Of a stretch of 64,000 bases of DNA, positions 1 to 64,000 are shown one piece after another (within the stretch, counting starts at the first letter, position 1; each line of letters begins with the position of its first letter). Below the pieces are notes generated by a model. That model did not search any database. It saw only the letters and a list, made by a program, of their open reading frames with translations, and was not told the DNA's origin. Where the stretch lies: positions 54,327-118,326 of the IMG/VR virus record IMGVR_UViG_3300006484_000005, one strand, 5' to 3'. Both the position numbers and the translations under genes were made by a program. Origin of the DNA: a virus.

Positions 1-449
1 AATTCCTTAAAATAAACCCCAGCATGATTTAATGCAATGTGGGTGTAACCTAACTCAACGAATTTACTATATGTAAGCATCGCATCAGATACAGTTTTTG
101 CTTGTACTACTGCCATTAGATTAGTTGTAGATGGGATTTTATCTACATAATAATCAATCCATTTTTTAGCGTTTTTAACTGTTGTTTGGGGGTCATTCCA
201 TGCATCAGGAACAATGAATATACTTGGCTTAATATCATTGATTTTCTCGAGTAAATCTTCGATTGTATGCGATACTCCTTCAAATAAACCATTGTCCATG
301 ATGATTAAATCTCCACGTTCAGATGCGCTTTTAAAGAATTGATAGTACTGTTTATTTTCTAATAAGTGAGGTAAACAATAATGATAGTCATTAAATTTTA
401 ATGACTCATCTAATAGATCTAACGGTACTTCGTGGGAAACCAATGCCAT
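1..449 (-). CDS. tRNA-guanine transglycosylase-like (possibly DpdA-type) protein, 3' part outside window
   Basis: Open frame starting with ATG at 449 and running off the window edge, so only the first 149 residues are visible. The pattern recalls the TIM barrel of the TGT family: an IIMDNGLFEG stretch where TGT has its DSGGFQ loop, a VPDAW segment, a LMAVVQAKT strand where TGT has a VQGG-like strand, and LGYTHIALNHAG. In the phage DpdA branch, such enzymes insert 7-deazaguanine bases into DNA. This assignment is by pattern only; it could be another TIM-barrel enzyme. The start lies 2 bases after the stop of the gene at 452-946, which suggests co-transcription. Confidence 0.45.
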   Translation of the reverse strand, partial: MALVSHEVPLDLLDESLKFNDYHYCLPHLLENKQYYQFFKSASERGDLIIMDNGLFEGVSHTIEDLLEKINDIKPSIFIVPDAWNDPQTTVKNAKKWIDYYVDKIPSTTNLMAVVQAKTVSDAMLTYSKFVELGYTHIALNHAGVYFKE

Positions 450-451
450 AA

Positions 452-946
452 CTATTTATTATAATTTTTTAAGTATTCATAGAATTCTGAAGTAGTGCCA
501 TCGAATTCTTCTGCTAATTCATTAATTAAATCTATACGAGACAATTTGTCAGGCCCCAAATGTCTGAAATCTCCAGCTAATTCGCCTACCAATTCTGACC
601 ATATTTTTGGTTCTTCCTTATCGAACGCATTCATTAATTTATGGTAACGATCGTATTGTTGTTTTTCAATTACTTCTCTACGATTCATCCAAGCTTCGTG
701 AGATGGATATTTCTTACGTTCGGTTTTTAATCGATCGTCTAATAACCATAACTCATAAAACGCTTGTTGCCTATAATCAGATATTTCAAAATCCCCATTT
801 TTAATGCGGGTATCTAATGGAGTGTACTTGTGCATTGGTTGACGTGATTTAAAACGCCTCCAATAATAAAATACATTAAAGTTCGCTGGTTGGAACTTCT
901 GTTCCACTATCGTTTGAATGTTGTTTGGGTATTTCCTTATTTGCAT
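452..946 (-). CDS. hypothetical protein, start uncertain
   Basis: 164-residue charged protein with no recognised domain. With the first ATG it overlaps the end of the preceding small gene by 71 bases, which is much more than elsewhere in this compact genome. An internal Met at residue 38 (start near 835) would remove the overlap and may be the true start. The C-terminal half contains many Glu, Lys and Tyr residues and is probably helical. It sits between the nucleotide-reduction genes and the TGT-like gene. Function unknown. Confidence 0.6.
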   Translation of the reverse strand: MQIRKYPNNIQTIVEQKFQPANFNVFYYWRRFKSRQPMHKYTPLDTRIKNGDFEISDYRQQAFYELWLLDDRLKTERKKYPSHEAWMNRREVIEKQQYDRYHKLMNAFDKEEPKIWSELVGELAGDFRHLGPDKLSRIDLINELAEEFDGTTSEFYEYLKNYNK

Positions 947-1082
947 GTTCTAATGTTTTTAAAACCCTAGCAGCAAGATCATGTAATAATGCTGCTTTTT
1001 CTTCTATTGGAAGTTGATCCATATATTCTTGGCTAACTTCATTTTCGATTTTTTTTAAATCGTTTAATAAATTATCTAACAT
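876..1082 (-). CDS. small hypothetical protein downstream of NrdA
   Basis: 68-residue protein, strongly helical and acidic in its first 50 residues (MLDNLLNDLKKIENEVSQEY), with a polar tail. It starts 20 bases after the nrdA stop with an A/T-rich leader, so it is probably in the nrd operon. No family recognised. Confidence 0.55.
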   Translation of the reverse strand: MLDNLLNDLKKIENEVSQEYMDQLPIEEKAALLHDLAARVLKTLEHANKEIPKQHSNDSGTEVPTSEL

Positions 1083-1102
1083 AGTAAATTTAATTAAGAA
1101 AA

Positions 1103-2827
1103 TTATCCTTCACAAGCTACACAAGCAGCCGTTCTATCTAAATTATCACCTCGTAATACAGATTCTGTACGTAAGTAATATAATGTTTTAATACCAGCTT
1201 TATGTGCTTCTTTATGTACTTCTGACATCCAACGAGGTGTATCGTTTGGATCAAAACATAAATTTAATGATACGGTTTGATCAACATATTGTTGACGAAT
1301 ACCAGCTTGACGTACAATTTCTAATTGATTAATTTCTTTAAATGTACGGAATACTTCTTTTTCTTCATCTGATAGAATGTGTTCTTGTATTCCATAAACT
1401 GAACCTTGATCTTTAGCGATTTGATCCCATACTGAAGTAATATTAAATCCTTTAGATTCAAGTAATGCTTCTAATACCGGATTCTTTTTAATGAATACGC
1501 CTTTAGCTGTCTTTAAATTATAGATATTAGCGGGTAATGGCTCAATTGATGGAGAAACACCACCTGAAATGTGTGCATTCGATACTGTAGGAGCAATTGC
1601 CATTCTATGTGAATGTCTTACGCCTGTACCTTTACACCATTCTGGCTCGCCATATTCTACAGCCATATCTTTAGATGCTTTTAATGATTCGGCATCAATA
1701 AATGAGAATATTTCACGTGTATAAGCATTTGCTTGGATTCCAACAAATGGAACACCTTTTGCTTGTAGGAATGTGTGCCATCCTAAAGCACCAATACCAA
1801 TTGCTCTACCTTTTTGTGCTGAACGTACTGTGTTTTCCATAAAGCGGATATTTTTAGCACGATCAATAAATTCTTGTAGTACACCTTCTAAGAACCAAGT
1901 CATTAATTCAGGAACTGACATGCCGTTCTCAAAACGATAATCTTTCCACTCATCATAACGAGCTAAATTCAATGATGATAAACAACAGATGAATGAATGT
2001 AATGGATCTGTATATAATACGATTTCAGAACAGATATTAGTCATTGTAACTTCTAAGTTCAATTTCTTATATCCTTCAGGATTGGCCTTATTTACATTAT
2101 CTTTAAACATAATATATGGCTCGCCTGTCTCTAAACGTGTACGTAAAATTTCACCCCAAATCTTTAATGAATGGGGATCGCGATCTTCTACCTTTTGCAT
2201 AAATACATCATCAACAACTACGCAGTGATGGGTATTTAAACACTGACGATTAACATCACCTTTTGGACGTCTCATCATTAAAAATTCTTCAATGTCTGGA
2301 TGATTAATATCCAAATTAAATGAAGCGGCCCCACGACGAACTGATCCTTGATTTGTAGCAAGTATCGTTGAATCATAAATTTTAGCCCAAGGAATAATAC
2401 CTTCACTTACACCATTACCTGTAATTCTAGCACCACGTCCACGAATACGAGATAGCGACATACCAACACCACCACCTTGAGATGACAATCTCATTAGTTC
2501 GGAATTGGCTGATGCAATTCCTTCTACAGAATCATCAACATCAATTCCATAACATGAGATAGGCAATCCACGTTCAGTACCCATATTTGAAAGTACTGGT
2601 GATGCTAAACATAACCAATTCTTCACCATTGCTTCATAGAAGAATGGTTGAAGATCTTTACGACGTAACCTACGAGCAGCAGATTTAGACACACGTTTAA
2701 AACCATCGAATACGCTTTCATCTGATAGTAAGTATCCCTTAGAGATCATACTTAATGCAATATCATCCATCCATTCGGGATAATCCTTTCCTACAACCCA
2801 TTTGCGGGTATCTACTGTTATGCTCAT
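1103..2827 (-). CDS. nrdA: class I ribonucleotide reductase, large (alpha) subunit
   Basis: Reduces ribonucleotides to deoxyribonucleotides for phage DNA synthesis together with the beta subunit encoded just upstream. Visible catalytic features: Cys92 in an ISCYG context, the N264-I-C266-S-E268 active-site motif, the Cys281/Cys282 strand, the paired Tyr550-Tyr551 radical-transfer residues, and a C-terminal Cys569-x2-Cys572 redox pair (CVACEG end). At 574 residues it is much shorter than T4 or E. coli NrdA (about 750) because it begins straight at the catalytic region and lacks the N-terminal ATP cone, so dATP overall-activity inhibition through that cone is not expected. Order trx-nrdB-nrdA with 16-base spacing supports one operon. 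Confidence 0.95.
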   Translation of the reverse strand: MSITVDTRKWVVGKDYPEWMDDIALSMISKGYLLSDESVFDGFKRVSKSAARRLRRKDLQPFFYEAMVKNWLCLASPVLSNMGTERGLPISCYGIDVDDSVEGIASANSELMRLSSQGGGVGMSLSRIRGRGARITGNGVSEGIIPWAKIYDSTILATNQGSVRRGAASFNLDINHPDIEEFLMMRRPKGDVNRQCLNTHHCVVVDDVFMQKVEDRDPHSLKIWGEILRTRLETGEPYIMFKDNVNKANPEGYKKLNLEVTMTNICSEIVLYTDPLHSFICCLSSLNLARYDEWKDYRFENGMSVPELMTWFLEGVLQEFIDRAKNIRFMENTVRSAQKGRAIGIGALGWHTFLQAKGVPFVGIQANAYTREIFSFIDAESLKASKDMAVEYGEPEWCKGTGVRHSHRMAIAPTVSNAHISGGVSPSIEPLPANIYNLKTAKGVFIKKNPVLEALLESKGFNITSVWDQIAKDQGSVYGIQEHILSDEEKEVFRTFKEINQLEIVRQAGIRQQYVDQTVSLNLCFDPNDTPRWMSEVHKEAHKAGIKTLYYLRTESVLRGDNLDRTAACVACEG

Positions 2828-2843
2828 TTTTTATTATTTTATA

Positions 2844-3791
2844 TTATAAATCTGACCAATCCGCTACCGACTTCGAATAAGACGAAGGTCGTTGCGCAAA
2901 GAAATCTTGTTGTTCTACTCCTGATGTGATTTGACCAAACCAAGCGATCTCGTCTAATAGTCGTTCATTCACATCATATAATGGTTTATAACCTAATTCA
3001 ATCATTTTTTCATTGGCTCTAGCGCGAATGAAATTCTTTAATTGCTCCTTAGTTAAATTTTCTAAGTCGCCCATTTCAAATACTTTATTAATAAATGCAA
3101 ATTCTAATTCTACTGAAATAGCACATGCTGTTTTGATACGTTCCTGTAAATCGATTGTATTTAATTCAGGACGTTCTTTTAACAATTGAGTAAATAACCA
3201 ACATCCAGCTTTTGAATGCAATGATTCATCTCTAACACTCCATGCAACGATTTGTCCCATACCTTTCATTAGATTTCTCATTTGAAATGACATTAGGATA
3301 GCAAACGATGAAAATAAATTAACACCTTCGGTAAATGCTGAGAATATAGCTAATGATTGTGCTATTTCATCCATTGTACCTGATTTTACTTGTTGTAGTC
3401 GCTCAATTTTATTACGAGCTTCTTCATCATCCATAAATGCAGCAAAATCATCTAAACCTAATGATTCATTTAATAATGAATATGCTTCAGCATGAATTGA
3501 TTCAAATGAACCAAACGTAACAGCCATTGATTGTATTTCTGGTTTTGGAAACCAATGCGAAACATTAGATGACCAATAATCCTCAACGTGTGTTTCAGTC
3601 TGAGCGAATGATTTTAATATTTGTCCGATTAGATTTTTTTCTGATTCGGTTAATTTTAATTTAAAGTCATTAACGTCAGCCGCTAATGTAACTTCTTCGG
3701 GTAACCAATGCACACGTTGCTGTTGTTTTAAAAATTCATGTGCTTGGTCGTATTCAAACGGCTTGTAAAATAAGCGCTTATCTGTGATCAT
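2844..3791 (-). CDS. nrdB: class I ribonucleotide reductase, small (beta) subunit
   Basis: Diiron radical-generating partner of NrdA. Metal ligands are recognisable: Glu66 at the position of E. coli Asp84, Glu97 and His100 in ESIH, Glu155, and Glu189/His192 in RDESLH. Tyr104 lies four residues after His100, exactly where the radical tyrosine is expected. Length (315 residues) is slightly short for the family. It starts 1 base after the end of the thioredoxin gene, so translation is probably coupled. Confidence 0.95.
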   Translation of the reverse strand: MITDKRLFYKPFEYDQAHEFLKQQQRVHWLPEEVTLAADVNDFKLKLTESEKNLIGQILKSFAQTETHVEDYWSSNVSHWFPKPEIQSMAVTFGSFESIHAEAYSLLNESLGLDDFAAFMDDEEARNKIERLQQVKSGTMDEIAQSLAIFSAFTEGVNLFSSFAILMSFQMRNLMKGMGQIVAWSVRDESLHSKAGCWLFTQLLKERPELNTIDLQERIKTACAISVELEFAFINKVFEMGDLENLTKEQLKNFIRARANEKMIELGYKPLYDVNERLLDEIAWFGQITSGVEQQDFFAQRPSSYSKSVADWSDL

Positions 3792-3792
3792 A

Positions 3793-4053
3793 TTATTTAA
3801 ACGAGTTAATAGTTGAGGTTAATGCTGCTTGTGTAGTTCCGCCTACAATACGTTTTACTTCCTGTCCATTTTTTTCAATAACGATAGTAGGAACACCTCG
3901 TACTTTGTATTGTATAGCTAATGCAGAATCTGCGTCAACATCAACATCTTGGAATGAAACTCCATCGACTGTTGATTTAACTTGTTCAAATATTGGTGCC
4001 AGCACTTTACATGGTCCACACCATGATGCTGAAAATTTGGTAACTTTTATCAT
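3793..4053 (-). CDS. thioredoxin
   Basis: 86-residue thioredoxin fold with the classic WCGPC active site (residues 11-15) and the cis-proline loop GVPT (Pro55). It probably re-reduces the C-terminal cysteines of the phage ribonucleotide reductase, whose subunits follow immediately downstream. It lacks a signal peptide, so is cytoplasmic. First gene of the trx-nrdB-nrdA unit, with a variant late-type promoter motif 30 bases upstream. Confidence 0.93.
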   Translation of the reverse strand: MIKVTKFSASWCGPCKVLAPIFEQVKSTVDGVSFQDVDVDADSALAIQYKVRGVPTIVIEKNGQEVKRIVGGTTQAALTSTINSFK

Positions 4054-4083
4054 AAATTTTATTTTAATTTTTTAAGGTGCAGA

Positions 4084-4092
4084 TATAAATAC
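4084..4092 (-). promoter_or_regulatory. late-promoter-like motif, variant (GTATTTATA)
   Basis: Coding-strand GTATTTATA, one base off the ATATTTATA consensus found in most other gene gaps here. It lies 30 bases before the thioredoxin start in a 57-base gap after the helicase gene. Could be a weaker late or a middle promoter. Confidence 0.45.
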
Positions 4093-4110
4093 AATATATA
4101 CTAACGATAA

Positions 4111-5499
4111 TTAAGAAGGAGTCGCAAGTTCAAAAAACTTCTTTCGTAGATAATCTTTATCATCGTGGTCGAAGTCTTGTTTAGTTCTTTGTGGAGATTG
4201 TTGTGGAGAATCCGACTCTTCATCTTCAACATATTCTCCAGTAATACGAGTTATACCTGTAGATCCTTCAAAATCACAATTAAAAGTAATACCATCTGTA
4301 CCATAACGATTTTTAATAATATGCCAACGAGAAGTATTATCTACTTTATCTTTTCGTAAACGTGATGTTGAAATAATAATATCACCAATCATGATTTTGT
4401 CATACGATCCAGCAGCTTTGTCACCTTCTACTACTTTATCAGCAGCACCTGAGCGATTTACTTGTGATGGTGATACAATTGGTATACCTAATTCCTTAGC
4501 TAATCCTTTAGCATCTGTATAGATATCATCTAAATCATCTTTACGTTCATTTCTGGCGCGTTGACGATTCTTTAATAAATCTAAATAATCAATAAAGATA
4601 ACATCTGGTTTGAAATTATGTTGGTTCCATAATTGATCTAAATGTCGTTCAATATCATCTAATGATGCACGTTTTGGTGGGTATTCTTTAATAATTAATT
4701 TACCTGCTAATCCTTTAGTAGCATCTTCAATTTTAACTCGATGTAATGGTAATTGATCAACTGGAATTCCTAATAGATTAGCATCAAAACGTTGTCCGAC
4801 ATATCCTTCACCTAATTCTAATGTGTAGTATACTACTTTACCACCTAATTTAGCAGCTTCTAATGCCATCGAAATGGCAGCCCATGATTTACCAGAACCG
4901 GGCCCACCAAAGAATATAATTAAATCGCCTTTACCATATCCACCTTGCGTAATTGAATTAATCTGCGGCCAAGGAGTAGGAATAACACGTCTATCGTCTG
5001 GTCTATAACGTGCTTCAACATCTAATTCATAATCGTGTCCTGTATTTTTTTCTTGTGATGTAACGATTGCTTTAGAAATTAATGAGCGTATCGATTCATA
5101 ATCACCATCATTTAGTAAATCAACAGATGTCATAATTGCTTTCTTCATCTGTTGGTTTTGGCAGAATTTTAGGAATTCCTGCTCGATATATTCTTTATCA
5201 TGTGATTGATCCGCCATTTTATAGGCTTCCTTTAATTCCTCAATAACAGCAATCTTTAATACATCATTATCTTCTTTTTTTACTTCAATCTGAAGTGCCT
5301 CCATCGTAGGAGTAGTATGGAATTCGTCGAAGTATTTATTTAATTTAGTTACAATCCACTTTCTGGCTGTATTTTCAAAATACTCATCTGTAACTGAATC
5401 TGATACATCTACTAGAAATTTTCTATCCGTTAGAAGCAAACCTAATACTTTGGTTTGAAACGAATTCCCGTACTTATCTAAACTATCTAGTGCTGTCAT
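4111..5499 (-). CDS. 41: replicative DNA helicase, DnaB/T4 gp41 type
   Basis: RecA-fold hexameric helicase that would unwind DNA ahead of the replication fork. N-terminal helical domain (about 1-150), then a C-terminal ATPase with Walker A GGPGSGKS (198-205), a Walker B strand VIFIDYLDLL and a conserved SQVNRSG segment. The protein ends with a polar acidic tail. Length (462) fits the gp41 family (475 in T4). It follows the 5'-3' exonuclease gene by 22 bases and precedes trx-nrdBA, so replication and precursor supply are clustered. Confidence 0.9.
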   Translation of the reverse strand: MTALDSLDKYGNSFQTKVLGLLLTDRKFLVDVSDSVTDEYFENTARKWIVTKLNKYFDEFHTTPTMEALQIEVKKEDNDVLKIAVIEELKEAYKMADQSHDKEYIEQEFLKFCQNQQMKKAIMTSVDLLNDGDYESIRSLISKAIVTSQEKNTGHDYELDVEARYRPDDRRVIPTPWPQINSITQGGYGKGDLIIFFGGPGSGKSWAAISMALEAAKLGGKVVYYTLELGEGYVGQRFDANLLGIPVDQLPLHRVKIEDATKGLAGKLIIKEYPPKRASLDDIERHLDQLWNQHNFKPDVIFIDYLDLLKNRQRARNERKDDLDDIYTDAKGLAKELGIPIVSPSQVNRSGAADKVVEGDKAAGSYDKIMIGDIIISTSRLRKDKVDNTSRWHIIKNRYGTDGITFNCDFEGSTGITRITGEYVEDEESDSPQQSPQRTKQDFDHDDKDYLRKKFFELATPS

Positions 5500-5521
5500 T
5501 TATAACCTTTATTTATAACTT

Positions 5522-6553
5522 TTATTGCTTCCAATCTAACGAAGAAAAATTCTCTATCAACCATCCTTGCCAATTTACACGCTCATTTAATTGGTCATCC
5601 TCCGTCATTTCAACGAAATTACCTATGTTTAGTGATGGTGGTGCATTTTCAACTGCATCATCAACGATGCGCTTATCCTCGTCATCTATATTCGGATCTT
5701 TTAATGACATTAATTGATAATTAATACCTAATTGGCGTTCAAATTGAATGATTTTAGTATATAATTGATTTTTATCTTCATTTTCTTTTGCTTTATGTAA
5801 CATGTATTCTAAATCAATAGGAATAGAATCCATCAATTCAGGATATAACTTAAATACTTTTTTAGGACCTAATCCTTGTATTCCAGGAACGTTATCGCCA
5901 GAATCCCCTAATAACATTTTGTAATTAATAAAGTTATTTGGATGTACAAAATATTCTTCTAACACATCATCAGCTCGGTATGTTTTTTTCTTAGTAGGTG
6001 AATATATTTCTGTTTTATCTGATACTAATTGTAGGAAATCCTTATCAGCAGACATAATCGTTACTTTATCTGTTTCTGGATCTGCTTCAAATTTTTTAAC
6101 TAAATAACCCATCACATCATCGGCTTCGATTTTTGGGATGCAAATCATCGATACTGGTAATTGAGTACAGTATTCAATTAATCGCCCCATTTGATTAGCC
6201 ATTGATTCGCTTTCTTCCTTTTTATCGCCAAATACTTTCCAATTAGTTACTTTAATATTAGTACGATTAGCTTTATAATCAGAATATAGATACTTTTTAT
6301 TAGTAGAATTACCTTGTCCATCAAATACTAAAATAACCCTAGTCGGTTGGTATAGCTTAATAGCATAACCAACCGATTTAAGGAAGCCAACAAGACCACC
6401 TACATGGTGGCCGTTGGGGTTTAAGTGCTGAATAATAGCAAATGAGCGGAGAAATGTATTCATTGAATCTACAACAAGTACTCTAGCATTCTTTGAATTA
6501 TTTTTATCTGCGCTTAATTCAGAAAATAATTTATTTAGGAATTCTTTATCCAT
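5522..6553 (-). CDS. rnh: 5'-3' exonuclease / RNase H (FEN-1-like, T4 rnh type)
   Basis: Probable primer-removing flap nuclease. The N-terminal PIN-like domain has the VVDSMN strand, a VFDG strand, the EADDVMG motif and MSADKDF acidic cluster; the helix-hairpin-helix region LGDSGDNVPGIQGLGPKK follows. These metal-binding acids match the T4 RNase H/FEN family, as does the length (343; T4 305). Its ATG overlaps the stop of the 42-residue gene upstream (ATGGATAA), a sign of translational coupling. Confidence 0.9.
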   Translation of the reverse strand: MDKEFLNKLFSELSADKNNSKNARVLVVDSMNTFLRSFAIIQHLNPNGHHVGGLVGFLKSVGYAIKLYQPTRVILVFDGQGNSTNKKYLYSDYKANRTNIKVTNWKVFGDKKEESESMANQMGRLIEYCTQLPVSMICIPKIEADDVMGYLVKKFEADPETDKVTIMSADKDFLQLVSDKTEIYSPTKKKTYRADDVLEEYFVHPNNFINYKMLLGDSGDNVPGIQGLGPKKVFKLYPELMDSIPIDLEYMLHKAKENEDKNQLYTKIIQFERQLGINYQLMSLKDPNIDDEDKRIVDDAVENAPPSLNIGNFVEMTEDDQLNERVNWQGWLIENFSSLDWKQ

Positions 6554-6674
6554 TGTCTTGTTGTTCTATTATTGACATAATTTCTCTAGTTAAAGAACCT
6601 GCGGTTTTAGTGCCATCAAGACTCCAACGTATAATAGCAGCTTCTATAACACTATATAATTCATCTTTATTCAT
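6546..6674 (-). CDS. 42-residue microprotein between uvsX and the exonuclease gene
   Basis: Complete small frame, beginning MNKDELYSVIEAAIIRWSLD and ending IIEQQDNG. Its ATG lies inside the last codons of uvsX and its stop overlaps the ATG of the exonuclease gene, so it exactly bridges an otherwise empty 113-base gap. That fit and its amphipathic helical composition support a real gene. Function unknown; its place suggests a replication or recombination accessory peptide. Confidence 0.7.
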   Translation of the reverse strand: MNKDELYSVIEAAIIRWSLDGTKTAGSLTREIMSIIEQQDNG

Positions 6675-7773
6675 TATCTAGTTCATCATCAATAGCAATT
6701 GTTGGGGCAATATTTTTACCTTCGTCCCACTCACTACTATCTTCAGTAATTTGTAGATCATCTACATCTGTTAGTCCATTAAACCACTCACGTGCGTGTT
6801 CTTTCTTATATTTAGCAATTGCATTTGGTGTATCGCTAATAAAACCATGCGGAGTAACAATAATAGTAGATGCAGTTGCTACACCACAATCAGCGTGGAT
6901 CTTATCAATCGCTATTTTAGTACGTTTAGCAAATTCTACTGATTTACCATCTTTAACTGCTTTGATCTTAGACGTACCTGAATTAGTTACATTTCCATAA
7001 GTAATAACAACTGCCGCATCCCAATACATTGTATCTCCACCTTTATTAGTACGTTTAGGTTGTGCCATTGGCATCATAGCCGGCTGAACACCCGTTTTAT
7101 TAATAACGAAGAATGTATTCGTGTATGGATATTTTTCCTTACGTGATAATGGAAATTGCTGATTGATAAAGTTACCAAATTGAGTAGCCATCGCACCTGC
7201 ATTCCACATTGGATTGTTTTTGCCTTGATCTACACTCATTTGACATGGCAGTGACCCAACTGAATCCCATAGAAATAATAAATCATATGGTAAACGTCCT
7301 TTGGCTTGCTCATTCATGATATCTGAAATGAATGCTGCTACATCTTCAATATGATCAATTGATGATCTATCAATGTAAAGGAAAAATCCATCATAATTAA
7401 TTATTTCACCTGTTTCTTCGTCTGGAATTGCGGTTAATTCCAATCCCATTTTCTGAGCATGAGCAAAATCCCACTTCATTTCCGAAATAATGAATACAGG
7501 TAATATACCCATTTTCTGAGCTGTAACAGCAGTTTCAATAAGTAATGTTGTTTTACCTGTATCAGAACCTCCACGCGCAATCGTAATTTGTCCCATTGGT
7601 ACACCAGGAATGGAAAGTGCTTCCTTAACTGCTGGAGTGAATGGGATCCATTTTTGTTCTTTAAATTTAGTAGTCTGATCTAAGTATTTAGATTTCTTAA
7701 ATGCAGATAAATTAAATTTAGACTTGTCACCCAAAATATGGGTGACAGTCTCTGATGGTGATTTTTTAGCCAT
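6667..7773 (-). CDS. uvsX: UvsX/RecA-like recombinase
   Basis: Strand-exchange ATPase for recombination-dependent replication. Walker A is GGSDTGKTT (68-76); a Walker B strand reads DLLFLWDSVGS; the segment FFVINKTGVQP and the KGGDTMYWDAA region match the RecA/UvsX core. An acidic C-terminal tail (IAIDDELDNE) is typical of UvsX. Length 368 versus 391 in T4. Its ATG shares one base with the gp32 stop (TAATG), so the two are translationally coupled, consistent with their joint work on single-stranded DNA. Confidence 0.92.
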   Translation of the reverse strand: MAKKSPSETVTHILGDKSKFNLSAFKKSKYLDQTTKFKEQKWIPFTPAVKEALSIPGVPMGQITIARGGSDTGKTTLLIETAVTAQKMGILPVFIISEMKWDFAHAQKMGLELTAIPDEETGEIINYDGFFLYIDRSSIDHIEDVAAFISDIMNEQAKGRLPYDLLFLWDSVGSLPCQMSVDQGKNNPMWNAGAMATQFGNFINQQFPLSRKEKYPYTNTFFVINKTGVQPAMMPMAQPKRTNKGGDTMYWDAAVVITYGNVTNSGTSKIKAVKDGKSVEFAKRTKIAIDKIHADCGVATASTIIVTPHGFISDTPNAIAKYKKEHAREWFNGLTDVDDLQITEDSSEWDEGKNIAPTIAIDDELDNE

Positions 7774-8618
7774 TATTGAAATAATTCGTCGAATTTATCT
7801 GATGAGCTTGTGTTTAAAGAGAACGCTGCTTTTTCTTGCTCTGTTACTTGATTATCATTTACCCAATCTGACTGAACAGCTGATGGAGTTGTAGGGATTG
7901 CTGTTGGAGCAGGAGTAGCTACTGATTGTTCTTCTTCAGCTTCTGGATTTAGCCACTTAGCTAATAATTCCTTAATATCATTGTATTCGCGTTTGCGATT
8001 AATCGTCATAATATCAGGTTGCTCTTCTAGCCACTTATTAATCTGATTAATATCTTCAGAAATTGGTGACGCTTTTGGACGAGGGCGTAATGTACAGCTA
8101 ACTACTTTACGACCAGCAACTTCTGCGGCCACTGCATCGATTTTAAAATCAAATCCTTCTTGGATATCAGTAAAATCACCGTAATCTTCATCCGCAGCAA
8201 ATCCTAGTAATGATTTGTATACTTCCTTACCGAATTCCCATAAACGAACTCCTAAATGCTCTTCGCCACGAACAACAACAGGAACAAATACACGCATTTT
8301 TGGATCTAACTTCTTAGCTAATGCCCAGTTATCGCGATCTTTTGATTGACGTAATTTTGCTGCAAATTCCATGATTGGATCTGCTTCTCCAAAGTTGTTT
8401 AGAGCTAATACCGGACCTTTAGCGAACCCATAGTGGAAATATACTTCCTTAAATGGATTTTGCTTATTTGATTTTGCGGGTACGATGCGAATCGTATAAT
8501 TGCCTACCTGAGGCTTCCAGAACACTTTCGTGTAGTCGATTTTTTCGTAAGTCTTACCACCACTGTTTTTGGGTGCGTTAAGATTACCTAATTTTTGCTT
8601 TAACAAAGCTAAATCCAT
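7773..8618 (-). CDS. 32: single-stranded DNA-binding protein, T4 gp32 type
   Basis: Coats ssDNA during replication and recombination. The N-terminal basic segment, the FWKPQVGNYTIRIVPAK strand and the FKEVYFHYGF motif are typical of gp32 in marine and flavobacterial T4-like phages. The C-terminal region is Pro/Thr/Ala-rich and ends in an acidic tail, where gp32 binds partner proteins. I see no complete zinc-binding cysteine set, unlike T4. Located directly before uvsX. Confidence 0.9.
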   Translation of the reverse strand: MDLALLKQKLGNLNAPKNSGGKTYEKIDYTKVFWKPQVGNYTIRIVPAKSNKQNPFKEVYFHYGFAKGPVLALNNFGEADPIMEFAAKLRQSKDRDNWALAKKLDPKMRVFVPVVVRGEEHLGVRLWEFGKEVYKSLLGFAADEDYGDFTDIQEGFDFKIDAVAAEVAGRKVVSCTLRPRPKASPISEDINQINKWLEEQPDIMTINRKREYNDIKELLAKWLNPEAEEEQSVATPAPTAIPTTPSAVQSDWVNDNQVTEQEKAAFSLNTSSSDKFDELFQ

Positions 8619-8667
8619 AATATAACTATTTAAGTTTTAAAAATTGTACTCAGTAAATGTAATTGAG

Positions 8668-8702
8668 AAATCCTACAGATTAATTATTCTGTGGATTTTT
8701 GT
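8668..8702 (-). terminator. bulged hairpin after the gene at 8673-9065
   Basis: On the coding strand, AAATCCACAGA pairs with TCTGTAGGATTT around an 8-base loop, giving 11 pairs and one bulged A. It overlaps the last codons of the upstream gene. There is no clear T-run behind it, so it may be an attenuator or processing site upstream of gp32 rather than a strong terminator. Confidence 0.4.
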
Positions 8703-9065
8703 TTGAATGATATTTAAATCATTACTTTGAATTAATAAGATTGAATTTTTATAATCCAACCAGGTAATACGGAAATTAGTATCTAATATACCGTTGTTTA
8801 AAGACTTTATTAATGCATTCAATGCATTTATTGTATATAACGTATTTGACTCTTTTTTACGATGTAGCAATATTGTGTTAGGTAACACTGATTGTTGCTC
8901 CATATTAAATGTATCTATATTATAAGTACAGACATATTCTTCAGTCGACAGCGATTCTAATACAAATATTTTAGAATATAAAATAGTATATTTAGTCGTT
9001 AAAGTATTTAGAGTATTGTCTAATTCTTCAGGAGCCGTGAATGTGCAGAATAGCTTATTAGCCAT
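8673..9065 (-). CDS. hypothetical protein, start reassigned
   Basis: The longest frame begins at 9107, but that ATG forms the last three bases of a late-promoter-like ATATTTATG, which would leave no leader. The next Met (start 9065, MANKLFCTFTAPEEL) gives a 39-base spacing like other genes here, so I chose it: 130 residues. Contains an LPNTILLHRKKES segment and alternating helices and strands. I believe similar proteins occur in other Bacteroidota phages but no function is known to me. Confidence 0.6.
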   Translation of the reverse strand: MANKLFCTFTAPEELDNTLNTLTTKYTILYSKIFVLESLSTEEYVCTYNIDTFNMEQQSVLPNTILLHRKKESNTLYTINALNALIKSLNNGILDTNFRITWLDYKNSILLIQSNDLNIIQTKIHRIINL

Positions 9066-9104
9066 TAAAAATGTATTATTAAATAAATCGTAACTTAAGT
9101 CCAA

Positions 9105-9113
9105 CATAAATAT
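9105..9113 (-). promoter_or_regulatory. late-promoter-like motif, variant (ATATTTATG)
   Basis: Eight of nine bases match the consensus. It lies between the polymerase gene and the gene at 8673-9065, 39 bases before the preferred ATG. Confidence 0.45.
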
Positions 9114-9118
9114 ACGGT

Positions 9119-10423
9119 TTATTTTATTTCTGCGTAATTGTGTCCAGTTTTCGTGGAGTAATTAAATTTTAGTAGCGAAGTTATGCTATCTAATAAATTT
9201 TCCGACGAGTCGTAATCAAGTAATATAGAATCGTATGTGTATAATATAATTTTAGTTTTCTTATCTTTGAGTAAATTTACTATTGCGGAAAATTGCACTA
9301 CATTAAATACGGTTTCTGTATTTTGCACAATATAATTAAGTAACTTTTGTGGTGTTGGGTTTTCAATCATTTCTTTAGTGAAACGTTTACCGAATTGTGT
9401 ACCAATCACACCATTATCACTCCACAATCGATTTGTATAATCATTTACTTGTTTAAAGAATGGCTTATCTTGGAAGTCCTTTCTAACACCACCATATAAT
9501 TGCTGAAATACTAATTCCTTAATTGTTTCGGGTGTTGATCCAGGAAATTGGAGCGATAATTGTTCGTATATATTTCCTGTAAATTCATACCCAGCTAATT
9601 TAGCTATAATAGTTGGGTGATATGCTTTAAAATCAATTTCAACTAATGTATCGTTTTCAGGAATAAAGGCAGCACGTTCGCCATTTGTTTTATTTAATGC
9701 TGCAAAATTAACACCATTGAATGCGTTTGATGGTCTACCAGTTAATGTATACAAATTATATTGTGTATATATTTTACCTTTAGATACTGAAAATTTAGGG
9801 TTTGGTAATGTTTTAAAGTGTTCAATAAATGGTTCCTTGGATAATTTAATACCTTGTTTTTCAATATTATAAAATAATGGAGCAACGTAATGATTTAAAA
9901 ATGAGTATGGTTCTAAATCTTCACTAATTTTATTTATAGTTTGCTCAATATGATCATATACGTTTTCGTATTTTTCATAATGTTTTGCAATTGGAATTAA
10001 TGTTGATGGCTCAGCTGTATAATACTTACGTTTAAAATCAGATTCAACTTTTGACTCATATTGTTCTACATTAATATCTTGATGAAGATCTTGTACCTTG
10101 TAATATGAGCTAATTAGTTGCACATCAATTAATTGAGGACTCAACGTGGGAAAGTGGTGTAACACCGCTTTCTTATCTAATGTGTATATGTTATTGACTT
10201 TAGATAGTTTGTCAAGTATATCGGTGATTGATAACGATAATGATTCTGAATGGTTCACACATAAAATATATCCTTTATGTCCTTTAATCCATCGAACGTA
10301 AATTAAACTGATGTTTTGTAAAGCAGGATGATAGTTTTCATTCGTTGGAATAATATGAATGAATGTATCTTCACCAATATGTAACTGATCTAATTGATCT
10401 TGTTTTTCAATAATATAAAACAT
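9119..10423 (-). CDS. divergent family A DNA polymerase
   Basis: 434-residue polymerase with a recognisable PolI palm/fingers: TLTGRPS (227-232), motif A with Asp264 in DFKAYHP, an O-helix with Lys302, Phe306 and Tyr310 at the exact PolI spacing, and motif C with Asp398 in YTYDSILLDY. The canonical O-helix Arg is replaced by Pro298 and the HDE of motif C reads YDS. About 180 N-terminal residues have the size of a 3'-5' exonuclease domain but show no clear DnaQ acidic motifs, so proofreading is probably lost or very divergent. T4 itself uses a family B polymerase, so this is a notable difference; another polymerase could be encoded outside the window. Confidence 0.75.
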   Translation of the reverse strand: MFYIIEKQDQLDQLHIGEDTFIHIIPTNENYHPALQNISLIYVRWIKGHKGYILCVNHSESLSLSITDILDKLSKVNNIYTLDKKAVLHHFPTLSPQLIDVQLISSYYKVQDLHQDINVEQYESKVESDFKRKYYTAEPSTLIPIAKHYEKYENVYDHIEQTINKISEDLEPYSFLNHYVAPLFYNIEKQGIKLSKEPFIEHFKTLPNPKFSVSKGKIYTQYNLYTLTGRPSNAFNGVNFAALNKTNGERAAFIPENDTLVEIDFKAYHPTIIAKLAGYEFTGNIYEQLSLQFPGSTPETIKELVFQQLYGGVRKDFQDKPFFKQVNDYTNRLWSDNGVIGTQFGKRFTKEMIENPTPQKLLNYIVQNTETVFNVVQFSAIVNLLKDKKTKIILYTYDSILLDYDSSENLLDSITSLLKFNYSTKTGHNYAEIK

Positions 10424-10455
10424 AGCATAACCTTTTATTAATTATAATTAAGAAA

Positions 10456-11004
10456 TTACCTCCCTAAAAATATTCTAATTCCAGGAATTATTTTTTCTGC
10501 TTCTTCCATTTGTGATTCTAGATCTTTACTTAAATCTATTTTAACAATTTTATAAAATGGATTTGTAGAAACTGCCATATGTTCTGGGGAGTTTTCTTTA
10601 ATTTCTTTTATTGTTTTTGGTTCTTCGTTTGATTTTTGAATAAAAATTCTAAATCCAGTCGTTGGACCACTATCACCATCTGCAAATACTCCTTTGATAA
10701 TAGGGGCAGCCGTAATAGCTACACTTACTAAAGTCCCAATCCCACCTGGATTTCCTATAGCCATAAGATATGCAGGTGAGTTTGGTCCTGAAGTAGTTAA
10801 TATTTTAAATAGTCTACTTTCGGTAGTTTTTTCTAATGGTTGGGATTCTTTTGTTGGAGAAAAAGTAGCACCAACAAAAGGTTTTCCTTTAACTAAATGA
10901 TATGTTCCTAAAAACGGTATACCCGTTTTTTTATAAACCCATTCACCAATTTTAGCTTTTTTATTCTCAACTATTTGAGACCTTGGAATATAATTTATAG
11001 CCAT
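10456..11004 (-). CDS. hypothetical protein, probably baseplate-associated
   Basis: 182 residues with a central hydrophobic, Gly-rich stretch (roughly 85-110) that could be a membrane-active or buried segment. It starts 1 base after the hub-peptidase gene ends and is the last gene of the tail run before DNA metabolism begins. No homologue recognised; a virion role is inferred only from position. Confidence 0.5.
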   Translation of the reverse strand: MAINYIPRSQIVENKKAKIGEWVYKKTGIPFLGTYHLVKGKPFVGATFSPTKESQPLEKTTESRLFKILTTSGPNSPAYLMAIGNPGGIGTLVSVAITAAPIIKGVFADGDSGPTTGFRIFIQKSNEEPKTIKEIKENSPEHMAVSTNPFYKIVKIDLSKDLESQMEEAEKIIPGIRIFLGR

Positions 11005-11005
11005 A

Positions 11006-14000
11006 TTATTTATTGGTTTTTATTCCTTCGGGGTTTTGATCTGCGTATGAGTAAAATACTTGTCTAATGTGACGTGTTCCTTGGTTTAGATATCTAAAAT
11101 TAGATTCATCATCTTTTATATCTGCTACTAATTTAACACTTACTGGAGTGTACTTATATTTTTTAAGTACTGCTCTTTTTACACCAGTTTCTGTTTTTTC
11201 TGGATCTGAAAAAATATCTGTAGTACTAACTGAGCGATCATTTCTTGCACTTCCTCTACTTGTAAAACCAGTATATGCTAATCCATCAGTACTTTCATTA
11301 ATTTCTACAGACCAATGCATTGATACTGATTTTTCAAAATGTTTTGATGATAATGTAACATTAGTTACTATAGGATTAATACCAGCATCGTATAATTTTT
11401 TCAACTCATCCATTACTAATCTATTCCCATCTCCTACTATGAATATCTCTCTAGTGCCATCAGGACGTAATTTACTAGTTGAATCAAAAGCATGCATTTC
11501 ATCTAAAATATTTGTTCTAGATCCATCAGCAGTATATCTTACTTGAACATAACGAGGAAATTTAAATGTTGAATTAACATCTGGAGCAGGTAAAATTTCT
11601 ACTGTTGGGGTTACTGTTGTAGTTACTGTTGGTGTAACTATTGGGGGTGTTGGAGGAGTTGGTGGTGTTGTAACTGTTGTTGTTATTGTTGGTGTAACAA
11701 CTGGGGTAACAGGTGTTATAGGGGCATCTGATGGAGGTGTTGCTGATGAAGGTGGAATTGGGGTACTTGTTTTTGGTTGTGGTGTTTGAGGTTTATTAAC
11801 TGGAAGTTGTTTTGGTTTAGGTGCTGTAATGTTACCTCCTCCAGAAGTAACTGACCCTCCACATCTTCTTCCAATATGAAAATGGGGACCTGAAGCTTCA
11901 GCAGTAGGTGCAAAGTTTTCATTTATGAATTGATATTTACTTCCTCCAACACTTAATTCTGAGAAATATGGGTTTTTAGGGTTTTTAGCGTCTTGTATTC
12001 CATTAAATCCCCCCTTAAGAGCATTTTCTACTTCTTTAATATCTGCTAATTCTTTTTGATTATATGGGTGGCTGTCATTTACAGATCCATAATTTATATT
12101 TACTCCTGAACGTGCATTTGATCTAAATTCTACCCAAGTTCCCCATTTACTAGTTTTAGTTTTTGCTTTTATGTTTGTTTTAGTATTCCATCTTTCTTGT
12201 ATACTAGGACCATTGATTCCTACAATTTGAAAATCTAATGCAACTCCCCGACTATGAGCATAACTTGTTTGTCCAGGTCTAGTAGCTGATGCTGCTACAA
12301 ATTTTATATTTGGTAATTTGGTTTTAAATAATGGAAATATTTGAGTATCTAAATCTCTATAAAATTCTTTAGTAATTAAAGCTGAATCACCACTTATATT
12401 AGATCCAACTCCAATTCCATGTTTAGTTAATAAAGGAATAATATTTTCTGTGGCTTGTCCGCAATCACTACTAACTACCCCAACTCCACTTCCACCACCT
12501 ACTCCTCCACCGGTGCTAGTCCCACTTCCATCTCCTACAACTACATATACAGTAACAAATTTATCAGGTACTTTTGATTCTACAGTATTGCTTCCTAAAT
12601 CAACAGGGAATGCTTTAATTGTAGTAGTCCAATCATTATCTGATAATTCTTGAGATACACCAGTAATAGTATATCCCATTTTCTTAAATGTATTTTTATA
12701 ATACTTAGGAATAAAGGTATTATCTACTTCAAATAGATTACCTATAATAAATCCAGCTAGTCCATCTAATGTTAATGAAATTTCGGTTGCTAGTATAGAT
12801 TTATTAGCATTATCTGTAGTAAACAGTTTGTTTGCTGTAATAAAATTTATAATATCTCTTAATGCATTAGAATATGAATTACTCTGTTCAGCCTTATATA
12901 CTGGAAATTTTTCAGCACTTGAAACGGTTGTTCTTGTTCCTCCCATTTCACTACCTCCTCCATTTACGGTGTAAGTAAAAGCTGGTTGATATTCTGAAAA
13001 ATTCTTAAGATATGTATTTACTAATAATCCTAAATTACTTATAAAATTTAAAGCCGATGATGCATCATCATAAGGAATAGGAGTATCTTTACTCGACATA
13101 TTCCTATCAGTTATTCCTTCATTAAATGTAGTTAATGTGGTATTATCATACCCCATCTTTCCAGGTTCTGCTTGGGCTGAGATGGATATCATAGACATCA
13201 TATCATTAGACATGTATGATTCTAATTTTAGATCTCGTACTATAGAATTATTAGTTCCTATATTAAATTTAAATAAATTATTTGCTTGATCTTTATTTAT
13301 GTAATTTAAATCTATAATACGAGCAATACCATCTACTGGATCAATATGAATTTTAAAGTTATTTACATTTCCTAAAGATGTTTGTATACTTTGACATAAG
13401 CTATCAAAATATCTACCTAAAGATATTGTATTTTTGCCTGAAGGGTCTGAAGATAATGAAGATTGGTTTTTAGATAGTAAATATAAATGTTTTAAATTAA
13501 TATAAATATTTCCAATTACTCCAAAATTAGATTTTGATGTACCTTTAGGTGTTTTTTTATCCCATTTAAAATCTTTTTTGAAATCTAATTTTTTGAAATT
13601 ATCAGCTATGTTATTAATGTTACTCGATACGGCAGTAGCAGTAGCTGCTGCTTGTTGAACTTGTGCTGTTTGAGCAGCATATTTTTGTATTTCTTTATCT
13701 AAATTACTATCAGCAGATACTCCTTTGATTTTACCTGCTACTTGTCTACTACCACCGCTTATTGTAAGTAAATCAAAAAAACCAGTAGTTGGATCTCCAT
13801 AAACACCACTTAATACATTCCAAAATGTTTTTGTTTGTGCTTCATTTTTAACTGATAGCCATTTTTTAGTATTTGCTGTAGCTTTAAGTAAACCATCCCA
13901 ATTTCTTACTTTATTATTCATTCCTCCACGTACTAATTGATAATTAGATTGAAGAGCTTTATAAAAATAATCTTCACTAAATCCAGTATCTTTAGAGAAT

Positions 14001-15535
14001 TTAACTTGTAATGCTTTTATGTCTTGAAGTAGTAACTCAATATCTTTTGAAACTGGGTACTTATCAAATATGTCATCTAATAACTTATTTACGTCATCTC
14101 TTAAACCACTAGACCATGATTCATTAACTAATGGACTTGAATATGTAGCCGCTGCTACTGGAGTTGTACTTATCGCGACTCCTGAATTTCCTATTATTTT
14201 ATTCCATTCATCATTTTTTATCCAACATACATCTGGATTTGTTGATAGCATTAATGTGTTATACAAACATAATAAAGGATCAGCTGTTGAGTTTTTTGTC
14301 TTATGATATATTCTATCATTAGTTGATATTCCTGTTAAACTTCCTTTAGATGAACTACCGTTATATGCTCTTGGAATAATAAATTCAGTAACTAATTTAC
14401 AAAATGATTCTAAAGTAATATAGTAGTTATTAAATCCATATAAAAATCTATTTTCTGATGGAGCTTCATCAGATGTAGATTGATAAATTATCCTAGCAAA
14501 ATCTACAGTTATTGGAGTTTTAGTTCTTGGACTAGGTATCGATATCTGAGATTGATGTATAGCTTCCGAAGAATAGGTTCCAGCGTCATGTTCATAACGA
14601 AATGCTGTATATAATTCATATATTAATCCTGATAGTATACTTTCAGAATATTCATTATTAAATCGAACTATAAAACTAGGGTGAAGAGTTTTAGTATTAG
14701 CATTATCCCAATAAAATAATCCTTTAAATTGAGCATTTGTTGGGTCTCCGGCTAAATCATCATATTTGATAGCACCTCCTAAAGAATAGTTTATCTTTAA
14801 GGATTCAACAACTTCACCTGTAGACAATATTTCTGTCATGCAGTTATAACCACCATCACTTCGAGCAGCCCATTTAAAATTTACTACATATCCAAAGAAG
14901 GCATCATAATGACCCCCTTGAAGTAATGATGATCTATATAATTCAGATAAATAATCGTGAAGATTAGTTATATTTTCATTAAAAAAATTATTTCTAGGGT
15001 TAACTTGAAATAATTTATTTGAATCGTCATTTAAATAATTTGAACGTCCGAATTCAAGTAAAACAGTATATCCTGGTCGCATATATAATGCTTCTAGTAT
15101 TTCAAGTTGTTTTACATCCCAACATTGAAAATTAACGGTTGCTTTACGTGTAGAACCATAAGCACCAATATTTTCAACACTAATTGAAGTAATACCAGGC
15201 ATTGGTCTTAAACCTAATTCATTGCTTTCAAACTCAGATGTTTGAAGATTATACGAAAGTCCTGTATTTATATTCTGGTCTCCAACTGATATACCTGAAG
15301 GCACTGTTAAAGCATTATTTTTTGTAAGTTGAACTGAACCCCCAAATAATATATTATTCTTAGCCGCATCTGGACTATCTTGAATATTAACAGAAGATTG
15401 TAATTTAACCCATGAAGTATTTGAATTTAAAAAGGATAATTCAAAAGGATTTCTCTCCTGCTTTTCCATTAAACTCTGTCTCTTGATTAATTGCTTAACA
15501 AGAGAAGGGTCGATAGGTTGATTAAATATTGACAT
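11006..15535 (-). CDS. baseplate hub protein with embedded M15-type peptidoglycan peptidase
   Basis: 1509 residues. Residues 1 to about 1000 look like a baseplate hub: FESNELGLRPMPGI, the LYMRPGYTVLLEFGRS segment, and EISLTLDGLAGFIIGN near the end. A metallopeptidase domain follows: H1094-x6-D1101 in YAHSRGVALDF and H1218-x-H1220 in PHFHIG fit the HxxGxAxD and HxH zinc/catalytic motifs of M15 D-Ala-D-Ala-type peptidases. A Pro/Thr-rich linker (about 1226-1320) leads to a separate domain of about 190 residues. This would do the job of T4 gp27 plus the gp5 lysozyme in one chain, cutting cell-wall peptides during infection. Hub assignment is by pattern and position; the peptidase motif is seen directly. 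Confidence 0.75.
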   Translation of the reverse strand: MSIFNQPIDPSLVKQLIKRQSLMEKQERNPFELSFLNSNTSWVKLQSSVNIQDSPDAAKNNILFGGSVQLTKNNALTVPSGISVGDQNINTGLSYNLQTSEFESNELGLRPMPGITSISVENIGAYGSTRKATVNFQCWDVKQLEILEALYMRPGYTVLLEFGRSNYLNDDSNKLFQVNPRNNFFNENITNLHDYLSELYRSSLLQGGHYDAFFGYVVNFKWAARSDGGYNCMTEILSTGEVVESLKINYSLGGAIKYDDLAGDPTNAQFKGLFYWDNANTKTLHPSFIVRFNNEYSESILSGLIYELYTAFRYEHDAGTYSSEAIHQSQISIPSPRTKTPITVDFARIIYQSTSDEAPSENRFLYGFNNYYITLESFCKLVTEFIIPRAYNGSSSKGSLTGISTNDRIYHKTKNSTADPLLCLYNTLMLSTNPDVCWIKNDEWNKIIGNSGVAISTTPVAAATYSSPLVNESWSSGLRDDVNKLLDDIFDKYPVSKDIELLLQDIKALQVKFSKDTGFSEDYFYKALQSNYQLVRGGMNNKVRNWDGLLKATANTKKWLSVKNEAQTKTFWNVLSGVYGDPTTGFFDLLTISGGSRQVAGKIKGVSADSNLDKEIQKYAAQTAQVQQAAATATAVSSNINNIADNFKKLDFKKDFKWDKKTPKGTSKSNFGVIGNIYINLKHLYLLSKNQSSLSSDPSGKNTISLGRYFDSLCQSIQTSLGNVNNFKIHIDPVDGIARIIDLNYINKDQANNLFKFNIGTNNSIVRDLKLESYMSNDMMSMISISAQAEPGKMGYDNTTLTTFNEGITDRNMSSKDTPIPYDDASSALNFISNLGLLVNTYLKNFSEYQPAFTYTVNGGGSEMGGTRTTVSSAEKFPVYKAEQSNSYSNALRDIINFITANKLFTTDNANKSILATEISLTLDGLAGFIIGNLFEVDNTFIPKYYKNTFKKMGYTITGVSQELSDNDWTTTIKAFPVDLGSNTVESKVPDKFVTVYVVVGDGSGTSTGGGVGGGSGVGVVSSDCGQATENIIPLLTKHGIGVGSNISGDSALITKEFYRDLDTQIFPLFKTKLPNIKFVAASATRPGQTSYAHSRGVALDFQIVGINGPSIQERWNTKTNIKAKTKTSKWGTWVEFRSNARSGVNINYGSVNDSHPYNQKELADIKEVENALKGGFNGIQDAKNPKNPYFSELSVGGSKYQFINENFAPTAEASGPHFHIGRRCGGSVTSGGGNITAPKPKQLPVNKPQTPQPKTSTPIPPSSATPPSDAPITPVTPVVTPTITTTVTTPPTPPTPPIVTPTVTTTVTPTVEILPAPDVNSTFKFPRYVQVRYTADGSRTNILDEMHAFDSTSKLRPDGTREIFIVGDGNRLVMDELKKLYDAGINPIVTNVTLSSKHFEKSVSMHWSVEINESTDGLAYTGFTSRGSARNDRSVSTTDIFSDPEKTETGVKRAVLKKYKYTPVSVKLVADIKDDESNFRYLNQGTRHIRQVFYSYADQNPEGIKTNK

Positions 15536-15539
15536 AACT

Positions 15540-15839
15540 TTATATACTGTTTAACTCATCAAATAATTGCAATACATATCTAGCATCAATTGGAATTCTG
15601 AGTTGAAGTCCTGGAGTGGGAAATATTGATCCTTTTGTAATATTATTATTTGCTATAGATATTATCCACCATAATTCAGAATCTCCATAATAGCTATTAG
15701 CTAATGTATCTAAACGATCACCAACAGTAGTAATAATATAATTATCAGTTGCTAAATAAGGAATATCAGGATAAATTTTACCTTTATAGTATCGTTTACC
15801 ATCTGAATTTTTATTTATTATATTATTATTATATCTCAT
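15540..15839 (-). CDS. 53: baseplate wedge protein with LysM-like domain (T4 gp53 type)
   Basis: 99 residues. The segment TVGDRLDTLANSYYG followed by ELWWIISIAN (38-64) is the LysM/tail protein X pattern found in T4 gp53 and P2 gpX. It most likely sits in the baseplate rather than binding peptidoglycan. Shorter than T4 gp53 (196). Placed between the hub protein and the tube-baseplate junction protein. Confidence 0.65.
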   Translation of the reverse strand: MRYNNNIINKNSDGKRYYKGKIYPDIPYLATDNYIITTVGDRLDTLANSYYGDSELWWIISIANNNITKGSIFPTPGLQLRIPIDARYVLQLFDELNSI

Positions 15840-15853
15840 ATGCTAATTAATAA

Positions 15854-18262
15854 TTAAATTCCGTACCCATCACCTGTACCTTCAAAAGGGACACTATCTA
15901 AAATACTATACTCACCTGTATAGTTTCCAGAAATTGATTTGTTTTTAGATAAATCAGATGTAGAAAATGTTGTTCCAGTTTGCAATTTTGTTGCTTTTGT
16001 TACTTGGTTAAGTCTTCTAAAATTCTCTAAAGAACTACCTGGCCCTTTTCCTGCATTATTTATTGATTGTCTAAAAGCTTCACCTTCAACATCTTGAGCT
16101 GCTGCTTGTTGTTTTCTCATCATTTGAAGCTCTAAATCAGTAGTGGGTCCATAATTTCCTAAATAAGGACCAATAGTAGAAATAAATCCACCTTTTTGGC
16201 GTTCTGGACGAGTATTATGTATTAGTTTAAATCCAACATCAACTGTTAAATAATGAGCTAATTGTTCATCAATATCCCAACTAGCATCATTAGGAACGGT
16301 AATTGAGAAATTAGTTATTATACCAGGTTCTCCAGTTATCAAATAAGTACCACTTCCATTATCTCGACTCTGATTAGGTGCTAAATAATTTCCTAATTTT
16401 AAATAAGTAATTACACCACCTAATTTACCATTGTTGTAACTTCCAGCATTTATAGATGCTAATTCATATAATGCACGGTGTCTATTTCTTAATTGAATTG
16501 GATTAAAACATGGGATTTGCAATGTGAATGAAACATCTCGTTTAAATTTACTAAATACGTGGAATGTTTCTGATCTACCGATATAGTTAATATCGCTCCA
16601 TGTAGGAGTAAAATTATCTTTAAAATTACTTACATATGCATCAAAAAATAATCGCCCTCCATTTAAATCAGGTTGACCATTATCCATTATATCTTGGAAT
16701 GGTTTACCATCAAATGGGTTAATAGGAGTAAAAATTACGCGGTTGATTGTTTCATTATAATCTTTTACTTCATCTGAGGTTTGTGGAGTGTATCGATCAA
16801 ATTCTTTAAATTTTCCACTTTCTCCAAAGTACTGATTTTTTATATTTGGGTTTTTATTAAGTGGAATTTCTTGTGGTGTGTGGTAATCAATACTATAAGT
16901 ATATTTTCTACTAGCCTCATCTAATCGTACCTTACCTACTGATTTTCTGGGAGTGGGTAAATTCATTTGGCGAATTGACTCATAATTTCTTCCCTCGTAT
17001 ATTTTATTAGATATTTCTTTTGGATCATTTAATTCACCAAAAAGATTTTCACCTGTATCTTCCTGATATTGCTGTGATATTTTAGCCTTTCCAGCAATCA
17101 AATTGCGGGATTTGGTTAATGAACTATCAGCAGCTGCTAGAATTGTAGGTAGATTTTGTAATCCTGAAGTATTATCGTATCGTCTAATAACAGTAGGTCC
17201 AACTCCATTTATAGAACCTGGTCCTCCTTCATACTGATCAATAATATTATTAGTAAAAGGAGCAGCAAATTTATCAGCAAGTGCTAATTTATTGTTTGCA
17301 AAATTAAAACCCTCACTTATTTTACTAGTAATAGAAGTAACTGAATTATTGTTTTGTAATCCTAATGAATTAATTAAACCTAATCCTTGATTAAAATAAG
17401 AATTTACTTTATTTGTAAATTTACGAACTACTTTTAATCCGTTTGTTAACTTTTCAGCAAATTTAGTTAGTGGTTCTTCAGATTCAAGACCAGTACCTAA
17501 TGATTTATTTAGTATTACTAATCTATTTTTTGGTGATTGAGCACCATCATTATTCTGGGTTACAATACTTAAATATTTATCACTATCTAAGATAATATTA
17601 GATGGTCCAAATCTATCATAATGATTCCATCCAGTATTTGGATCTGAACCTATTTGATCTAATGTATTTTGAGGATTATATGTCTGTAATGCAGATATAG
17701 CTTCTCTAGTTACAGGACGTTTCAAAGCAGTAACAGCAGATAGAGCATTATTTTCATTAAGACCATTAGTCCATATATCTCTACCAACATTTATAACAGA
17801 TGCTATAAGTCCAGGGCTAACATTTACTTTTCCTATATTAAATGAAAATCCTTGTACACTTTCTAATCTAGTATTAGATAATTGAAGACCAATTTGTTTA
17901 GTTATAAATGCTTTTCCTCTTGGGGTTTCAAAAAATCTTTTTATTCGTTTTTGGTTTTCAGAAGCTGCATCTTTTTCATTAGGAGCAACACCTATATATT
18001 TACTTTTATCATATGGGTCATCAGGTAAAGATTTAATGATAATAGGATTATCATCAATTTGTCTACCAAATCCATCTCTAGCATCAGTAAATTTTAATGA
18101 TGTAAGTTTAGTTTCACCTAATTTATCAAACAATAAACGACCTGGTGTTTTTTTTATTGGAATTAAAGGATTACTAGCATTAGGATCGCCTGTAGGAGGT
18201 GTTTGACCTCTTGGGTTTTGTATTTCTACGGGAAGTTGATCTCCAGGTAGTGGGTATGGCAT
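15854..18262 (-). CDS. baseplate / tail-tube junction protein (gp48 or gp54 type role)
   Basis: 802 residues. The C-terminal third has the features of tail-tube-like domains: SETFHVFSKFKRDVSFTLQI, GGVITYLKLGNYL and GEPGIITNFSITVPNDASW, which recall the T4 gp48/gp54 proteins that cap the baseplate and start the tube. The first 500 residues are polar, Asn/Pro-rich and unassigned. It lies downstream of the tape measure gene and next to the gp53-like and hub genes. Function inferred from these patterns and place. Confidence 0.5.
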   Translation of the reverse strand: MPYPLPGDQLPVEIQNPRGQTPPTGDPNASNPLIPIKKTPGRLLFDKLGETKLTSLKFTDARDGFGRQIDDNPIIIKSLPDDPYDKSKYIGVAPNEKDAASENQKRIKRFFETPRGKAFITKQIGLQLSNTRLESVQGFSFNIGKVNVSPGLIASVINVGRDIWTNGLNENNALSAVTALKRPVTREAISALQTYNPQNTLDQIGSDPNTGWNHYDRFGPSNIILDSDKYLSIVTQNNDGAQSPKNRLVILNKSLGTGLESEEPLTKFAEKLTNGLKVVRKFTNKVNSYFNQGLGLINSLGLQNNNSVTSITSKISEGFNFANNKLALADKFAAPFTNNIIDQYEGGPGSINGVGPTVIRRYDNTSGLQNLPTILAAADSSLTKSRNLIAGKAKISQQYQEDTGENLFGELNDPKEISNKIYEGRNYESIRQMNLPTPRKSVGKVRLDEASRKYTYSIDYHTPQEIPLNKNPNIKNQYFGESGKFKEFDRYTPQTSDEVKDYNETINRVIFTPINPFDGKPFQDIMDNGQPDLNGGRLFFDAYVSNFKDNFTPTWSDINYIGRSETFHVFSKFKRDVSFTLQIPCFNPIQLRNRHRALYELASINAGSYNNGKLGGVITYLKLGNYLAPNQSRDNGSGTYLITGEPGIITNFSITVPNDASWDIDEQLAHYLTVDVGFKLIHNTRPERQKGGFISTIGPYLGNYGPTTDLELQMMRKQQAAAQDVEGEAFRQSINNAGKGPGSSLENFRRLNQVTKATKLQTGTTFSTSDLSKNKSISGNYTGEYSILDSVPFEGTGDGYGI

Positions 18263-18272
18263 CTTCTAAAAT

Positions 18273-18731
18273 TTAAAAACGAGGAAGTACTAACTGATCC
18301 TTTTCAAATAATGATTTATAAGTTTTTACCGACGAATACGATGGAATAGCTTCTTTTGTTGTATTAATATTTCTTCCTTTAACTGATGGGCTTGAAGGAG
18401 CAATAAATGTTGCTGTGGATCCTTCATCTATAGTAGAAGCATCAGGTACGGCTTTATTTAACGCTGTTTTTTGGTATTTTTGGGTATATGATTTATCAGT
18501 TAATACTGCTTTAACCTCAGGAGTATTTAACGTGGAAGCTTCTTTATGAAGTGTAGATCCTTTTTTAGCTATAGTAGAGTTTATAGTATCTCCATTAGTT
18601 ATACGTCCAGCCCCATCACTTACCCCGTTAATTTCACTAGTAGAATATTCTAAAGCAGATCCTTTAACATCTCCTTTATATGAACCTACAAGTTTAGTTC
18701 CTTCTTTTTTAAATTTTTCAAAGATTCCCAT
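18273..18731 (-). CDS. hypothetical tail protein
   Basis: 152 residues, rich in Ser, Thr and Lys, mostly polar and probably extended. Its N-terminus MGIFEKFKKEG resembles that of the next gene upstream (MGLLENISSILG), and both share a late VKGR motif (SVKGRNINT here, SVKGRKYTD there), so the two may be distantly related or duplicated. Found between the tape measure and baseplate genes; a baseplate or tube role is only inferred. Confidence 0.55.
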   Translation of the reverse strand: MGIFEKFKKEGTKLVGSYKGDVKGSALEYSTSEINGVSDGAGRITNGDTINSTIAKKGSTLHKEASTLNTPEVKAVLTDKSYTQKYQKTALNKAVPDASTIDEGSTATFIAPSSPSVKGRNINTTKEAIPSYSSVKTYKSLFEKDQLVLPRF

Positions 18732-18739
18732 ATTATTAT

Positions 18740-18961
18740 TTATTTTGGAAGGTTATCAGTATATTTTCTACCTTTAACACTTTTGAATTTGTTACTACTA
18801 AATGTATCATTTTCATCTAAAATAGATGATTTTTGAACAATTTTAGGATTGTTATTAATTGATGATTGGTAATGCAATGTTGAGGTTTTTGATTCAGCAT
18901 TAAAACGTGGTTTACCACCACCATATCCTAATATACTACTTATGTTTTCTAATAAGCCCAT
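18740..18961 (-). CDS. small hypothetical tail protein
   Basis: 73 residues with a short hydrophobic N-terminus (MGLLENISSILGYGGG) and a polar remainder ending SVKGRKYTDNLPK. It begins a new transcription unit: an exact ATATTTATA lies 12 bases upstream. Shares features with the 152-residue protein 8 bases downstream. Confidence 0.55.
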   Translation of the reverse strand: MGLLENISSILGYGGGKPRFNAESKTSTLHYQSSINNNPKIVQKSSILDENDTFSSNKFKSVKGRKYTDNLPK

Positions 18962-18973
18962 AATGTGTTTTAT

Positions 18974-18982
18974 TATAAATAT
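18974..18982 (-). promoter_or_regulatory. putative late promoter (ATATTTATA)
   Basis: Exact coding-strand consensus, 12 bases before the ATG of the 73-residue gene, in the short gap after the tape measure gene. Confidence 0.6.
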
Positions 18983-18987
18983 TAAAA

Positions 18988-21072
18988 TTATATTTTTACT
19001 CCAATAGCTTTGTTTTGTTCCCTTGAAATAAAAGGTGCAAATTCTGATGGTTTACTTACTGAAACTACTTTTATTTGGCTCATAGCTTGAGCTAATTTAC
19101 CGTAATCGAATTCAGGTTGTGACATGTTAATAGCACCAGCAGGACCTGAATATACATCGTTACCTCTAAATAGATTAGTACCTGCAATTACTGTATCGTT
19201 ATTATTTAAAGCATATGAACCATTTGGTGTAACTAATGTACGGTCACCATACCCAGACATTAAGTCATCTGCTTTAGCTGAACCAACAGCAGCCATAATA
19301 CCACCTGTTACTGCACCTAATAAAGCAATACCACCAAGTATAGCCCAAGGGCTAGCAAATACTCCTACAGCACCAGCCGCTATAGCTGCTTCTGTTAATG
19401 CCGAAACTAATGTTATAACACTACTAATTACACTAGCAAATGAAAGAGCAGAGATTAATCCTAAAGTACCATATACTGCAAGAGAACTACTAGCAAAAGT
19501 AGCCATCATATCAACTAATTTACCCATAGGCCCATCTAATACATTACCTAATAATCCAGATAATTTTTCAATAGCAGCATTAAATTTATCTTGTGCAGAT
19601 AATGACATTGCTCTATTTGCAGCCTCTTCACCCATCAAAGCTACAATTTGGGTTCTTGATTTACCTTGAGTTTCTAATTTTAATAACTGATCTGATAATT
19701 CTTGTGTTTCTAAACCTAAAGCTTTAGCCATTGAACGACGTTGAATTGCGTTCATATCACTAAATGTATTATAATCTATTTGTTGACTTGTTAATTCTTT
19801 AGCAACACCAACTAAATCATTATTTAATGCTAATTCTCTAGCTTTATCTAAATTAATGTTACGGCCTGTAATTAAACTAGCTTCTAATGTATTTTGGATT
19901 GATGTTTGGAAATCTAATAATGCATTAGCTTGTTTCTGTGTTGTTTCTAATGAAGTACCTAAAGCATCCATTTCAGCAACAGCTTTAGCTAATTCAACTG
20001 GATTGCCTTTAAAGTTAGCTAATAATAGTGATGACGATTTACCTGCTCTTTCTAATACATCTCTAACATTTAATTGTATTCCATATTGAGCTGAAAGTGA
20101 GGATACAGCACCTGAAGCATCATTAGTAATAGACTCCATGCTTTTACCTGTGATGATTGATGCTTTAGCTAACCCACCAGCAGCTTCCTCAGACAAACCA
20201 ATTCGTTTAGTTAAATTAGTAAACCCAATATTTAAATCATCAGAAAAACGTTTACTGAATCCTAACTGTTTACTTAATGCTGCATTCGAAGCTAATAATT
20301 TATCTGTAGTAATGAATACATCTCCACTAGCAGCTGCTACTTCAATAAATCCATCCCGTAAAGCATATGCTTCGTTTTTACTTAATAATAATGATTTTTG
20401 CAAATCAGCTACTTGAGCACTTGCTTTAAATGCTTGCTGAATGAAAAATCCTAAAGTTAAAGTAGCTATACTACCAGCAGCAGCTTTAAAACCTGCTACT
20501 AATGGATCTGTTCCTTTTACATTAGCTTCTTGCAATGCTGCAGATATATCCTTAAATGGTTTAGCTAATGTAGGACCTACTAATGGGATCTTTGAAAGAA
20601 ATTCAGACGCTTTATCCCAATATTTGGTTTGTTCATTTAATTCTTTAGCTATTGATAGAACATCATTAGATATATTTAATATTTCTTGAGATGCTGCTAT
20701 TTCTTCAACTTTTTGTTTTATTATACTTTTTAGAAATCTTGCTTCAGTTCCAGAAGCATTTTGTTTTAATTGATTTAATCTATTTAATTCAACTTGATCT
20801 GATCTTAATTTTCTAGTTAAGTCGTTAGCTTTACTTTGAAGTTTATTTACTTCTTTTCTATTAGTAACATCAGTTTCAGATAATCTAGCTAATTCTCTAG
20901 CTAAATTTCTAGTTTCAGAATTATTATCTCTAGCTATTCCGAAATTAGTTGCTAATTGTGATGATTGAGATATTAATTGGTTCATTTCTCTGGCAACAGA
21001 GATTAAATTACCTCTAAGATCTCCGGCATCAGCATTAATTTCTTCAAATTTTTTACTTAAATCGTCAGCCAT
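18988..21072 (-). CDS. tail tape measure protein (T4 gp29-type role)
   Basis: 694 residues. The first 170 are coiled-coil with heptads and many Gln, Asn and Lys; residues around 200 and 530-600 hold several strongly hydrophobic Ala/Gly/Ile-rich segments that look like membrane-spanning or membrane-active helices, as in tape measure proteins that leave the tube during DNA injection. It follows the gp26/gp51-like pair, the usual place just after tail assembly chaperones. A longer reading frame on the other strand is only a by-product of its low-complexity codons. Confidence 0.75.
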   Translation of the reverse strand: MADDLSKKFEEINADAGDLRGNLISVAREMNQLISQSSQLATNFGIARDNNSETRNLARELARLSETDVTNRKEVNKLQSKANDLTRKLRSDQVELNRLNQLKQNASGTEARFLKSIIKQKVEEIAASQEILNISNDVLSIAKELNEQTKYWDKASEFLSKIPLVGPTLAKPFKDISAALQEANVKGTDPLVAGFKAAAGSIATLTLGFFIQQAFKASAQVADLQKSLLLSKNEAYALRDGFIEVAAASGDVFITTDKLLASNAALSKQLGFSKRFSDDLNIGFTNLTKRIGLSEEAAGGLAKASIITGKSMESITNDASGAVSSLSAQYGIQLNVRDVLERAGKSSSLLLANFKGNPVELAKAVAEMDALGTSLETTQKQANALLDFQTSIQNTLEASLITGRNINLDKARELALNNDLVGVAKELTSQQIDYNTFSDMNAIQRRSMAKALGLETQELSDQLLKLETQGKSRTQIVALMGEEAANRAMSLSAQDKFNAAIEKLSGLLGNVLDGPMGKLVDMMATFASSSLAVYGTLGLISALSFASVISSVITLVSALTEAAIAAGAVGVFASPWAILGGIALLGAVTGGIMAAVGSAKADDLMSGYGDRTLVTPNGSYALNNNDTVIAGTNLFRGNDVYSGPAGAINMSQPEFDYGKLAQAMSQIKVVSVSKPSEFAPFISREQNKAIGVKI

Positions 21073-21090
21073 TATAAATTAATTATATAA

Positions 21091-21099
21091 TATAAATAT
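21091..21099 (-). promoter_or_regulatory. putative late promoter (ATATTTATA)
   Basis: Exact consensus 18 bases before the tape measure ATG and immediately after the T-run of the terminator at 21100-21123. Confidence 0.65.
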
Positions 21100-21123
21100 A
21101 AAAAGCGCCTATTTTCTAGGCGC
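21100..21123 (-). terminator. intrinsic terminator after the gp26/gp51-like genes
   Basis: Coding strand: GCGCCTA, loop GAAAA, TAGGCGC, then TTTTT. The stop codon of the frameshift product (TAG, 21109-21111) is part of the stem. The tape measure promoter follows at once, so tape measure levels can be set separately from its chaperones. Confidence 0.85.
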
Positions 21124-21372
21124 CTTATATGAATAGTCAGGGGTAATATTTGGACGTGCTAATTTATTAGGAGATTCATTAGACATTGTTTTATTCCTCT
21201 TTTCAATTTCATCCTTTTCTTTTTCGTAAAATTCTTTTATTTTTTCAAATGTAAATTTACGAAGCCATAATGGCATATTATAAACATCACTCCAAGTATA
21301 TCCTCCTTTACCATGAAATACTATCTCATGTATTTGAGAAAATACAGATAATCTATAGGGTTGAGTCAGGCC
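21109..21372 (-). CDS. tail assembly chaperone C-terminal part (gp51-like), made by +1 frameshift from gp26-type gene
   Basis: An open frame of 87 residues after the slip site, overlapping the end of the gp26-type gene in the +1 frame. It contains the distinctive block IHEIVFHGKGGYTWSD, then VYNMPLWLRKFTF, then a charged coiled segment; this resembles short gp51-like proteins of T4-like marine phages. No ATG precedes the conserved block in this frame (the first is in NMPLW), and the frame is closed upstream by a TAA at 21382-21384, so it needs either a non-ATG start or a frameshift. A +1 slip gives a 335-residue fusion. Its position just before the tape measure gene is that of the frameshifted chaperone pairs (G/GT, E/E') in other tailed phages. 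Confidence 0.7.
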   Translation of the reverse strand, partial: GLTQPYRLSVFSQIHEIVFHGKGGYTWSDVYNMPLWLRKFTFEKIKEFYEKEKDEIEKRNKTMSNESPNKLARPNITPDYSYKAPRK

Positions 21373-22117
21373 AAAAAAAGTTTAAGCCAATTGGCATTGA
21401 TACACCCTCCTTTGTGTAACCATCTTTATCAATATCAATAGACATATCAATTCCCGGAGCAACTTGCGCATAATACTGACGTAAAGCACGTGCATCTTGC
21501 GCAGTAAGATAAATATCGACAAACTCGCGTATATCTTTCTTTTCGCGTTTACCTTCAACTGATGTTATCAAATGTTTTAAACGAGTAGTTGTTTCAAATG
21601 AACGATCTGGTTGTATTTTGGATAATCCTTTTAATTCCTGATCAATATTTTTTTCATCAATGTGTGATAATACTTTAAAAGTAATTAGATTTTTTGATTG
21701 AGGTAAAGTAAAGCCAAATTCATTAGTACCTTCTTCGATTAATGATTCATCTATTTCTTTTTCCTTTAAAGATGTTAGATCTACTATAAATTCATCTTCA
21801 GCTCCTTTTTGTTCATTATAAAACTTAATTGGATAATCTTTACCGTATCCTAAAATACGAGCAGCAATCATAATTGCATCTTTATCACCAACTAATAAAT
21901 CATTATAATTGATTGGAGTAACAATTAATTCTTGAAGTAACTTATCAATTACAGTTCCATTTTTAATATAATTAACATTAGTTAAAATATCTTCATGTTT
22001 TGCAGACATATATGACATTTCAATTTCACCCGCAGATAATGGGTTTTCTTTAGGATATAATAAACCTTTAGATGGGAGAGTTACCGTTTCGGTAGGTAAT
22101 TTAAATTTTGATTCCAT
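21353..22117 (-). CDS. 26: baseplate hub / tail assembly protein, T4 gp26 type
   Basis: 254 residues of the T4 baseplate gp26 family: LPSKGLLYP near the start, EIEMSYMSAKHEDIL, a DLLVGDKDAIMIAARILGYG core, and an FFWPD end. In T4 the protein is needed for hub assembly. It begins a unit with its own promoter motif 21 bases upstream and a terminator before that. The gene ends at a run of seven T residues where a +1 slip would fuse it to the gp51-like frame. Confidence 0.8.
   Translation of the reverse strand: MESKFKLPTETVTLPSKGLLYPKENPLSAGEIEMSYMSAKHEDILTNVNYIKNGTVIDKLLQELIVTPINYNDLLVGDKDAIMIAARILGYGKDYPIKFYNEQKGAEDEFIVDLTSLKEKEIDESLIEEGTNEFGFTLPQSKNLITFKVLSHIDEKNIDQELKGLSKIQPDRSFETTTRLKHLITSVEGKREKKDIREFVDIYLTAQDARALRQYYAQVAPGIDMSIDIDKDGYTKEGVSMPIGLNFFWPDSTL
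21371..21382 (-). other. probable +1 ribosomal frameshift site
   Basis: The zero frame reads AAC TTT TTT TGG. The phenylalanine tRNA on the second TTT can move one base forward and still pair with TTT, giving GGC next and entering the gp51-like frame. Seven T residues in a row are also a place where sequencing errors arise, which is the main alternative. Confidence 0.6.
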
Positions 22118-22138
22118 ATAACAATTTTATTGTGCGTA

Positions 22139-22147
22139 TATAAATAT
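22139..22147 (-). promoter_or_regulatory. putative late promoter (ATATTTATA)
   Basis: Exact consensus, 21 bases before the gp26-type ATG and directly behind the terminator at 22155-22190. Confidence 0.65.
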
Positions 22148-22154
22148 ATAAAAC

Positions 22155-22190
22155 AAAAAACCCCTCGACAAAATGCCAAGAGGTTTTTAA
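22155..22190 (-). terminator. intrinsic terminator after tail tube gene
   Basis: Coding strand: AAACCTCTTG pairs with CGAGGGGTTT (two G-T pairs) around a 9-base loop, followed by more T residues. It would insulate the abundant tail tube message from the gp26-type gene. Confidence 0.75.
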
Positions 22191-22209
22191 ATATTCACAA
22201 TCTAATTTT

Positions 22210-22695
22210 TTAGTAATTTAATACGCAATAATCCATTGCAATTGTTATAGAGATAGATACAGCAGCTTCGTTTGCCCAATCATACTCACCAAAGTTAGCG
22301 GATTTACAATAAGCACCCTTAATAATCCATTCAGAAACGACATCACCAACTGGTCCTAATACGTTCATTACTAAGTCTTTCTTGTAGAAATCTGAGTAAC
22401 CATCACGTCCAGTTACTGATTCGTGAGCTAAACGAGCCCACTCCATAATTGCTTGAGCACCTGATGGTGTTACTGGATCATATAATGTCATAGTCATATC
22501 TTGCCATCTTACTTTACCTTTAATTTTACGGTAAGTGTTGATATGATCTAAAATTACTTCACCAGCTTCAAATTGAGGAGATTGAACTGATTTTACTAAA
22601 TATGATGGGATACCATCTATATACATTATGAAACGGTTTTGAACTTTTGGTTCAAAAGCCGTGAACATAATTTCTGAAGGATCTAATACTGCCAT
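22210..22695 (-). CDS. 19: tail tube protein, T4 gp19 type
   Basis: 161 residues, the size of T4 gp19 (163). Typical features: NRFIMYIDGIPSYLVKSV near the start, an EVILDHINTYRKIKGKVRW strand, MTLYDPVTPSGAQAIMEW, and KGAYCKSANFGEYDW toward the end. Polymerises into the inner tube through which DNA passes. It follows the sheath gene but has its own promoter motif and terminator, as suits an abundant protein. Confidence 0.95.
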   Translation of the reverse strand: MAVLDPSEIMFTAFEPKVQNRFIMYIDGIPSYLVKSVQSPQFEAGEVILDHINTYRKIKGKVRWQDMTMTLYDPVTPSGAQAIMEWARLAHESVTGRDGYSDFYKKDLVMNVLGPVGDVVSEWIIKGAYCKSANFGEYDWANEAAVSISITIAMDYCVLNY

Positions 22696-22713
22696 TGTTT
22701 ATATCTTGTTTAT

Positions 22714-22722
22714 TATAAATAT
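22714..22722 (-). promoter_or_regulatory. putative late promoter (ATATTTATA)
   Basis: Exact consensus, 18 bases before the tail tube ATG, in the 46-base gap after the sheath gene. Confidence 0.65.
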
Positions 22723-22741
22723 CAATTATTTAAGTTTTTTA

Positions 22742-24496
22742 TTATGCTGGGAAAGCAGCTCCAGTTGGTTGAAGAGTGAAATCTAAGATAATAAATTCAG
22801 CAGTTTTAGTAGGTTGAACATAAATCTGACCAACTAATTGATTACGATCAATTATGTCTGCTGTGTTGTTTGTATCGTCCATTATTACTTTATAAGCAAA
22901 TAATCCTTGACGTGAAACAACTTGTTCCATATATGGATTAACTACTGATAAGAAACGATTACGTGTGATTGCTGTATTTTGTTCAAATACTAATTCACGA
23001 GAAACTGATGAAACAAAGCGTTTCAAGTTAATCAATAAACGACGAACATTTACACGATCTAATGATGTAGCGCGTTTTTGGAATGTTTTCTGACCAAATG
23101 CTACAACACCATTTACTCCTGGGAATGTTGCTAATGGGTTAACATTTGCAGCATATAGTGAATCTCTATCAGTTGCTGATAATTTACGTTCTGCTTGAAT
23201 TACTGAACCAATTCCACCACGATTTAAACCTGCTGGAGCGAACCATTCAGCACCTACTTGATCATTAAACGCATATACACCACCCATTACTACTGAAGGT
23301 GGAACCCATACTGGACGACCTAAATTAGCACTAAATGTTTGAACCCATGGCCAATATCCAGCACCATAATTTGAAGTTGAACCTGCTGCTGCTGCAATTG
23401 CATTTGTTTTAGTAGATCCATAAGCAACTAAGTCAGCAATTAAAAATGCATCACCTCTATCTTCTACAGTACTTATAGCATTTGGACTAGAAATTTGGGC
23501 ATCAGCTCCAACAAATAAACCTGGAGTTAATAACAAGTTAAAATCGTATTCGTCTTTATTTGTTAATAATGTTAAAGCTTTATGGTAATCTTCATCAATA
23601 AATCCTTGAGCTGTTGTAGATGTTGGAGTAATTGCATCAAAGAATAAACCTACTCTATTAGTTGCGGCTACACCACCAGCAAATGACCCACCAAATGAAC
23701 CAGAACCTGTTGAAGGCATTGATCCACTGTAAATAGCTGTTTTGAATACACCATCATTATCGATAGAATCAACATTTGGTGTTGTAATTGATGCTATACG
23801 AACATAATTAGAAGCACCTGCAAATGAACCTGTAAGTTGGATATATGCTCCATCACCATTATCAGCAACATATACTGGTTTTTGATCACCAATTACACGA
23901 GAAATAAAGTTTGGTTGTAATGGATCTAATGATAAGTTAGACCATGTTTCTAAAATATTTGGAGTTGAAGTTGTATCATCTCCTCTACGAATTACAAGAG
24001 TAAATGTACCTTTTGAATAATCAGCATTTGAAACTTCCCAACGAACGTTTGCTGAAGATCCAGAAGCTAAAGCTCCACCTGCAGAAATTGAAGAAGAGTT
24101 ATTAACTTCAGTTCCGTAGTTTTTAGATTCTAAAGTAAATGAAGCGTTACCTGATGTAGATAATGAAGAACCTGATTGGTTAACAAATGCTTGAGCATAT
24201 GTATTATTTGCAGATCCTGAAACAATACGAGTTACTAATAATGAACGACCTCCACCTGAGAAGTATTCTTTAGCAGCTAATGATGTAAAGTATTCAAAGT
24301 AATTGCTTCCTGATTTAAACTGATCTCCAAAGTTTGAAACATATTCAGAGTATGAGGTAACTACTGTAGGAATTAATGGGCGACCTTTAACTGTTGGTCC
24401 AACAAGTGCCGCTCCTGTTACAACAGGTCCTCTAGTAACTAATGACTTGTCACTTTCGTTAACAAATACATTAGGTGATATAATTTTTTCTGCCAT
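22742..24496 (-). CDS. 18: contractile tail sheath protein, T4 gp18 type
   Basis: 584 residues. The N-terminal segment SPNVFVNESDKSLV, the GPTVKGRP loop, the AAKEYFSGGGRSLLVTR block and the C-terminal NRFLSVVNPYMEQVVSRQGL and QIYVQPTKTAEFIILDF regions are characteristic of phage sheaths. Forms the contracting outer tube. Preceded by a variant promoter motif and a terminator, so it begins a unit. Confidence 0.95.
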   Translation of the reverse strand: MAEKIISPNVFVNESDKSLVTRGPVVTGAALVGPTVKGRPLIPTVVTSYSEYVSNFGDQFKSGSNYFEYFTSLAAKEYFSGGGRSLLVTRIVSGSANNTYAQAFVNQSGSSLSTSGNASFTLESKNYGTEVNNSSSISAGGALASGSSANVRWEVSNADYSKGTFTLVIRRGDDTTSTPNILETWSNLSLDPLQPNFISRVIGDQKPVYVADNGDGAYIQLTGSFAGASNYVRIASITTPNVDSIDNDGVFKTAIYSGSMPSTGSGSFGGSFAGGVAATNRVGLFFDAITPTSTTAQGFIDEDYHKALTLLTNKDEYDFNLLLTPGLFVGADAQISSPNAISTVEDRGDAFLIADLVAYGSTKTNAIAAAAGSTSNYGAGYWPWVQTFSANLGRPVWVPPSVVMGGVYAFNDQVGAEWFAPAGLNRGGIGSVIQAERKLSATDRDSLYAANVNPLATFPGVNGVVAFGQKTFQKRATSLDRVNVRRLLINLKRFVSSVSRELVFEQNTAITRNRFLSVVNPYMEQVVSRQGLFAYKVIMDDTNNTADIIDRNQLVGQIYVQPTKTAEFIILDFTLQPTGAAFPA

Positions 24497-24530
24497 TGCT
24501 ATTTAATGATTATAATTTGGGTATTTCTAC

Positions 24531-24539
24531 AATAAATAT
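24531..24539 (-). promoter_or_regulatory. late-promoter-like motif, variant (ATATTTATT)
   Basis: Eight of nine consensus bases, 34 bases before the sheath ATG and just after the hairpin at 24556-24583. Confidence 0.55.
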
Positions 24540-24555
24540 ATGACAGATATTATAA

Positions 24556-24583
24556 AACGAAGGCGAACTATGAAAGTTCGCCT
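24556..24583 (-). terminator. intrinsic terminator ending the fibre/enzyme operon
   Basis: Coding strand: AGGCGAACT, loop TTCAT, AGTTCGCCT, then TCGTTTTA. The TAG stop of the gene at 24568-24834 lies in the hairpin. It separates the long upstream operon from the sheath gene. Confidence 0.8.
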
Positions 24584-24834
24584 GTTTCTAAATTTATTGA
24601 TCTGTCGGGGTATTGAGTTTTTAATTTTTCAACTAACTCAACTTCTTTTTCTTGAAGTTTTTCAAAACTAGATATAAAATTATTAAATTCATCATCTAAT
24701 CTTTTAACTTGTTTTTGAGCAAATTCACGTTGTAGTGAAAGTTCTCCAATTTGGTATGTTAGTACCTGAGAATCCTGTTGTAACTGCTTAATTTCAGCTA
24801 ATTCTTCTTCTGTTATTTTTGTTTCTTTTATCAT
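24568..24834 (-). CDS. small coiled-coil protein
   Basis: 88 residues, almost entirely a predicted coiled coil (heptad pattern from ELAEIKQLQQ to EKLKTQYP), ending INLETGELS. Resembles small coiled-coil proteins common near tail genes of T4-like marine phages. Function unknown. It starts 9 bases after the zinc-ribbon gene. Confidence 0.65.
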   Translation of the reverse strand: MIKETKITEEELAEIKQLQQDSQVLTYQIGELSLQREFAQKQVKRLDDEFNNFISSFEKLQEKEVELVEKLKTQYPDRSINLETGELS

Positions 24835-24843
24835 AATTTTATT

Positions 24844-25071
24844 TTATACGGGCCAATAATGCATTGGGCATGATTTTTCTACTGGTGAGTACACTTTACC
24901 TTTTAATGGACATCCACATTTTCCACAATAATAAAAATTACCTACATCATTGTGTTTCATAAAAGGACATTCATTGCATATAGCAATGCGTTGATCAGCT
25001 TTTTTTTGCTGTTCTTCTGTTGGATTAAATCCTATAATCCAAGATTTAGCAATTTCTAAAAACTTATTCAT
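24844..25071 (-). CDS. zinc-ribbon protein
   Basis: 75 residues with six cysteines at 32, 35, 49, 52, 54 and 68 arranged as CxxC, CxxCxC and a final SCP, which should bind zinc. The N-terminal part (NKFLEIAKSWIIGFN) is amphipathic. Its ATG shares a base with the stop of the preceding gene (TAATG), so the two are coupled. Similar small ribbons occur in Bacteroidota and cyanobacterial phages; role unknown. Confidence 0.7.
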   Translation of the reverse strand: MNKFLEIAKSWIIGFNPTEEQQKKADQRIAICNECPFMKHNDVGNFYYCGKCGCPLKGKVYSPVEKSCPMHYWPV

Positions 25072-25550
25072 TATTTTACTTCTTCAACTAATGGTTCTTC
25101 AATTAAATGTTTAAATACTAAGATATAATTATCTTTTGTTTCAATTTTATCTAAATCAGATAATTTAATTTGTGGCACTTGAATTTCTCTTTCTTGACCT
25201 AGTAATTCACCATACTCATCGTTAAACTCGATATATGAAGGATTGATGTCTTTAACAGGTTCACCTTTATCATTTAATTCTCCTGTTTCTATAACCATAG
25301 AAATACCAATATTACCATTTTCATCCTCTTTACCATGTTTTTTAATTAATTCATCGCGTAAAGAATCAATTGTTTTCTTTTCAGAAGATAAATTCGAAAG
25401 TAAAATGTTTAAATGGTATTTAGTTACTACTGGTAATTTTTGGTTTAATAATCCTTCGATGATTTTTTCACCTGTTTGATTATTTGTAGCACCTGCTAAT
25501 TCAGCTTCTAAATTTAGTAATTCGAATAATTTTAACGATTGGGTTTTCAT
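25071..25550 (-). CDS. hypothetical protein
   Basis: 159 residues, helical first half with a Lys/Glu-rich coil (SSEKKTIDSLRDELIKKHGK) and an acidic second half. Starts 20 bases after an exact promoter motif, so it heads a short unit with the zinc-ribbon and coiled-coil genes. No recognised domain. Confidence 0.6.
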   Translation of the reverse strand: MKTQSLKLFELLNLEAELAGATNNQTGEKIIEGLLNQKLPVVTKYHLNILLSNLSSEKKTIDSLRDELIKKHGKEDENGNIGISMVIETGELNDKGEPVKDINPSYIEFNDEYGELLGQEREIQVPQIKLSDLDKIETKDNYILVFKHLIEEPLVEEVK

Positions 25551-25562
25551 TTTATAACTTTG

Positions 25563-26801
25563 TTATTTATTATAAATATAATTTTTTGATTTTTTTGTAG
25601 TTTTTGTTACTGACTTAATGGTATTTAAGACATTTTTATCTATCAAATCTGGATGTATCCACCAATCTTCAAATGAAGATTTACCATCTGTAGATATATC
25701 ATTTACAATTAATTCATATCCTTTAGATTTTAAATATTTTCTTGACTTATCACGATATGATTTTGTTTCATCACAATAATGATCATGTTCGTATGTTATT
25801 ACTGCAAATCGATATTTTTCAAATGGGATTTGTAGTAAGGCTTCAAATGTATTACGAGGTGGCTCACAATCTAATTGCAAATAATCCCAATCATTTCCCC
25901 AATTTGTATCACTTAATATTTTATCATAATTAGCAACCGTAGCATCTTGTAATAAACAAAAATTATCTCTTATACCGTTAAACTTGTTTACTAAATTATT
26001 ATCAATTTCTAATGATACTCCTTTCCAATTGAAGTCCTTTTCTAAAATGTAAGTATTAGAATGAACAATAGGTTCGTGTGCACCGATTTCTAAATATTTT
26101 CCATTTGTTTTTCCATTCAATGCCATTAATACAAACATATCTTGAAAAACTTGGGATTGATTATTTTTTATTTTTTCTACTCCGTTAAATTTAAATCTTA
26201 AGTCATTTAATTTTGTAGAATCATAATATGATGGTTTCTCCCAATCTCCATTCCCCCATAAAAATGTAAGATTTCTTTTTACTGAATCAATATGGGTTTG
26301 AATCATTGGTTCATTATGATGTAAATCTAAAAATAAATTTAAAGATTCATCTATACGTCCTATCCACCACGAACATACAGCTTTTTCAAATTTAAAACCA
26401 TATTTACCTGGGTATTCTACATCTATGTTTAATGAAGGTAAATCAAATTGACATACAGATTCAGCTAATGAAGATATAGTATATGATTCTTGATATTCTT
26501 TACTCCATTCATATAAACGTGAAAGTAAAAAATAAGCTTCGGGACGTTTTGGTGAATGTGATATAGCATGTAAGTATAATCCTTTAGTTGAAAATATACG
26601 ATCAGCTTGTTTTTCTAAACACAATCCAGCTCTAAGTAATGATGAGTAAACTAAATCACTATCTGATTCAGTTATTCTTAAATAATAAGTTAAAGCAGAT
26701 GCTGTTTGGTTTTGATCATAATATAAATTAGCTAAATCAAATATAACTTTATCATTATACGGATCATCTATAAATTTATTTAATGCTTGTTGAATGCTCA
26801 T
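25563..26801 (-). CDS. TPR protein with C-terminal FkbM-type methyltransferase domain
   Basis: 412 residues. Residues 1 to about 170 are helical pairs of TPR type (DLANLYYDQNQTASALTYYL, HSPKRPEAYFLLSRLYEW). From about 215 the FkbM pattern appears: SQVFQDMFVLMAL, then GKYLEIGAHEPIVHSNTYIL as the SAM-binding loop and WKGVSLEID. FkbM enzymes O-methylate sugars or other hydroxyls. The TPR part may bind the acceptor or other glycan enzymes. It overlaps the GH130-like gene by 4 bases, so the two are coupled. Last member of the enzyme island. Substrate unknown. Confidence 0.75.
   Translation of the reverse strand: MSIQQALNKFIDDPYNDKVIFDLANLYYDQNQTASALTYYLRITESDSDLVYSSLLRAGLCLEKQADRIFSTKGLYLHAISHSPKRPEAYFLLSRLYEWSKEYQESYTISSLAESVCQFDLPSLNIDVEYPGKYGFKFEKAVCSWWIGRIDESLNLFLDLHHNEPMIQTHIDSVKRNLTFLWGNGDWEKPSYYDSTKLNDLRFKFNGVEKIKNNQSQVFQDMFVLMALNGKTNGKYLEIGAHEPIVHSNTYILEKDFNWKGVSLEIDNNLVNKFNGIRDNFCLLQDATVANYDKILSDTNWGNDWDYLQLDCEPPRNTFEALLQIPFEKYRFAVITYEHDHYCDETKSYRDKSRKYLKSKGYELIVNDISTDGKSSFEDWWIHPDLIDKNVLNTIKSVTKTTKKSKNYIYNK
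25571..25579 (-). promoter_or_regulatory. putative late promoter inside the end of the FkbM gene (ATATTTATA)
   Basis: The consensus is embedded in the last codons of the preceding gene and dictates its NYIYN ending. It lies 20 bases before the ATG at 25550. Having the motif conserved inside coding sequence supports its importance. Confidence 0.6.
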
Positions 26802-27769
26802 ATTCCTGATAATGTTTTAAAATAATTTAAAGGTATGTTTAGTAAATAAGCAGCATTGTCTTCATATCCAAACGAAACTAATACATTATCATCTTTTACA
26901 GCTAATCCACAACAAAATTCAATATAACCAGTCATAAAATCAAATTCATCACTTGTATTTACTACATTCCAATCTTTATCCCACGTTACTATTCTATGTC
27001 GGTAAGTAGCTTCTTTATTATTATTTTTATTTTGCCATAAATCAACTTCATGTGTTATTGCTACTCGATAATCACCAATAGTTATAACTTGACTTCCACC
27101 TCGTATATCGCGTTTAGTAGAATATGGCTTACCTAAAAATACTTGCTTGCATGTTTTATTAATTGGATCTACCTTAACAATTTCTGTTGGATTAGTCCAT
27201 TTAACAAAATGATATGGCATATCTAAAATTGGCATCCAGTTTTTTTCACAATATGAATCGTTAGTAAATGGAGAAGGAATTCTAAATCGACTTATTTCTG
27301 TTACTTTATTATCTAGAATTTTTATTTCTGATAATTCCATTCGGCCTTCACCATTTGTTTTAGTATCTCGTCTTACCCCACACACGTATAATTTATTATC
27401 CCATCTAACTAAACGAGCATCTTCTAAACCAACAAATTCCCAAACTGGTGTTATATCATATCTTGATGTATCTATTTTATTAAATAAATCTATTAATAAA
27501 TCATCATCTAATGAACAAAAATAATTAGTTGTTCTTAGTGTTATGTCGTTTTCTGGGTTTAGGTATGCTAATGGGCCATATCGATTTTCAAATTTACCTC
27601 TAGTATGATATAGTGTATATTGTACGTGGCGTAAATTTAAAATTAATTTTCCATTATCATTAAAAATGGATGGATTCATTAATCCAGTTCCGTTTGTATC
27701 GGGATGAGAAATAATAAGGGGTACAATATTACCCCCATTTTTTATAACTTGTTTTGATAAATTTTTCAT
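26798..27769 (-). CDS. five-bladed-propeller glycosidase/phosphorylase-like protein (GH130-like)
   Basis: 323 residues. Motifs spaced as in GH130-type propellers: MNPSIF near the start, GLEDARLVRWDNKLYV (the EDPR-like motif), CEKNWMP, DIRGGSQV, and EFCCGLAVKDDNVLVSFGYED at the end. Family members cleave or phosphorolyse mannosides, but related propellers of unknown function often sit beside glycosyltransferases and TPR proteins. It begins 1 base after the dioxygenase gene and overlaps the FkbM gene, so it is part of the island. Confidence 0.65.
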   Translation of the reverse strand: MKNLSKQVIKNGGNIVPLIISHPDTNGTGLMNPSIFNDNGKLILNLRHVQYTLYHTRGKFENRYGPLAYLNPENDITLRTTNYFCSLDDDLLIDLFNKIDTSRYDITPVWEFVGLEDARLVRWDNKLYVCGVRRDTKTNGEGRMELSEIKILDNKVTEISRFRIPSPFTNDSYCEKNWMPILDMPYHFVKWTNPTEIVKVDPINKTCKQVFLGKPYSTKRDIRGGSQVITIGDYRVAITHEVDLWQNKNNNKEATYRHRIVTWDKDWNVVNTSDEFDFMTGYIEFCCGLAVKDDNVLVSFGYEDNAAYLLNIPLNYFKTLSGI

Positions 27770-27770
27770 C

Positions 27771-28352
27771 TTATTTATAAGAACTCCCTCCCATCCATAA
27801 AACTAAACTTTTACGAGTGCCTTTAGTTATGGGTGTTACCCGATGCATTAAAAATGATGGGAATAAAATTGCACATCCTTGTTTACGCTCTACTTTTTGA
27901 AAATCACCTCCAGCCCATATTTCAAAATCACCACCTTCATACTTATTTGGGTCTGATAATTGAATAGAACAGCTAATTTTTCTATCATTAATACTTCCTG
28001 GTCCTATATCAATATGCCAATCATAATGACCACCACCTTCATAATAAACTGTGTATTGGATAGCATCTATTACTGAATGTAAGTTGAATTTCCACATTTC
28101 ATTGTTTGCTTCTATAGCTAATTTGCATATTTTTTCATATACCCAAAATGATCTTTCATTATTGTGTAGCCATTTTATATTAGATTTACGAATATTATTA
28201 TTTTCTCCGATAATTGTAGCTTCTTGGAATGGATATAATTCTTGTAAATTATTAATCCATTCTAATTCTTTAGCATTAAATGCATCTTCGATAACATAAT
28301 ATCTTGTTTGGTCGATTGATTGATCCCTTGGAAATACTAATTTATTCTCCAT
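27771..28352 (-). CDS. 2-oxoglutarate/Fe(II)-dependent dioxygenase (prolyl hydroxylase-like)
   Basis: 193 residues with the complete facial triad: H113-x-D115 in DWHIDIG and H170 in FLMHRVTP, plus Arg180 for 2-oxoglutarate binding (KGTRKSLVLW). The YEGGDFEIW segment is typical of the PiuC/prolyl 4-hydroxylase superfamily. Hydroxylates a protein side chain or small molecule using O2. In the same late operon as a collagen-like fibre, which makes a fibre side chain a candidate target, but this is inference. Confidence 0.85.
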   Translation of the reverse strand: MENKLVFPRDQSIDQTRYYVIEDAFNAKELEWINNLQELYPFQEATIIGENNNIRKSNIKWLHNNERSFWVYEKICKLAIEANNEMWKFNLHSVIDAIQYTVYYEGGGHYDWHIDIGPGSINDRKISCSIQLSDPNKYEGGDFEIWAGGDFQKVERKQGCAILFPSFLMHRVTPITKGTRKSLVLWMGGSSYK

Positions 28353-28680
28353 ATAAATGTTTAATAATGATTGTTAATGAAATGCAAATCCATATTGTAT
28401 TAAATAAAATTAATGTTGGTAATGATTTTCTCATTGATGCCCAAATTAATGAGGATGATGTTGCTAATGTTAAAAAATGCATATACCATAATTCAATACC
28501 AAATATCAATCCGGGAACGATGATAATTGCTTTTGCCATCCATGAGCAAAATTCGATCGTATTATAATCAGTCCAGTATTTTTTATCAAAATACATTTGG
28601 TACCGATTTAATATTTTATCATAACCAATAACAAAATATAATAAAGACAGGTAGGTAATAAAAATAATTGGGTAGATCAT
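28342..28680 (-). CDS. small membrane protein
   Basis: 112 residues with three probable membrane helices: IIFITYLSLLYFVIGY near the N-terminus, AKAIIIVPGLIFGIELWYM in the middle and LILFNTIWICISLTIII at the end. Overlaps the dioxygenase gene by 11 bases and follows the halogenase by 18, so it belongs to the island. No family recognised. Confidence 0.65.
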   Translation of the reverse strand: MIYPIIFITYLSLLYFVIGYDKILNRYQMYFDKKYWTDYNTIEFCSWMAKAIIIVPGLIFGIELWYMHFLTLATSSSLIWASMRKSLPTLILFNTIWICISLTIIIKHLYGE

Positions 28681-28698
28681 AACGTATTTTTATAAATT

Positions 28699-30264
28699 TT
28701 ATAACTCTAACATATATTCAATGAATACACTATGCTTCATAAACATATGCTCATTTAATAACATATTTACTTTAAATTTACTACGGTGTATTGCCATTTC
28801 TTCTCGTCGCATATCAGATAACATAGCTTCTAAACATTCAACTGCAATTTTTGGTTGCAGTAATTTTAAACCTGCAAGAATTGAATACCAACTTGGAATA
28901 CCATATGCTAATAATTTACGTCTTGATGTTAAAAACATCTCATCTGGAATTGTTACTTCACATTCATCTAATAATTCTTTAACACGTTCAGGTATTTTAT
29001 TTTTGTCCCTGAATTCAGTCCAAAATTTACTTGTTGATCTTTGAGTTAAATAATGGGTGTAAATAAATTCCATATTTTCTCCATTTATAGAACGCATTCG
29101 TTCATTATATCGATCAATATAAAATTGCTTTCTGATGATAGCTCCTAAGTTATTATCTAAATATGATGTAAGAGCTATAACTTGAAGCATAATTGATGTA
29201 GCCTCTAAAGGTTCGATAAAACCAGACGATAAGCCAATAGCAACACAATTTTTTACCCATGGAGTTTCATACATACCAGCTTCAAAGTCAAATTCTTTTC
29301 CCCACTTAATATCGGTTCCGAATTTTTGAATTATTTCTTCTTTAGCTTCTTCAACGGTTATATAATCTGAGTCAAAAACATACCCACATCCGAATCTATC
29401 TTGAATAGGTATTTTCCAAACCCAACCACATTCCATTGCTATTGATTCTGTATATGGAGGAATTTCATCTAAATCATCTAAATCCATAAAGAAACCAATA
29501 GCTTTCTTCATTGGTAGGTGTTCTTTATATGATATCCATTTTGATTTATATAATCCACCAATAATTAATCTTTTAAATCCAGAGCAATCAAATACAAAAT
29601 CGGATTTTATTTCTTCTCCTTTTTTAGTTGTGATGTATTTAATGTATTCATTTTCATCTAATACAAAATCAACTACTTCATCATCAATATGGACTATTTC
29701 TCGTTTAAGAGCAACTTCCTTTAAATAATTAGCTAATAACACAGCATCAAAATGAACAGCATGTGATCCCATTTGATCTAAATGGGATTTAGCATTATCT
29801 AATTTATTGTTAATGTTTTGGTTTGGTGTGTATTTTACTCTATTAGATTTATTAAGTTTAGAATCAATAAAGATTTCATTAAGATTTCTACCATACCCTA
29901 CAGGTTCTAAAGCAAGACCTGGTAGCATTTGGCCAGTAGGATTGTCAAATTTAAATGGATTGAAATTATCGTGATTAGCAAATCCATGGAAATACGACTC
30001 TCCATCTCCATTCCAATTAGTAAATTCAATACCATTTTTAACAGTTGCTTTAGCATATTTAAATAAACCCTCAAATGGTATCCCTAAATTCTCTAAGGCA
30101 GCTAGTACATTAGGAGTAGTACCTTCACCAGCACCTAATATTCCGATATCAGAACTTGAAATTACTCTTACTTTAGTAAATGGATAATATTTTTGAAGAT
30201 AAAGTGCAGTTAACCACCCTGCGGTTCCTGAACCTACTACTGTAAAATTGTAAATTTGTGACAT
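28699..30264 (-). CDS. flavin-dependent (tryptophan halogenase-like) halogenase
   Basis: 521 residues with the complete signature of the family: FAD-binding GSGTAGW (11-17), GAGEGTTPN (44-52), the catalytic lysine at the expected place (Lys76 in ATVKNGIEFTNW), the halogenase hallmark WxWxIP (281-286), and SSGFIEPLEATSIML with Glu354 as the second catalytic residue. Such enzymes use FADH2, O2 and halide to form hypohalous acid, which is guided to the lysine to halogenate a substrate. No flavin reductase is visible nearby, so FADH2 must come from the host or from a gene outside. A halogenase (VirX1) is known from a cyanophage. The target here is unknown. It lies in the late operon between tail-tip genes and the other modifying enzymes. 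Confidence 0.9.
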   Translation of the reverse strand: MSQIYNFTVVGSGTAGWLTALYLQKYYPFTKVRVISSSDIGILGAGEGTTPNVLAALENLGIPFEGLFKYAKATVKNGIEFTNWNGDGESYFHGFANHDNFNPFKFDNPTGQMLPGLALEPVGYGRNLNEIFIDSKLNKSNRVKYTPNQNINNKLDNAKSHLDQMGSHAVHFDAVLLANYLKEVALKREIVHIDDEVVDFVLDENEYIKYITTKKGEEIKSDFVFDCSGFKRLIIGGLYKSKWISYKEHLPMKKAIGFFMDLDDLDEIPPYTESIAMECGWVWKIPIQDRFGCGYVFDSDYITVEEAKEEIIQKFGTDIKWGKEFDFEAGMYETPWVKNCVAIGLSSGFIEPLEATSIMLQVIALTSYLDNNLGAIIRKQFYIDRYNERMRSINGENMEFIYTHYLTQRSTSKFWTEFRDKNKIPERVKELLDECEVTIPDEMFLTSRRKLLAYGIPSWYSILAGLKLLQPKIAVECLEAMLSDMRREEMAIHRSKFKVNMLLNEHMFMKHSVFIEYMLEL

Positions 30265-30278
30265 AACTTATTTTTATT

Positions 30279-30707
30279 TTATACTTGTGGGGGTAGATTA
30301 TGTGGTGCTGAGTCTTGAGGGAAGATATCAGTTAACGGGATTACATTCCATTGTTGTGTTATTTTATTCCATTTTGGAATTTCTATTGCTTCATTATAAC
30401 TAGGAACTGGAATTGGGTATTCCCACATAAATGTTGTAGTATTTAATATTACTTGATCATTTGGTCTTTGTGAATGAAATACATCATGTTCTTCATTATA
30501 CACACCACCTATTCTAGCGTAATTTGCTCTTAATGGATTATCTCCAAATTTATGCTCATTAGCAAAAGTATTATATGATGTTTGAATCCATCTTCCTTCA
30601 AAACCGATTGCATTTAAGTATTCTTCACCACGATGTTCTTCTTCATCGGGTACTTTTAATATATTGACTACAATATTATTTTCGTCTATTTTTGCAAAAT
30701 GTGCCAT
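30279..30707 (-). CDS. conserved T4-like phage structural accessory protein
   Basis: 142 residues beginning MAHFAKIDENNIVVNILKV, a start widely shared by a family found in cyanophages and other marine T4-like phages, followed by GRWIQTSYNTF, NYARIGGVY and FHSQRPN. In those phages it lies among tail fibre genes and is of unknown function. It follows the glycine-rich adhesin by 6 bases. Confidence 0.7.
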   Translation of the reverse strand: MAHFAKIDENNIVVNILKVPDEEEHRGEEYLNAIGFEGRWIQTSYNTFANEHKFGDNPLRANYARIGGVYNEEHDVFHSQRPNDQVILNTTTFMWEYPIPVPSYNEAIEIPKWNKITQQWNVIPLTDIFPQDSAPHNLPPQV

Positions 30708-30713
30708 ATTATT

Positions 30714-31721
30714 TTACGTCGAAAATGTGCCTGAACTATTGAATGTATGATATGTATAACCACCACCTGAAGATATACTTCCACCATTACAAACTTGACC
30801 TCCAGCGTATCTAACTCTTACAATGCCCGAACCTCCACTACCATTTCTTCCAGGAGCACCAACGTGAGCTATACCACCTCCACCACCTCCAGTGTTTGCA
30901 CCTCCTGGATCTGATGATTGCCATACGTTATCATAATTATTTCCACCACTTGATGCTCCTTTTCCACCACCACCTGCACCTCCAGGAGCAGACCAGTTCC
31001 AATCCCAGTTACCTCCTCCTCCACCACCTCCATAATAAGCACCAAAATCATTTACGTATCTTCCATCACCACCTCGACCACCTATAGGATCACCTAAACA
31101 AGTATTTGCTCCAGTAGCTCCAGTTCCTCCACCTCCGCCACCTCCAGCTTGACAATTTGCATTACCTCCTGGATTACCAAATCCTCCTGGGTATGAGGGT
31201 AGTCCTTGTTTTCCATTATTTCCTTGATTTCCATTTATACCACCACCACCTCCACACCCACCATTTTCACCAATACCTAAATCTACCCCTTTAGCGTCGC
31301 CATAACTAGATCCACCACCACCACCACCATTTATAGAGATACCTCCAAAATTACAATCACCTCCATTAGCTCCTTTATCATTATCATCTACCCATCGTGA
31401 ACCAGCAAATGCACCACCTCCACTAACACCAACACCAAATGAACTACATCTACTTACTGCGTATGAGGACAAATGAACCTGACCTCCGGCTCCACCTCCA
31501 CCACCACCACCTGGCCATCCTCCACCTCCACCACCACCTGCGGCTTGTACCATTAAGGCAATAGTGACTGTATTAGAATATCCAAAAAATTCACTCATTG
31601 AGTCAGAAGTACCCTTTCCAGCCTTAGAACTCAATGATCGTAATGAATAAGAACTACCACAGTTTATTAACTCATTTCTAATTTGTGATATTGAAATTGC
31701 TCCTGAACCTTGTAATGCCAT
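30714..31721 (-). CDS. glycine-rich tail-tip adhesin
   Basis: 335 residues. The N-terminal 50 (MALQGSGAISISQIRNEL to MSEFFGY) match the start of many tail proteins in flavobacterial phages and probably anchor it. The rest consists of long glycine runs broken by variable loops rich in Trp, Tyr, Asn and Cys (for example NWDWNWS), as in the polyglycine-helix receptor-binding tip of S16 gp38. The loops would decide host specificity. Very high glycine content produces GC-richer codons than the neighbouring genes. Confidence 0.75.
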   Translation of the reverse strand: MALQGSGAISISQIRNELINCGSSYSLRSLSSKAGKGTSDSMSEFFGYSNTVTIALMVQAAGGGGGGGWPGGGGGGGAGGQVHLSSYAVSRCSSFGVGVSGGGAFAGSRWVDDNDKGANGGDCNFGGISINGGGGGGSSYGDAKGVDLGIGENGGCGGGGGINGNQGNNGKQGLPSYPGGFGNPGGNANCQAGGGGGGGTGATGANTCLGDPIGGRGGDGRYVNDFGAYYGGGGGGGNWDWNWSAPGGAGGGGKGASSGGNNYDNVWQSSDPGGANTGGGGGGIAHVGAPGRNGSGGSGIVRVRYAGGQVCNGGSISSGGGYTYHTFNSSGTFST

Positions 31722-31764
31722 ATTATTATATAATAACTAGTAACGATAATTAAGAAATTTTATT

Positions 31765-32085
31765 TTAAACCCAAGGTAATGGAATACTTACTGTGGGGGG
31801 ATTTTCAATAAAATTAATTTGGGTATCTACTCTAGATTGTAAATCAGATATATTTAATACTGATTCTAACCATAGAGTAACCATATTTTGTGTTAATTCA
31901 TTATATGGAATAAAATCTTCGGATGTTGGAAGTGGCATAACACTATTACCAGAGATTTCACCTTGAGTACTTGTTGGACTCACTCCATTATACGACCAAT
32001 TGACTGTATTTACTACATTTGTTAATCCATCTATTGACGGTATTACTTCCATTGAATCTATAACCCAACTATATGTATTTGCCAT
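31765..32085 (-). CDS. small conserved phage protein (DUF7936-like)
   Basis: 106 residues with MANTYSWVIDSMEVIPSIDG, then VNTVNWSYNG and a conserved IPYNELTQNMVTLWLES followed by LQSRVDTQINFIENPP. This order is seen in a family of small proteins next to fibre genes in many marine phages. Function unknown. It starts 1 base after the collagen-like fibre gene. Confidence 0.7.
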   Translation of the reverse strand: MANTYSWVIDSMEVIPSIDGLTNVVNTVNWSYNGVSPTSTQGEISGNSVMPLPTSEDFIPYNELTQNMVTLWLESVLNISDLQSRVDTQINFIENPPTVSIPLPWV

Positions 32086-32086
32086 A

Positions 32087-34210
32087 TTATTTATTTTCTA
32101 ATATATGTATTCTATTTTTTAATTCTTCGATTTGTTTTTGTTGTTCTTTTATACCTTCAATTAGTAAACCAACCATGTTGCCGTATGCAACATTTTTGTG
32201 GCCTTTTTCATTTTCTGAAACAACTTCCGGTAATACTAATTCAACTTCTTGAGCAATTACTCCAGCAAATCTTTTATCAATATCTGCTTCAGCAACATCG
32301 GTTCTATTATATGTTACTCCATTAATTTGAGATATTTTTGATATTGCGTTTTCAATAGGAGTAATATTTGATTTTACTCTAATATCTGAATATGCAGTAA
32401 CATCATAAATTGCTGTTATATTTCCGCCAAATTGAGCGTTATTGTTTTCTAAGTTAATTTCCAACGGCCAATAACCATTATATGTAGCCCATGTTTGAGT
32501 ATTATTTCCGTTACCTCTTAGTACATACCATATATTACTATTACAATGTATCATTGAAGAGCGGTTATCCGTATCTTGTAGATAAATTGTTGGTGATGTA
32601 TTATTAATAACTACATTGGCAGAAGATGAGAATGTACCTGTTGGGCCAGTTGGTCCAGTTGGACCTGTTGGACCAGGACTACCTGTTCCTGTAGTACCCT
32701 GAGCACCTGTTGTTCCTTGTCTACCTTGTATACCTTGAGCACCTTGAGCACCAGCAGCACCTTGAGCACCAGCTGGTCCTGTTGGACCTGTAGTACCAGT
32801 TGCACCTTGAGCTCCGGTTGGACCTGTAGGACCTGTTGTACCTGTTGTACCTTGAGCTCCAGTTGGTCCAGTTGGACCAGTGGTTCCTTGAGCTCCAGTT
32901 GGTCCTGTTGGACCAGTAGTACCAGTTGCACCTTGAGATCCAGTTGGACCAGTTGGTCCTGTAGGACCTAATGGTCCTGTTGGTCCTAATGGACCAGTTG
33001 GTCCTGTTGTTCCTGTAGTTCCTTGAGCACCAGCTGGACCTGTAGGACCTGGTGATCCTGTAGTTCCTGTTGTACCCTGAGCACCAGCTGGTCCTGTTGG
33101 ACCTAATGGTCCTGTTGGACCTGTAGTTCCAGTAGTACCTTGCGAGCCAGTTGGACCTGCAGGTCCAGTAGAACCTTGAGATCCAGTTGGTCCTGTGGTA
33201 CCTGTAGCACCTTGAGCACCAGTTGGTCCTGTAGGACCTGTTAAACCAGTTGGTCCTGTATTACCTGTTGTACCTGTTGTACCTTGTGAACCCGTTGGAC
33301 CTGTTGGTCCAGTAGTTCCTGTTGTACCTTGGGATCCTGTTGGTCCTGGAGATCCATTTGCACCAGTTGTACCTTGAGCTCCAGCGGGTCCTGTAGGACC
33401 AGTAGTTCCTGTAGCGCCTTGAGATCCTGTTGGACCCGTTGGTCCTGTTAATCCTGTTGGTCCAGTTGGACCATTTGCTCCAGTAGTACCTTGAGCTCCA
33501 GCTGGACCTGTAGGACCTAATGGGCCTGTTGAACCAGTAGTTCCTTGGGATCCTGTTGGACCTGTTGGTCCTGTATTACCTGTTGTACCTTGAGCTCCAG
33601 CGGGTCCTGTTGAACCAGTAGTACCTTGAGTACCTGTTGGGCCAGTAGGACCTGTTGTACCTTGGGCACCTGTTGGGCCAGTAGGACCTGTAGTACCTTG
33701 GGCACCTGTAGCACCTTGAGCACCATTTGCACCATTAGTACCTTGAGCACCTGTAGCACCTTGTAAACTTAAATTTGAACGGAATCTAATATTACCTCCA
33801 GCGTCGGCAACTAATATATTTGTTTCTGTTGTACCGGATGGTACACCTGGGATTTGGAAACTTCCACTAACAGCTAATGAACCTGTTATTCCAACAGACC
33901 CTGTAAATTGATGGGTATTTGCTGTTGTTGATCCATTACGAGTTGATCCAGTATTGAATTCGATGGATGATGTAATAACCTGTACATTAATTGTTTGGGC
34001 AGTTAATGTACCTCCAACTGTAAAGTTATTTGCAAATGAACTAGTAGCAGCAAATGATGCTGAATTAACAGACATAGATGATGTCTGATTAGCTAGTACA
34101 ACACTAACTCCATTTAATGTAATACCGGATCCTGTTACTGTTAACGATCCGGAAACCACAACATTATTTTTCGCAATTATACCATTGCGCGATACAAATT
34201 CATTTGGCAT
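32087..34210 (-). CDS. collagen-like tail fibre with C-terminal S74 intramolecular chaperone
   Basis: 707 residues in three parts. An N-terminal fibre region (1 to about 145) holds one copy of the [10 protein letters not shown] module shared with the other fibres. About 375 residues of Gly-X-Y repeats follow, mostly GPT, GAQ and GTT, which should form a collagen-type triple helix. A short head domain then leads to a Peptidase S74 chaperone: [34 protein letters not shown] and a final coiled coil. S74 domains trimerise and usually cleave themselves at the conserved Ser before Asp. It has its own promoter motif 39 bases upstream. Confidence 0.9.
32633..33765 (-). repeat. Gly-X-Y (collagen-like) coding repeat
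   Basis: About 1.1 kb of imperfect 9- and 18-base repeats encoding Gly-X-Y triplets with Pro in the X position and Thr in the Y position (GPT) as the dominant unit. Shifted frames also stay open over long distances because of this periodicity. Confidence 0.9.
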
Positions 34211-34249
34211 ATTATTTACTTTAGTTCACTGTCCCTAAAGTGGGTCGTT

Positions 34250-34258
34250 TATAAATAT
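34250..34258 (-). promoter_or_regulatory. putative late promoter (ATATTTATA)
   Basis: Exact consensus, 39 bases before the collagen-like fibre ATG. Likely start of the operon through the enzyme island. Confidence 0.65.
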
Positions 34259-34431
34259 TATACTGATGCGACTCTGTATAGTCTGCCTTCAGTATCGGCT
34301 GAAGTTAATTCATCAGCTTTAGCTTGTGCTTCAGCTTCTGTTTCGAATGTGAAGATTTCATCTTCGGGTGTTAATTGTTGTACCCAAATTGAATCGTTAC
34401 CTGGAATGAATTGTTTTTGAATTGTATACAT
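34258..34431 (-). CDS. small conserved protein, 57 residues
   Basis: Begins MYTIQKQFIPGNDSIWVQQL and ends GRLYRVASV, with an acidic middle (FETEAEAQAKADEL). A longer frame from 34476 exists but would overlap the upstream fibre gene; the ATG at 34431 has the AATAATATG context seen at many starts here. Similar small proteins are found beside fibre genes of marine phages. Function unknown. Confidence 0.65.
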   Translation of the reverse strand: MYTIQKQFIPGNDSIWVQQLTPEDEIFTFETEAEAQAKADELTSADTEGRLYRVASV

Positions 34432-34442
34432 ATTATTATTTG

Positions 34443-37400
34443 TTACATGAATGTTCCTAATGATTTTAATACCCATCCAGAATCTGCGGTGGATATATTG
34501 AATTGAATTGAATTCGATACAATTACTGCGGATGCAACTACTGTTGAAGTATCCCCAATATCTAATGTTGAATTATCAGTATACTGAATCGACCCACTAT
34601 TCCAAACAGCCATTACTTCGCCTGTTCGAGCATTTGATCCTTTTGTTAAAGTATATTTAAAAAACGCAGACGAATATGAACCTGTAATTAAATTAAACAT
34701 ATTATTACTACCTACAATACTTGATGGTACTGTATGATAATCTGTTAATGTTTGATCAATTGTAAGTGTACTTCCTACTATAAAGTTATTACCATACGAT
34801 GCTGTAGAAGCAAATGATGATGATACTGCGTTTAGTACATACGATGCTGTAGAAGCAAATGATGATGAAACAGCATTTAATACATATGATGCGGTTTGTG
34901 CAGTTTGTGCAAAGGATGCTGTAGAAGCAAATGAAGCACTTACAGCAGTACCTAATAAATTAGTTGATACTCCTGCTCCTAATGTTGATATATCAAGAAA
35001 TGCTCCTCTTGCGGCCCCACCTTGTTCAAAAAATCTTAATCTATTCTGCCAAATATCTATTGTAACACCACTACCTGTAAGTGAGTTATTTGTTTGTGAT
35101 TTTACCAATAAAATTTCACCACCTTCATCACCTGAGCTATTAGCTGAAATTAAATTACCATTAGATGTTATATTACCAGTTGCTGTTAAAGAACCTGTTA
35201 TTATTACATCTTGTGTTAATGTATTAACTGAAGATGCTGTTGAAGCACTATCAGCTCGTGATGAAGATACAGCACGAGAAGCACTTACAGCATTTGCTAC
35301 AAATGAAGCTGTTTGAGCAGTTACTACATATGATGCAGTAGCAGCATTTATAACTGAGCCAGACCAATATGAAGCAGATAATGCTTGAACGGCATAAGAT
35401 GAAGTACCAAATAATGAACCTGTAACTCCACCTAATATATTTAAACTACCAGTTGAAACAATTGAGCCAGAAGTTAAAAGCGATCCAGTAAATATTAATG
35501 TATCAGCATTTGAAGATACTAATGTATTACCTGAAGCTCCAACAATATTTGTTGAGCCTGATACTGTTAATGAACCAGATATAACTACTGATTGGTTTAA
35601 TCGGTTAACTGATGATGCTGTTGAAGCAAATGATGCAGATACTGCGTTTAGCACATATGATGCGGTTTGTGCTGTTTGTACAAATGAAGCAGTTTGTGCT
35701 AGTGTTACAAATGATGAACTAACGGCATTTAAAACATATGATGCTGTTTGTGCTGTTTGAACGAATGATGCTGTTGTTGCAGTACCTTGCAATGATCCTG
35801 TAAAACCGAGTGTTGAAGTTACACTACCACTAAATGTAGCATTAGATCCTGTAATGTTTCTTAATACTAAATCCCTATAGTTTCCGTTTGTTACACCATC
35901 ATATATTTCTAAAGAACCTGTATTGTTTCTACGAAGTCCTAAATCCTTAGTTCCGTTACTGTCTGTGGTTTGACTCCATAGAATTGGAATACTACTACGA
36001 AATCTGACATCGGCTTGACCTATTCGTATCTCTCCACCATTGGAAGATATTTCTGAATTAAAAGAAAGAGATGGACCTGTAAATGTACTCGTAGCTCTAA
36101 TAGTAGAACCAGTAATATTAGTACTTACAGCTAATGATCCTGTAATACTAACTGAACCAGTAAATTCATGTGTGTTAGTTAATAATGATCCATTACGAGT
36201 AGAACCAGTATTAAACTCGATGGATGAAGTAATTGTTTGAACATTAATCGTTTGTGCTGTTAATGTGCCTCTTACAGTAAAATTATCAGCTGATGAAGCA
36301 GTAGCAGCGTATGATGCTGAAATCGCATTTGATGCTGTAGCAGCAAACGATGCGGTACCATTAGATACACCAGCAACAAATGATGCTGTTGTAGCATATG
36401 ATGATGATATTGGTGTTCCATTTATCCATGTACCAGTACTATAAATTAATGCTTGTCCATTTAATGGTGATGTAATATTTACATCAGATAAATCATTTAA
36501 ATCAGATACAGCTGTACTAGCTCCACCAGATCCTCCAACTGAATTTCTAAATAGACCAGCTTGAATAATAGCATTTGTTGTATCACCAACTGATAAATCA
36601 GTATTTGCTGCTCCTCCTTGCATTACTAAATAACCAGCAAATACGTATGCATTTTTGGTTACTTCGCTTTCAACAAAATCATCCGTTGCTACAGATTGAA
36701 CAGCGTTTAAATAAGTAGTATAAGTTGACTGTCCATAGTAAACGTGTGATCTACCTGTTATTGGATTTACAAATACACGTTGAATAGACCAGTTTCCATT
36801 ACCTACTGTAGCTAATGTTCCATCTCCATCATCATAAACTAATGGATTTACAGTAGTATAATATGCTCCTCCATTATTATCGAATAAAAATCCAGAACCT
36901 GAACGGTGTACTCTGATGATACTTGATGTTACATATGTGTTAGAATTATATGTACTTGGTAAATCAGGTGAATTTTGGTAATATCCACCTAAATTAAATG
37001 CTGTTCCGGATCCAATATTAAGACTTAAATTACCAACTTGTGGTGTGATTGTAAATCCACTCATTTTTAATGGACCAAATGCACGTGTGAATTCTCCTAA
37101 TTGTTGAGGAAGATCATATGATGTTAGCATATTATTTCCTACACCAGTAACTAACGAACCTGTAGCTCCATAATGCGATATTCTACCTATTGGTAAAGCG
37201 TCATGGTATTGTTCTGGTGTGAAAAATACATTTTGTTGTTGTAAATTACCACTAGCATCAATAAAAACATATGTGTTTTGAGCAGTTGGATTGGAAATAC
37301 TATGTGTTGTAGCCGCCCAATTAACGTAAGTTATTGTTGGTGATATTTCTGAACCTGTATTAGCATTATGATTTACTATAATACCTGAACCTGATGATAC

Positions 37401-38315
37401 ATAGAAGTTGCTAGCTGAATATGTTAAAATACCACCATATAATATACCAGTATTTAATACTCCTTCAAACCATTTGAATTTAACCGTATTATTACTTTGT
37501 CTGTAATATAAATCATATCCAGTATTAGTTTTTGATGCTGATGTAAATAAAAATGATGATGTATTACTGATTAGGCCAGGATCTATTGTCGGGTCTAATC
37601 GTAATGGACCCGAAACTGTAATTGATCCTGTTAATGTTGTATTACCTAATAATGTATTATTTCCTACTTGTATAGTTGAACCAGATACAGCAAATGATCC
37701 TGTTATTGTTTGGTTCCCTTTAAATACGTTTGAACCAGTAGTTGCATAACTACTTGATATTGTATTAATTCGTGTATCAAAAGATGATGATGATGCTATA
37801 TAACTACTTGATACAGCGGCAATACTAGCACTATTATTAGTAATACGAGTATTGAATGATGCAGATGATGCTAAATAACTTCCAGATAATTGAGCAATAC
37901 TAGCACTATTATTAGTGATACGAGTATCGAATGAAGCACTAGCAATTGCATTATTAGTAGCTAAAGTAGATAATGATGAACTAGTATTTAAAATTCTAGT
38001 ATCAAATGAAGCTGAAGTTGAATTGTAATCAACTCCATTTATAGCTAATGAACCTGTTACACCAACTGAACCTGTAAATTGATGTGTATTTGTTAATAAG
38101 GAACCATTAACTGAAGAACCAGTAACAAAATCTATCGATGATGTTATAGTTTGAACATTTATTGTTTGCGCAGTAAGTGTTCCTCTAACTAAGAAATTAT
38201 CGGCTGAAGATGCTGTAGCTGCGTTTGATGCTGTACCAGATAACGAACCAGTAAATCCAGTGGTTGATATAATTGATCCTGTTGCTACTAAACTACCTGA
38301 AAAATTTACTGCCAT
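34443..38315 (-). CDS. long tail fibre protein
   Basis: 1290 residues rich in Ser, Thr, Ala and Gly. Built of stalk repeats (SASFDTRITNNSASI-type; TASYVLNAVSSSF-type), two copies of the shared [10 protein letters not shown] module, and a globular region (about 290-600) with aromatic residues (YYRQSNNTVKFKWFEGV). The C-terminal 100 residues form a separate domain. Probably trimeric, like other phage fibres. It precedes the collagen-like fibre and may form different parts of one composite fibre. Confidence 0.8.
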   Translation of the reverse strand: MAVNFSGSLVATGSIISTTGFTGSLSGTASNAATASSADNFLVRGTLTAQTINVQTITSSIDFVTGSSVNGSLLTNTHQFTGSVGVTGSLAINGVDYNSTSASFDTRILNTSSSLSTLATNNAIASASFDTRITNNSASIAQLSGSYLASSASFNTRITNNSASIAAVSSSYIASSSSFDTRINTISSSYATTGSNVFKGNQTITGSFAVSGSTIQVGNNTLLGNTTLTGSITVSGPLRLDPTIDPGLISNTSSFLFTSASKTNTGYDLYYRQSNNTVKFKWFEGVLNTGILYGGILTYSASNFYVSSGSGIIVNHNANTGSEISPTITYVNWAATTHSISNPTAQNTYVFIDASGNLQQQNVFFTPEQYHDALPIGRISHYGATGSLVTGVGNNMLTSYDLPQQLGEFTRAFGPLKMSGFTITPQVGNLSLNIGSGTAFNLGGYYQNSPDLPSTYNSNTYVTSSIIRVHRSGSGFLFDNNGGAYYTTVNPLVYDDGDGTLATVGNGNWSIQRVFVNPITGRSHVYYGQSTYTTYLNAVQSVATDDFVESEVTKNAYVFAGYLVMQGGAANTDLSVGDTTNAIIQAGLFRNSVGGSGGASTAVSDLNDLSDVNITSPLNGQALIYSTGTWINGTPISSSYATTASFVAGVSNGTASFAATASNAISASYAATASSADNFTVRGTLTAQTINVQTITSSIEFNTGSTRNGSLLTNTHEFTGSVSITGSLAVSTNITGSTIRATSTFTGPSLSFNSEISSNGGEIRIGQADVRFRSSIPILWSQTTDSNGTKDLGLRRNNTGSLEIYDGVTNGNYRDLVLRNITGSNATFSGSVTSTLGFTGSLQGTATTASFVQTAQTASYVLNAVSSSFVTLAQTASFVQTAQTASYVLNAVSASFASTASSVNRLNQSVVISGSLTVSGSTNIVGASGNTLVSSNADTLIFTGSLLTSGSIVSTGSLNILGGVTGSLFGTSSYAVQALSASYWSGSVINAATASYVVTAQTASFVANAVSASRAVSSSRADSASTASSVNTLTQDVIITGSLTATGNITSNGNLISANSSGDEGGEILLVKSQTNNSLTGSGVTIDIWQNRLRFFEQGGAARGAFLDISTLGAGVSTNLLGTAVSASFASTASFAQTAQTASYVLNAVSSSFASTASYVLNAVSSSFASTASYGNNFIVGSTLTIDQTLTDYHTVPSSIVGSNNMFNLITGSYSSAFFKYTLTKGSNARTGEVMAVWNSGSIQYTDNSTLDIGDTSTVVASAVIVSNSIQFNISTADSGWVLKSLGTFM

Positions 38316-38366
38316 TTTATTTTTATTTTATTTAATTTTATTTTTAAAACTTCTTACTTGGTTCTA

Positions 38367-41300
38367 TTATACAATTCTGATTAGTATAAAGTTTCCGTTT
38401 CGATATAATCCACCTAATGGAACTCCTCCTGATGCTGCTGCTGTATCATCGGCAAAATTTAAACTTTGTGATACTTGGCTCAATACTAAATATGAGTTTT
38501 CTATCGGATTTAAATAAGATGCAGTTGAAGCATATGAAGCACTTACAGCATTTAATACATAACTTGCTGTTTGTGCTGTTTGAACATATGATGCAGTAGC
38601 AGCATTAGTAATAGATCCTGACCAATATGAAGCACTTAATGCTTGTGTTGCATAACTAGCAGTACCTTGTAGTGATCCTGTAATACCTTGAGTTACTACT
38701 AATGATCCAGTAATTAATACACTTCCATTTACATCTAATACAGCATTAGGATTTGTAGATTTTCCTATACTTGCTGAATTATATATACGAGCAGCATTAG
38801 CAGATACTTGAAATCCATTAGCTGCGTCTAGAGTTGAATTTACAGTTACAGGACTACCAAATGTTGTGGAGCCATTAAATAAATTACTATCAGTTCCTGA
38901 TTGATTATATCCTCCTCTTACTCTTACACTTCCTGTAATTTCTGTAGATCCAGTCACTAAAACAGATCCAGTAAATTGATGTGTGTTTGTTGTTGTTGAT
39001 CCATTACGAGTTGATCCAGTATTAAATTCTATACTAGAAGTAATCGTTTGTACATTTATTGTTTGAGCAGTTAAAGTACCTGCTACTGTAAAGTTATTTG
39101 CATATGATGATGTAGCAGCATACGATGAAGAAACAGCTACTGATGCTGTACCTTGTAATGAAGCAGTAACACCACCTAATACATTTAATTTTTCTGTTAC
39201 AGTTAATGATCCTGTTAATTCATGTGCATTACTCGGAGCCAATAATAACTTCATATGAGTATCTACATCAGGACCACCTGCAAAGAAACCTACGTACTGA
39301 TTTGAAGCATTACCAATGTGTAAATGGTTACCTGTTGAGTACAGATATGCATCATTTGCATCACCAATAGATCCGGTAAATCCTTCACTATTGATACCCA
39401 TATCAATGTAATTAACTGATTCATTACCATTATTTGCAGTTGCAACTACATCTGATGATGCGTTTTCGCCTGTATTGGTATTCTGAATGTTTAATTGTAA
39501 ATAGTTATTTAGATTACCTTTACCTGATATTACGTTATATGATGTAGTTGATGGTTGGTATACATATAATGCTTCAGGAGCAGCAGTAGTAATATTATCT
39601 TGATTAATTACTATACTAAAACTTCCACTTCCATTATCTAATTGTCGTACAATACTATCAGCTAGTACTTGTGATGAACTAAAGAATGGAATATGGCCTA
39701 CAATACTATTTTGTAAGTTATACAATGAGCCTGAGAATGAACCTGTTACACGTCCATTAAATGAACCAGTAAATGATCCTGTACTATATACTCCACTAAA
39801 TGATTCTAAAGCAGTTAAACGTGTTGATGCACTACCTGATGTAGTTGTATAATCACTTCCATTTACTGCTAATGATCCAGTTATACCAACTGAACCTGTA
39901 AATTCATGGGTATTAGTTAATAATGATCCATTTTTAGTACTACCAGTAACAAAATCAATTGATGATGTAATTGTTTGAGCTACTATGGTTTGAGCAGTTA
40001 ATGTACCTCTTACTGTAAAGTCATCAGCAGATGATGCAGTTGCAGAATATGATGCTGATATTGCGTATGATGCTGTATTTGCTAATGATGCAGTTCCATT
40101 AGATATACCAGCAACAAATGATGCAGTCGCAGCATATGATGCGCTTACAGCTTGTAATACGTAAGAAGCAGTAGCTGCATTTATGATACTACCACTCCAA
40201 TATGAAGCGCTAGTAGCAAATGATGAACTTAAAGCATTAATTGCGTAACTTGAAGTCCCAAATAATGAACCTGTTATTCCATTAGTTACATTTAAAGAAC
40301 CTGTTACTGTTAATCCATTAGTAAATCTACCTGATCCACTTACATCTAATCTAAATCCATTATCTACATATGTCCCAGCATCTTGAATAGTTACATTACC
40401 ATTTGACCAAAATCTAGCTGATTCAACATTGTAGGTTGGCATAATAGAAATATACTTACTACCATCTGTAGTAATTTTTCCAAATGTTGTACCTGCTCCA
40501 AGTAGTAAATCTTGGAATGTAAAACTTCTACCAGCAGCATATATGTCGCCAGTCATAGTACCTCCTGCTAATGGCAAATAATTAGGAGCACTTTCAGCAT
40601 AAGAAGCAGACAATGCTCGAGTAGCATAAGATGCAGTACCAAATAAAGAACCAGTAAATGAGCCTGTAAATGAGCCCGTACTAAATGAACTAGTAAATGA
40701 GCCTAAACTAGAACTTATGTTATTTATTCTGTAATCAAATGATGAACTTTCACTTACATAACTTCCTGAGAATGAGGCAAACGAAGAACTATTAGTTGCA
40801 ATTCTAGAAGCAAATGATGAAGATTCGTTTACATAACTTCCTGAAAAATTGGTAAATGAAGCACTATCAGCTGCTATTTTAGCAGCAAATGAAGATGATT
40901 CAGTTACATAACTGCCTGAAAATGAAGCAAGTGATGAGCTATTTGTAGTGATTCGACTGGCAAATGAAGATGATTCAGTTACATAACTTCCGGAGAACGA
41001 AGATAATGATGCACTATTTGTAGCAATCCTAGAAGCAAATGAAGATGATTCAGTTACATAGCTGCCAGAGAATGAGGCAAACGAAGAACTATTTGTAGTA
41101 ACTCTTGAAGCAAATGAACTACTTTCACTTACATAACTGCTTGAGAATGAGGACAGTGATGAGCTATTGGTAGTAATTCGGCTTGCAAACGATGCGCTTT
41201 CATTTATATAGCTTCCTGAATAATTAGCAAATGAAGAACTATCAGTTGTTATTCTAGAAGCAAACGATGATGAGTCAGTTATATAATTTCTACCATTTAC

Positions 41301-43250
41301 TTCTAATGAACCTGTTACATTGATAGATCCTGTAAATTGGTGAGTGTTTGAAAGTAATGAACCAAATTGAGTAGATCCAGTTATGTATTCTGTAGAAGAA
41401 GTAATAGTCTGGGCTACAATTGTTTGTGCAGTTAATGTTCCTCTTACTGTAAAATTATCAGCAGATGAAGCGGTAGCAGCATTAGAAGCTGTTAATGCTT
41501 GAGTAGCATAACTTGATGTTCCTGATATTGAACCCGTAAATGAACCGGTAAAAGAACCAGTCATAAATGATCCACTGAATGAATTAAAGCTAGCTGATAG
41601 AGTAGATATACTAGCACTATTAGTTGTTATTCTAGAAGCAAACGATGAACTTTCGCTTACATAACTTCCTGAAAAATTAGCAAATGAGGAACTGTTTGTA
41701 GTAATTCTACCAGTAAACGAAGATGATTCGTTTACATAGCTTCCTGAAAAGCCAGCAAATGATGAACTATTAACTCTTATCCTATCAGCAAATGATGAAG
41801 ATTCACTTACATAACTTCCAGAAAAATTAGCAAATGAAGAGCTGTTAGTTGTAACTCTACCAGCAAATGATGATGATTCGCTTATGTAACTTCCAGAAAA
41901 TGAAGCAAATGAGGAACTGTTTGTAGTAACTCTACCAGCAAATGATGATGATTCGTTTATGTAACTTCCAGAAAATGAAACAAATGATGAACTATTAGTT
42001 GTAATTCTACCCGCAAGTGAGGAACTTTCGTTAATGTAACTTCCAGAAAAATTAGCAAATGAGGAACTGTTTGTAGTAACTCTACCAGCAAATGATGAAC
42101 TTTCACTTATATAACTTCCTGAAAATGAAGCAAGTGATGAGCTATTTGTAGTAATTCGTGATTCAAATGATGATGAATCGTTTATGTAATTTCTACCATT
42201 TACTTCTAGTGAACCTGTTATACCAACACTTCCTGTAAATTGGTGGGTATTTGAAAGTAATGATCCATTTTTAGTTGAACCTGTAATAAATTCAGTTGAT
42301 GATGTTATAGTTTGTGCAACTATAGTTTGAGCAGTTAATGTACCAGCTACTGTAAAATTATCAGCATATGAAGAGGTTGCAGCATACGATGAAGAAACAG
42401 CTACTGATGCTGTACCTTGCAATGATCCTGTAAATGATTGAGCTATAACACTACCACTAACATCCAAACTACCAGTCATTTGATGAAGGTTATTTGGATT
42501 TAATTGTAATTTTCTATTAGCGTTATTGTCAATACCACCAGCAAAGAATTGTATTGGGTAATTTGAGGCATTACCAATATGTAAATCGTTACCTGTAGAG
42601 TATAGATAAGCATCATTAGCATCACCTACTGAACCAGTAAATGTGCTGCTATTAATACCCATATCAATATAATTCATTAATTCGGTACCATTATCTGCAG
42701 TAGCAACTACATCAGAAGAAGAATTAGAACCTGAAAGTAAATTTTGTATATTAAATTGGGAATAATTATCAATATACGAGGTAGCTTTTATTAAATTATA
42801 TAATGAAGTATAACCAGCTTCAATTAATACTTTTTCATTTGCTATTGAATTAGGAGGAAATGAACTTAAAATAAAACTACCTGATTTAGTAAATGTAGCT
42901 ACTCTAGAACCACTAATATAAATTGATAAATCATGATTAGATAATGTACCTAATATTCTATTTGAATCACCCCCAGTAAAAGTATTACCTCCGATTGCCC
43001 AAGCATTATCAGCATAAGAAGCAGTACCAAATAAACTACCAGTTATACCTTGAACAACTGTAAGAGAACCAGAAATTGTTTGATTTCCTGTAAATGTATT
43101 GGAACCACTAATAGCAGCACTACCTGTAATAAAATCATTTTTATTTACAGCATCCCATAATCTAGTAGAACCATTAAATACAGGTACATATCCATCTTGT
43201 GGAGTGGATATTTTAATTTCTACGGGTCTTCTTCCTACTATTTTCGACAT
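38367..43250 (-). CDS. giant repetitive tail fibre protein
   Basis: 1627 residues, the longest product in the window. N-terminal anchor-like segment (KIVGRRPVEIKISTP, then DGYVPVFNGST), four copies of the shared TLTAQTI module, and two blocks of eight 25-residue tandem repeats of the form SSSFASRITTNSSSFASFSG. Globular insertions with NDAYLYSTGNDLHIGNAS appear twice. The C-terminus (ASGGVPLGGLYRNGNFILIR) is a common end of structural proteins in flavobacterial phages. Very high Ser and Thr content. Probably the main stalk of a long fibre. Confidence 0.85.
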   Translation of the reverse strand: MSKIVGRRPVEIKISTPQDGYVPVFNGSTRLWDAVNKNDFITGSAAISGSNTFTGNQTISGSLTVVQGITGSLFGTASYADNAWAIGGNTFTGGDSNRILGTLSNHDLSIYISGSRVATFTKSGSFILSSFPPNSIANEKVLIEAGYTSLYNLIKATSYIDNYSQFNIQNLLSGSNSSSDVVATADNGTELMNYIDMGINSSTFTGSVGDANDAYLYSTGNDLHIGNASNYPIQFFAGGIDNNANRKLQLNPNNLHQMTGSLDVSGSVIAQSFTGSLQGTASVAVSSSYAATSSYADNFTVAGTLTAQTIVAQTITSSTEFITGSTKNGSLLSNTHQFTGSVGITGSLEVNGRNYINDSSSFESRITTNSSSLASFSGSYISESSSFAGRVTTNSSSFANFSGSYINESSSLAGRITTNSSSFVSFSGSYINESSSFAGRVTTNSSSFASFSGSYISESSSFAGRVTTNSSSFANFSGSYVSESSSFADRIRVNSSSFAGFSGSYVNESSSFTGRITTNSSSFANFSGSYVSESSSFASRITTNSASISTLSASFNSFSGSFMTGSFTGSFTGSISGTSSYATQALTASNAATASSADNFTVRGTLTAQTIVAQTITSSTEYITGSTQFGSLLSNTHQFTGSINVTGSLEVNGRNYITDSSSFASRITTDSSSFANYSGSYINESASFASRITTNSSSLSSFSSSYVSESSSFASRVTTNSSSFASFSGSYVTESSSFASRIATNSASLSSFSGSYVTESSSFASRITTNSSSLASFSGSYVTESSSFAAKIAADSASFTNFSGSYVNESSSFASRIATNSSSFASFSGSYVSESSSFDYRINNISSSLGSFTSSFSTGSFTGSFTGSLFGTASYATRALSASYAESAPNYLPLAGGTMTGDIYAAGRSFTFQDLLLGAGTTFGKITTDGSKYISIMPTYNVESARFWSNGNVTIQDAGTYVDNGFRLDVSGSGRFTNGLTVTGSLNVTNGITGSLFGTSSYAINALSSSFATSASYWSGSIINAATASYVLQAVSASYAATASFVAGISNGTASLANTASYAISASYSATASSADDFTVRGTLTAQTIVAQTITSSIDFVTGSTKNGSLLTNTHEFTGSVGITGSLAVNGSDYTTTSGSASTRLTALESFSGVYSTGSFTGSFNGRVTGSFSGSLYNLQNSIVGHIPFFSSSQVLADSIVRQLDNGSGSFSIVINQDNITTAAPEALYVYQPSTTSYNVISGKGNLNNYLQLNIQNTNTGENASSDVVATANNGNESVNYIDMGINSEGFTGSIGDANDAYLYSTGNHLHIGNASNQYVGFFAGGPDVDTHMKLLLAPSNAHELTGSLTVTEKLNVLGGVTASLQGTASVAVSSSYAATSSYANNFTVAGTLTAQTINVQTITSSIEFNTGSTRNGSTTTNTHQFTGSVLVTGSTEITGSVRVRGGYNQSGTDSNLFNGSTTFGSPVTVNSTLDAANGFQVSANAARIYNSASIGKSTNPNAVLDVNGSVLITGSLVVTQGITGSLQGTASYATQALSASYWSGSITNAATASYVQTAQTASYVLNAVSASYASTASYLNPIENSYLVLSQVSQSLNFADDTAAASGGVPLGGLYRNGNFILIRIV
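40720..41275 (-). repeat. 75-base tandem repeat block 2 of the giant fibre
   Basis: About eight units of 75 bases, each encoding a 25-residue motif of the type SSSFASRITTNSSSFASFSG followed by SYVSE. Units differ by several codons, so the block is old or under selection, but it can still expand or shrink by recombination. Confidence 0.85.
41610..42175 (-). repeat. 75-base tandem repeat block 1 of the giant fibre
   Basis: About eight units of the same 75-base repeat as the block at 40720-41275, separated from it by a TGSFTGSFTGS linker and one shared TLTAQTI module. The two blocks probably arose by duplication of a module-plus-repeat segment. Confidence 0.85.
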
Positions 43251-43259
43251 TGTTTACTC

Positions 43260-43601
43260 TTAGTTAATTGCGTTTTCAAGAACAGATAATACTACATCTA
43301 AGCTACCGCTAACAGATGTTTTAATAACAAATGCATCATTTTTTTCTAATACAATCTTACCAGCTAGTGGATTTAATGATTCATATATAGGAATTACACC
43401 ATTTCTTAATAAAGTTATTTGTGAAGCTGATCCACTTTTTTGAATTGCTACATCGCAATACTGAATTGATGATGTATTAACGTTAGTAATCTGACAAGAT
43501 AATATAATAGTTGCTACGTCTATATTTTCTTGGTATATAGTATTACTACCAGAAGCTAAAGTAGTGGTTAATAATCGGAATTTATTTAAAGGTAATGCCA
43601 T
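43260..43601 (-). CDS. small fibre-associated protein
   Basis: 113 residues, mostly predicted beta strands (ASGSNTIYQ, VATIILSCQITNV, YCDVAIQKSGSA, VLEKNDAFVIKTSVSGSLDV). Resembles small beta-sandwich virion proteins encoded next to fibre genes. It sits 4 bases after one fibre gene and 9 before the next. Confidence 0.6.
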   Translation of the reverse strand: MALPLNKFRLLTTTLASGSNTIYQENIDVATIILSCQITNVNTSSIQYCDVAIQKSGSASQITLLRNGVIPIYESLNPLAGKIVLEKNDAFVIKTSVSGSLDVVLSVLENAIN

Positions 43602-43605
43602 ATCT

Positions 43606-45798
43606 TTATGAGTAAGTTTCTAATGCTAAATTTATTGGAGTTATTTGTGCTGTGATTGCTTTAGTAAATGTTCTACCTTCAATCGTTCCTGTTGCTTGTC
43701 TGATGATGAAATCATTACCAGCATAAAAGTCACCTGTTTCGTCACCCGATGTATGGAATACTCTACCTCCAGTTTCTTCAAATATTCTTAATGCTACGTT
43801 TGTTTCACCAACACCGCCTTGGTTTATTGGTAGTGCTAAAAAGTTAACACCAGCACCAGCATATGAAAAGTCATGTGATGTTGATGTGATTAATGAACCA
43901 AATTCTTGTAGATATTGGGCTCCAGCTCCGTTTACAACTACTTGAGTAATTGTACTAATTAATACATCAAATAATTGTCCTACTTTATTTTTAGCAGGAG
44001 TAGTCATTGTTGAAAAATTACCTGATGGGTCGGTTACAATATATTCTTTCATATATTGCCATGCTAAAATAAAATCACCAGTTAATGATCCACTTGCATT
44101 TGATACGTTTTGTGGTATAATCGATATTGCACCTTCTGTAAAAGAAGAGCCTGATGCTATTGGTAATGTAAAAACACTACCTGATGATGTATCTTGTCCT
44201 TTAAATAGACCTGAGATAAATTGTGATGTGCGAGCAGCTCCTGGGGCTAATAAATCATCAGCAATGGCATCAATTAATAATCCACTATCTTTAATTGTTG
44301 ATGAATATTGAGAACCACTTCCACTTACATATGTTGATGCAAAACTACCAGATTGTACTAGTTTATTTATCATATATGTTTGAATGTTTGTTTTATTAGC
44401 ACTTACTAATAATGAACCAGAAGTAGATATTGAAGCACTTACAGCACTTATATCTGGTTTGACTAGCATTCTTAGTCCTTTAGCTCTTAATCCAAAGTCG
44501 CCAAATGTAGTATTTGAGTTTAGTAATGATGCGTGTCCACCTTCAATACAATAAGTACCTACACGTGAAAAGTTAGTAAAAAACGATACTAATTGAGCAT
44601 ATCCTCTACCTCTAACACATATACCAATTCCGTTAAATGCTACCTGTGTGTATGCATCCACAATCATTGATTTAAGTGGAGAATATCCATCTAAAACTGA
44701 ATCGTCTACTATCATACCACCTGGACCGTTTCCAATTAATGGATTAGCTGAACCTGAATTTAATGGTGTATAAAATTTATCTGCTGGTGTTGAAATAGCA
44801 GAACAGTTTTGGACATAAGGTGAAGTAACGATTGATGCACTTGGAGCAAATGCAAAGAAGAAACCATTTCTTGGATCTTCTAAATCATCAATTCTACATC
44901 CTTCTAAACGTAATCCATAACAATAAGTTCCATTATTCATTAAGAATAAATTCGAACCTGATGTCGCTGTTGTTGGAGATACTACTACTGATCTTAAATC
45001 ATCACCTAATATAGATACGTTTGGTGGAACTGTAATAGGTGCTTCTTCTGTATAATATCCACTTTTAACTTGAATACTTTGTCGGTATGCTGGAAGTCCT
45101 GGATTAGCAGCTCTTGAAGCAGATGCTGCAATTGCAGCTGCTTTTATAGTTCTAAATGGAGATGATAATGTCTTACCATCATTTGTATCTAATCCGTCTT
45201 CGGCTACATAGAATACTTTTTCAACTACACCAATATCTGTTATTCCAGCACCCGAACCACTTAAATTAGTTGCTATTAAAGTACCACCTACAGTAAATGA
45301 ACCAGTAGCAAATATTGAACCGGTAAATTGATGTGTATTTGATAATTGAGAACCAAATCTAGTAGAACCAGTAATAAATTCTGTTGAAGAAGTTATTGTT
45401 TGGACAACAATGGTTTGAGCGGTTAAGGTACCGCGTACTGTAAAATTATCAGCAGATGAAGCAGTTGCAGCGAATGAAGAGGAAACAGCGTTTGACGAAG
45501 TTCCAGCGGACATTCCTGGTACTGATGACGCTGAAAGGGCGAATGATGCTGTTAAAGCATATGACGCAGAAATAGCGTTTGATGCTGATACTGCAAATGA
45601 AGCAGAAGTAGCAAAAGATGCAGATGCTGCTAAAGAAGCGGTTTCTCCGACAGCAACTATAGCTGCTGTTCCATTATCTAGTTTTAAATATAGTTTACCG
45701 TCGTATGTGTTTAATGCGATTTCACCTAATTCTAGTTGTTCTACACTAGGTATACGACCAGGTACAGCACTTCTTTTAAGCCTGATATTTTGAGACAT
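43606..45798 (-). CDS. tail fibre with beta-helix domain
   Basis: 730 residues. N-terminal segment IRLKRSAVPGRIPSVEQLEL followed by GEIALNTYDGKLYLK is the anchor found at the start of many T4-like fibre proteins. A Ser/Ala stalk and one shared TLTAQTI module follow. From about 190, VFYVAEDGLDTNDGKTLSSP begins a right-handed beta-helix (pectin-lyase-like) region of about 250 residues, then a helical C-terminal part. Beta-helix fibres often bind or cut surface polysaccharide; I see no clear catalytic motif. Confidence 0.8.
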   Translation of the reverse strand: MSQNIRLKRSAVPGRIPSVEQLELGEIALNTYDGKLYLKLDNGTAAIVAVGETASLAASASFATSASFAVSASNAISASYALTASFALSASSVPGMSAGTSSNAVSSSFAATASSADNFTVRGTLTAQTIVVQTITSSTEFITGSTRFGSQLSNTHQFTGSIFATGSFTVGGTLIATNLSGSGAGITDIGVVEKVFYVAEDGLDTNDGKTLSSPFRTIKAAAIAASASRAANPGLPAYRQSIQVKSGYYTEEAPITVPPNVSILGDDLRSVVVSPTTATSGSNLFLMNNGTYCYGLRLEGCRIDDLEDPRNGFFFAFAPSASIVTSPYVQNCSAISTPADKFYTPLNSGSANPLIGNGPGGMIVDDSVLDGYSPLKSMIVDAYTQVAFNGIGICVRGRGYAQLVSFFTNFSRVGTYCIEGGHASLLNSNTTFGDFGLRAKGLRMLVKPDISAVSASISTSGSLLVSANKTNIQTYMINKLVQSGSFASTYVSGSGSQYSSTIKDSGLLIDAIADDLLAPGAARTSQFISGLFKGQDTSSGSVFTLPIASGSSFTEGAISIIPQNVSNASGSLTGDFILAWQYMKEYIVTDPSGNFSTMTTPAKNKVGQLFDVLISTITQVVVNGAGAQYLQEFGSLITSTSHDFSYAGAGVNFLALPINQGGVGETNVALRIFEETGGRVFHTSGDETGDFYAGNDFIIRQATGTIEGRTFTKAITAQITPINLALETYS

Positions 45799-45847
45799 TT
45801 GCTAATTTTTACAGTATATACTTCAAGACACCTATATAAGGGCTGTG

Positions 45848-45856
45848 TATAAATAT
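45848..45856 (-). promoter_or_regulatory. putative late promoter (ATATTTATA)
   Basis: Exact consensus, 49 bases before the ATG of the beta-helix fibre, in the gap between tail-completion and fibre genes. Confidence 0.65.
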
Positions 45857-45877
45857 CGGTAAAAATAGAAATATTAA

Positions 45878-46111
45878 TTAGAAAGTTCCACCATCTAATC
45901 CACCAGTAACAGTAAGTGAACTACTTGCTACATTTAATGAATCTACATCAAATATTGAACCAGAAATAGATAAAGCAGGAATGCTTGGATTAACTTGTCG
46001 CACTACAGCAGAACCAGTTATTATTAAACTACCAGACATTAATAACCGCAATGGATCATTTGGATCTAATCTAAGTGGAGATAATATTTGGTCTAATGTA
46101 ATTAAAGGCAT
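45878..46111 (-). CDS. small fibre-like protein
   Basis: 77 residues with a short helical start (MPLITLDQILSPLRLDP) and SGS/TGS repeats as in the large fibres (SGSLIITGSAVV, LSISGSIFDVDSL). Could be a fibre connector or a remnant of a fibre N-terminus. It starts 1 base after the gp15-type gene and is followed by a new promoter. Confidence 0.5.
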   Translation of the reverse strand: MPLITLDQILSPLRLDPNDPLRLLMSGSLIITGSAVVRQVNPSIPALSISGSIFDVDSLNVASSSLTVTGGLDGGTF

Positions 46112-46112
46112 G

Positions 46113-47354
46113 TTATTGGAATTTACCTATTGCGGTTACTTCTTTATCAGTTAAATAATATCCTAAACCATTCTCATCGATTGTCAATGTACAAGTATTA
46201 TTTCCATTATCAACAAATGAAGTTATATAATCATGTGGAAGAAAAACACCATTAACATAAAATATAAAATTCATTTTTGTTGTTTGAGGCAATGATGAAT
46301 TTATAGGTATAGATAATATAGATGCTGGAGAAAAAACTGCAGTTGTTTGAGTTACTGTAGCTGCTTTTTTAGCTATTATAGTACCTAAATAAATAAGATC
46401 TTTAGCATCTGCTCCTTGAATGGTTATATTACTTCCTCCCTCAAATATAGTTGTTGAATTCATTGGTACTGTAGTTACTGTTTGTGCTTCGGCACCTAAA
46501 GAATTAAGATCTTCAGATGTTGTCTCTACCATAAATATTAACTGAGAAGTCCCATAGTACATATCAGCATTTGCAATTTGTTTATTAATTGTATCAGGAA
46601 TTATATATCCATTTAAAATAATATTAAATGTAGATTTAACTGCTCTACCATCTGCTGTTGTTACTTCTGTAACTGTTGAAAATGAATCAACTCTTGCTCT
46701 AAATTTAAAGCGAGAAAAATCTCCCCAATATGAATCGCTTGCAAAATTAATAGCTTCAATAATTGGATTAATTTGTTCTACATAATCAGTAAATATAATA
46801 CACGAGTATGTTAAAGTAACATAATCAGGTATAACAGACATATATACCTCTTTAGAAGGTTGTCTATTAGTTACTACTGAAAATCTATCATATTGGTTTT
46901 TAGCATTAAATTTTTGTTCAAATAATTGATAATGGTGAACTTTATTACCATCTAATTTATTGCCTAAAGAACGATTTTTTTCTAATGTATCACGTCTATA
47001 CATGATAAGAGGTACCATTAACTTACCACTTTTATCACGTAAACCACCATCGGATTGTACTGATTTCCAACGTTCAGGAGAACCATACATAATAGGAACA
47101 GGTAAATGTTCACCATTCTGTATTACTGTTGGTTTTATTGTATTTTCAAAGTAATATTTAATTACTTCATCGTGATCTTTTAATGAAACAGAAAAATCTT
47201 TTTGTTTTTTACCCTTAAATGATATTTCTTTTGCTCTATTTTTTGAGAATACTGTATCACTCTGTGTTTTATTTACAGTATTAATGTAAGGAACAAACGC
47301 TTCTTGAACGACTTGTGATTGATTTTTAGGAAGTGGTTTTAAGTCTCTAGCCAT
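46113..47354 (-). CDS. 15: tail sheath stabiliser / tail completion protein, T4 gp15 type, extended
   Basis: 413 residues. The core matches T4 gp15 in order: LPVPIMYGSPERW, PDYVTLTYSCIIFTDYVEQI, NPIIEAINF, and a late FNIILNGYIIPDT strand. T4 gp15 has 272 residues and ends near that strand; here about 140 extra C-terminal residues follow, mostly beta-strand. gp15 caps the tail and joins it to the neck. Its ATG touches the stop of the gp14-type gene. Confidence 0.7.
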   Translation of the reverse strand: MARDLKPLPKNQSQVVQEAFVPYINTVNKTQSDTVFSKNRAKEISFKGKKQKDFSVSLKDHDEVIKYYFENTIKPTVIQNGEHLPVPIMYGSPERWKSVQSDGGLRDKSGKLMVPLIMYRRDTLEKNRSLGNKLDGNKVHHYQLFEQKFNAKNQYDRFSVVTNRQPSKEVYMSVIPDYVTLTYSCIIFTDYVEQINPIIEAINFASDSYWGDFSRFKFRARVDSFSTVTEVTTADGRAVKSTFNIILNGYIIPDTINKQIANADMYYGTSQLIFMVETTSEDLNSLGAEAQTVTTVPMNSTTIFEGGSNITIQGADAKDLIYLGTIIAKKAATVTQTTAVFSPASILSIPINSSLPQTTKMNFIFYVNGVFLPHDYITSFVDNGNNTCTLTIDENGLGYYLTDKEVTAIGKFQ

Positions 47355-47842
47355 TATAATCGTTCTTTAGATATACCCAATTTTTCAGGACGAACTATTT
47401 GAGCTGTTACAATAATAGATATACTAGAACCAAAGTCAGTAGTATCATCATATGCGTATGATGGATCTTTACCTACTACAAATTGATTTTCGACAGTTCC
47501 CGATATTTCGTAATAATCTTCGTGCCATAATATAACATCGCCAACTTCAGGAACTAAATTAATATCCACAAGGATATCGCGTAAAAATCGTACATTAATT
47601 TCACGTGTAAGATCAGTACCAAATTCAGTTTCAGCCCACGTTTGAGCATTACGTTCAATTAAACAATTTACTAAAATTGGATCATTATATGTTTTTATAA
47701 GTGATTCTCCATATAAATTAGAATCAGTCTTATTTAAAGCAATTTTATAATATCCAACTGATTGTTGAATAATATTATTAATCAATTCTTTATTGATGTG
47801 ACGAAATAGTGATATGTCTCTAGAACCTCCAAATAACGCCAT
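47354..47842 (-). CDS. 14: neck protein, T4 gp14 type
   Basis: 162 residues. NLYGESLIKTYNDPILVNCL, FLRDILVDINLVPEVGDVIL, YYEISGTVENQFVVGKDPSY and a terminal FGSSISIIVTAQIV follow the gp14 pattern, including the VGD and GKDP loops. T4 gp14 is longer (256). It helps close the head and form the neck to which the tail binds. Order gp13-small-gp14-gp15 supports the call. Confidence 0.75.
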   Translation of the reverse strand: MALFGGSRDISLFRHINKELINNIIQQSVGYYKIALNKTDSNLYGESLIKTYNDPILVNCLIERNAQTWAETEFGTDLTREINVRFLRDILVDINLVPEVGDVILWHEDYYEISGTVENQFVVGKDPSYAYDDTTDFGSSISIIVTAQIVRPEKLGISKERL

Positions 47843-47843
47843 A

Positions 47844-48173
47844 TTAGTAATTTCTGATTTTAACTAATGATTTTTCACGTGGGAAAAATTTAACTAATCC
47901 GTTAATACCTAAAGCCGCAGTTTTAATTGATTTAATAGTTTCTTCAGGTGTACCTTCGTTAATGAATTTAATTTCAAGTAGTGCATAATCGTAATTAGCA
48001 TCAGATAATGATTCTAATTTATCGTTTGAAATAACTTTAATTACAACAATATCTTTAATTGCTCTAACTTGATTATAAATTTCTGTCTGGTTTGCTTTCG
48101 ATTTTTCTACTTTAATTATGGCTTGCATAAAATAAGTTTCGAATGCCTCTAAAAGTAAATCTACTAATTTCAT
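47844..48173 (-). CDS. small hypothetical protein between neck genes
   Basis: 109 residues with an alternating strand-helix pattern of ferredoxin-like type (FMQAIIKVEKSK, DIVVIKVISND, YALLEIKFINEG, a helix, then LVKFFPREKSL). Tightly packed between the gp13- and gp14-type genes (1-base gaps). Virion or assembly role inferred from place only. Confidence 0.6.
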   Translation of the reverse strand: MKLVDLLLEAFETYFMQAIIKVEKSKANQTEIYNQVRAIKDIVVIKVISNDKLESLSDANYDYALLEIKFINEGTPEETIKSIKTAALGINGLVKFFPREKSLVKIRNY

Positions 48174-48174
48174 A

Positions 48175-49329
48175 TTAAAATATATAAAGCGGTAATGGAA
48201 CTTGTTGTAAAGTTTGATTTACAAATCCTTCATCCATTGAGCGTTTTTCTAATTGTTTTGTTCTAGAAGAATCTTCTAATGTCCCACGTAATTGTTCTAA
48301 TAATGCTATTTTTTCAGAACGAGCATCAGTTAATAAATCAGCTTGATTTAATGTTACTTCAGATCCTGGAATAGGTACAGTAGTATATTTACCACGTACA
48401 TATGCTAGCATTTCTTTTACTAATGCTAATGTATATTGGAATACCCACATTTTACCTACTGAATTAATCTGAGAATATACTGGGTTATTGTAAGGTACGT
48501 TAGACACGTTTGTAACCAAATTGGTAGCTGATCCACTTATAAATGATTGATTACGTTCTGATTTTTTGATATAGTGAAATATTAATGTAGTATCTGCTGT
48601 AGGAATTGGAAATAATCTTAATTGATTATTTACTAAATCAAATGAAAATGCTGATTTTCTAACTTGATCGTTTAATTCAATTGCTTGTAGCTTCAACATA
48701 TCAAAGTTCAACGGCATTAACATAAAGTTAATACCTGGAGAAAATGATCCAAAATTAAATGATTCTAACAATGATTGTATACCTGTACCTGTACCAGCAT
48801 ATGGATCAAAATAACGAACAATAGCTGGAGGTGTTTGTTGAAATACTGTTTTTACTTCAATTGAATCACCTGGTTGTAATGATGCAGATGCGGATGCCCA
48901 AGTATTTAAATCATAATTTTGTACTCCTGCAGTTACAGGCATAGAAGCCGTATAATAAGTTACTGTACCACCAGTTCCTGCTTCAGAACCATAAGTAGAA
49001 GCTATTTTGATTGTAGTTGATAAATTGGGAGTAATTACTCGGTTATTTAGAACAGATCCAGTTGAAGATCCTTCTATCGAAATATAATTTTCTCTAATTT
49101 TCCATTGATATACTTCGTTTCCGTATACTGTAATTGCTTCTTCGAATGCAGTATAGAATTGTATATCTTGTAATTCGATATTTTCAATTGGATATCCTAA
49201 ACGCTGTGCACACCATTTTACTACTTTATCAGCATCAGTTCTGAATGTTGAATCAGCATCATAAAACCCAAATGGAGTTGATCCAGTAGTAAAAAAAGAT
49301 GAACCAGTATATATTGCTATGTTAGCCAT
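48175..49329 (-). CDS. 13: neck protein, T4 gp13 type
   Basis: 384 residues. The region KWCAQRLGYPIENIELQDIQ followed by an acidic helix and VYGNEVYQW corresponds to the CxRRLGxPVIxINVxDxQ start of gp13 proteins in marine T4-like phages. The later FMLMPLNFDMLKLQAIE and LFPIPTADTTLIFHYI blocks also suit. gp13 completes the head before tail joining. Promoter motif 22 bases upstream. Confidence 0.65.
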   Translation of the reverse strand: MANIAIYTGSSFFTTGSTPFGFYDADSTFRTDADKVVKWCAQRLGYPIENIELQDIQFYTAFEEAITVYGNEVYQWKIRENYISIEGSSTGSVLNNRVITPNLSTTIKIASTYGSEAGTGGTVTYYTASMPVTAGVQNYDLNTWASASASLQPGDSIEVKTVFQQTPPAIVRYFDPYAGTGTGIQSLLESFNFGSFSPGINFMLMPLNFDMLKLQAIELNDQVRKSAFSFDLVNNQLRLFPIPTADTTLIFHYIKKSERNQSFISGSATNLVTNVSNVPYNNPVYSQINSVGKMWVFQYTLALVKEMLAYVRGKYTTVPIPGSEVTLNQADLLTDARSEKIALLEQLRGTLEDSSRTKQLEKRSMDEGFVNQTLQQVPLPLYIF

Positions 49330-49351
49330 TAATCAAATATGTAGTGTTTGT

Positions 49352-49360
49352 TATAAATAT
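49352..49360 (-). promoter_or_regulatory. putative late promoter (ATATTTATA)
   Basis: Exact consensus, 22 bases before the gp13-type ATG, in the gap after the PA14/GLEYA-like gene. Confidence 0.65.
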
Positions 49361-49378
49361 TAAGATTTTTTATTATAA

Positions 49379-49969
49379 TTAAAAACCGTTTGTTGCTGGG
49401 TTGTAGAATACTCTACCTGTTACATTTGTTGTTTTAGTTATTGTAGGTGTTGAATAATTAAATGTCATTGCATCCCCACCACCAGCTTCACCAAACTGTA
49501 TTCTTATTGGATAATATATACCCGAGGTGAGAGAAATAGTTCCACTGGTTTCTTGAACAGCGTGTGCACCACCATTATTTACTGTTGCATTTGCAGTTGT
49601 AAATCCAGATAACGCATTTGGACCTACCCAAACATAAGAAGCATCATCACTTGCTGTAAAAAATGTATAAGTTTCTGTTGTAGAAGGTAAAAAATAACCT
49701 AACCACTGACAACTAAAGTTTGAACCATCGTCACTGCCAGCTTCAGAAATTGCAGTAGTTTGTACAGAAGTTGCAGGATTAGTACCGTATGTTCCTGGTG
49801 TTGCCGTTGCAAAAAATGATGGAACATCAGAAAAATATCCAGCATATGTTGTTTTATATAAACCAGCACTATATGTAATAGAGATTCTAATATTTAACCC
49901 ACCACTATTAGTATTATTTACTAATGAAAATCCTCCATTACCGTTTGTGTTTAATAATGTTAAAGGCAT
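49379..49969 (-). CDS. PA14/GLEYA-like carbohydrate-binding virion protein
   Basis: 196 residues. GYFLPSTTETYTFFTASDD followed by YVWVGPNAL and then GIYYPIRIQFGEAGGGDAMT matches the PA14/GLEYA adhesin fold: a Trp-Leu-Gly-Tyr strand, the calcium-binding DD pair and the final YYP-IR strand. Such domains bind sugars. No signal peptide is present, so it most likely decorates the virion near the neck or head. Its ATG follows the phoH stop directly. Confidence 0.6.
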   Translation of the reverse strand: MPLTLLNTNGNGGFSLVNNTNSGGLNIRISITYSAGLYKTTYAGYFSDVPSFFATATPGTYGTNPATSVQTTAISEAGSDDGSNFSCQWLGYFLPSTTETYTFFTASDDASYVWVGPNALSGFTTANATVNNGGAHAVQETSGTISLTSGIYYPIRIQFGEAGGGDAMTFNYSTPTITKTTNVTGRVFYNPATNGF

Positions 49970-50658
49970 TACATATGTTCTTTATACATGTTTAAGACTG
50001 ATTCCACAATTGGATGTCTGTGATTTGTTTTTAATACAACGGATGCTACTCCTGGAATGGAACCAGCAACTTGTTTTGATAGAAAATACATACCAGAGTC
50101 TTTTTTGTTTTTTAAATCGACTTGAGATGTATCGCCTACAATCACCATTTTACTTCCTTTACATAAACGAGATATTACCATTTCCATTTGAGGATCAGTA
50201 ACGTTTTGTGCCTCGTCTACAATAATAAATGCATTTGAGAAGTTACGTCCACGCATAAATGCAAATGGAACAATTTCTATTTGTCCTCGCTCAAAGTACA
50301 TATCCACTTTTTCTTTATCGTATACTCGATATGCATTGTCGTATATTGGAGCAACGAATGGATCTAATTTTTCTTTAATACCACCAGGTAAAAAACCAAT
50401 TTCTTCTTTAGCTGTTACTACTGGTCTTGCTATAATGATCTTTTCAACTTCTTTGTTAAATAATAGATCTAGCGCTGTTTGGACTGCCACTAATGTTTTA
50501 CCACTTCCTGCTTGTCCTGTAATGACTGTTATGTCATTAACTAAAATTATACTTTTTGTTTCTTTTTGTTCTTCGTTTAGTTGAACTTGAAACTTAATTG
50601 GATTTTTAGGTTTACGTTTTTCCTGAAAAATCGCATCAGTGTGGTGATTTGAACTCAT
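49969..50658 (-). CDS. phoH: PhoH-like ATPase
   Basis: P-loop ATPase with Walker A GQAGSGKT, ARPVV motif, Walker B FIIVDEAQN, and TNHRHP. Common auxiliary gene of marine phages, possibly acting on RNA or in phosphate stress; its role in infection is unsettled. The first ATG is at 50679 but that is one base after a promoter motif; the next Met (start 50658, MSSNHHTDAIF) gives normal spacing and I prefer it (229 residues). Unusual place: directly after the major capsid gene. Confidence 0.88.
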   Translation of the reverse strand: MSSNHHTDAIFQEKRKPKNPIKFQVQLNEEQKETKSIILVNDITVITGQAGSGKTLVAVQTALDLLFNKEVEKIIIARPVVTAKEEIGFLPGGIKEKLDPFVAPIYDNAYRVYDKEKVDMYFERGQIEIVPFAFMRGRNFSNAFIIVDEAQNVTDPQMEMVISRLCKGSKMVIVGDTSQVDLKNKKDSGMYFLSKQVAGSIPGVASVVLKTNHRHPIVESVLNMYKEHM

Positions 50659-50680
50659 AAAACTTGTTTTAGTTATCATT

Positions 50681-50689
50681 AATAAATAT
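50681..50689 (-). promoter_or_regulatory. late-promoter-like motif, variant (ATATTTATT)
   Basis: Eight of nine consensus bases, 22 bases before the preferred phoH ATG and behind the strong terminator of the capsid gene. Confidence 0.55.
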
Positions 50690-50714
50690 GTAAAGATTTA
50701 TTTATTGCAATAAA

Positions 50715-50747
50715 CAAAAGAAGGCCGGAGCTTAGCTCCGACCTTAC
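50715..50747 (-). terminator. intrinsic terminator of the major capsid gene
   Basis: Coding strand: AAGGTCGGAGC, loop TAA, GCTCCGGCCTT (one G-T pair), followed by CTTTTGTTT. Eleven-pair stem, the most stable hairpin I see in the window, as expected behind the most expressed gene. Confidence 0.9.
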
Positions 50748-50770
50748 TTTTATTCTAAAAATTAGAAATA

Positions 50771-52444
50771 TTAGTATCCTAATGTCTCTAAACCGTGTAC
50801 AAATACGCGACCGTAGAATTCAGGACGAACCATTTTCTTAGCGTAACGAGTCATCAAACCTTTACGTGGAGTAAATGTTTCTGGATCGTATACTAATGGA
50901 GTCATGATCAACGGAATGTATGGAGCATAAACAGCACCAGTTTCAAGGAATTGAGATCCTTTATAACCCATCAAAATCATGTTAGAAGTTAAATAAGGAT
51001 TCTTATAAACTTTGTAACGAGAATTTAATGAACCAATTTTCTGGATACCGAATCCGAATTCTGATTTCTCACCATCACCGTCAGTAGCAAATCCTGGAAT
51101 AGATTCTAATACTGTAGCAATTGCTGGAGAACAAACCATAAAGTTAGCACCACCACGCAATGTCTTTTGGTGAATTTTGTTAGAAACTTGTTGCAATACA
51201 GTTCCGATAGTTTGGAACCATTCGCCTTGAGAATTGTAATATCCAGTTAAGTTACCTGATTGAGAGTTAGCAGATACAGTTGTGAAACCTGAACCGTTCC
51301 AGAATGTATTGTTAGCAGCTGACCAGTAACCAGTAGTAGCAGCATTTTCTTGCAACATACCTAACAACTCCAAATCAACTTCCATTGCAATGTAGTTAGA
51401 CAACATAGAAGTTACTTCTGATTCAGCATCTACCGAGTGGTAAGCGTTCAAATCTTGAGCAAATTCTGGAGTCCATTGTGCTTTCAACTTACGAGTCTTA
51501 GCAACGATTGATTCAGATTTTAATTTGATATCAATTGAAGGGATAGCAATTGATGATGAGCTTTCAGCGTTTGGATATCCAGCACCTGAAGCATCTTCGA
51601 AATCACCGCGAGCAGCAACTGTAGTAGTTTTAGGGTAGTATACTTGGTAAACTTGAGAAGAACCAGTAGCACCAACAACTGAACCAGAGATTATTACTGT
51701 AACAGTACCATCAGCGTTCAATGTAGAAAATTCGTTCAATACGTTATCAGCTGTCAAAGTAGAACCTGAAACGATAGCGATTGATTTTACTGCAGATGTA
51801 TCTAAAGCAGCTAAAGCACCTGAAGCAAATGTAATAGAGCGAGCTGAAGAACCAACTGAAGCAGAAACTGCTGAGTTGTAATTCCAGTTAGCTAATGTCA
51901 AAGCAGATGCTGAAGTACCAGCGATAACTGATTGAGTAGTATTGATTGAATAACCATATCTACCATCACCATACAAACCACCAGCAACTTCTAAGTTTTT
52001 AACGTTTGGATGATTTTCAGCTTGGTTACCATATAAAGAAGTAGTTCCGAATTCTTTTTTACCAGCTCCATCAGCAGATAATCCTAAGTTTGAATATTTG
52101 AAATCCAAATAGAATACTAGACCTGAAGGTAAAGACATTGGTTGTACAGAAACGAATTCTTTAGCAACGATTTCACCGAATACACGGCGAACTAACGGAA
52201 GAGCAACACCAGCCCAGTTCTCACCAGCACCACCTGACATTGATGATTGACCACCAGTCACGTTTGCTTCTTGAACCAATGCTTTAGCTTGGTTTTCCAA
52301 AATTACCGCCATATTGTTGCGGTCATACTCACTATTAAGGTTTTTCAATAAACCTGTTTTTTCCCATTTTCCAACTAATTTGCCAGCTTCTGCTTGACGA
52401 TCTTGGAACGGGTTTGCGCTTTCTAAAAGACTTTGTACGTTCAT
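50771..52444 (-). CDS. 23: major capsid protein, T4 gp23 type
   Basis: 557 residues (T4 521). VLENQAKALVQEANV-like N-terminal region, ALPLVRRVFGEIVAKEFVSV, QPMSLPSGLVFYLDFKYS, and the C-terminal VYAPYIPLIMTPLVYDPETF and FVHGLETLGY end are diagnostic. By analogy with T4, the prohead protease probably removes the first roughly 59 residues (cut after VQE, before ANVTGG); that site is inferred. A 26-base A/T-only gap separates it from the scaffold gene and no new promoter is seen, so scaffold and capsid share a message. Confidence 0.96.
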   Translation of the reverse strand: MNVQSLLESANPFQDRQAEAGKLVGKWEKTGLLKNLNSEYDRNNMAVILENQAKALVQEANVTGGQSSMSGGAGENWAGVALPLVRRVFGEIVAKEFVSVQPMSLPSGLVFYLDFKYSNLGLSADGAGKKEFGTTSLYGNQAENHPNVKNLEVAGGLYGDGRYGYSINTTQSVIAGTSASALTLANWNYNSAVSASVGSSARSITFASGALAALDTSAVKSIAIVSGSTLTADNVLNEFSTLNADGTVTVIISGSVVGATGSSQVYQVYYPKTTTVAARGDFEDASGAGYPNAESSSSIAIPSIDIKLKSESIVAKTRKLKAQWTPEFAQDLNAYHSVDAESEVTSMLSNYIAMEVDLELLGMLQENAATTGYWSAANNTFWNGSGFTTVSANSQSGNLTGYYNSQGEWFQTIGTVLQQVSNKIHQKTLRGGANFMVCSPAIATVLESIPGFATDGDGEKSEFGFGIQKIGSLNSRYKVYKNPYLTSNMILMGYKGSQFLETGAVYAPYIPLIMTPLVYDPETFTPRKGLMTRYAKKMVRPEFYGRVFVHGLETLGY

Positions 52445-52471
52445 TTTTTTTTAAATTAAATTTTTTTAAAA

Positions 52472-53518
52472 TTATTTACCGAAGGCTAATTTGTCCCAAC
52501 GGCTGTATTGAGCATCAGTTTCGATTACTTTAGCACCGCTATTAGTGATCATTCCTACTGCTTTTGAAGCAAAACCAACTGATTCTTTAATGTTTGATTT
52601 TGTTTCAGCTTTCTTAGAGAATGAAGTAATCATTGATTCGTAAACCAATTTAGCTTCTTTCGCTGATTCTGCTTTGTCAAAAGTTTTAACTACGTCGATC
52701 TTTTGAGATTCAGTTAAGTTAGTACCTTTGAATACTTTATTCATGTAAAGTAATTTTGCGTTTAGCAAATTAACTTCTTGAATTGAAGAACGAAGTTCAT
52801 CGATTGTAGCTAAAGCTTGAGCTAATTCTTCTTCCATTTTGGATTTGTCATCATCTTCATCTTTGCCATAACCTTCTTCTACTTCCTCTTCTTCTGATAA
52901 ACCGAATTCAGCTAACAATTCGTCGATGTTGATATCGTTTTCGTCGATTTCTTCTTCGTTTACTGTTTCTTCTGTTTCGTCGATCATTTCGTCAATGTTG
53001 ATTTCTTCTTCACCTGCTGGTGCTTCAGCTCCTAATTCAGCATCTAAATCGATTTCTTCTCCACCTTCTTCGCCAGGAATTTCCTCGCCTTGTCCAGCTT
53101 CTAATTTTTCGAATTCTTCAGCCGCAATTTGGCGAATATATTCTTCAACTTCTTCCGGCGACATTTCAGTGATATCTTTATCTTCTTCTTCGCCTGCTTT
53201 TTCTTCACCTTTTTCAGGTGCTTCTTCAGATGCTTTTTCTTCAGCTTCTTCTTCTCCTTCTTCTTTAGCTTCTTCAACTGAATCCTCAGCTAATAATGCT
53301 TCTAAGTCAAGAGTTTCTTCCATTTGATCTTCTGCTTTTTTAGCTTCTTCCATCTTGTCTTCGTCTTCCTCCATCTCGTTTAACTTTGCAGCTAACATAG
53401 ATTGTAATTGTGGAGTGAAAGCTTCTTCAAGAGCAAGTTTAGCTTGGGCAAGAGCAGTTTCGCGAACGGCTTTAGCATCAGCAATAGCATCTTTTAAAAT
53501 TTGCTTTGTGTTACTCAT
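52472..53518 (-). CDS. 22: prohead core scaffold protein, T4 gp22 type
   Basis: 348 residues with an extremely acidic Glu/Asp-rich middle (about 48-230) and a helical C-terminal half ending QYSRWDKLAFGK. Position between the prohead protease and major capsid genes and this composition match gp22, which fills the prohead and is later digested. The acidic region is longer than in T4 (269 residues in total). A leader of 104 bases with two inverted repeats precedes it. Confidence 0.88.
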   Translation of the reverse strand: MSNTKQILKDAIADAKAVRETALAQAKLALEEAFTPQLQSMLAAKLNEMEEDEDKMEEAKKAEDQMEETLDLEALLAEDSVEEAKEEGEEEAEEKASEEAPEKGEEKAGEEEDKDITEMSPEEVEEYIRQIAAEEFEKLEAGQGEEIPGEEGGEEIDLDAELGAEAPAGEEEINIDEMIDETEETVNEEEIDENDINIDELLAEFGLSEEEEVEEGYGKDEDDDKSKMEEELAQALATIDELRSSIQEVNLLNAKLLYMNKVFKGTNLTESQKIDVVKTFDKAESAKEAKLVYESMITSFSKKAETKSNIKESVGFASKAVGMITNSGAKVIETDAQYSRWDKLAFGK

Positions 53519-53547
53519 TTTTGTCCTTAATTTTTGTTTTTGGAAAT

Positions 53548-53610
53548 AAGATTATTATGAATCTTAATGGGGGTTGTACTTATTTTTGTAATACCATATA
53601 GACATGGTAT
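53548..53610 (-). promoter_or_regulatory. two inverted repeats in the scaffold gene leader
   Basis: Coding strand ATACCAT-6-ATGGTAT (53591-53610) and AAGATT-6-AATCTT (53548-53565) lie between the promoter motif and the gp22 ATG. They could form RNA hairpins or bind a regulator. This is the longest leader among the promoter-ATG pairs seen. Confidence 0.4.
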
Positions 53611-53622
53611 ATTTGAGTCTGC

Positions 53623-53631
53623 CATAAATAT
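53623..53631 (-). promoter_or_regulatory. late-promoter-like motif, variant (ATATTTATG)
   Basis: Eight of nine consensus bases, 104 bases before the scaffold ATG and behind a terminator. Likely drives scaffold and capsid genes. Confidence 0.55.
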
Positions 53632-53654
53632 ATGTGGATATATTCAAAGCGAAA

Positions 53655-53686
53655 AGAAATGCCCCTTCTTTGCAGAAGAGGCATAG
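53655..53686 (-). terminator. intrinsic terminator before the scaffold-capsid unit
   Basis: Coding strand: ATGCCTCTTCT, loop GCAA, AGAAGGGGCAT (one T-G pair), then TTCTTTTC. Ends the unit carrying portal-to-protease genes. Confidence 0.85.
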
Positions 53687-53719
53687 AGCTATAATACTGA
53701 GACTATAGCGGGGTATGAA

Positions 53720-54712
53720 TTATTTAATTCCAGCGTAGTGTTGCCATCTACGAATGACGTATTCGTCTAATTCTGTTGATTCACTGTATGTTCCTTTTTT
53801 ACCTGATTCCGGTGTTAATTCTACTTTACCATCTTCTGGAGCACCTATGTTGTATATTTTATTACCTAACATAGCTTTAAGAATATTGTTAAGGAAAGTA
53901 ATTTCTGGTTTTACCGTCTCACCGTCTAAAGTATAAGTATACTTTTCGTATTTTGCTATTTTATCATCATTTGATTCTTGTGCTTCATCTAATGAATTGA
54001 TATTTATATCTTCAACTGAATCATCTTCAAATCTAACTCGAGCTCTACGTTCGCCAGTTTCATCATCCATTTTCATAGCTGTGATTTTAGCTTTTTTACC
54101 TGCTACTGTAACGTTATCTCCGATTGAATAATCATCAAATGATGATTTTGGAACAAATGCTTCGTCTAATCCGTTATAGAACTTTCTTGCTTCGTCTTCA
54201 GATTCAAATGATTTTTCTTTAGTTCCGTCTACTGTTTGATAAGTAACAATCCAAAAACGACCTTCTTGTTCGATGCTAGATACTTCGTTATGATTTAAAT
54301 TACCTTCACCCATTTCTTCAGCACCTGCTTTATCATCCATTTGAGCATCTGATTCATGGTATCCTTTAGCTGCTTGATAAATGTAGTTTTCAGAGTTAGT
54401 AATGTGGTCTTGGATCCAAGCTGGTAGATTAACTTCCCTATCTCCCATTTGTGCTTTTAACATCATAGCAGCACGAATAATAGAATCTAATGAATCTTGT
54501 GCCATTGCTACTTCGTAATCTTCGTTTAAACCATCTTCAGCTAATTTTTTAGCTTTATCAGTTGCAATTGCATACATAGCAGCTTTAGGACCTTTGAAAT
54601 CCTTTTTCATTGCCATTACAATATCTTCTTTCTTTTTCTTTTCAGCAGCAGTTAATGTTTTTTCAGCAACGATTTTAGCTACGGTTTCTTTTACGATTTG
54701 TTCTAAATCCAT
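53720..54712 (-). CDS. putative head-associated protein with amphipathic N-terminal helix
   Basis: 330 residues. N-terminus MDLEQIVKETVAKIVAEKTL is an amphipathic helix like those of two other proteins in this window. A KKKKEDIVMAMKKDFKGPKA segment follows. The middle has two SH3-like or small beta domains (RFWIVTYQTVDGTKEKSFES; YSIGDNVTVAGKKAKITAMK). Lies between prohead protease and scaffold genes, where T4 has core proteins; a role inside the prohead is inferred. Confidence 0.55.
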   Translation of the reverse strand: MDLEQIVKETVAKIVAEKTLTAAEKKKKEDIVMAMKKDFKGPKAAMYAIATDKAKKLAEDGLNEDYEVAMAQDSLDSIIRAAMMLKAQMGDREVNLPAWIQDHITNSENYIYQAAKGYHESDAQMDDKAGAEEMGEGNLNHNEVSSIEQEGRFWIVTYQTVDGTKEKSFESEDEARKFYNGLDEAFVPKSSFDDYSIGDNVTVAGKKAKITAMKMDDETGERRARVRFEDDSVEDININSLDEAQESNDDKIAKYEKYTYTLDGETVKPEITFLNNILKAMLGNKIYNIGAPEDGKVELTPESGKKGTYSESTELDEYVIRRWQHYAGIK

Positions 54713-55341
54713 TATATATTATCAAAATCACAGGTACAAAATCCTGTGCGGTTACAAATAATTTCAGTAATTAAGCTATCTATTTTAGAATAATCTTTAG
54801 ATGGTTTAGAATATGAAATAGATTCATTTACTACTTCCATATACGCACCTGGTGTTGAAGGTGTTGAAACAAAATCCCAACACATTAATTCAAAATCATC
54901 TTGTACCTCAATTGTTTCACCAATTTGACGTACAGAACCCATACCACGAGATGAGATACCTACGGTGATATTGTTATTAAATAATTCTTTTAATATATTA
55001 CCCGATGGTGTAGGCAGTACTTCAATTTTACCGTGTAATTCGCGCCCCTTCCAATATAAACTTACAATGTTATGTGATACATTTTTTAAGTTAATAACTG
55101 GAGAGTCTGGATGGTCTAATTCACCTAATGCACGACGTTCTTTAACTGGTCCTTGTAGGTATTTATCAGCTTCACGCTTTAATACTTCGTATGGATAAAC
55201 ACGTCCATTACCATTTTTGGTTTCAGCCATTTGTATCAATCCTTCTACAAACATTTTACCGTTTGGATTCATCATCGACTCCTTCAATGATTGAGGAGTA
55301 GCGGTAAATAAGGCTGTTTCTATTAATAATTGCTTATCCAT
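54712..55341 (-). CDS. 21: prohead maturation protease, T4 gp21 type
   Basis: 209 residues (T4 212). GRVYPYEVLKREADKY, then His77 in LGELDHPDSPVI, and the serine pair at 130-131 in TVGISSRGMGS are the catalytic landmarks of this herpesvirus-like assembly protease family. It digests the scaffold and trims capsid proteins before DNA packaging. The C-terminus has an unusual Cys-rich end (ICNRTGFCTCDF). Overlaps the gene upstream by 8 bases. Confidence 0.93.
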   Translation of the reverse strand: MDKQLLIETALFTATPQSLKESMMNPNGKMFVEGLIQMAETKNGNGRVYPYEVLKREADKYLQGPVKERRALGELDHPDSPVINLKNVSHNIVSLYWKGRELHGKIEVLPTPSGNILKELFNNNITVGISSRGMGSVRQIGETIEVQDDFELMCWDFVSTPSTPGAYMEVVNESISYSKPSKDYSKIDSLITEIICNRTGFCTCDFDNI

Positions 55342-55852
55342 TAGATCTTTCGTTCAAGATACGACCAACTAAAATGATCATTTCATCTTCAGTCAATTTA
55401 TCCATTTTAACTTTTTTAACACCGTTTGCAGTGTCTACAAAATTATCACCTTTAACTTCAGTAGGTAAATCAGTACGTTTTTTACGATCAACTTTCATTG
55501 ATGATTCATCATATCCAGCTAAATGAAGTTGAGAGTAATAAGCAGCATTATCTTTTAAGTTTTTACAAACGATCTTATCAGCTTTTATTTCTTCAGTACC
55601 TTTATCTAATTCATAGCGCATCCCTAAATCATATTCTTGAGGATTACACCAATCATTCGGCATACCATACTCCATTGAAGATGATTTTTCTTCAGTAATG
55701 ATACCTTTGTTTTTTAAGATTTTAACAGCATCACCAAATGATGTTGTATTAGAAATAAATTTAGGTAATGCCATTTTTACATTACGTAAAAATTGAGCTT
55801 GACCCAATGTTCCTTCATTTAATGCTTTATACTGATCGAATATGCTTTTCAT
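55334..55852 (-). CDS. hypothetical head-module protein
   Basis: 172 residues. Starts MKSIFDQYKALNEGTLGQAQ, a pattern (short helix, then LNEG) seen at the beginning of several head proteins of T4-like marine phages. The middle has WCNPQEYDLGMRYELDKG. Coupled by overlaps to both neighbours. Function unknown; probably a capsid or core component. Confidence 0.6.
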   Translation of the reverse strand: MKSIFDQYKALNEGTLGQAQFLRNVKMALPKFISNTTSFGDAVKILKNKGIITEEKSSSMEYGMPNDWCNPQEYDLGMRYELDKGTEEIKADKIVCKNLKDNAAYYSQLHLAGYDESSMKVDRKKRTDLPTEVKGDNFVDTANGVKKVKMDKLTEDEMIILVGRILNERSNG

Positions 55853-56328
55853 TATTCTTTTAAATTTTTAATTTTCTTGTCTAATTCAGTTAATCGTGTT
55901 GATATTTCTTCTAATCCACGAATGGAATTAGTTAAATAATTTTCAGTGGTTAGGCTATTTTCTTCACGTAAACGAATACTATAATCAACTATTTGATTAA
56001 CTTCGCGTAAACGTTTTTTAATACCTAATATTGCTTTTGAAATTTTACGTTCAGGAGTAACTTCTGATATTGTTTTATTAAATGAACGATATGATACTTC
56101 ATTAATCGGATCTTGTCCTTCGTATTTAACAAAATCAAATGTTTTACCTGATTTAGGAACTTTACCAACTACTTTAAATCCCAATTTTTCAGCATATTTA
56201 GTAGCTTTATTTTTACCACCTTTAGAGAATGCAAACGGAGTTGAATAAGCTTCACCTCCAGATGTAGCATTTTCTTCATCTAAAATTTCAGCTATTGCTT
56301 GACGTATTAATTCACGTAATTTTTCCAT
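55852..56328 (-). CDS. hypothetical head-module protein with amphipathic N-terminal helix
   Basis: 158 residues. N-terminus MEKLRELIRQAIAEILDEEN is an amphipathic helix similar to those at 53720-54712 and 61502-62437, followed by a Gly-rich break and a C-terminal coiled coil (RLREVNQIVDYSIRLREE). Shares one base with each neighbour's start or stop. Possibly an internal or core protein; inferred from place. Confidence 0.55.
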   Translation of the reverse strand: MEKLRELIRQAIAEILDEENATSGGEAYSTPFAFSKGGKNKATKYAEKLGFKVVGKVPKSGKTFDFVKYEGQDPINEVSYRSFNKTISEVTPERKISKAILGIKKRLREVNQIVDYSIRLREENSLTTENYLTNSIRGLEEISTRLTELDKKIKNLKE

Positions 56329-57182
56329 TATGCTGTTCTTAATTCGTGTAGTAATTCGTAGTAATTCATCAAATTTAACACATCATCATCAGATACATTT
56401 TCCGATTTAGGAATCATGTTTAGTATATTATTAACTTCTGATAGTTTGATTTGGATTTTTTTATCTACAATTTTAGATGTTAATACTTCTAATTCTAATT
56501 TAATGTTTTGAATTTGGTTATTAATATATTCTTTTAATGTTACAGTATTAGAAATATTATTAATGAATTCTTTCAATAATGTTTTTTGTTCTGGTAGTAA
56601 ATCAGTGTATTTGGTGTTAAAATTTTCAACTACCATTTTATAAATCATCATACGAGTACTTTTATCTTGTTTAGAATATTCTTCCATTACTTGATCTTGT
56701 ACTGCTGTTTTATCTACCGCCTTTTTTGTTAGAAACTCAAGTAAAGTTACTCGGTTATCAATAACAATTTTAGGATCAGTAAATTCAGATGATGTATGTG
56801 CTTCCATTAAATTAAAAATGGCAGCATTGATTTTATAATTATGTATTTTAGCTTTGAAAAAATCTTCTAAATTATAAGTTTCCTTAATGTCTTTAATTAA
56901 GTTATATTTTTCCTTACGTAGTGCAGTTTTATTTAACTTTTCAGATAATTTTAAGATAGTTTCAACTAAGCTATCTGCTTTTGATTCGGCTAATGATTTT
57001 ACGTTAATTAATGCTTGATATAATTTATGTTCTTTAGCTATTTCTGTGTTAGAGAAGTATTTTTTAACTAAAGTAGCCGCGTGTGGTTCTTTATTAGACA
57101 AAATATCACTAGCAATTTGGCGCACTAATAGCTCAAATAATATGCCAGTGTTTTTGTATTTAGAATTTTTTAATTTAGACAT
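56328..57182 (-). CDS. conserved hypothetical protein next to portal
   Basis: 284 residues, almost all helical, Lys/Glu/Asn-rich. Starts SKLKNSKYKNTGILFELLVR; this start occurs in proteins encoded beside the portal gene in many marine T4-like phages. No catalytic motif. Might be a prohead core component such as gp67/gp68 fulfil in T4. Exact promoter motif 18 bases upstream. Confidence 0.6.
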   Translation of the reverse strand: MSKLKNSKYKNTGILFELLVRQIASDILSNKEPHAATLVKKYFSNTEIAKEHKLYQALINVKSLAESKADSLVETILKLSEKLNKTALRKEKYNLIKDIKETYNLEDFFKAKIHNYKINAAIFNLMEAHTSSEFTDPKIVIDNRVTLLEFLTKKAVDKTAVQDQVMEEYSKQDKSTRMMIYKMVVENFNTKYTDLLPEQKTLLKEFINNISNTVTLKEYINNQIQNIKLELEVLTSKIVDKKIQIKLSEVNNILNMIPKSENVSDDDVLNLMNYYELLHELRTA

Positions 57183-57200
57183 GTCTTAGTATTACTCTGT

Positions 57201-57209
57201 TATAAATAT
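57201..57209 (-). promoter_or_regulatory. putative late promoter (ATATTTATA)
   Basis: Exact consensus, 18 bases before the ATG at 57182, directly after the portal gene. Confidence 0.65.
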
Positions 57210-57217
57210 CGATTAGT

Positions 57218-59047
57218 TTATATATCTTGAATATTTGATTCATTTAGTATGGAAGGCTCTTCAAATACATTAGTTTTATTTATGTTAATACTTTCTAACA
57301 TTTTTTTATTTTTTAAGTATTCAACTCTAGCATTCTCTAATGTCCAAGTAGCACCAGTACCTGCAGCCGCTTTTAATGGCTCGTGCATACCTTTCGACCC
57401 AATAGGGTCTTTACCTAATGCATGGTCTTGTGTTCCATAATCAGATACTTTTTCTTGTGGACGTCCTGCTTCTTTTTCATCATATCCAATAGGTACTTCA
57501 CCGTAACGGCCTTTACCATATAATGAAGCTAAATCATGTGGCGTACCAAATGATGTACCTGAATCAACTGGATCATTACCTTCGTTTTCAATTTGTGAAA
57601 TACGGAATGAACGTTTTTTATCTTCAATTGTTTGATTACGGAACTCAGCGTATTGATCTTCTGAGAAGTGGAATATATTTTGGTAAATCCAATCAGTCGG
57701 CAATAATGATTTGTCCATTATATTACCAGCTAATTCAACTTTTTCCTTCCACAGAGCAATTTTTTCTTGCTCATAAATGATAGATGGAGTAGTTAACGAT
57801 AATTCAAAATTCGTTAATTCAGCATCATCAAATCCTTGAGTATATAAGTGAACTAAAGCAATTTTAGTTAATTCAGATACAACAATACGTTGTATGCGTT
57901 CTACTGTACGAGCAAAACGAATATCTTCAGAAGCAAGAGTTGCTTTACCAGTTAAATCTTTTTCGTATCCTAAAAACGCTTTTGGAACGCGTAATGCAGC
58001 AAATAATTTATCACGTAAGTAAGATACGTCTTCGATTGCTGTATATTCTAAGCCTTTTAAAGTATCTATTTTAGTAGTTGTATCATTTCCTCTAACTGGA
58101 AGATAAAAATCTTCAGTTAAATTCATCATATTATACTTTAAGTTATAATCGCCTGTTTGAGGATCAATATATGGAGTTTTCTTAATACGTTGTTTCATTT
58201 TCTCCATGTATCCATCTACTTCATTTGGAGCTATATTACCAATGTTTGTATAGAAAATACGTTTTTCAGGCGCACGCATAATACGATGTATTAACATCGC
58301 ATCTTCCATTAAAGTTAATTGTTTGAATATTTTACGACCTGGTTCAAGATATGAGCGGCCATAAGGTAAATAAGATGGATCTGAAATTAATCTAAAGTGA
58401 GCTATTTCGTAGTTTTCAAAATAATCATCTTTATTTGTGTTTGTAGCGTATCCATAAGATTGATTTAAGTTAATCTTAAAACGCACATATGATGGATTAT
58501 TTGGATTAGATCCTTCTTCACGTTGAACATCATATACAGAGAATGGAAGTGCATTATATACACCAAATTTTTCTGCTATATCTAAATGTAAATAAAAATC
58601 ACCATACTTACACATCGTTCTAATCCATGACCATAGATTAAATTCTACGTTTAGAACTTCATAAAATAAATTATAAAGTACACGTTGTGTTTTATCGTTT
58701 GGAGATTTAATATGTAATACTTCACCCTGCTCGTTTTTTAGAGTAGCTTCATCAGCTATGATATCTAACGCTGAAGCAATGATAGCATCTGTATCCATTG
58801 CTTCATAGTCCGTGTAAAGTGAAGTACGTAATGTTTGGTAATTCATTAATGGAGTATATGACAATTTTGAATTGCCAGCATGAATCCGATTGAATCTATC
58901 TATTAATGAATTGGTTTGAATATTACCGTAAGTCTGTAGTCGGTCAACATCAATCGTACGTAATTGATTACCTCCTACATTTCTAATTATTACATCAGTG
59001 GAAAATAACCTTCTTAGTCGTCCGAAAAGACTAGTATCTATTGCCAT
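57218..59047 (-). CDS. 20: portal protein, T4 gp20 type
   Basis: 609 residues (T4 524). DTDAIIASALDIIADEATL, CKYGDFYLHLDI, EIAHFRLISDPSYLPYGRSY, RAPEKRIFYTNIGNIAP, and SYLRDKLFAALRVPKAFLGY are typical of gp20. Forms the dodecameric ring through which DNA enters and leaves the head. The extra C-terminal part is Gly/Glu/Asp-rich. Promoter motif 33 bases upstream. Confidence 0.95.
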   Translation of the reverse strand: MAIDTSLFGRLRRLFSTDVIIRNVGGNQLRTIDVDRLQTYGNIQTNSLIDRFNRIHAGNSKLSYTPLMNYQTLRTSLYTDYEAMDTDAIIASALDIIADEATLKNEQGEVLHIKSPNDKTQRVLYNLFYEVLNVEFNLWSWIRTMCKYGDFYLHLDIAEKFGVYNALPFSVYDVQREEGSNPNNPSYVRFKINLNQSYGYATNTNKDDYFENYEIAHFRLISDPSYLPYGRSYLEPGRKIFKQLTLMEDAMLIHRIMRAPEKRIFYTNIGNIAPNEVDGYMEKMKQRIKKTPYIDPQTGDYNLKYNMMNLTEDFYLPVRGNDTTTKIDTLKGLEYTAIEDVSYLRDKLFAALRVPKAFLGYEKDLTGKATLASEDIRFARTVERIQRIVVSELTKIALVHLYTQGFDDAELTNFELSLTTPSIIYEQEKIALWKEKVELAGNIMDKSLLPTDWIYQNIFHFSEDQYAEFRNQTIEDKKRSFRISQIENEGNDPVDSGTSFGTPHDLASLYGKGRYGEVPIGYDEKEAGRPQEKVSDYGTQDHALGKDPIGSKGMHEPLKAAAGTGATWTLENARVEYLKNKKMLESININKTNVFEEPSILNESNIQDI

Positions 59048-59080
59048 ATTATTTTGTGTTACTCAATATGTAGTATATGT

Positions 59081-59089
59081 TATAAATAT
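59081..59089 (-). promoter_or_regulatory. putative late promoter (ATATTTATA)
   Basis: Exact consensus, 33 bases before the portal ATG, in the gap after the terminase gene. Confidence 0.65.
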
Positions 59090-59108
59090 ACAAACATAAC
59101 AAAGAAAT

Positions 59109-60680
59109 TTAAAGGAGCCAATTTAATGATTCTGTATTACCATAACTATCTTTCATCTGCCAAGGATTATCACTCATATATGTTCCTGAACTGATACCTG
59201 AAGATGCTATGTTGATTCCATTTAGTGATGCTTTAGTCATTTCTAATCCATTTTGGTGATATACTAATGCTGTATCTCTGATGTACAAACCAAACGATAA
59301 TGCCATTGTTAAGTCATCATTATACCCACCTTGTGCTTGTGCTTTGCCATGATCCCAAATGAATGTTCTTAGTTCTTCTAATTGGCGTTTAGAATAAAAT
59401 ACAAATTGCTTATCGCGTAATGAAGATTCTAATTTAGAAATAAATAATGGGCGTGTTTTAGATGAGTTAGTCAATCCAGGAACGGTTTGATCATTTTCCA
59501 TCTTGTACACAAAATTATCAATTGACATATCACCACCTTTAGGTGAGTGATATAAATTTGAATAACCACGTTCAATAATTGAATTAATAACGTCCCATCC
59601 AATATTTGCATTTTCAATTACTAACAATGCTGAATTATATTCAATAGCGGCTGTAATTAAATTATTTGCAAATTCACGAGTACCGATTTTAGATTTAAAT
59701 TCAGCTACTTGTTTATATGCTTTAGTTGCTATAATATGAAATGTTGAATAGTCACTTCCATCACCACGAGCAACGTCAGCACACACAACATATGTTTCAG
59801 ACGGATCTGGATATTCCCAAATCCAATAATCACCACCCATACCACGCCTCTCAACAGGATCTATAATGTGATTTTGCTCATAGTATTCTAGAATATCGTT
59901 TGTTACAACGTTATTACCAGAAGCTAAAAAGTCACATTCATATTCTTGGGCGATTTCTTGAGTACCCATATTTGCCTTTTCATTTTCAAACCATTGAGCA
60001 TCACGTTCAGGATGTACATCCCAAGGTAATTTAATTGGTAAAAATGAATTTTCGTTATTTATAGCACCAACCCAAGTTTTATGGAACCAATTACCAATAC
60101 CATTTGGTGATGATAATGCTATACACCCACCACCAGATGAAATTGTAGGTTTAATTGCGGTATAGATCCGATCAATTCCATCAATAAAGGCGGCCTCATC
60201 AATTAGTAGTAACGATACAGCGTATGAACGACCAGCATCAGAAGCAGCTGATGATGCTACAATCTGAGATCCGTTAGATAATTTTAATGATAATTTATTA
60301 TTTGAATCGGGTTTTTCTTTACCTTTAAGCCAAGCTGGTAATTGTTGGTACATAAATTGTACCTTATCTACCATGTTTACAGCTGTTGATTGCTTAGTTG
60401 CAATACATAATACTGTTTTATCTTTATGGAACAACATTGTCCATAATGAAAAACCAGCAGCTAATGTTGATATACCTAATTGACGTGATTTATTAATGAT
60501 TGTATAATCATTCTTTAACCACAACTTCAGTACTTGTTCTTGGAATGGGTAGAGATTAAAATTTACACGTCCCCTAGTTGGGTGTTGTACCATACAGTAC
60601 TTACGCATAAAGTGGATAGGATCTGTTAAACATTTAACATACTCCTGCCGCATTATGTCCTTTATACTTTGTTCGCTCAT
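59109..60680 (-). CDS. 17: terminase large subunit, T4 gp17 type
   Basis: 523 residues. ATPase part: Walker A-like KSRQLGIST (64-72), Walker B LLLIDEAAF with Asp161-Glu162, and coupling motif SPN (191-193). Nuclease part: Asp302 in ADVARGDGSD, Glu356 in VIENAN, and an acidic pair in GYNDDLTMA. Packages DNA through the portal and cuts it. Its ATG overlaps the TGA of the lipase gene (ATGA), so the two are translationally coupled. The small terminase subunit is not visible here. Confidence 0.95.
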   Translation of the reverse strand: MSEQSIKDIMRQEYVKCLTDPIHFMRKYCMVQHPTRGRVNFNLYPFQEQVLKLWLKNDYTIINKSRQLGISTLAAGFSLWTMLFHKDKTVLCIATKQSTAVNMVDKVQFMYQQLPAWLKGKEKPDSNNKLSLKLSNGSQIVASSAASDAGRSYAVSLLLIDEAAFIDGIDRIYTAIKPTISSGGGCIALSSPNGIGNWFHKTWVGAINNENSFLPIKLPWDVHPERDAQWFENEKANMGTQEIAQEYECDFLASGNNVVTNDILEYYEQNHIIDPVERRGMGGDYWIWEYPDPSETYVVCADVARGDGSDYSTFHIIATKAYKQVAEFKSKIGTREFANNLITAAIEYNSALLVIENANIGWDVINSIIERGYSNLYHSPKGGDMSIDNFVYKMENDQTVPGLTNSSKTRPLFISKLESSLRDKQFVFYSKRQLEELRTFIWDHGKAQAQGGYNDDLTMALSFGLYIRDTALVYHQNGLEMTKASLNGINIASSGISSGTYMSDNPWQMKDSYGNTESLNWLL

Positions 60681-61414
60681 TTAGTCCAGTTTTCTAATGC
60701 TTTTAAATATCCATCACCCATATGGTCCATTATATTTTTACCTGAAAATAATGCTTTAAGATATAACCAAAATGATCTTAATGATGATTCTTTTTTTAAT
60801 ATATTACCATCTGTATCTAATCTTACTTGATAGTTTACGTGATGAAATCTAATATATGGTACGTGGGTTACTAGATCATTTTTATGTACTACTCGTAGAG
60901 TATCTATACCACTATTATCGTAATTTTCCTTAAATACTTTATTGCCAACTCTTGGGCTGCCAATAGTTGTTGATTTAATATTATAATGTGGATAATGTTT
61001 TTTTATTGAGTGTGCATATAATGTTGCTACTGCCCCACCTAAACTATGTCCACAAACTACAATATCTGTAGCTTCACCTTGTAAATTTTCTAATGCAGTA
61101 TCAATTGCATCGTAAGTATCACCCACTACCGATTCCCAACAATATTTAAATCCAATATGAACCTTTTCTCCATCGTTTAAAAATGGTACTTTATCAATTG
61201 AAGCATCGTTTTGAAAATCCTTCTTTGATTCACTACCTCTCCATACAACATATATTGATTTATTTTTTGTTGCTACAAATCCTTGTGTGTCTGATTTTTT
61301 ATTTTCAATCCATTTAACAAATTCTAATCCGTATTCACCCCACTTAATTTCTTCTTGTTTAGAATAAGCTAATACTGCTAATTTTGCGTTGTATAATGCT
61401 TCGTTTCTTGTCAT
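60677..61414 (-). CDS. class 3 lipase
   Basis: 245 residues, alpha/beta-hydrolase of the Lipase_3 family. Complete catalytic triad: Ser124 in GHSLGG (122-127), Asp180 in HKNDLVTHVP, His231 in MDHMGDGYL; the oxyanion segment VVWRGS is at 57-61. No signal peptide, so it acts in the host cytoplasm or is carried in the virion. A basic, aromatic C-terminal region (SLRSFWLYLKALF) may contact membrane. Coupled to the terminase gene by a 4-base overlap. Could hydrolyse membrane lipids at lysis or make energy and membranes available; unknown. Confidence 0.88.
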   Translation of the reverse strand: MTRNEALYNAKLAVLAYSKQEEIKWGEYGLEFVKWIENKKSDTQGFVATKNKSIYVVWRGSESKKDFQNDASIDKVPFLNDGEKVHIGFKYCWESVVGDTYDAIDTALENLQGEATDIVVCGHSLGGAVATLYAHSIKKHYPHYNIKSTTIGSPRVGNKVFKENYDNSGIDTLRVVHKNDLVTHVPYIRFHHVNYQVRLDTDGNILKKESSLRSFWLYLKALFSGKNIMDHMGDGYLKALENWTK

Positions 61415-61428
61415 AATGTAGTTTTGTA

Positions 61429-61437
61429 TATAAATAT
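61429..61437 (-). promoter_or_regulatory. putative late promoter (ATATTTATA)
   Basis: Exact consensus, 14 bases before the lipase ATG and just behind the terminator at 61445-61470; should drive lipase and terminase. Confidence 0.65.
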
Positions 61438-61444
61438 ATAGAAA

Positions 61445-61470
61445 AAGAAAAGTCCGCTAAAAGCGGACTC
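61445..61470 (-). terminator. intrinsic terminator before the lipase-terminase unit
   Basis: Coding strand: AGTCCGC, loop TTTTA, GCGGACT, then TTTCTTTTTC. Clean seven-pair GC-rich stem with T-rich tail. Confidence 0.9.
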
Positions 61471-61501
61471 TCTAAATAAACAAACATTATTATGAAAAAT
61501 C

Positions 61502-62437
61502 TTATATTTCTTCTTCTGCGTCTTCAGCACCAACGATAGCAGCAGCATCTCTAGTTTCTTTATCTGAAATTTTAGGTATACCGTATTTCTTTTTAGTGAT
61601 ACGGAATTTTTTAGCTAATTCTAAAGTAACTGGATCTTGTGTTTGAATCAATCCATCAGCGTATTGTTGAGCGATTTCTTGTCCTAACTCATCATCATTA
61701 TCTACCATAGATTTCATTTTATCAACATATTGTTGCTTTCCAGCAGCGTTATCAGCTTTACGATATGCTTCACGAGCACGTTTATAATCTAATGTTTTGG
61801 CAGCCAATTCAGCTCTATCAGTAGGTAACTGGTAATCTGGATTAGCTTGAGTAGCAGCAGTATACTCAATATCACGACCGAATTTTGAACCACGGTCTTG
61901 AGATGGAGTAACCACACCAGTCGCTTTTTCAAATCCTGTTGACACATCTTTTTGCGAGGCACTAAATGGCAGTTCATCATATGATATTTTTTTCTTTCCA
62001 ATTGCACCAATTACTAACGGACGAATAAAAGATTGTTGTGATGCATATTGACGATCAGGATTGGCTTCGTTATGAAACTTTAAAATATCCGTTGCTGTTA
62101 ATGCTTCGCCTTTATCTTTTAATACTTTAACTATATCAACTAAACTTCTAAATTCTGATTTAGATAATTTACTTTGTACGCTTTCTAACTCACCTCTAAA
62201 ATCTGGTTTTAATGAATATTTTACTTCAGCAGCACGAGCCATTTCTTTTAATTTTTGACCGCCTGCAGTTTCAATACCTTTAACATCAGCATTACCTTTA
62301 ATAGCATCTAATTCCTTAGTATCTTTATAAGAAACTGCTTCTCTACCTTTAGCAGTAGTAACAAATGCAGTATTATCTTCACCCATGATTTCCTCACGTA
62401 CTATTTTATTAATTATTTCTTTTAATTTATCTTCCAT
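61502..62437 (-). CDS. putative virion protein with amphipathic N-terminal helix
   Basis: 311 residues, helical and charged. N-terminus MEDKLKEIINKIVREEIMG resembles those of two head-module proteins. A winged-helix-like stretch may be present (SKSEFRSLVDIVKVLKDKGE, TATDILKFHNEANPDRQ). Single gene between a promoter and a terminator, so probably strongly expressed late. Ends in an acidic tail. No known family. Confidence 0.55.
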   Translation of the reverse strand: MEDKLKEIINKIVREEIMGEDNTAFVTTAKGREAVSYKDTKELDAIKGNADVKGIETAGGQKLKEMARAAEVKYSLKPDFRGELESVQSKLSKSEFRSLVDIVKVLKDKGEALTATDILKFHNEANPDRQYASQQSFIRPLVIGAIGKKKISYDELPFSASQKDVSTGFEKATGVVTPSQDRGSKFGRDIEYTAATQANPDYQLPTDRAELAAKTLDYKRAREAYRKADNAAGKQQYVDKMKSMVDNDDELGQEIAQQYADGLIQTQDPVTLELAKKFRITKKKYGIPKISDKETRDAAAIVGAEDAEEEI

Positions 62438-62467
62438 TATTTTGTTTTTTGAATAGAAATTGTCTAT

Positions 62468-62476
62468 TATAAATAT
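62468..62476 (-). promoter_or_regulatory. putative late promoter (ATATTTATA)
   Basis: Exact consensus, 30 bases before the ATG of the 311-residue gene. Confidence 0.65.
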
Positions 62477-62478
62477 CG

Positions 62479-63003
62479 TTATTTTTTTAGTTCATTTAAT
62501 ATGATAGCAATTCTCTCCTCAGTACTACCTTTAATCTCAACTGTACGTTTTGGTTTATATGTTTGTAAGAACCATTTAATAGATTTATCTATCCTATCCC
62601 GATACTCAGGATTAGTTTCTCTAATACCATTATTTTCTATATCTACACCCTCGGGCGATACATAAAAAATAATATCGTATTGCTTAGCCAACAACATAGC
62701 CGCGTCAAATAATATCTCTTTTTCATTAGATTTAATCGACTTAGCCTCTTTAGTAAATGCACAAACATCATATACTGTTCTGTCAGTTAATAGATTATCA
62801 TTAAATAATTCACTCGCACGCTCAGCAATGAAAACCAACTGACCTTTAACACTAGAGTCAGTATTTAATGGGATACCTAAATCACTTAAATATTTAGATC
62901 GTTCAACACACCCAGTATAATCCTTAAACTCATCTAATTCTAATAATGCTTTAACCAATGTAGTTTTACCTACAGACATTGTACCTGCTAAACCTATTTT
63001 CAT
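62479..63003 (-). CDS. P-loop kinase-like ATPase (AAA_28/NadR-type)
   Basis: 174 residues. Walker A GTMSVGKTT (7-15) at the very N-terminus, then RSKYLSDLGIP, LLTDRTVYDVCAFT and YDIIFYVSPEG, as in the ribosylnicotinamide-kinase domain of NadR and related phage nucleoside/nucleotide kinases. Probably phosphorylates a nucleoside, nucleotide or pyridine ribonucleoside. Overlaps the basic protein gene upstream by 4 bases. Confidence 0.75.
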   Translation of the reverse strand: MKIGLAGTMSVGKTTLVKALLELDEFKDYTGCVERSKYLSDLGIPLNTDSSVKGQLVFIAERASELFNDNLLTDRTVYDVCAFTKEAKSIKSNEKEILFDAAMLLAKQYDIIFYVSPEGVDIENNGIRETNPEYRDRIDKSIKWFLQTYKPKRTVEIKGSTEERIAIILNELKK

Positions 63004-63320
63004 CGTGCTAAACCTAATGTTAATGCTTTATTGTGACTAACTTCTTTACCATTCTTTGGATTGATGTATGTTCTATGAGCAACAGGAATCCAATGATTAT
63101 CTCTATGAGTATAATCAAGAATATGATTATATCCCTTAGGATAAAAACATTCTACCGATATAGGTCCGGATGGGTTTTTGTCTAGATCGTATGTCCATAC
63201 ATCTCTCGTACCATCTGCATGATTAAATTCACGAGTATATTTACGTTTTTGTGGTTGGATCACACCTTCAGTAATTAACGTTTCACGATTTTTGGGTCTA
63301 CCCCGTCTTTCTGTTTTCAT
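63000..63320 (-). CDS. small basic protein with AT-hook-like N-terminus
   Basis: 106 residues. N-terminal ERRGRPKNRE resembles an AT-hook, which would bind the minor groove of AT-rich DNA; the remainder is rich in Tyr, His, Asn and Lys. Start 19 bases after an exact promoter motif. Function unknown; DNA binding is a guess from the N-terminus. Confidence 0.6.
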   Translation of the reverse strand: MKTERRGRPKNRETLITEGVIQPQKRKYTREFNHADGTRDVWTYDLDKNPSGPISVECFYPKGYNHILDYTHRDNHWIPVAHRTYINPKNGKEVSHNKALTLGLAR

Positions 63321-63339
63321 AATATTAATGTTTGTTTAA

Positions 63340-63348
63340 TATAAATAT
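63340..63348 (-). promoter_or_regulatory. putative late promoter (ATATTTATA)
   Basis: Exact consensus, 19 bases before the ATG of the basic protein gene. Confidence 0.65.
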
Positions 63349-63366
63349 AATTAGGAAACAAATATT

Positions 63367-64000
63367 TTACTCTACTCCTGTTATTTGCTCTAGTATATCT
63401 CTTTGAATTAGTTTTTCAGCAACATAAATACCGTGTGCCCCTGATACTGTAATTCCACGAGCTGATAATGCATCACCTACAAAATGTACATTAGGGTAGT
63501 CGTTTAATGATAAATCGTGGTAATTAACTAACGGTTCAGGTGATAAGTATTTAACTTCAGGAATATACATTCCCCAATCATCTCCAAATTCAAATATTTT
63601 ATTCATATCTTGAATAAAATCCCAAACATATTTAAAATATCCATCAAGTGCAGGTTCAACTACATGAGCAAGTGTATCTAAACTAATTCGAGTAGCTGAT
63701 ACTTCATTACCTTCTGATGTTGTTGATGGAGTTCTAGATGGTGAGTAATATAATCCTGTTCCGTTTGATTGTAGTTTTTGTACTACATTTCTACTCCAAG
63801 CAAATGGATCTTCGATACCCTTAATTTCCATTAGGATACCGAAGTTAGTCATATTGTTCCGGAATTGTTCCCCTTTTTTCGCATGACCATTGTAAGTAAC
63901 ATCACCATAAGTTTCCTCAACGGCCACATAAGCAGCGTTATTGTTAGTGCAGAAACTACGAAGAGATACGTTATCGAATTTCTGATAAAGTTTGAAATCA
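63367..64000 (-). CDS. FAD-dependent oxidoreductase, C-terminal part (5' end outside window)
   Basis: The frame stays open to the window edge, so the N-terminal nucleotide-binding domain is not seen. The visible 210 residues end with NVHFVGDALSARGITVSGAH followed by GIYVAEKLI, the final FAD-binding motif (VGD...G...A...G...A) of flavoprotein dehydrogenases related to COG2509. The block TNNNAAYVAVEETYGDVTYN also fits that family. Substrate unknown. An internal GTG at 63927 is not taken as the start because coding sequence continues before it. Confidence 0.6.
   Translation of the reverse strand, partial: DFKLYQKFDNVSLRSFCTNNNAAYVAVEETYGDVTYNGHAKKGEQFRNNMTNFGILMEIKGIEDPFAWSRNVVQKLQSNGTGLYYSPSRTPSTTSEGNEVSATRISLDTLAHVVEPALDGYFKYVWDFIQDMNKIFEFGDDWGMYIPEVKYLSPEPLVNYHDLSLNDYPNVHFVGDALSARGITVSGAHGIYVAEKLIQRDILEQITGVE

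Follow-up and report, generated by a model that had tools for sequence, protein, structure and literature searches.

A viral halogenase subfamily linked to a tail-tip adhesin-like gene, and its candidate role in modifying that adhesin

A predicted FADH2-dependent halogenase from the tail region of a T4-like myovirus belongs to a monophyletic viral subfamily linked to a glycine-rich protein of tail-tip type, and we give about an even chance to the reading that it modifies the tail-tip adhesin of its own phage post-translationally, probably on tryptophan or tyrosine. The halogenase falls in an established family; the adhesin-linked subfamily and the gene module around it look new. The gene lies in a stretch of 64,000 nucleotides (hereafter the window), which corresponds to bases 54327-118326 of the 118,326-base virus record IMGVR_UViG_3300006484_000005.

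The phage is recognised as a T4-like myovirus by its tail sheath, a T4-type baseplate protein and a prohead protease. Its terminase is nearest to those of Flavobacterium phage immuto (50.7%) and Microcystis phage Mel-JY01 (46.2%), and from these relatives we infer a host among the Bacteroidota. The tail-region genes are closely packed on the minus strand, and the part under study runs from a collagen-like tail fibre ending in an S74 chaperone domain (32087-34210, 707 aa; PF01391, PF13884 and PHROG tail families), through a DUF7936 protein (31765-32085, 106 aa; PF25590, E 8.8e-20), the glycine-rich adhesin-like protein (30714-31721, 335 aa), a phrog_7759 protein (30279-30707, 142 aa; E 1.5e-29) and the halogenase (28699-30264), to a 112-aa protein that is hydrophobic by eye (28342-28680), a 2OG-Fe(II) oxygenase (27771-28352, 193 aa; PF13640, E 3.4e-15) and a variable pair formed by a 323-aa protein and a 412-aa protein with TPR hits (25563-27769). 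The 112-aa protein recurs beside subfamily halogenases, with homologs tagged in 10 of 13 loci (L232-L244) and a dN/dS of 0.106, and the oxygenase resembles NCBIfam PKHD-type hydroxylase models, with scores below their cut-offs. The sequence-only reading had set the halogenase between a tail-tip adhesin region and other side-chain-modifying enzymes; this neighbourhood, with the glycine-rich protein upstream and the oxygenase downstream, was borne out and is conserved within the subfamily.

Around a stable core of genes, the surroundings are altered piecemeal. The variable pair is absent from the relatives L004 and L005, where it appears as a gap in the DNA comparison, and L003, with 88% DNA identity to the window, carries an extra halogenase and a 2OG gene directly before the glycine-rich gene. 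A second, divergent halogenase before the adhesin gene was observed both in L003 (4409-6502), where it is 36% identical to that of the window and is followed by the 2OG gene, and in L240 (3788-5323). At 30264-30280 and at the equivalent site in relatives, an AT-rich stretch ending TAAGTTATG precedes the start codon of several subfamily halogenases and could serve in ribosome binding or as part of a promoter. Outside the window, a sugar cluster (L006:4315-13930) encodes family-2 and group-1 glycosyltransferases, a UDP-galactopyranose mutase and an RmlD-type enzyme, possibly with a role in DNA or virion glycosylation.

The halogenase ORF runs from ATG to stop and encodes 521 aa. It matched Pfam PF04820 (Trp_halogenase) with E 6.8e-99 and 332.2 bits against a cut-off of 21, over profile positions 3-445 of 458, and PHROG 2928, "tryptophan halogenase", with E 1.4e-102. 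Every motif named when a flavin-dependent halogenase with intact signatures was first proposed is present, namely G11-S-G-T-A-G16-W17 (G11, G13 and G16 being the glycines of the GxGxxG flavin motif), K76, W281-V-W-K-I-P286 (the WxWxIP motif) and E351-P-L-E354-A-T-S. By sequence, K76 and E354 line up with the conserved Lys and Glu of solved tryptophan halogenases; in an alignment of 107 viral halogenases, 106 rows have Lys at K76, where the remaining row has a gap, and 97 rows have Glu at E354. An AlphaFold2 model from a 42-row alignment (pLDDT 90.5, pTM 0.90) matched PyrH with Z 43.5 (rmsd 2.0, 484 residues), PrnA with Z 40.7 (485 residues), MibH with Z 38.8 (479) and VirX1 with Z 36.4 (477). 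Values of dN/dS of 0.128 and 0.136 against two relatives about 91% identical indicate purifying selection; the gene is intact and under selection, and its product is a halogenase by prediction.

Residue 411 is Thr in the window's enzyme and Asp in 84 of the 107 viral rows. An acidic residue near this position is frequent across the family and would help to hold free tryptophan; its loss was inconsistent among members and was discarded as a mark of the subfamily. In five other halogenases of the subfamily (L238, L239, L240, L241 and L242), the N-terminus is lengthened by about 20 residues with EEQIGPIGP-like, collagen-like motifs, an extension absent from the window's enzyme. As already noted from the sequence, no reductase is visible: PF01613, PF03358 and PF00881 had no match across the whole 118,326-base record, which is possibly incomplete, the nearest isolates measuring 160 and 190 kb against its 118 kb. 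A phage-encoded flavin reductase of these three families was accordingly discarded for this record, so that the host would supply reduced flavin.

The glycine-rich neighbour matched PF21722 (E 2.1e-6), and its model (pLDDT 83.1, 24-row alignment) gave Z 14.4 to the tail tip of mycobacteriophage Bxb1 and Z 14.0 and 13.8 to the fibre of cyanophage Pam3, with all remaining structure matches at Z 6.3 or below. Foldseek matches were weaker (E 4.6e-4 and 7.8e-3, TM about 0.3). Judged by its model, the protein is of the tail-tip or fibre type and, by likeness, of the receptor-binding type. Tryptophan makes up 1.83% of halogenase-paired adhesins (mean of five clusters) vs 0.79% of 31 related unpaired ones (p 0.0025). 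Since Ala, Cys, Thr and Gly contents also differ, with smaller p values, this enrichment lends weak support to the adhesin as a target; as proof of the substrate it was rejected, being real but unspecific.

The linkage of the two genes was assessed with four halogenase query sequences, taking the best 80 of 435 loci graded by similarity. Twelve loci with at least 47% identity could be assessed (L232-L238 and L240-L244; the contig of L239 starts at the halogenase). Every one of them has a glycine-rich ORF upstream, and in all 12 a phrog_7759 gene stands between it and the halogenase, those of L235 and L241 having been recovered by separate searches, as the longest-ORF script misses genes. After clustering at 85%, the glycine-rich ORF was upstream in 8/8 loci at this level vs 0/39 less similar ones among the best 80. 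Within two genes of the halogenase, no such ORF was found in the 25 loci at 40-45% identity, or in the 13 at 30-40%, and L246, at 45%, likewise had none upstream; within six genes, it was seen in four loci of the former group and one of the latter. The 12 linked halogenases and that of L239 form one 13-row clade with a FastTree support of 100, in which L232 represents the window and L233 represents L003. Not all rows are independent: L232-L234 are the window and its relatives at about 91%, and the queries L155 and L156 were found via the phrog_7759 gene, so that their contigs, L235 and L237, are not independent evidence; no such dependence applies to L236, L238 and L240-L244. A recent gain from a sequenced bacterium was rejected, the best bacterial identity among the best 80 loci being 39% and the next at most 34%.

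Loci of phrog_7759 place this linkage in a wider setting. Among the best 80 of 341 loci from a protein search, not de-duplicated, a glycine-rich ORF lies directly upstream of phrog_7759 in 72 of 77, and 2OG genes follow at +1 in 28/78, at +2 in 29/77, at +3 in 47/72 and at +4 in 33/68; thus, they occupy 137/295 positions from +1 to +4 vs 4/232 from -1 to -4, a contrast for which the Fisher test ignores relatedness. These loci mostly lack a halogenase, which is present in 6/80 and at +1 in 4/78, the window's group included. Consequently, the halogenase holds the place that is taken by 2OG-Fe(II) oxygenases in other phages. The phrog_7759 protein had no sequence match in the PDB or Pfam, and its position suggests a possible adhesin chaperone.

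Viral halogenases at large present a different picture. Of 50,697 phage records, 78 contain relatives, and so do at least 583 stretches of IMG/VR (583 of 600 candidates); hence, the earlier statement that only few viral halogenases are described holds for characterised enzymes and fails for genes, and a rare viral halogenase was dropped as a description. In 74 representative viral loci, from which the window copies L001 and L002 were left out, 2OG genes account for 47/174 neighbours at distance 1 (27.0%), 34/154 at distance 2 and 21/130 at distance 3, vs 25/331 at 4-6, 15/336 at 7-10 and 3/362 (0.8%) beyond. Within two genes, 81 were observed against a mean of 53.2 (sd 4.4, maximum 67) in 2000 within-locus shuffles; a sample of 60 of the viral 2OG calls gave 29 matches to PF13759 and 28 to PF13640. 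A 2OG gene lies no more than two genes away in 35/74 viral vs 3/73 bacterial halogenase loci (Fisher p 7e-10, relatedness ignored), the bacterial count being biased low, as viral sequences served to build the 2OG set; the other 39 viral loci have none within two genes.

Because this set favours the viral side, a Pfam check of bacterial neighbours was added. The bacterial set (L311-L390) comprised 73 of 80 loci, the ORF script having missed the halogenase of the other seven, and 91 of 254 eligible neighbouring proteins were scanned. TonB receptors were the commonest hits (22/91), SapC proteins were also observed (7/91), and no 2OG-FeII_Oxy family appears among the 25 Pfam families listed for the 91 proteins. 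The bacterial setting is thus quite unlike the viral one. Several halogenases per locus were rejected as a viral peculiarity, since they occur in 18/74 viral vs 29/73 bacterial loci. Four marine-type phage contigs (L084, L086, L089 and L102) carry four or five halogenases and many 2OG oxygenases within about 20 kb.

Tail-fibre genes, for their part, are not enriched beside viral halogenases. In a PHROG scan with 2OG genes excluded, covering 140 of 202 eligible genes within two positions and 140 of 459 at eight or more, tail-fibre PHROGs feature in the list of 25 families for the far set but are absent from that for the near set, and tail-fibre adjacency was rejected as a rule. Since tail-fibre PHROGs rank with the commonest families far from the halogenase but not near it, and all 25 and all 13 of the less similar loci lack the glycine-rich ORF within two genes, the adhesin link is a feature of this subfamily and not of viral halogenases at large. 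By title and abstract, no report of a tail link for phage halogenases was among the open-access papers listed.

For the favoured reading, modification of the adhesin, we infer activity, substrate, halide and timing as follows. The host would provide reduced flavin (FAD), which with O2 and halide would yield HOX, to be passed to K76. In this family, the K76-type Lys delivers HOX to an aromatic ring with the help of the E354-type Glu. The halogen would then be put on exposed aromatic side chains of the glycine-rich adhesin, most likely of Trp and possibly of Tyr, before or during adhesin assembly. The adjacent 2OG-Fe(II) oxygenases would hydroxylate side chains of the same adhesin, and the result would be an altered chemistry of the receptor-binding loops. 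The subfamily linkage, the clade support of 100, the tail-tip model, the oxygenase slot, the crowding of 2OG genes, the VirX1 locus described below and the purifying selection all speak for the adhesin. Synteny, however, can outlive or precede function, because tail loci are hypervariable. Among the targets first put forward, a virion protein is backed by synteny, whereas a surface glycan and a host metabolite gained no backing here.

We consider it unlikely that the gene is an auxiliary metabolic one, whose product puts halogen on some small compound of the infected host, be it free tryptophan, indole or a metabolite used in signalling or defence. The closest solved folds are free-tryptophan halogenases, and a metabolic role is the usual reading of cyanophage halogenases in the relevant passages of two reviews (PMC2984593; PMC10452541). 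Those of the 2010 review treat antibiotic protection by a phage halogenase as a speculative idea, and report the enzyme as absent from known cyanomyovirus hosts and its suggested role as speculative (PMC2984593); those of the 2023 review count a halogenase in 20 of 153 cyanophage genomes and merely suppose an effect on host metabolites (PMC10452541). Other phage halogenases do lie among metabolic or unknown genes, as in P-SSM2, near nrdAB, and S-RIM44, near talC, but in the subfamily studied here the position is fixed behind the glycine-rich/phrog_7759 pair, in a slot elsewhere occupied by 2OG oxygenases. On casual inspection, its neighbours include no recognised tryptophan-pathway gene.

Another virion or assembly protein of the locus, such as the collagen-like fibre or the phrog_7759 protein, could be the target in place of the glycine-rich adhesin, which we regard as quite unlikely. 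The window and several other loci of the subfamily have the collagen-like fibre gene upstream, and in Actinomycetia phage DSL-LC01 (L017:4082-9551) two genes annotated as collagen repeats precede a distant halogenase in a tail-fibre-type setting; within the subfamily, however, the glycine-rich and phrog_7759 genes are closer to the halogenase than the collagen-like gene. The phrog_7759 gene is the direct neighbour, and synteny does not separate its protein from the glycine-rich adhesin.

The turnover of neighbours (L003 has an inserted halogenase and 2OG gene, and L004 and L005 lack two genes) would suit a passenger gene in a hypervariable tail locus that gathers unrelated genes, where position tells nothing of the target. 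We find this improbable, given that gene order is kept down to 47% identity in all eight non-redundant loci, and that the association with 2OG genes recurs beyond the maximum of the shuffles. Finally, an enzyme like a flavin monooxygenase and no longer able to halogenate, or one that is inactive, would fit a record with no reductase of the three families and is highly improbable in view of the intact and conserved K76, WxWxIP motif and E354 and a dN/dS of 0.13.

Taken more broadly, the glycine-rich adhesin, its phrog_7759 partner, the 2OG oxygenases and, here, the halogenase might form a tail-tip chemistry module that covalently decorates receptor-binding loops, a proposal that we advance tentatively. 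If it is true, virions would bear halo-Trp or halo-Tyr, and chemistry would join mutation in diversifying adhesins. Receptor binding could then vary through more than mutation, and the subfamily might yield halogenases that act on whole proteins. We know of no report of halogen modification on virions. A subfamily tied to an adhesin turns the question of what phage halogenases do into a direct test.

Compared with known systems, the window's enzyme shares fold and motifs, at about 24-28% identity, with the tryptophan halogenases PyrH, SttH, Thal, PrnA and RebH; here, however, there is no biosynthetic cluster, and the gene lies in a phage tail locus. MibH (PDB 5uao), a lanthipeptide tryptophan 5-halogenase, is alike in fold and not specially close (25% identity). 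The title of its entry indicates that the PF04820 family includes a peptide-acting enzyme, whose substrate is a small secreted peptide, in contrast to the virion protein proposed here. The best match in the phage collection, the tryptophan halogenase of pelagiphage HTVC008M (40.5% over 89%), adjoins a dioxygenase gene but lies among neck and terminase genes, and not after a glycine-rich adhesin. The window's glycine-rich protein, which models onto the Pam3 fibre gp24, is followed by a gene for a small protein, much as gp24 is served by a dedicated chaperone, gp25, in the part of the source that treats it (PMC9608196), where no modification of the fibre is mentioned; homology of phrog_7759 to gp25 was set aside, as the former matched no PDB chain by sequence.

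VirX1 of cyanophage Syn10 (PDB 6qgm) is presented, in the portion of the report concerned, as the first characterised viral halogenase, with a preference for iodide (PMC8407142). It has the common PF04820 fold, with 26% identity to the window's model, but PyrH is closer in fold, and VirX1 falls in a separate clade: the window's enzyme lies in a 37-row FastTree clade (support 97) that excludes the VirX1 equivalent L021_5998. VirX1 is therefore not the closest relative, and orthology was rejected. The locus was read in syn9 (L021:1863-12425), in its version near-identical to that of Syn10, where a protein, the second of two tandem halogenases, matches VirX1 over 530/530 residues. Unlike the window, its corresponding slot has no phrog_7759 homolog; as in the window, there are glycine-rich genes upstream, two ORFs encoding Pfam Gly_rich_2 proteins, and oxygenase genes downstream, encoding one PF13759, one PF13640 and one JmjC protein, with three further ORFs that have no Pfam match. 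This arrangement raises the possibility that the native target of VirX1 is tail-related; the syn9/Syn10 locus may be another instance of the tail-tip chemistry module, which, if true, would answer what VirX1 naturally acts on.
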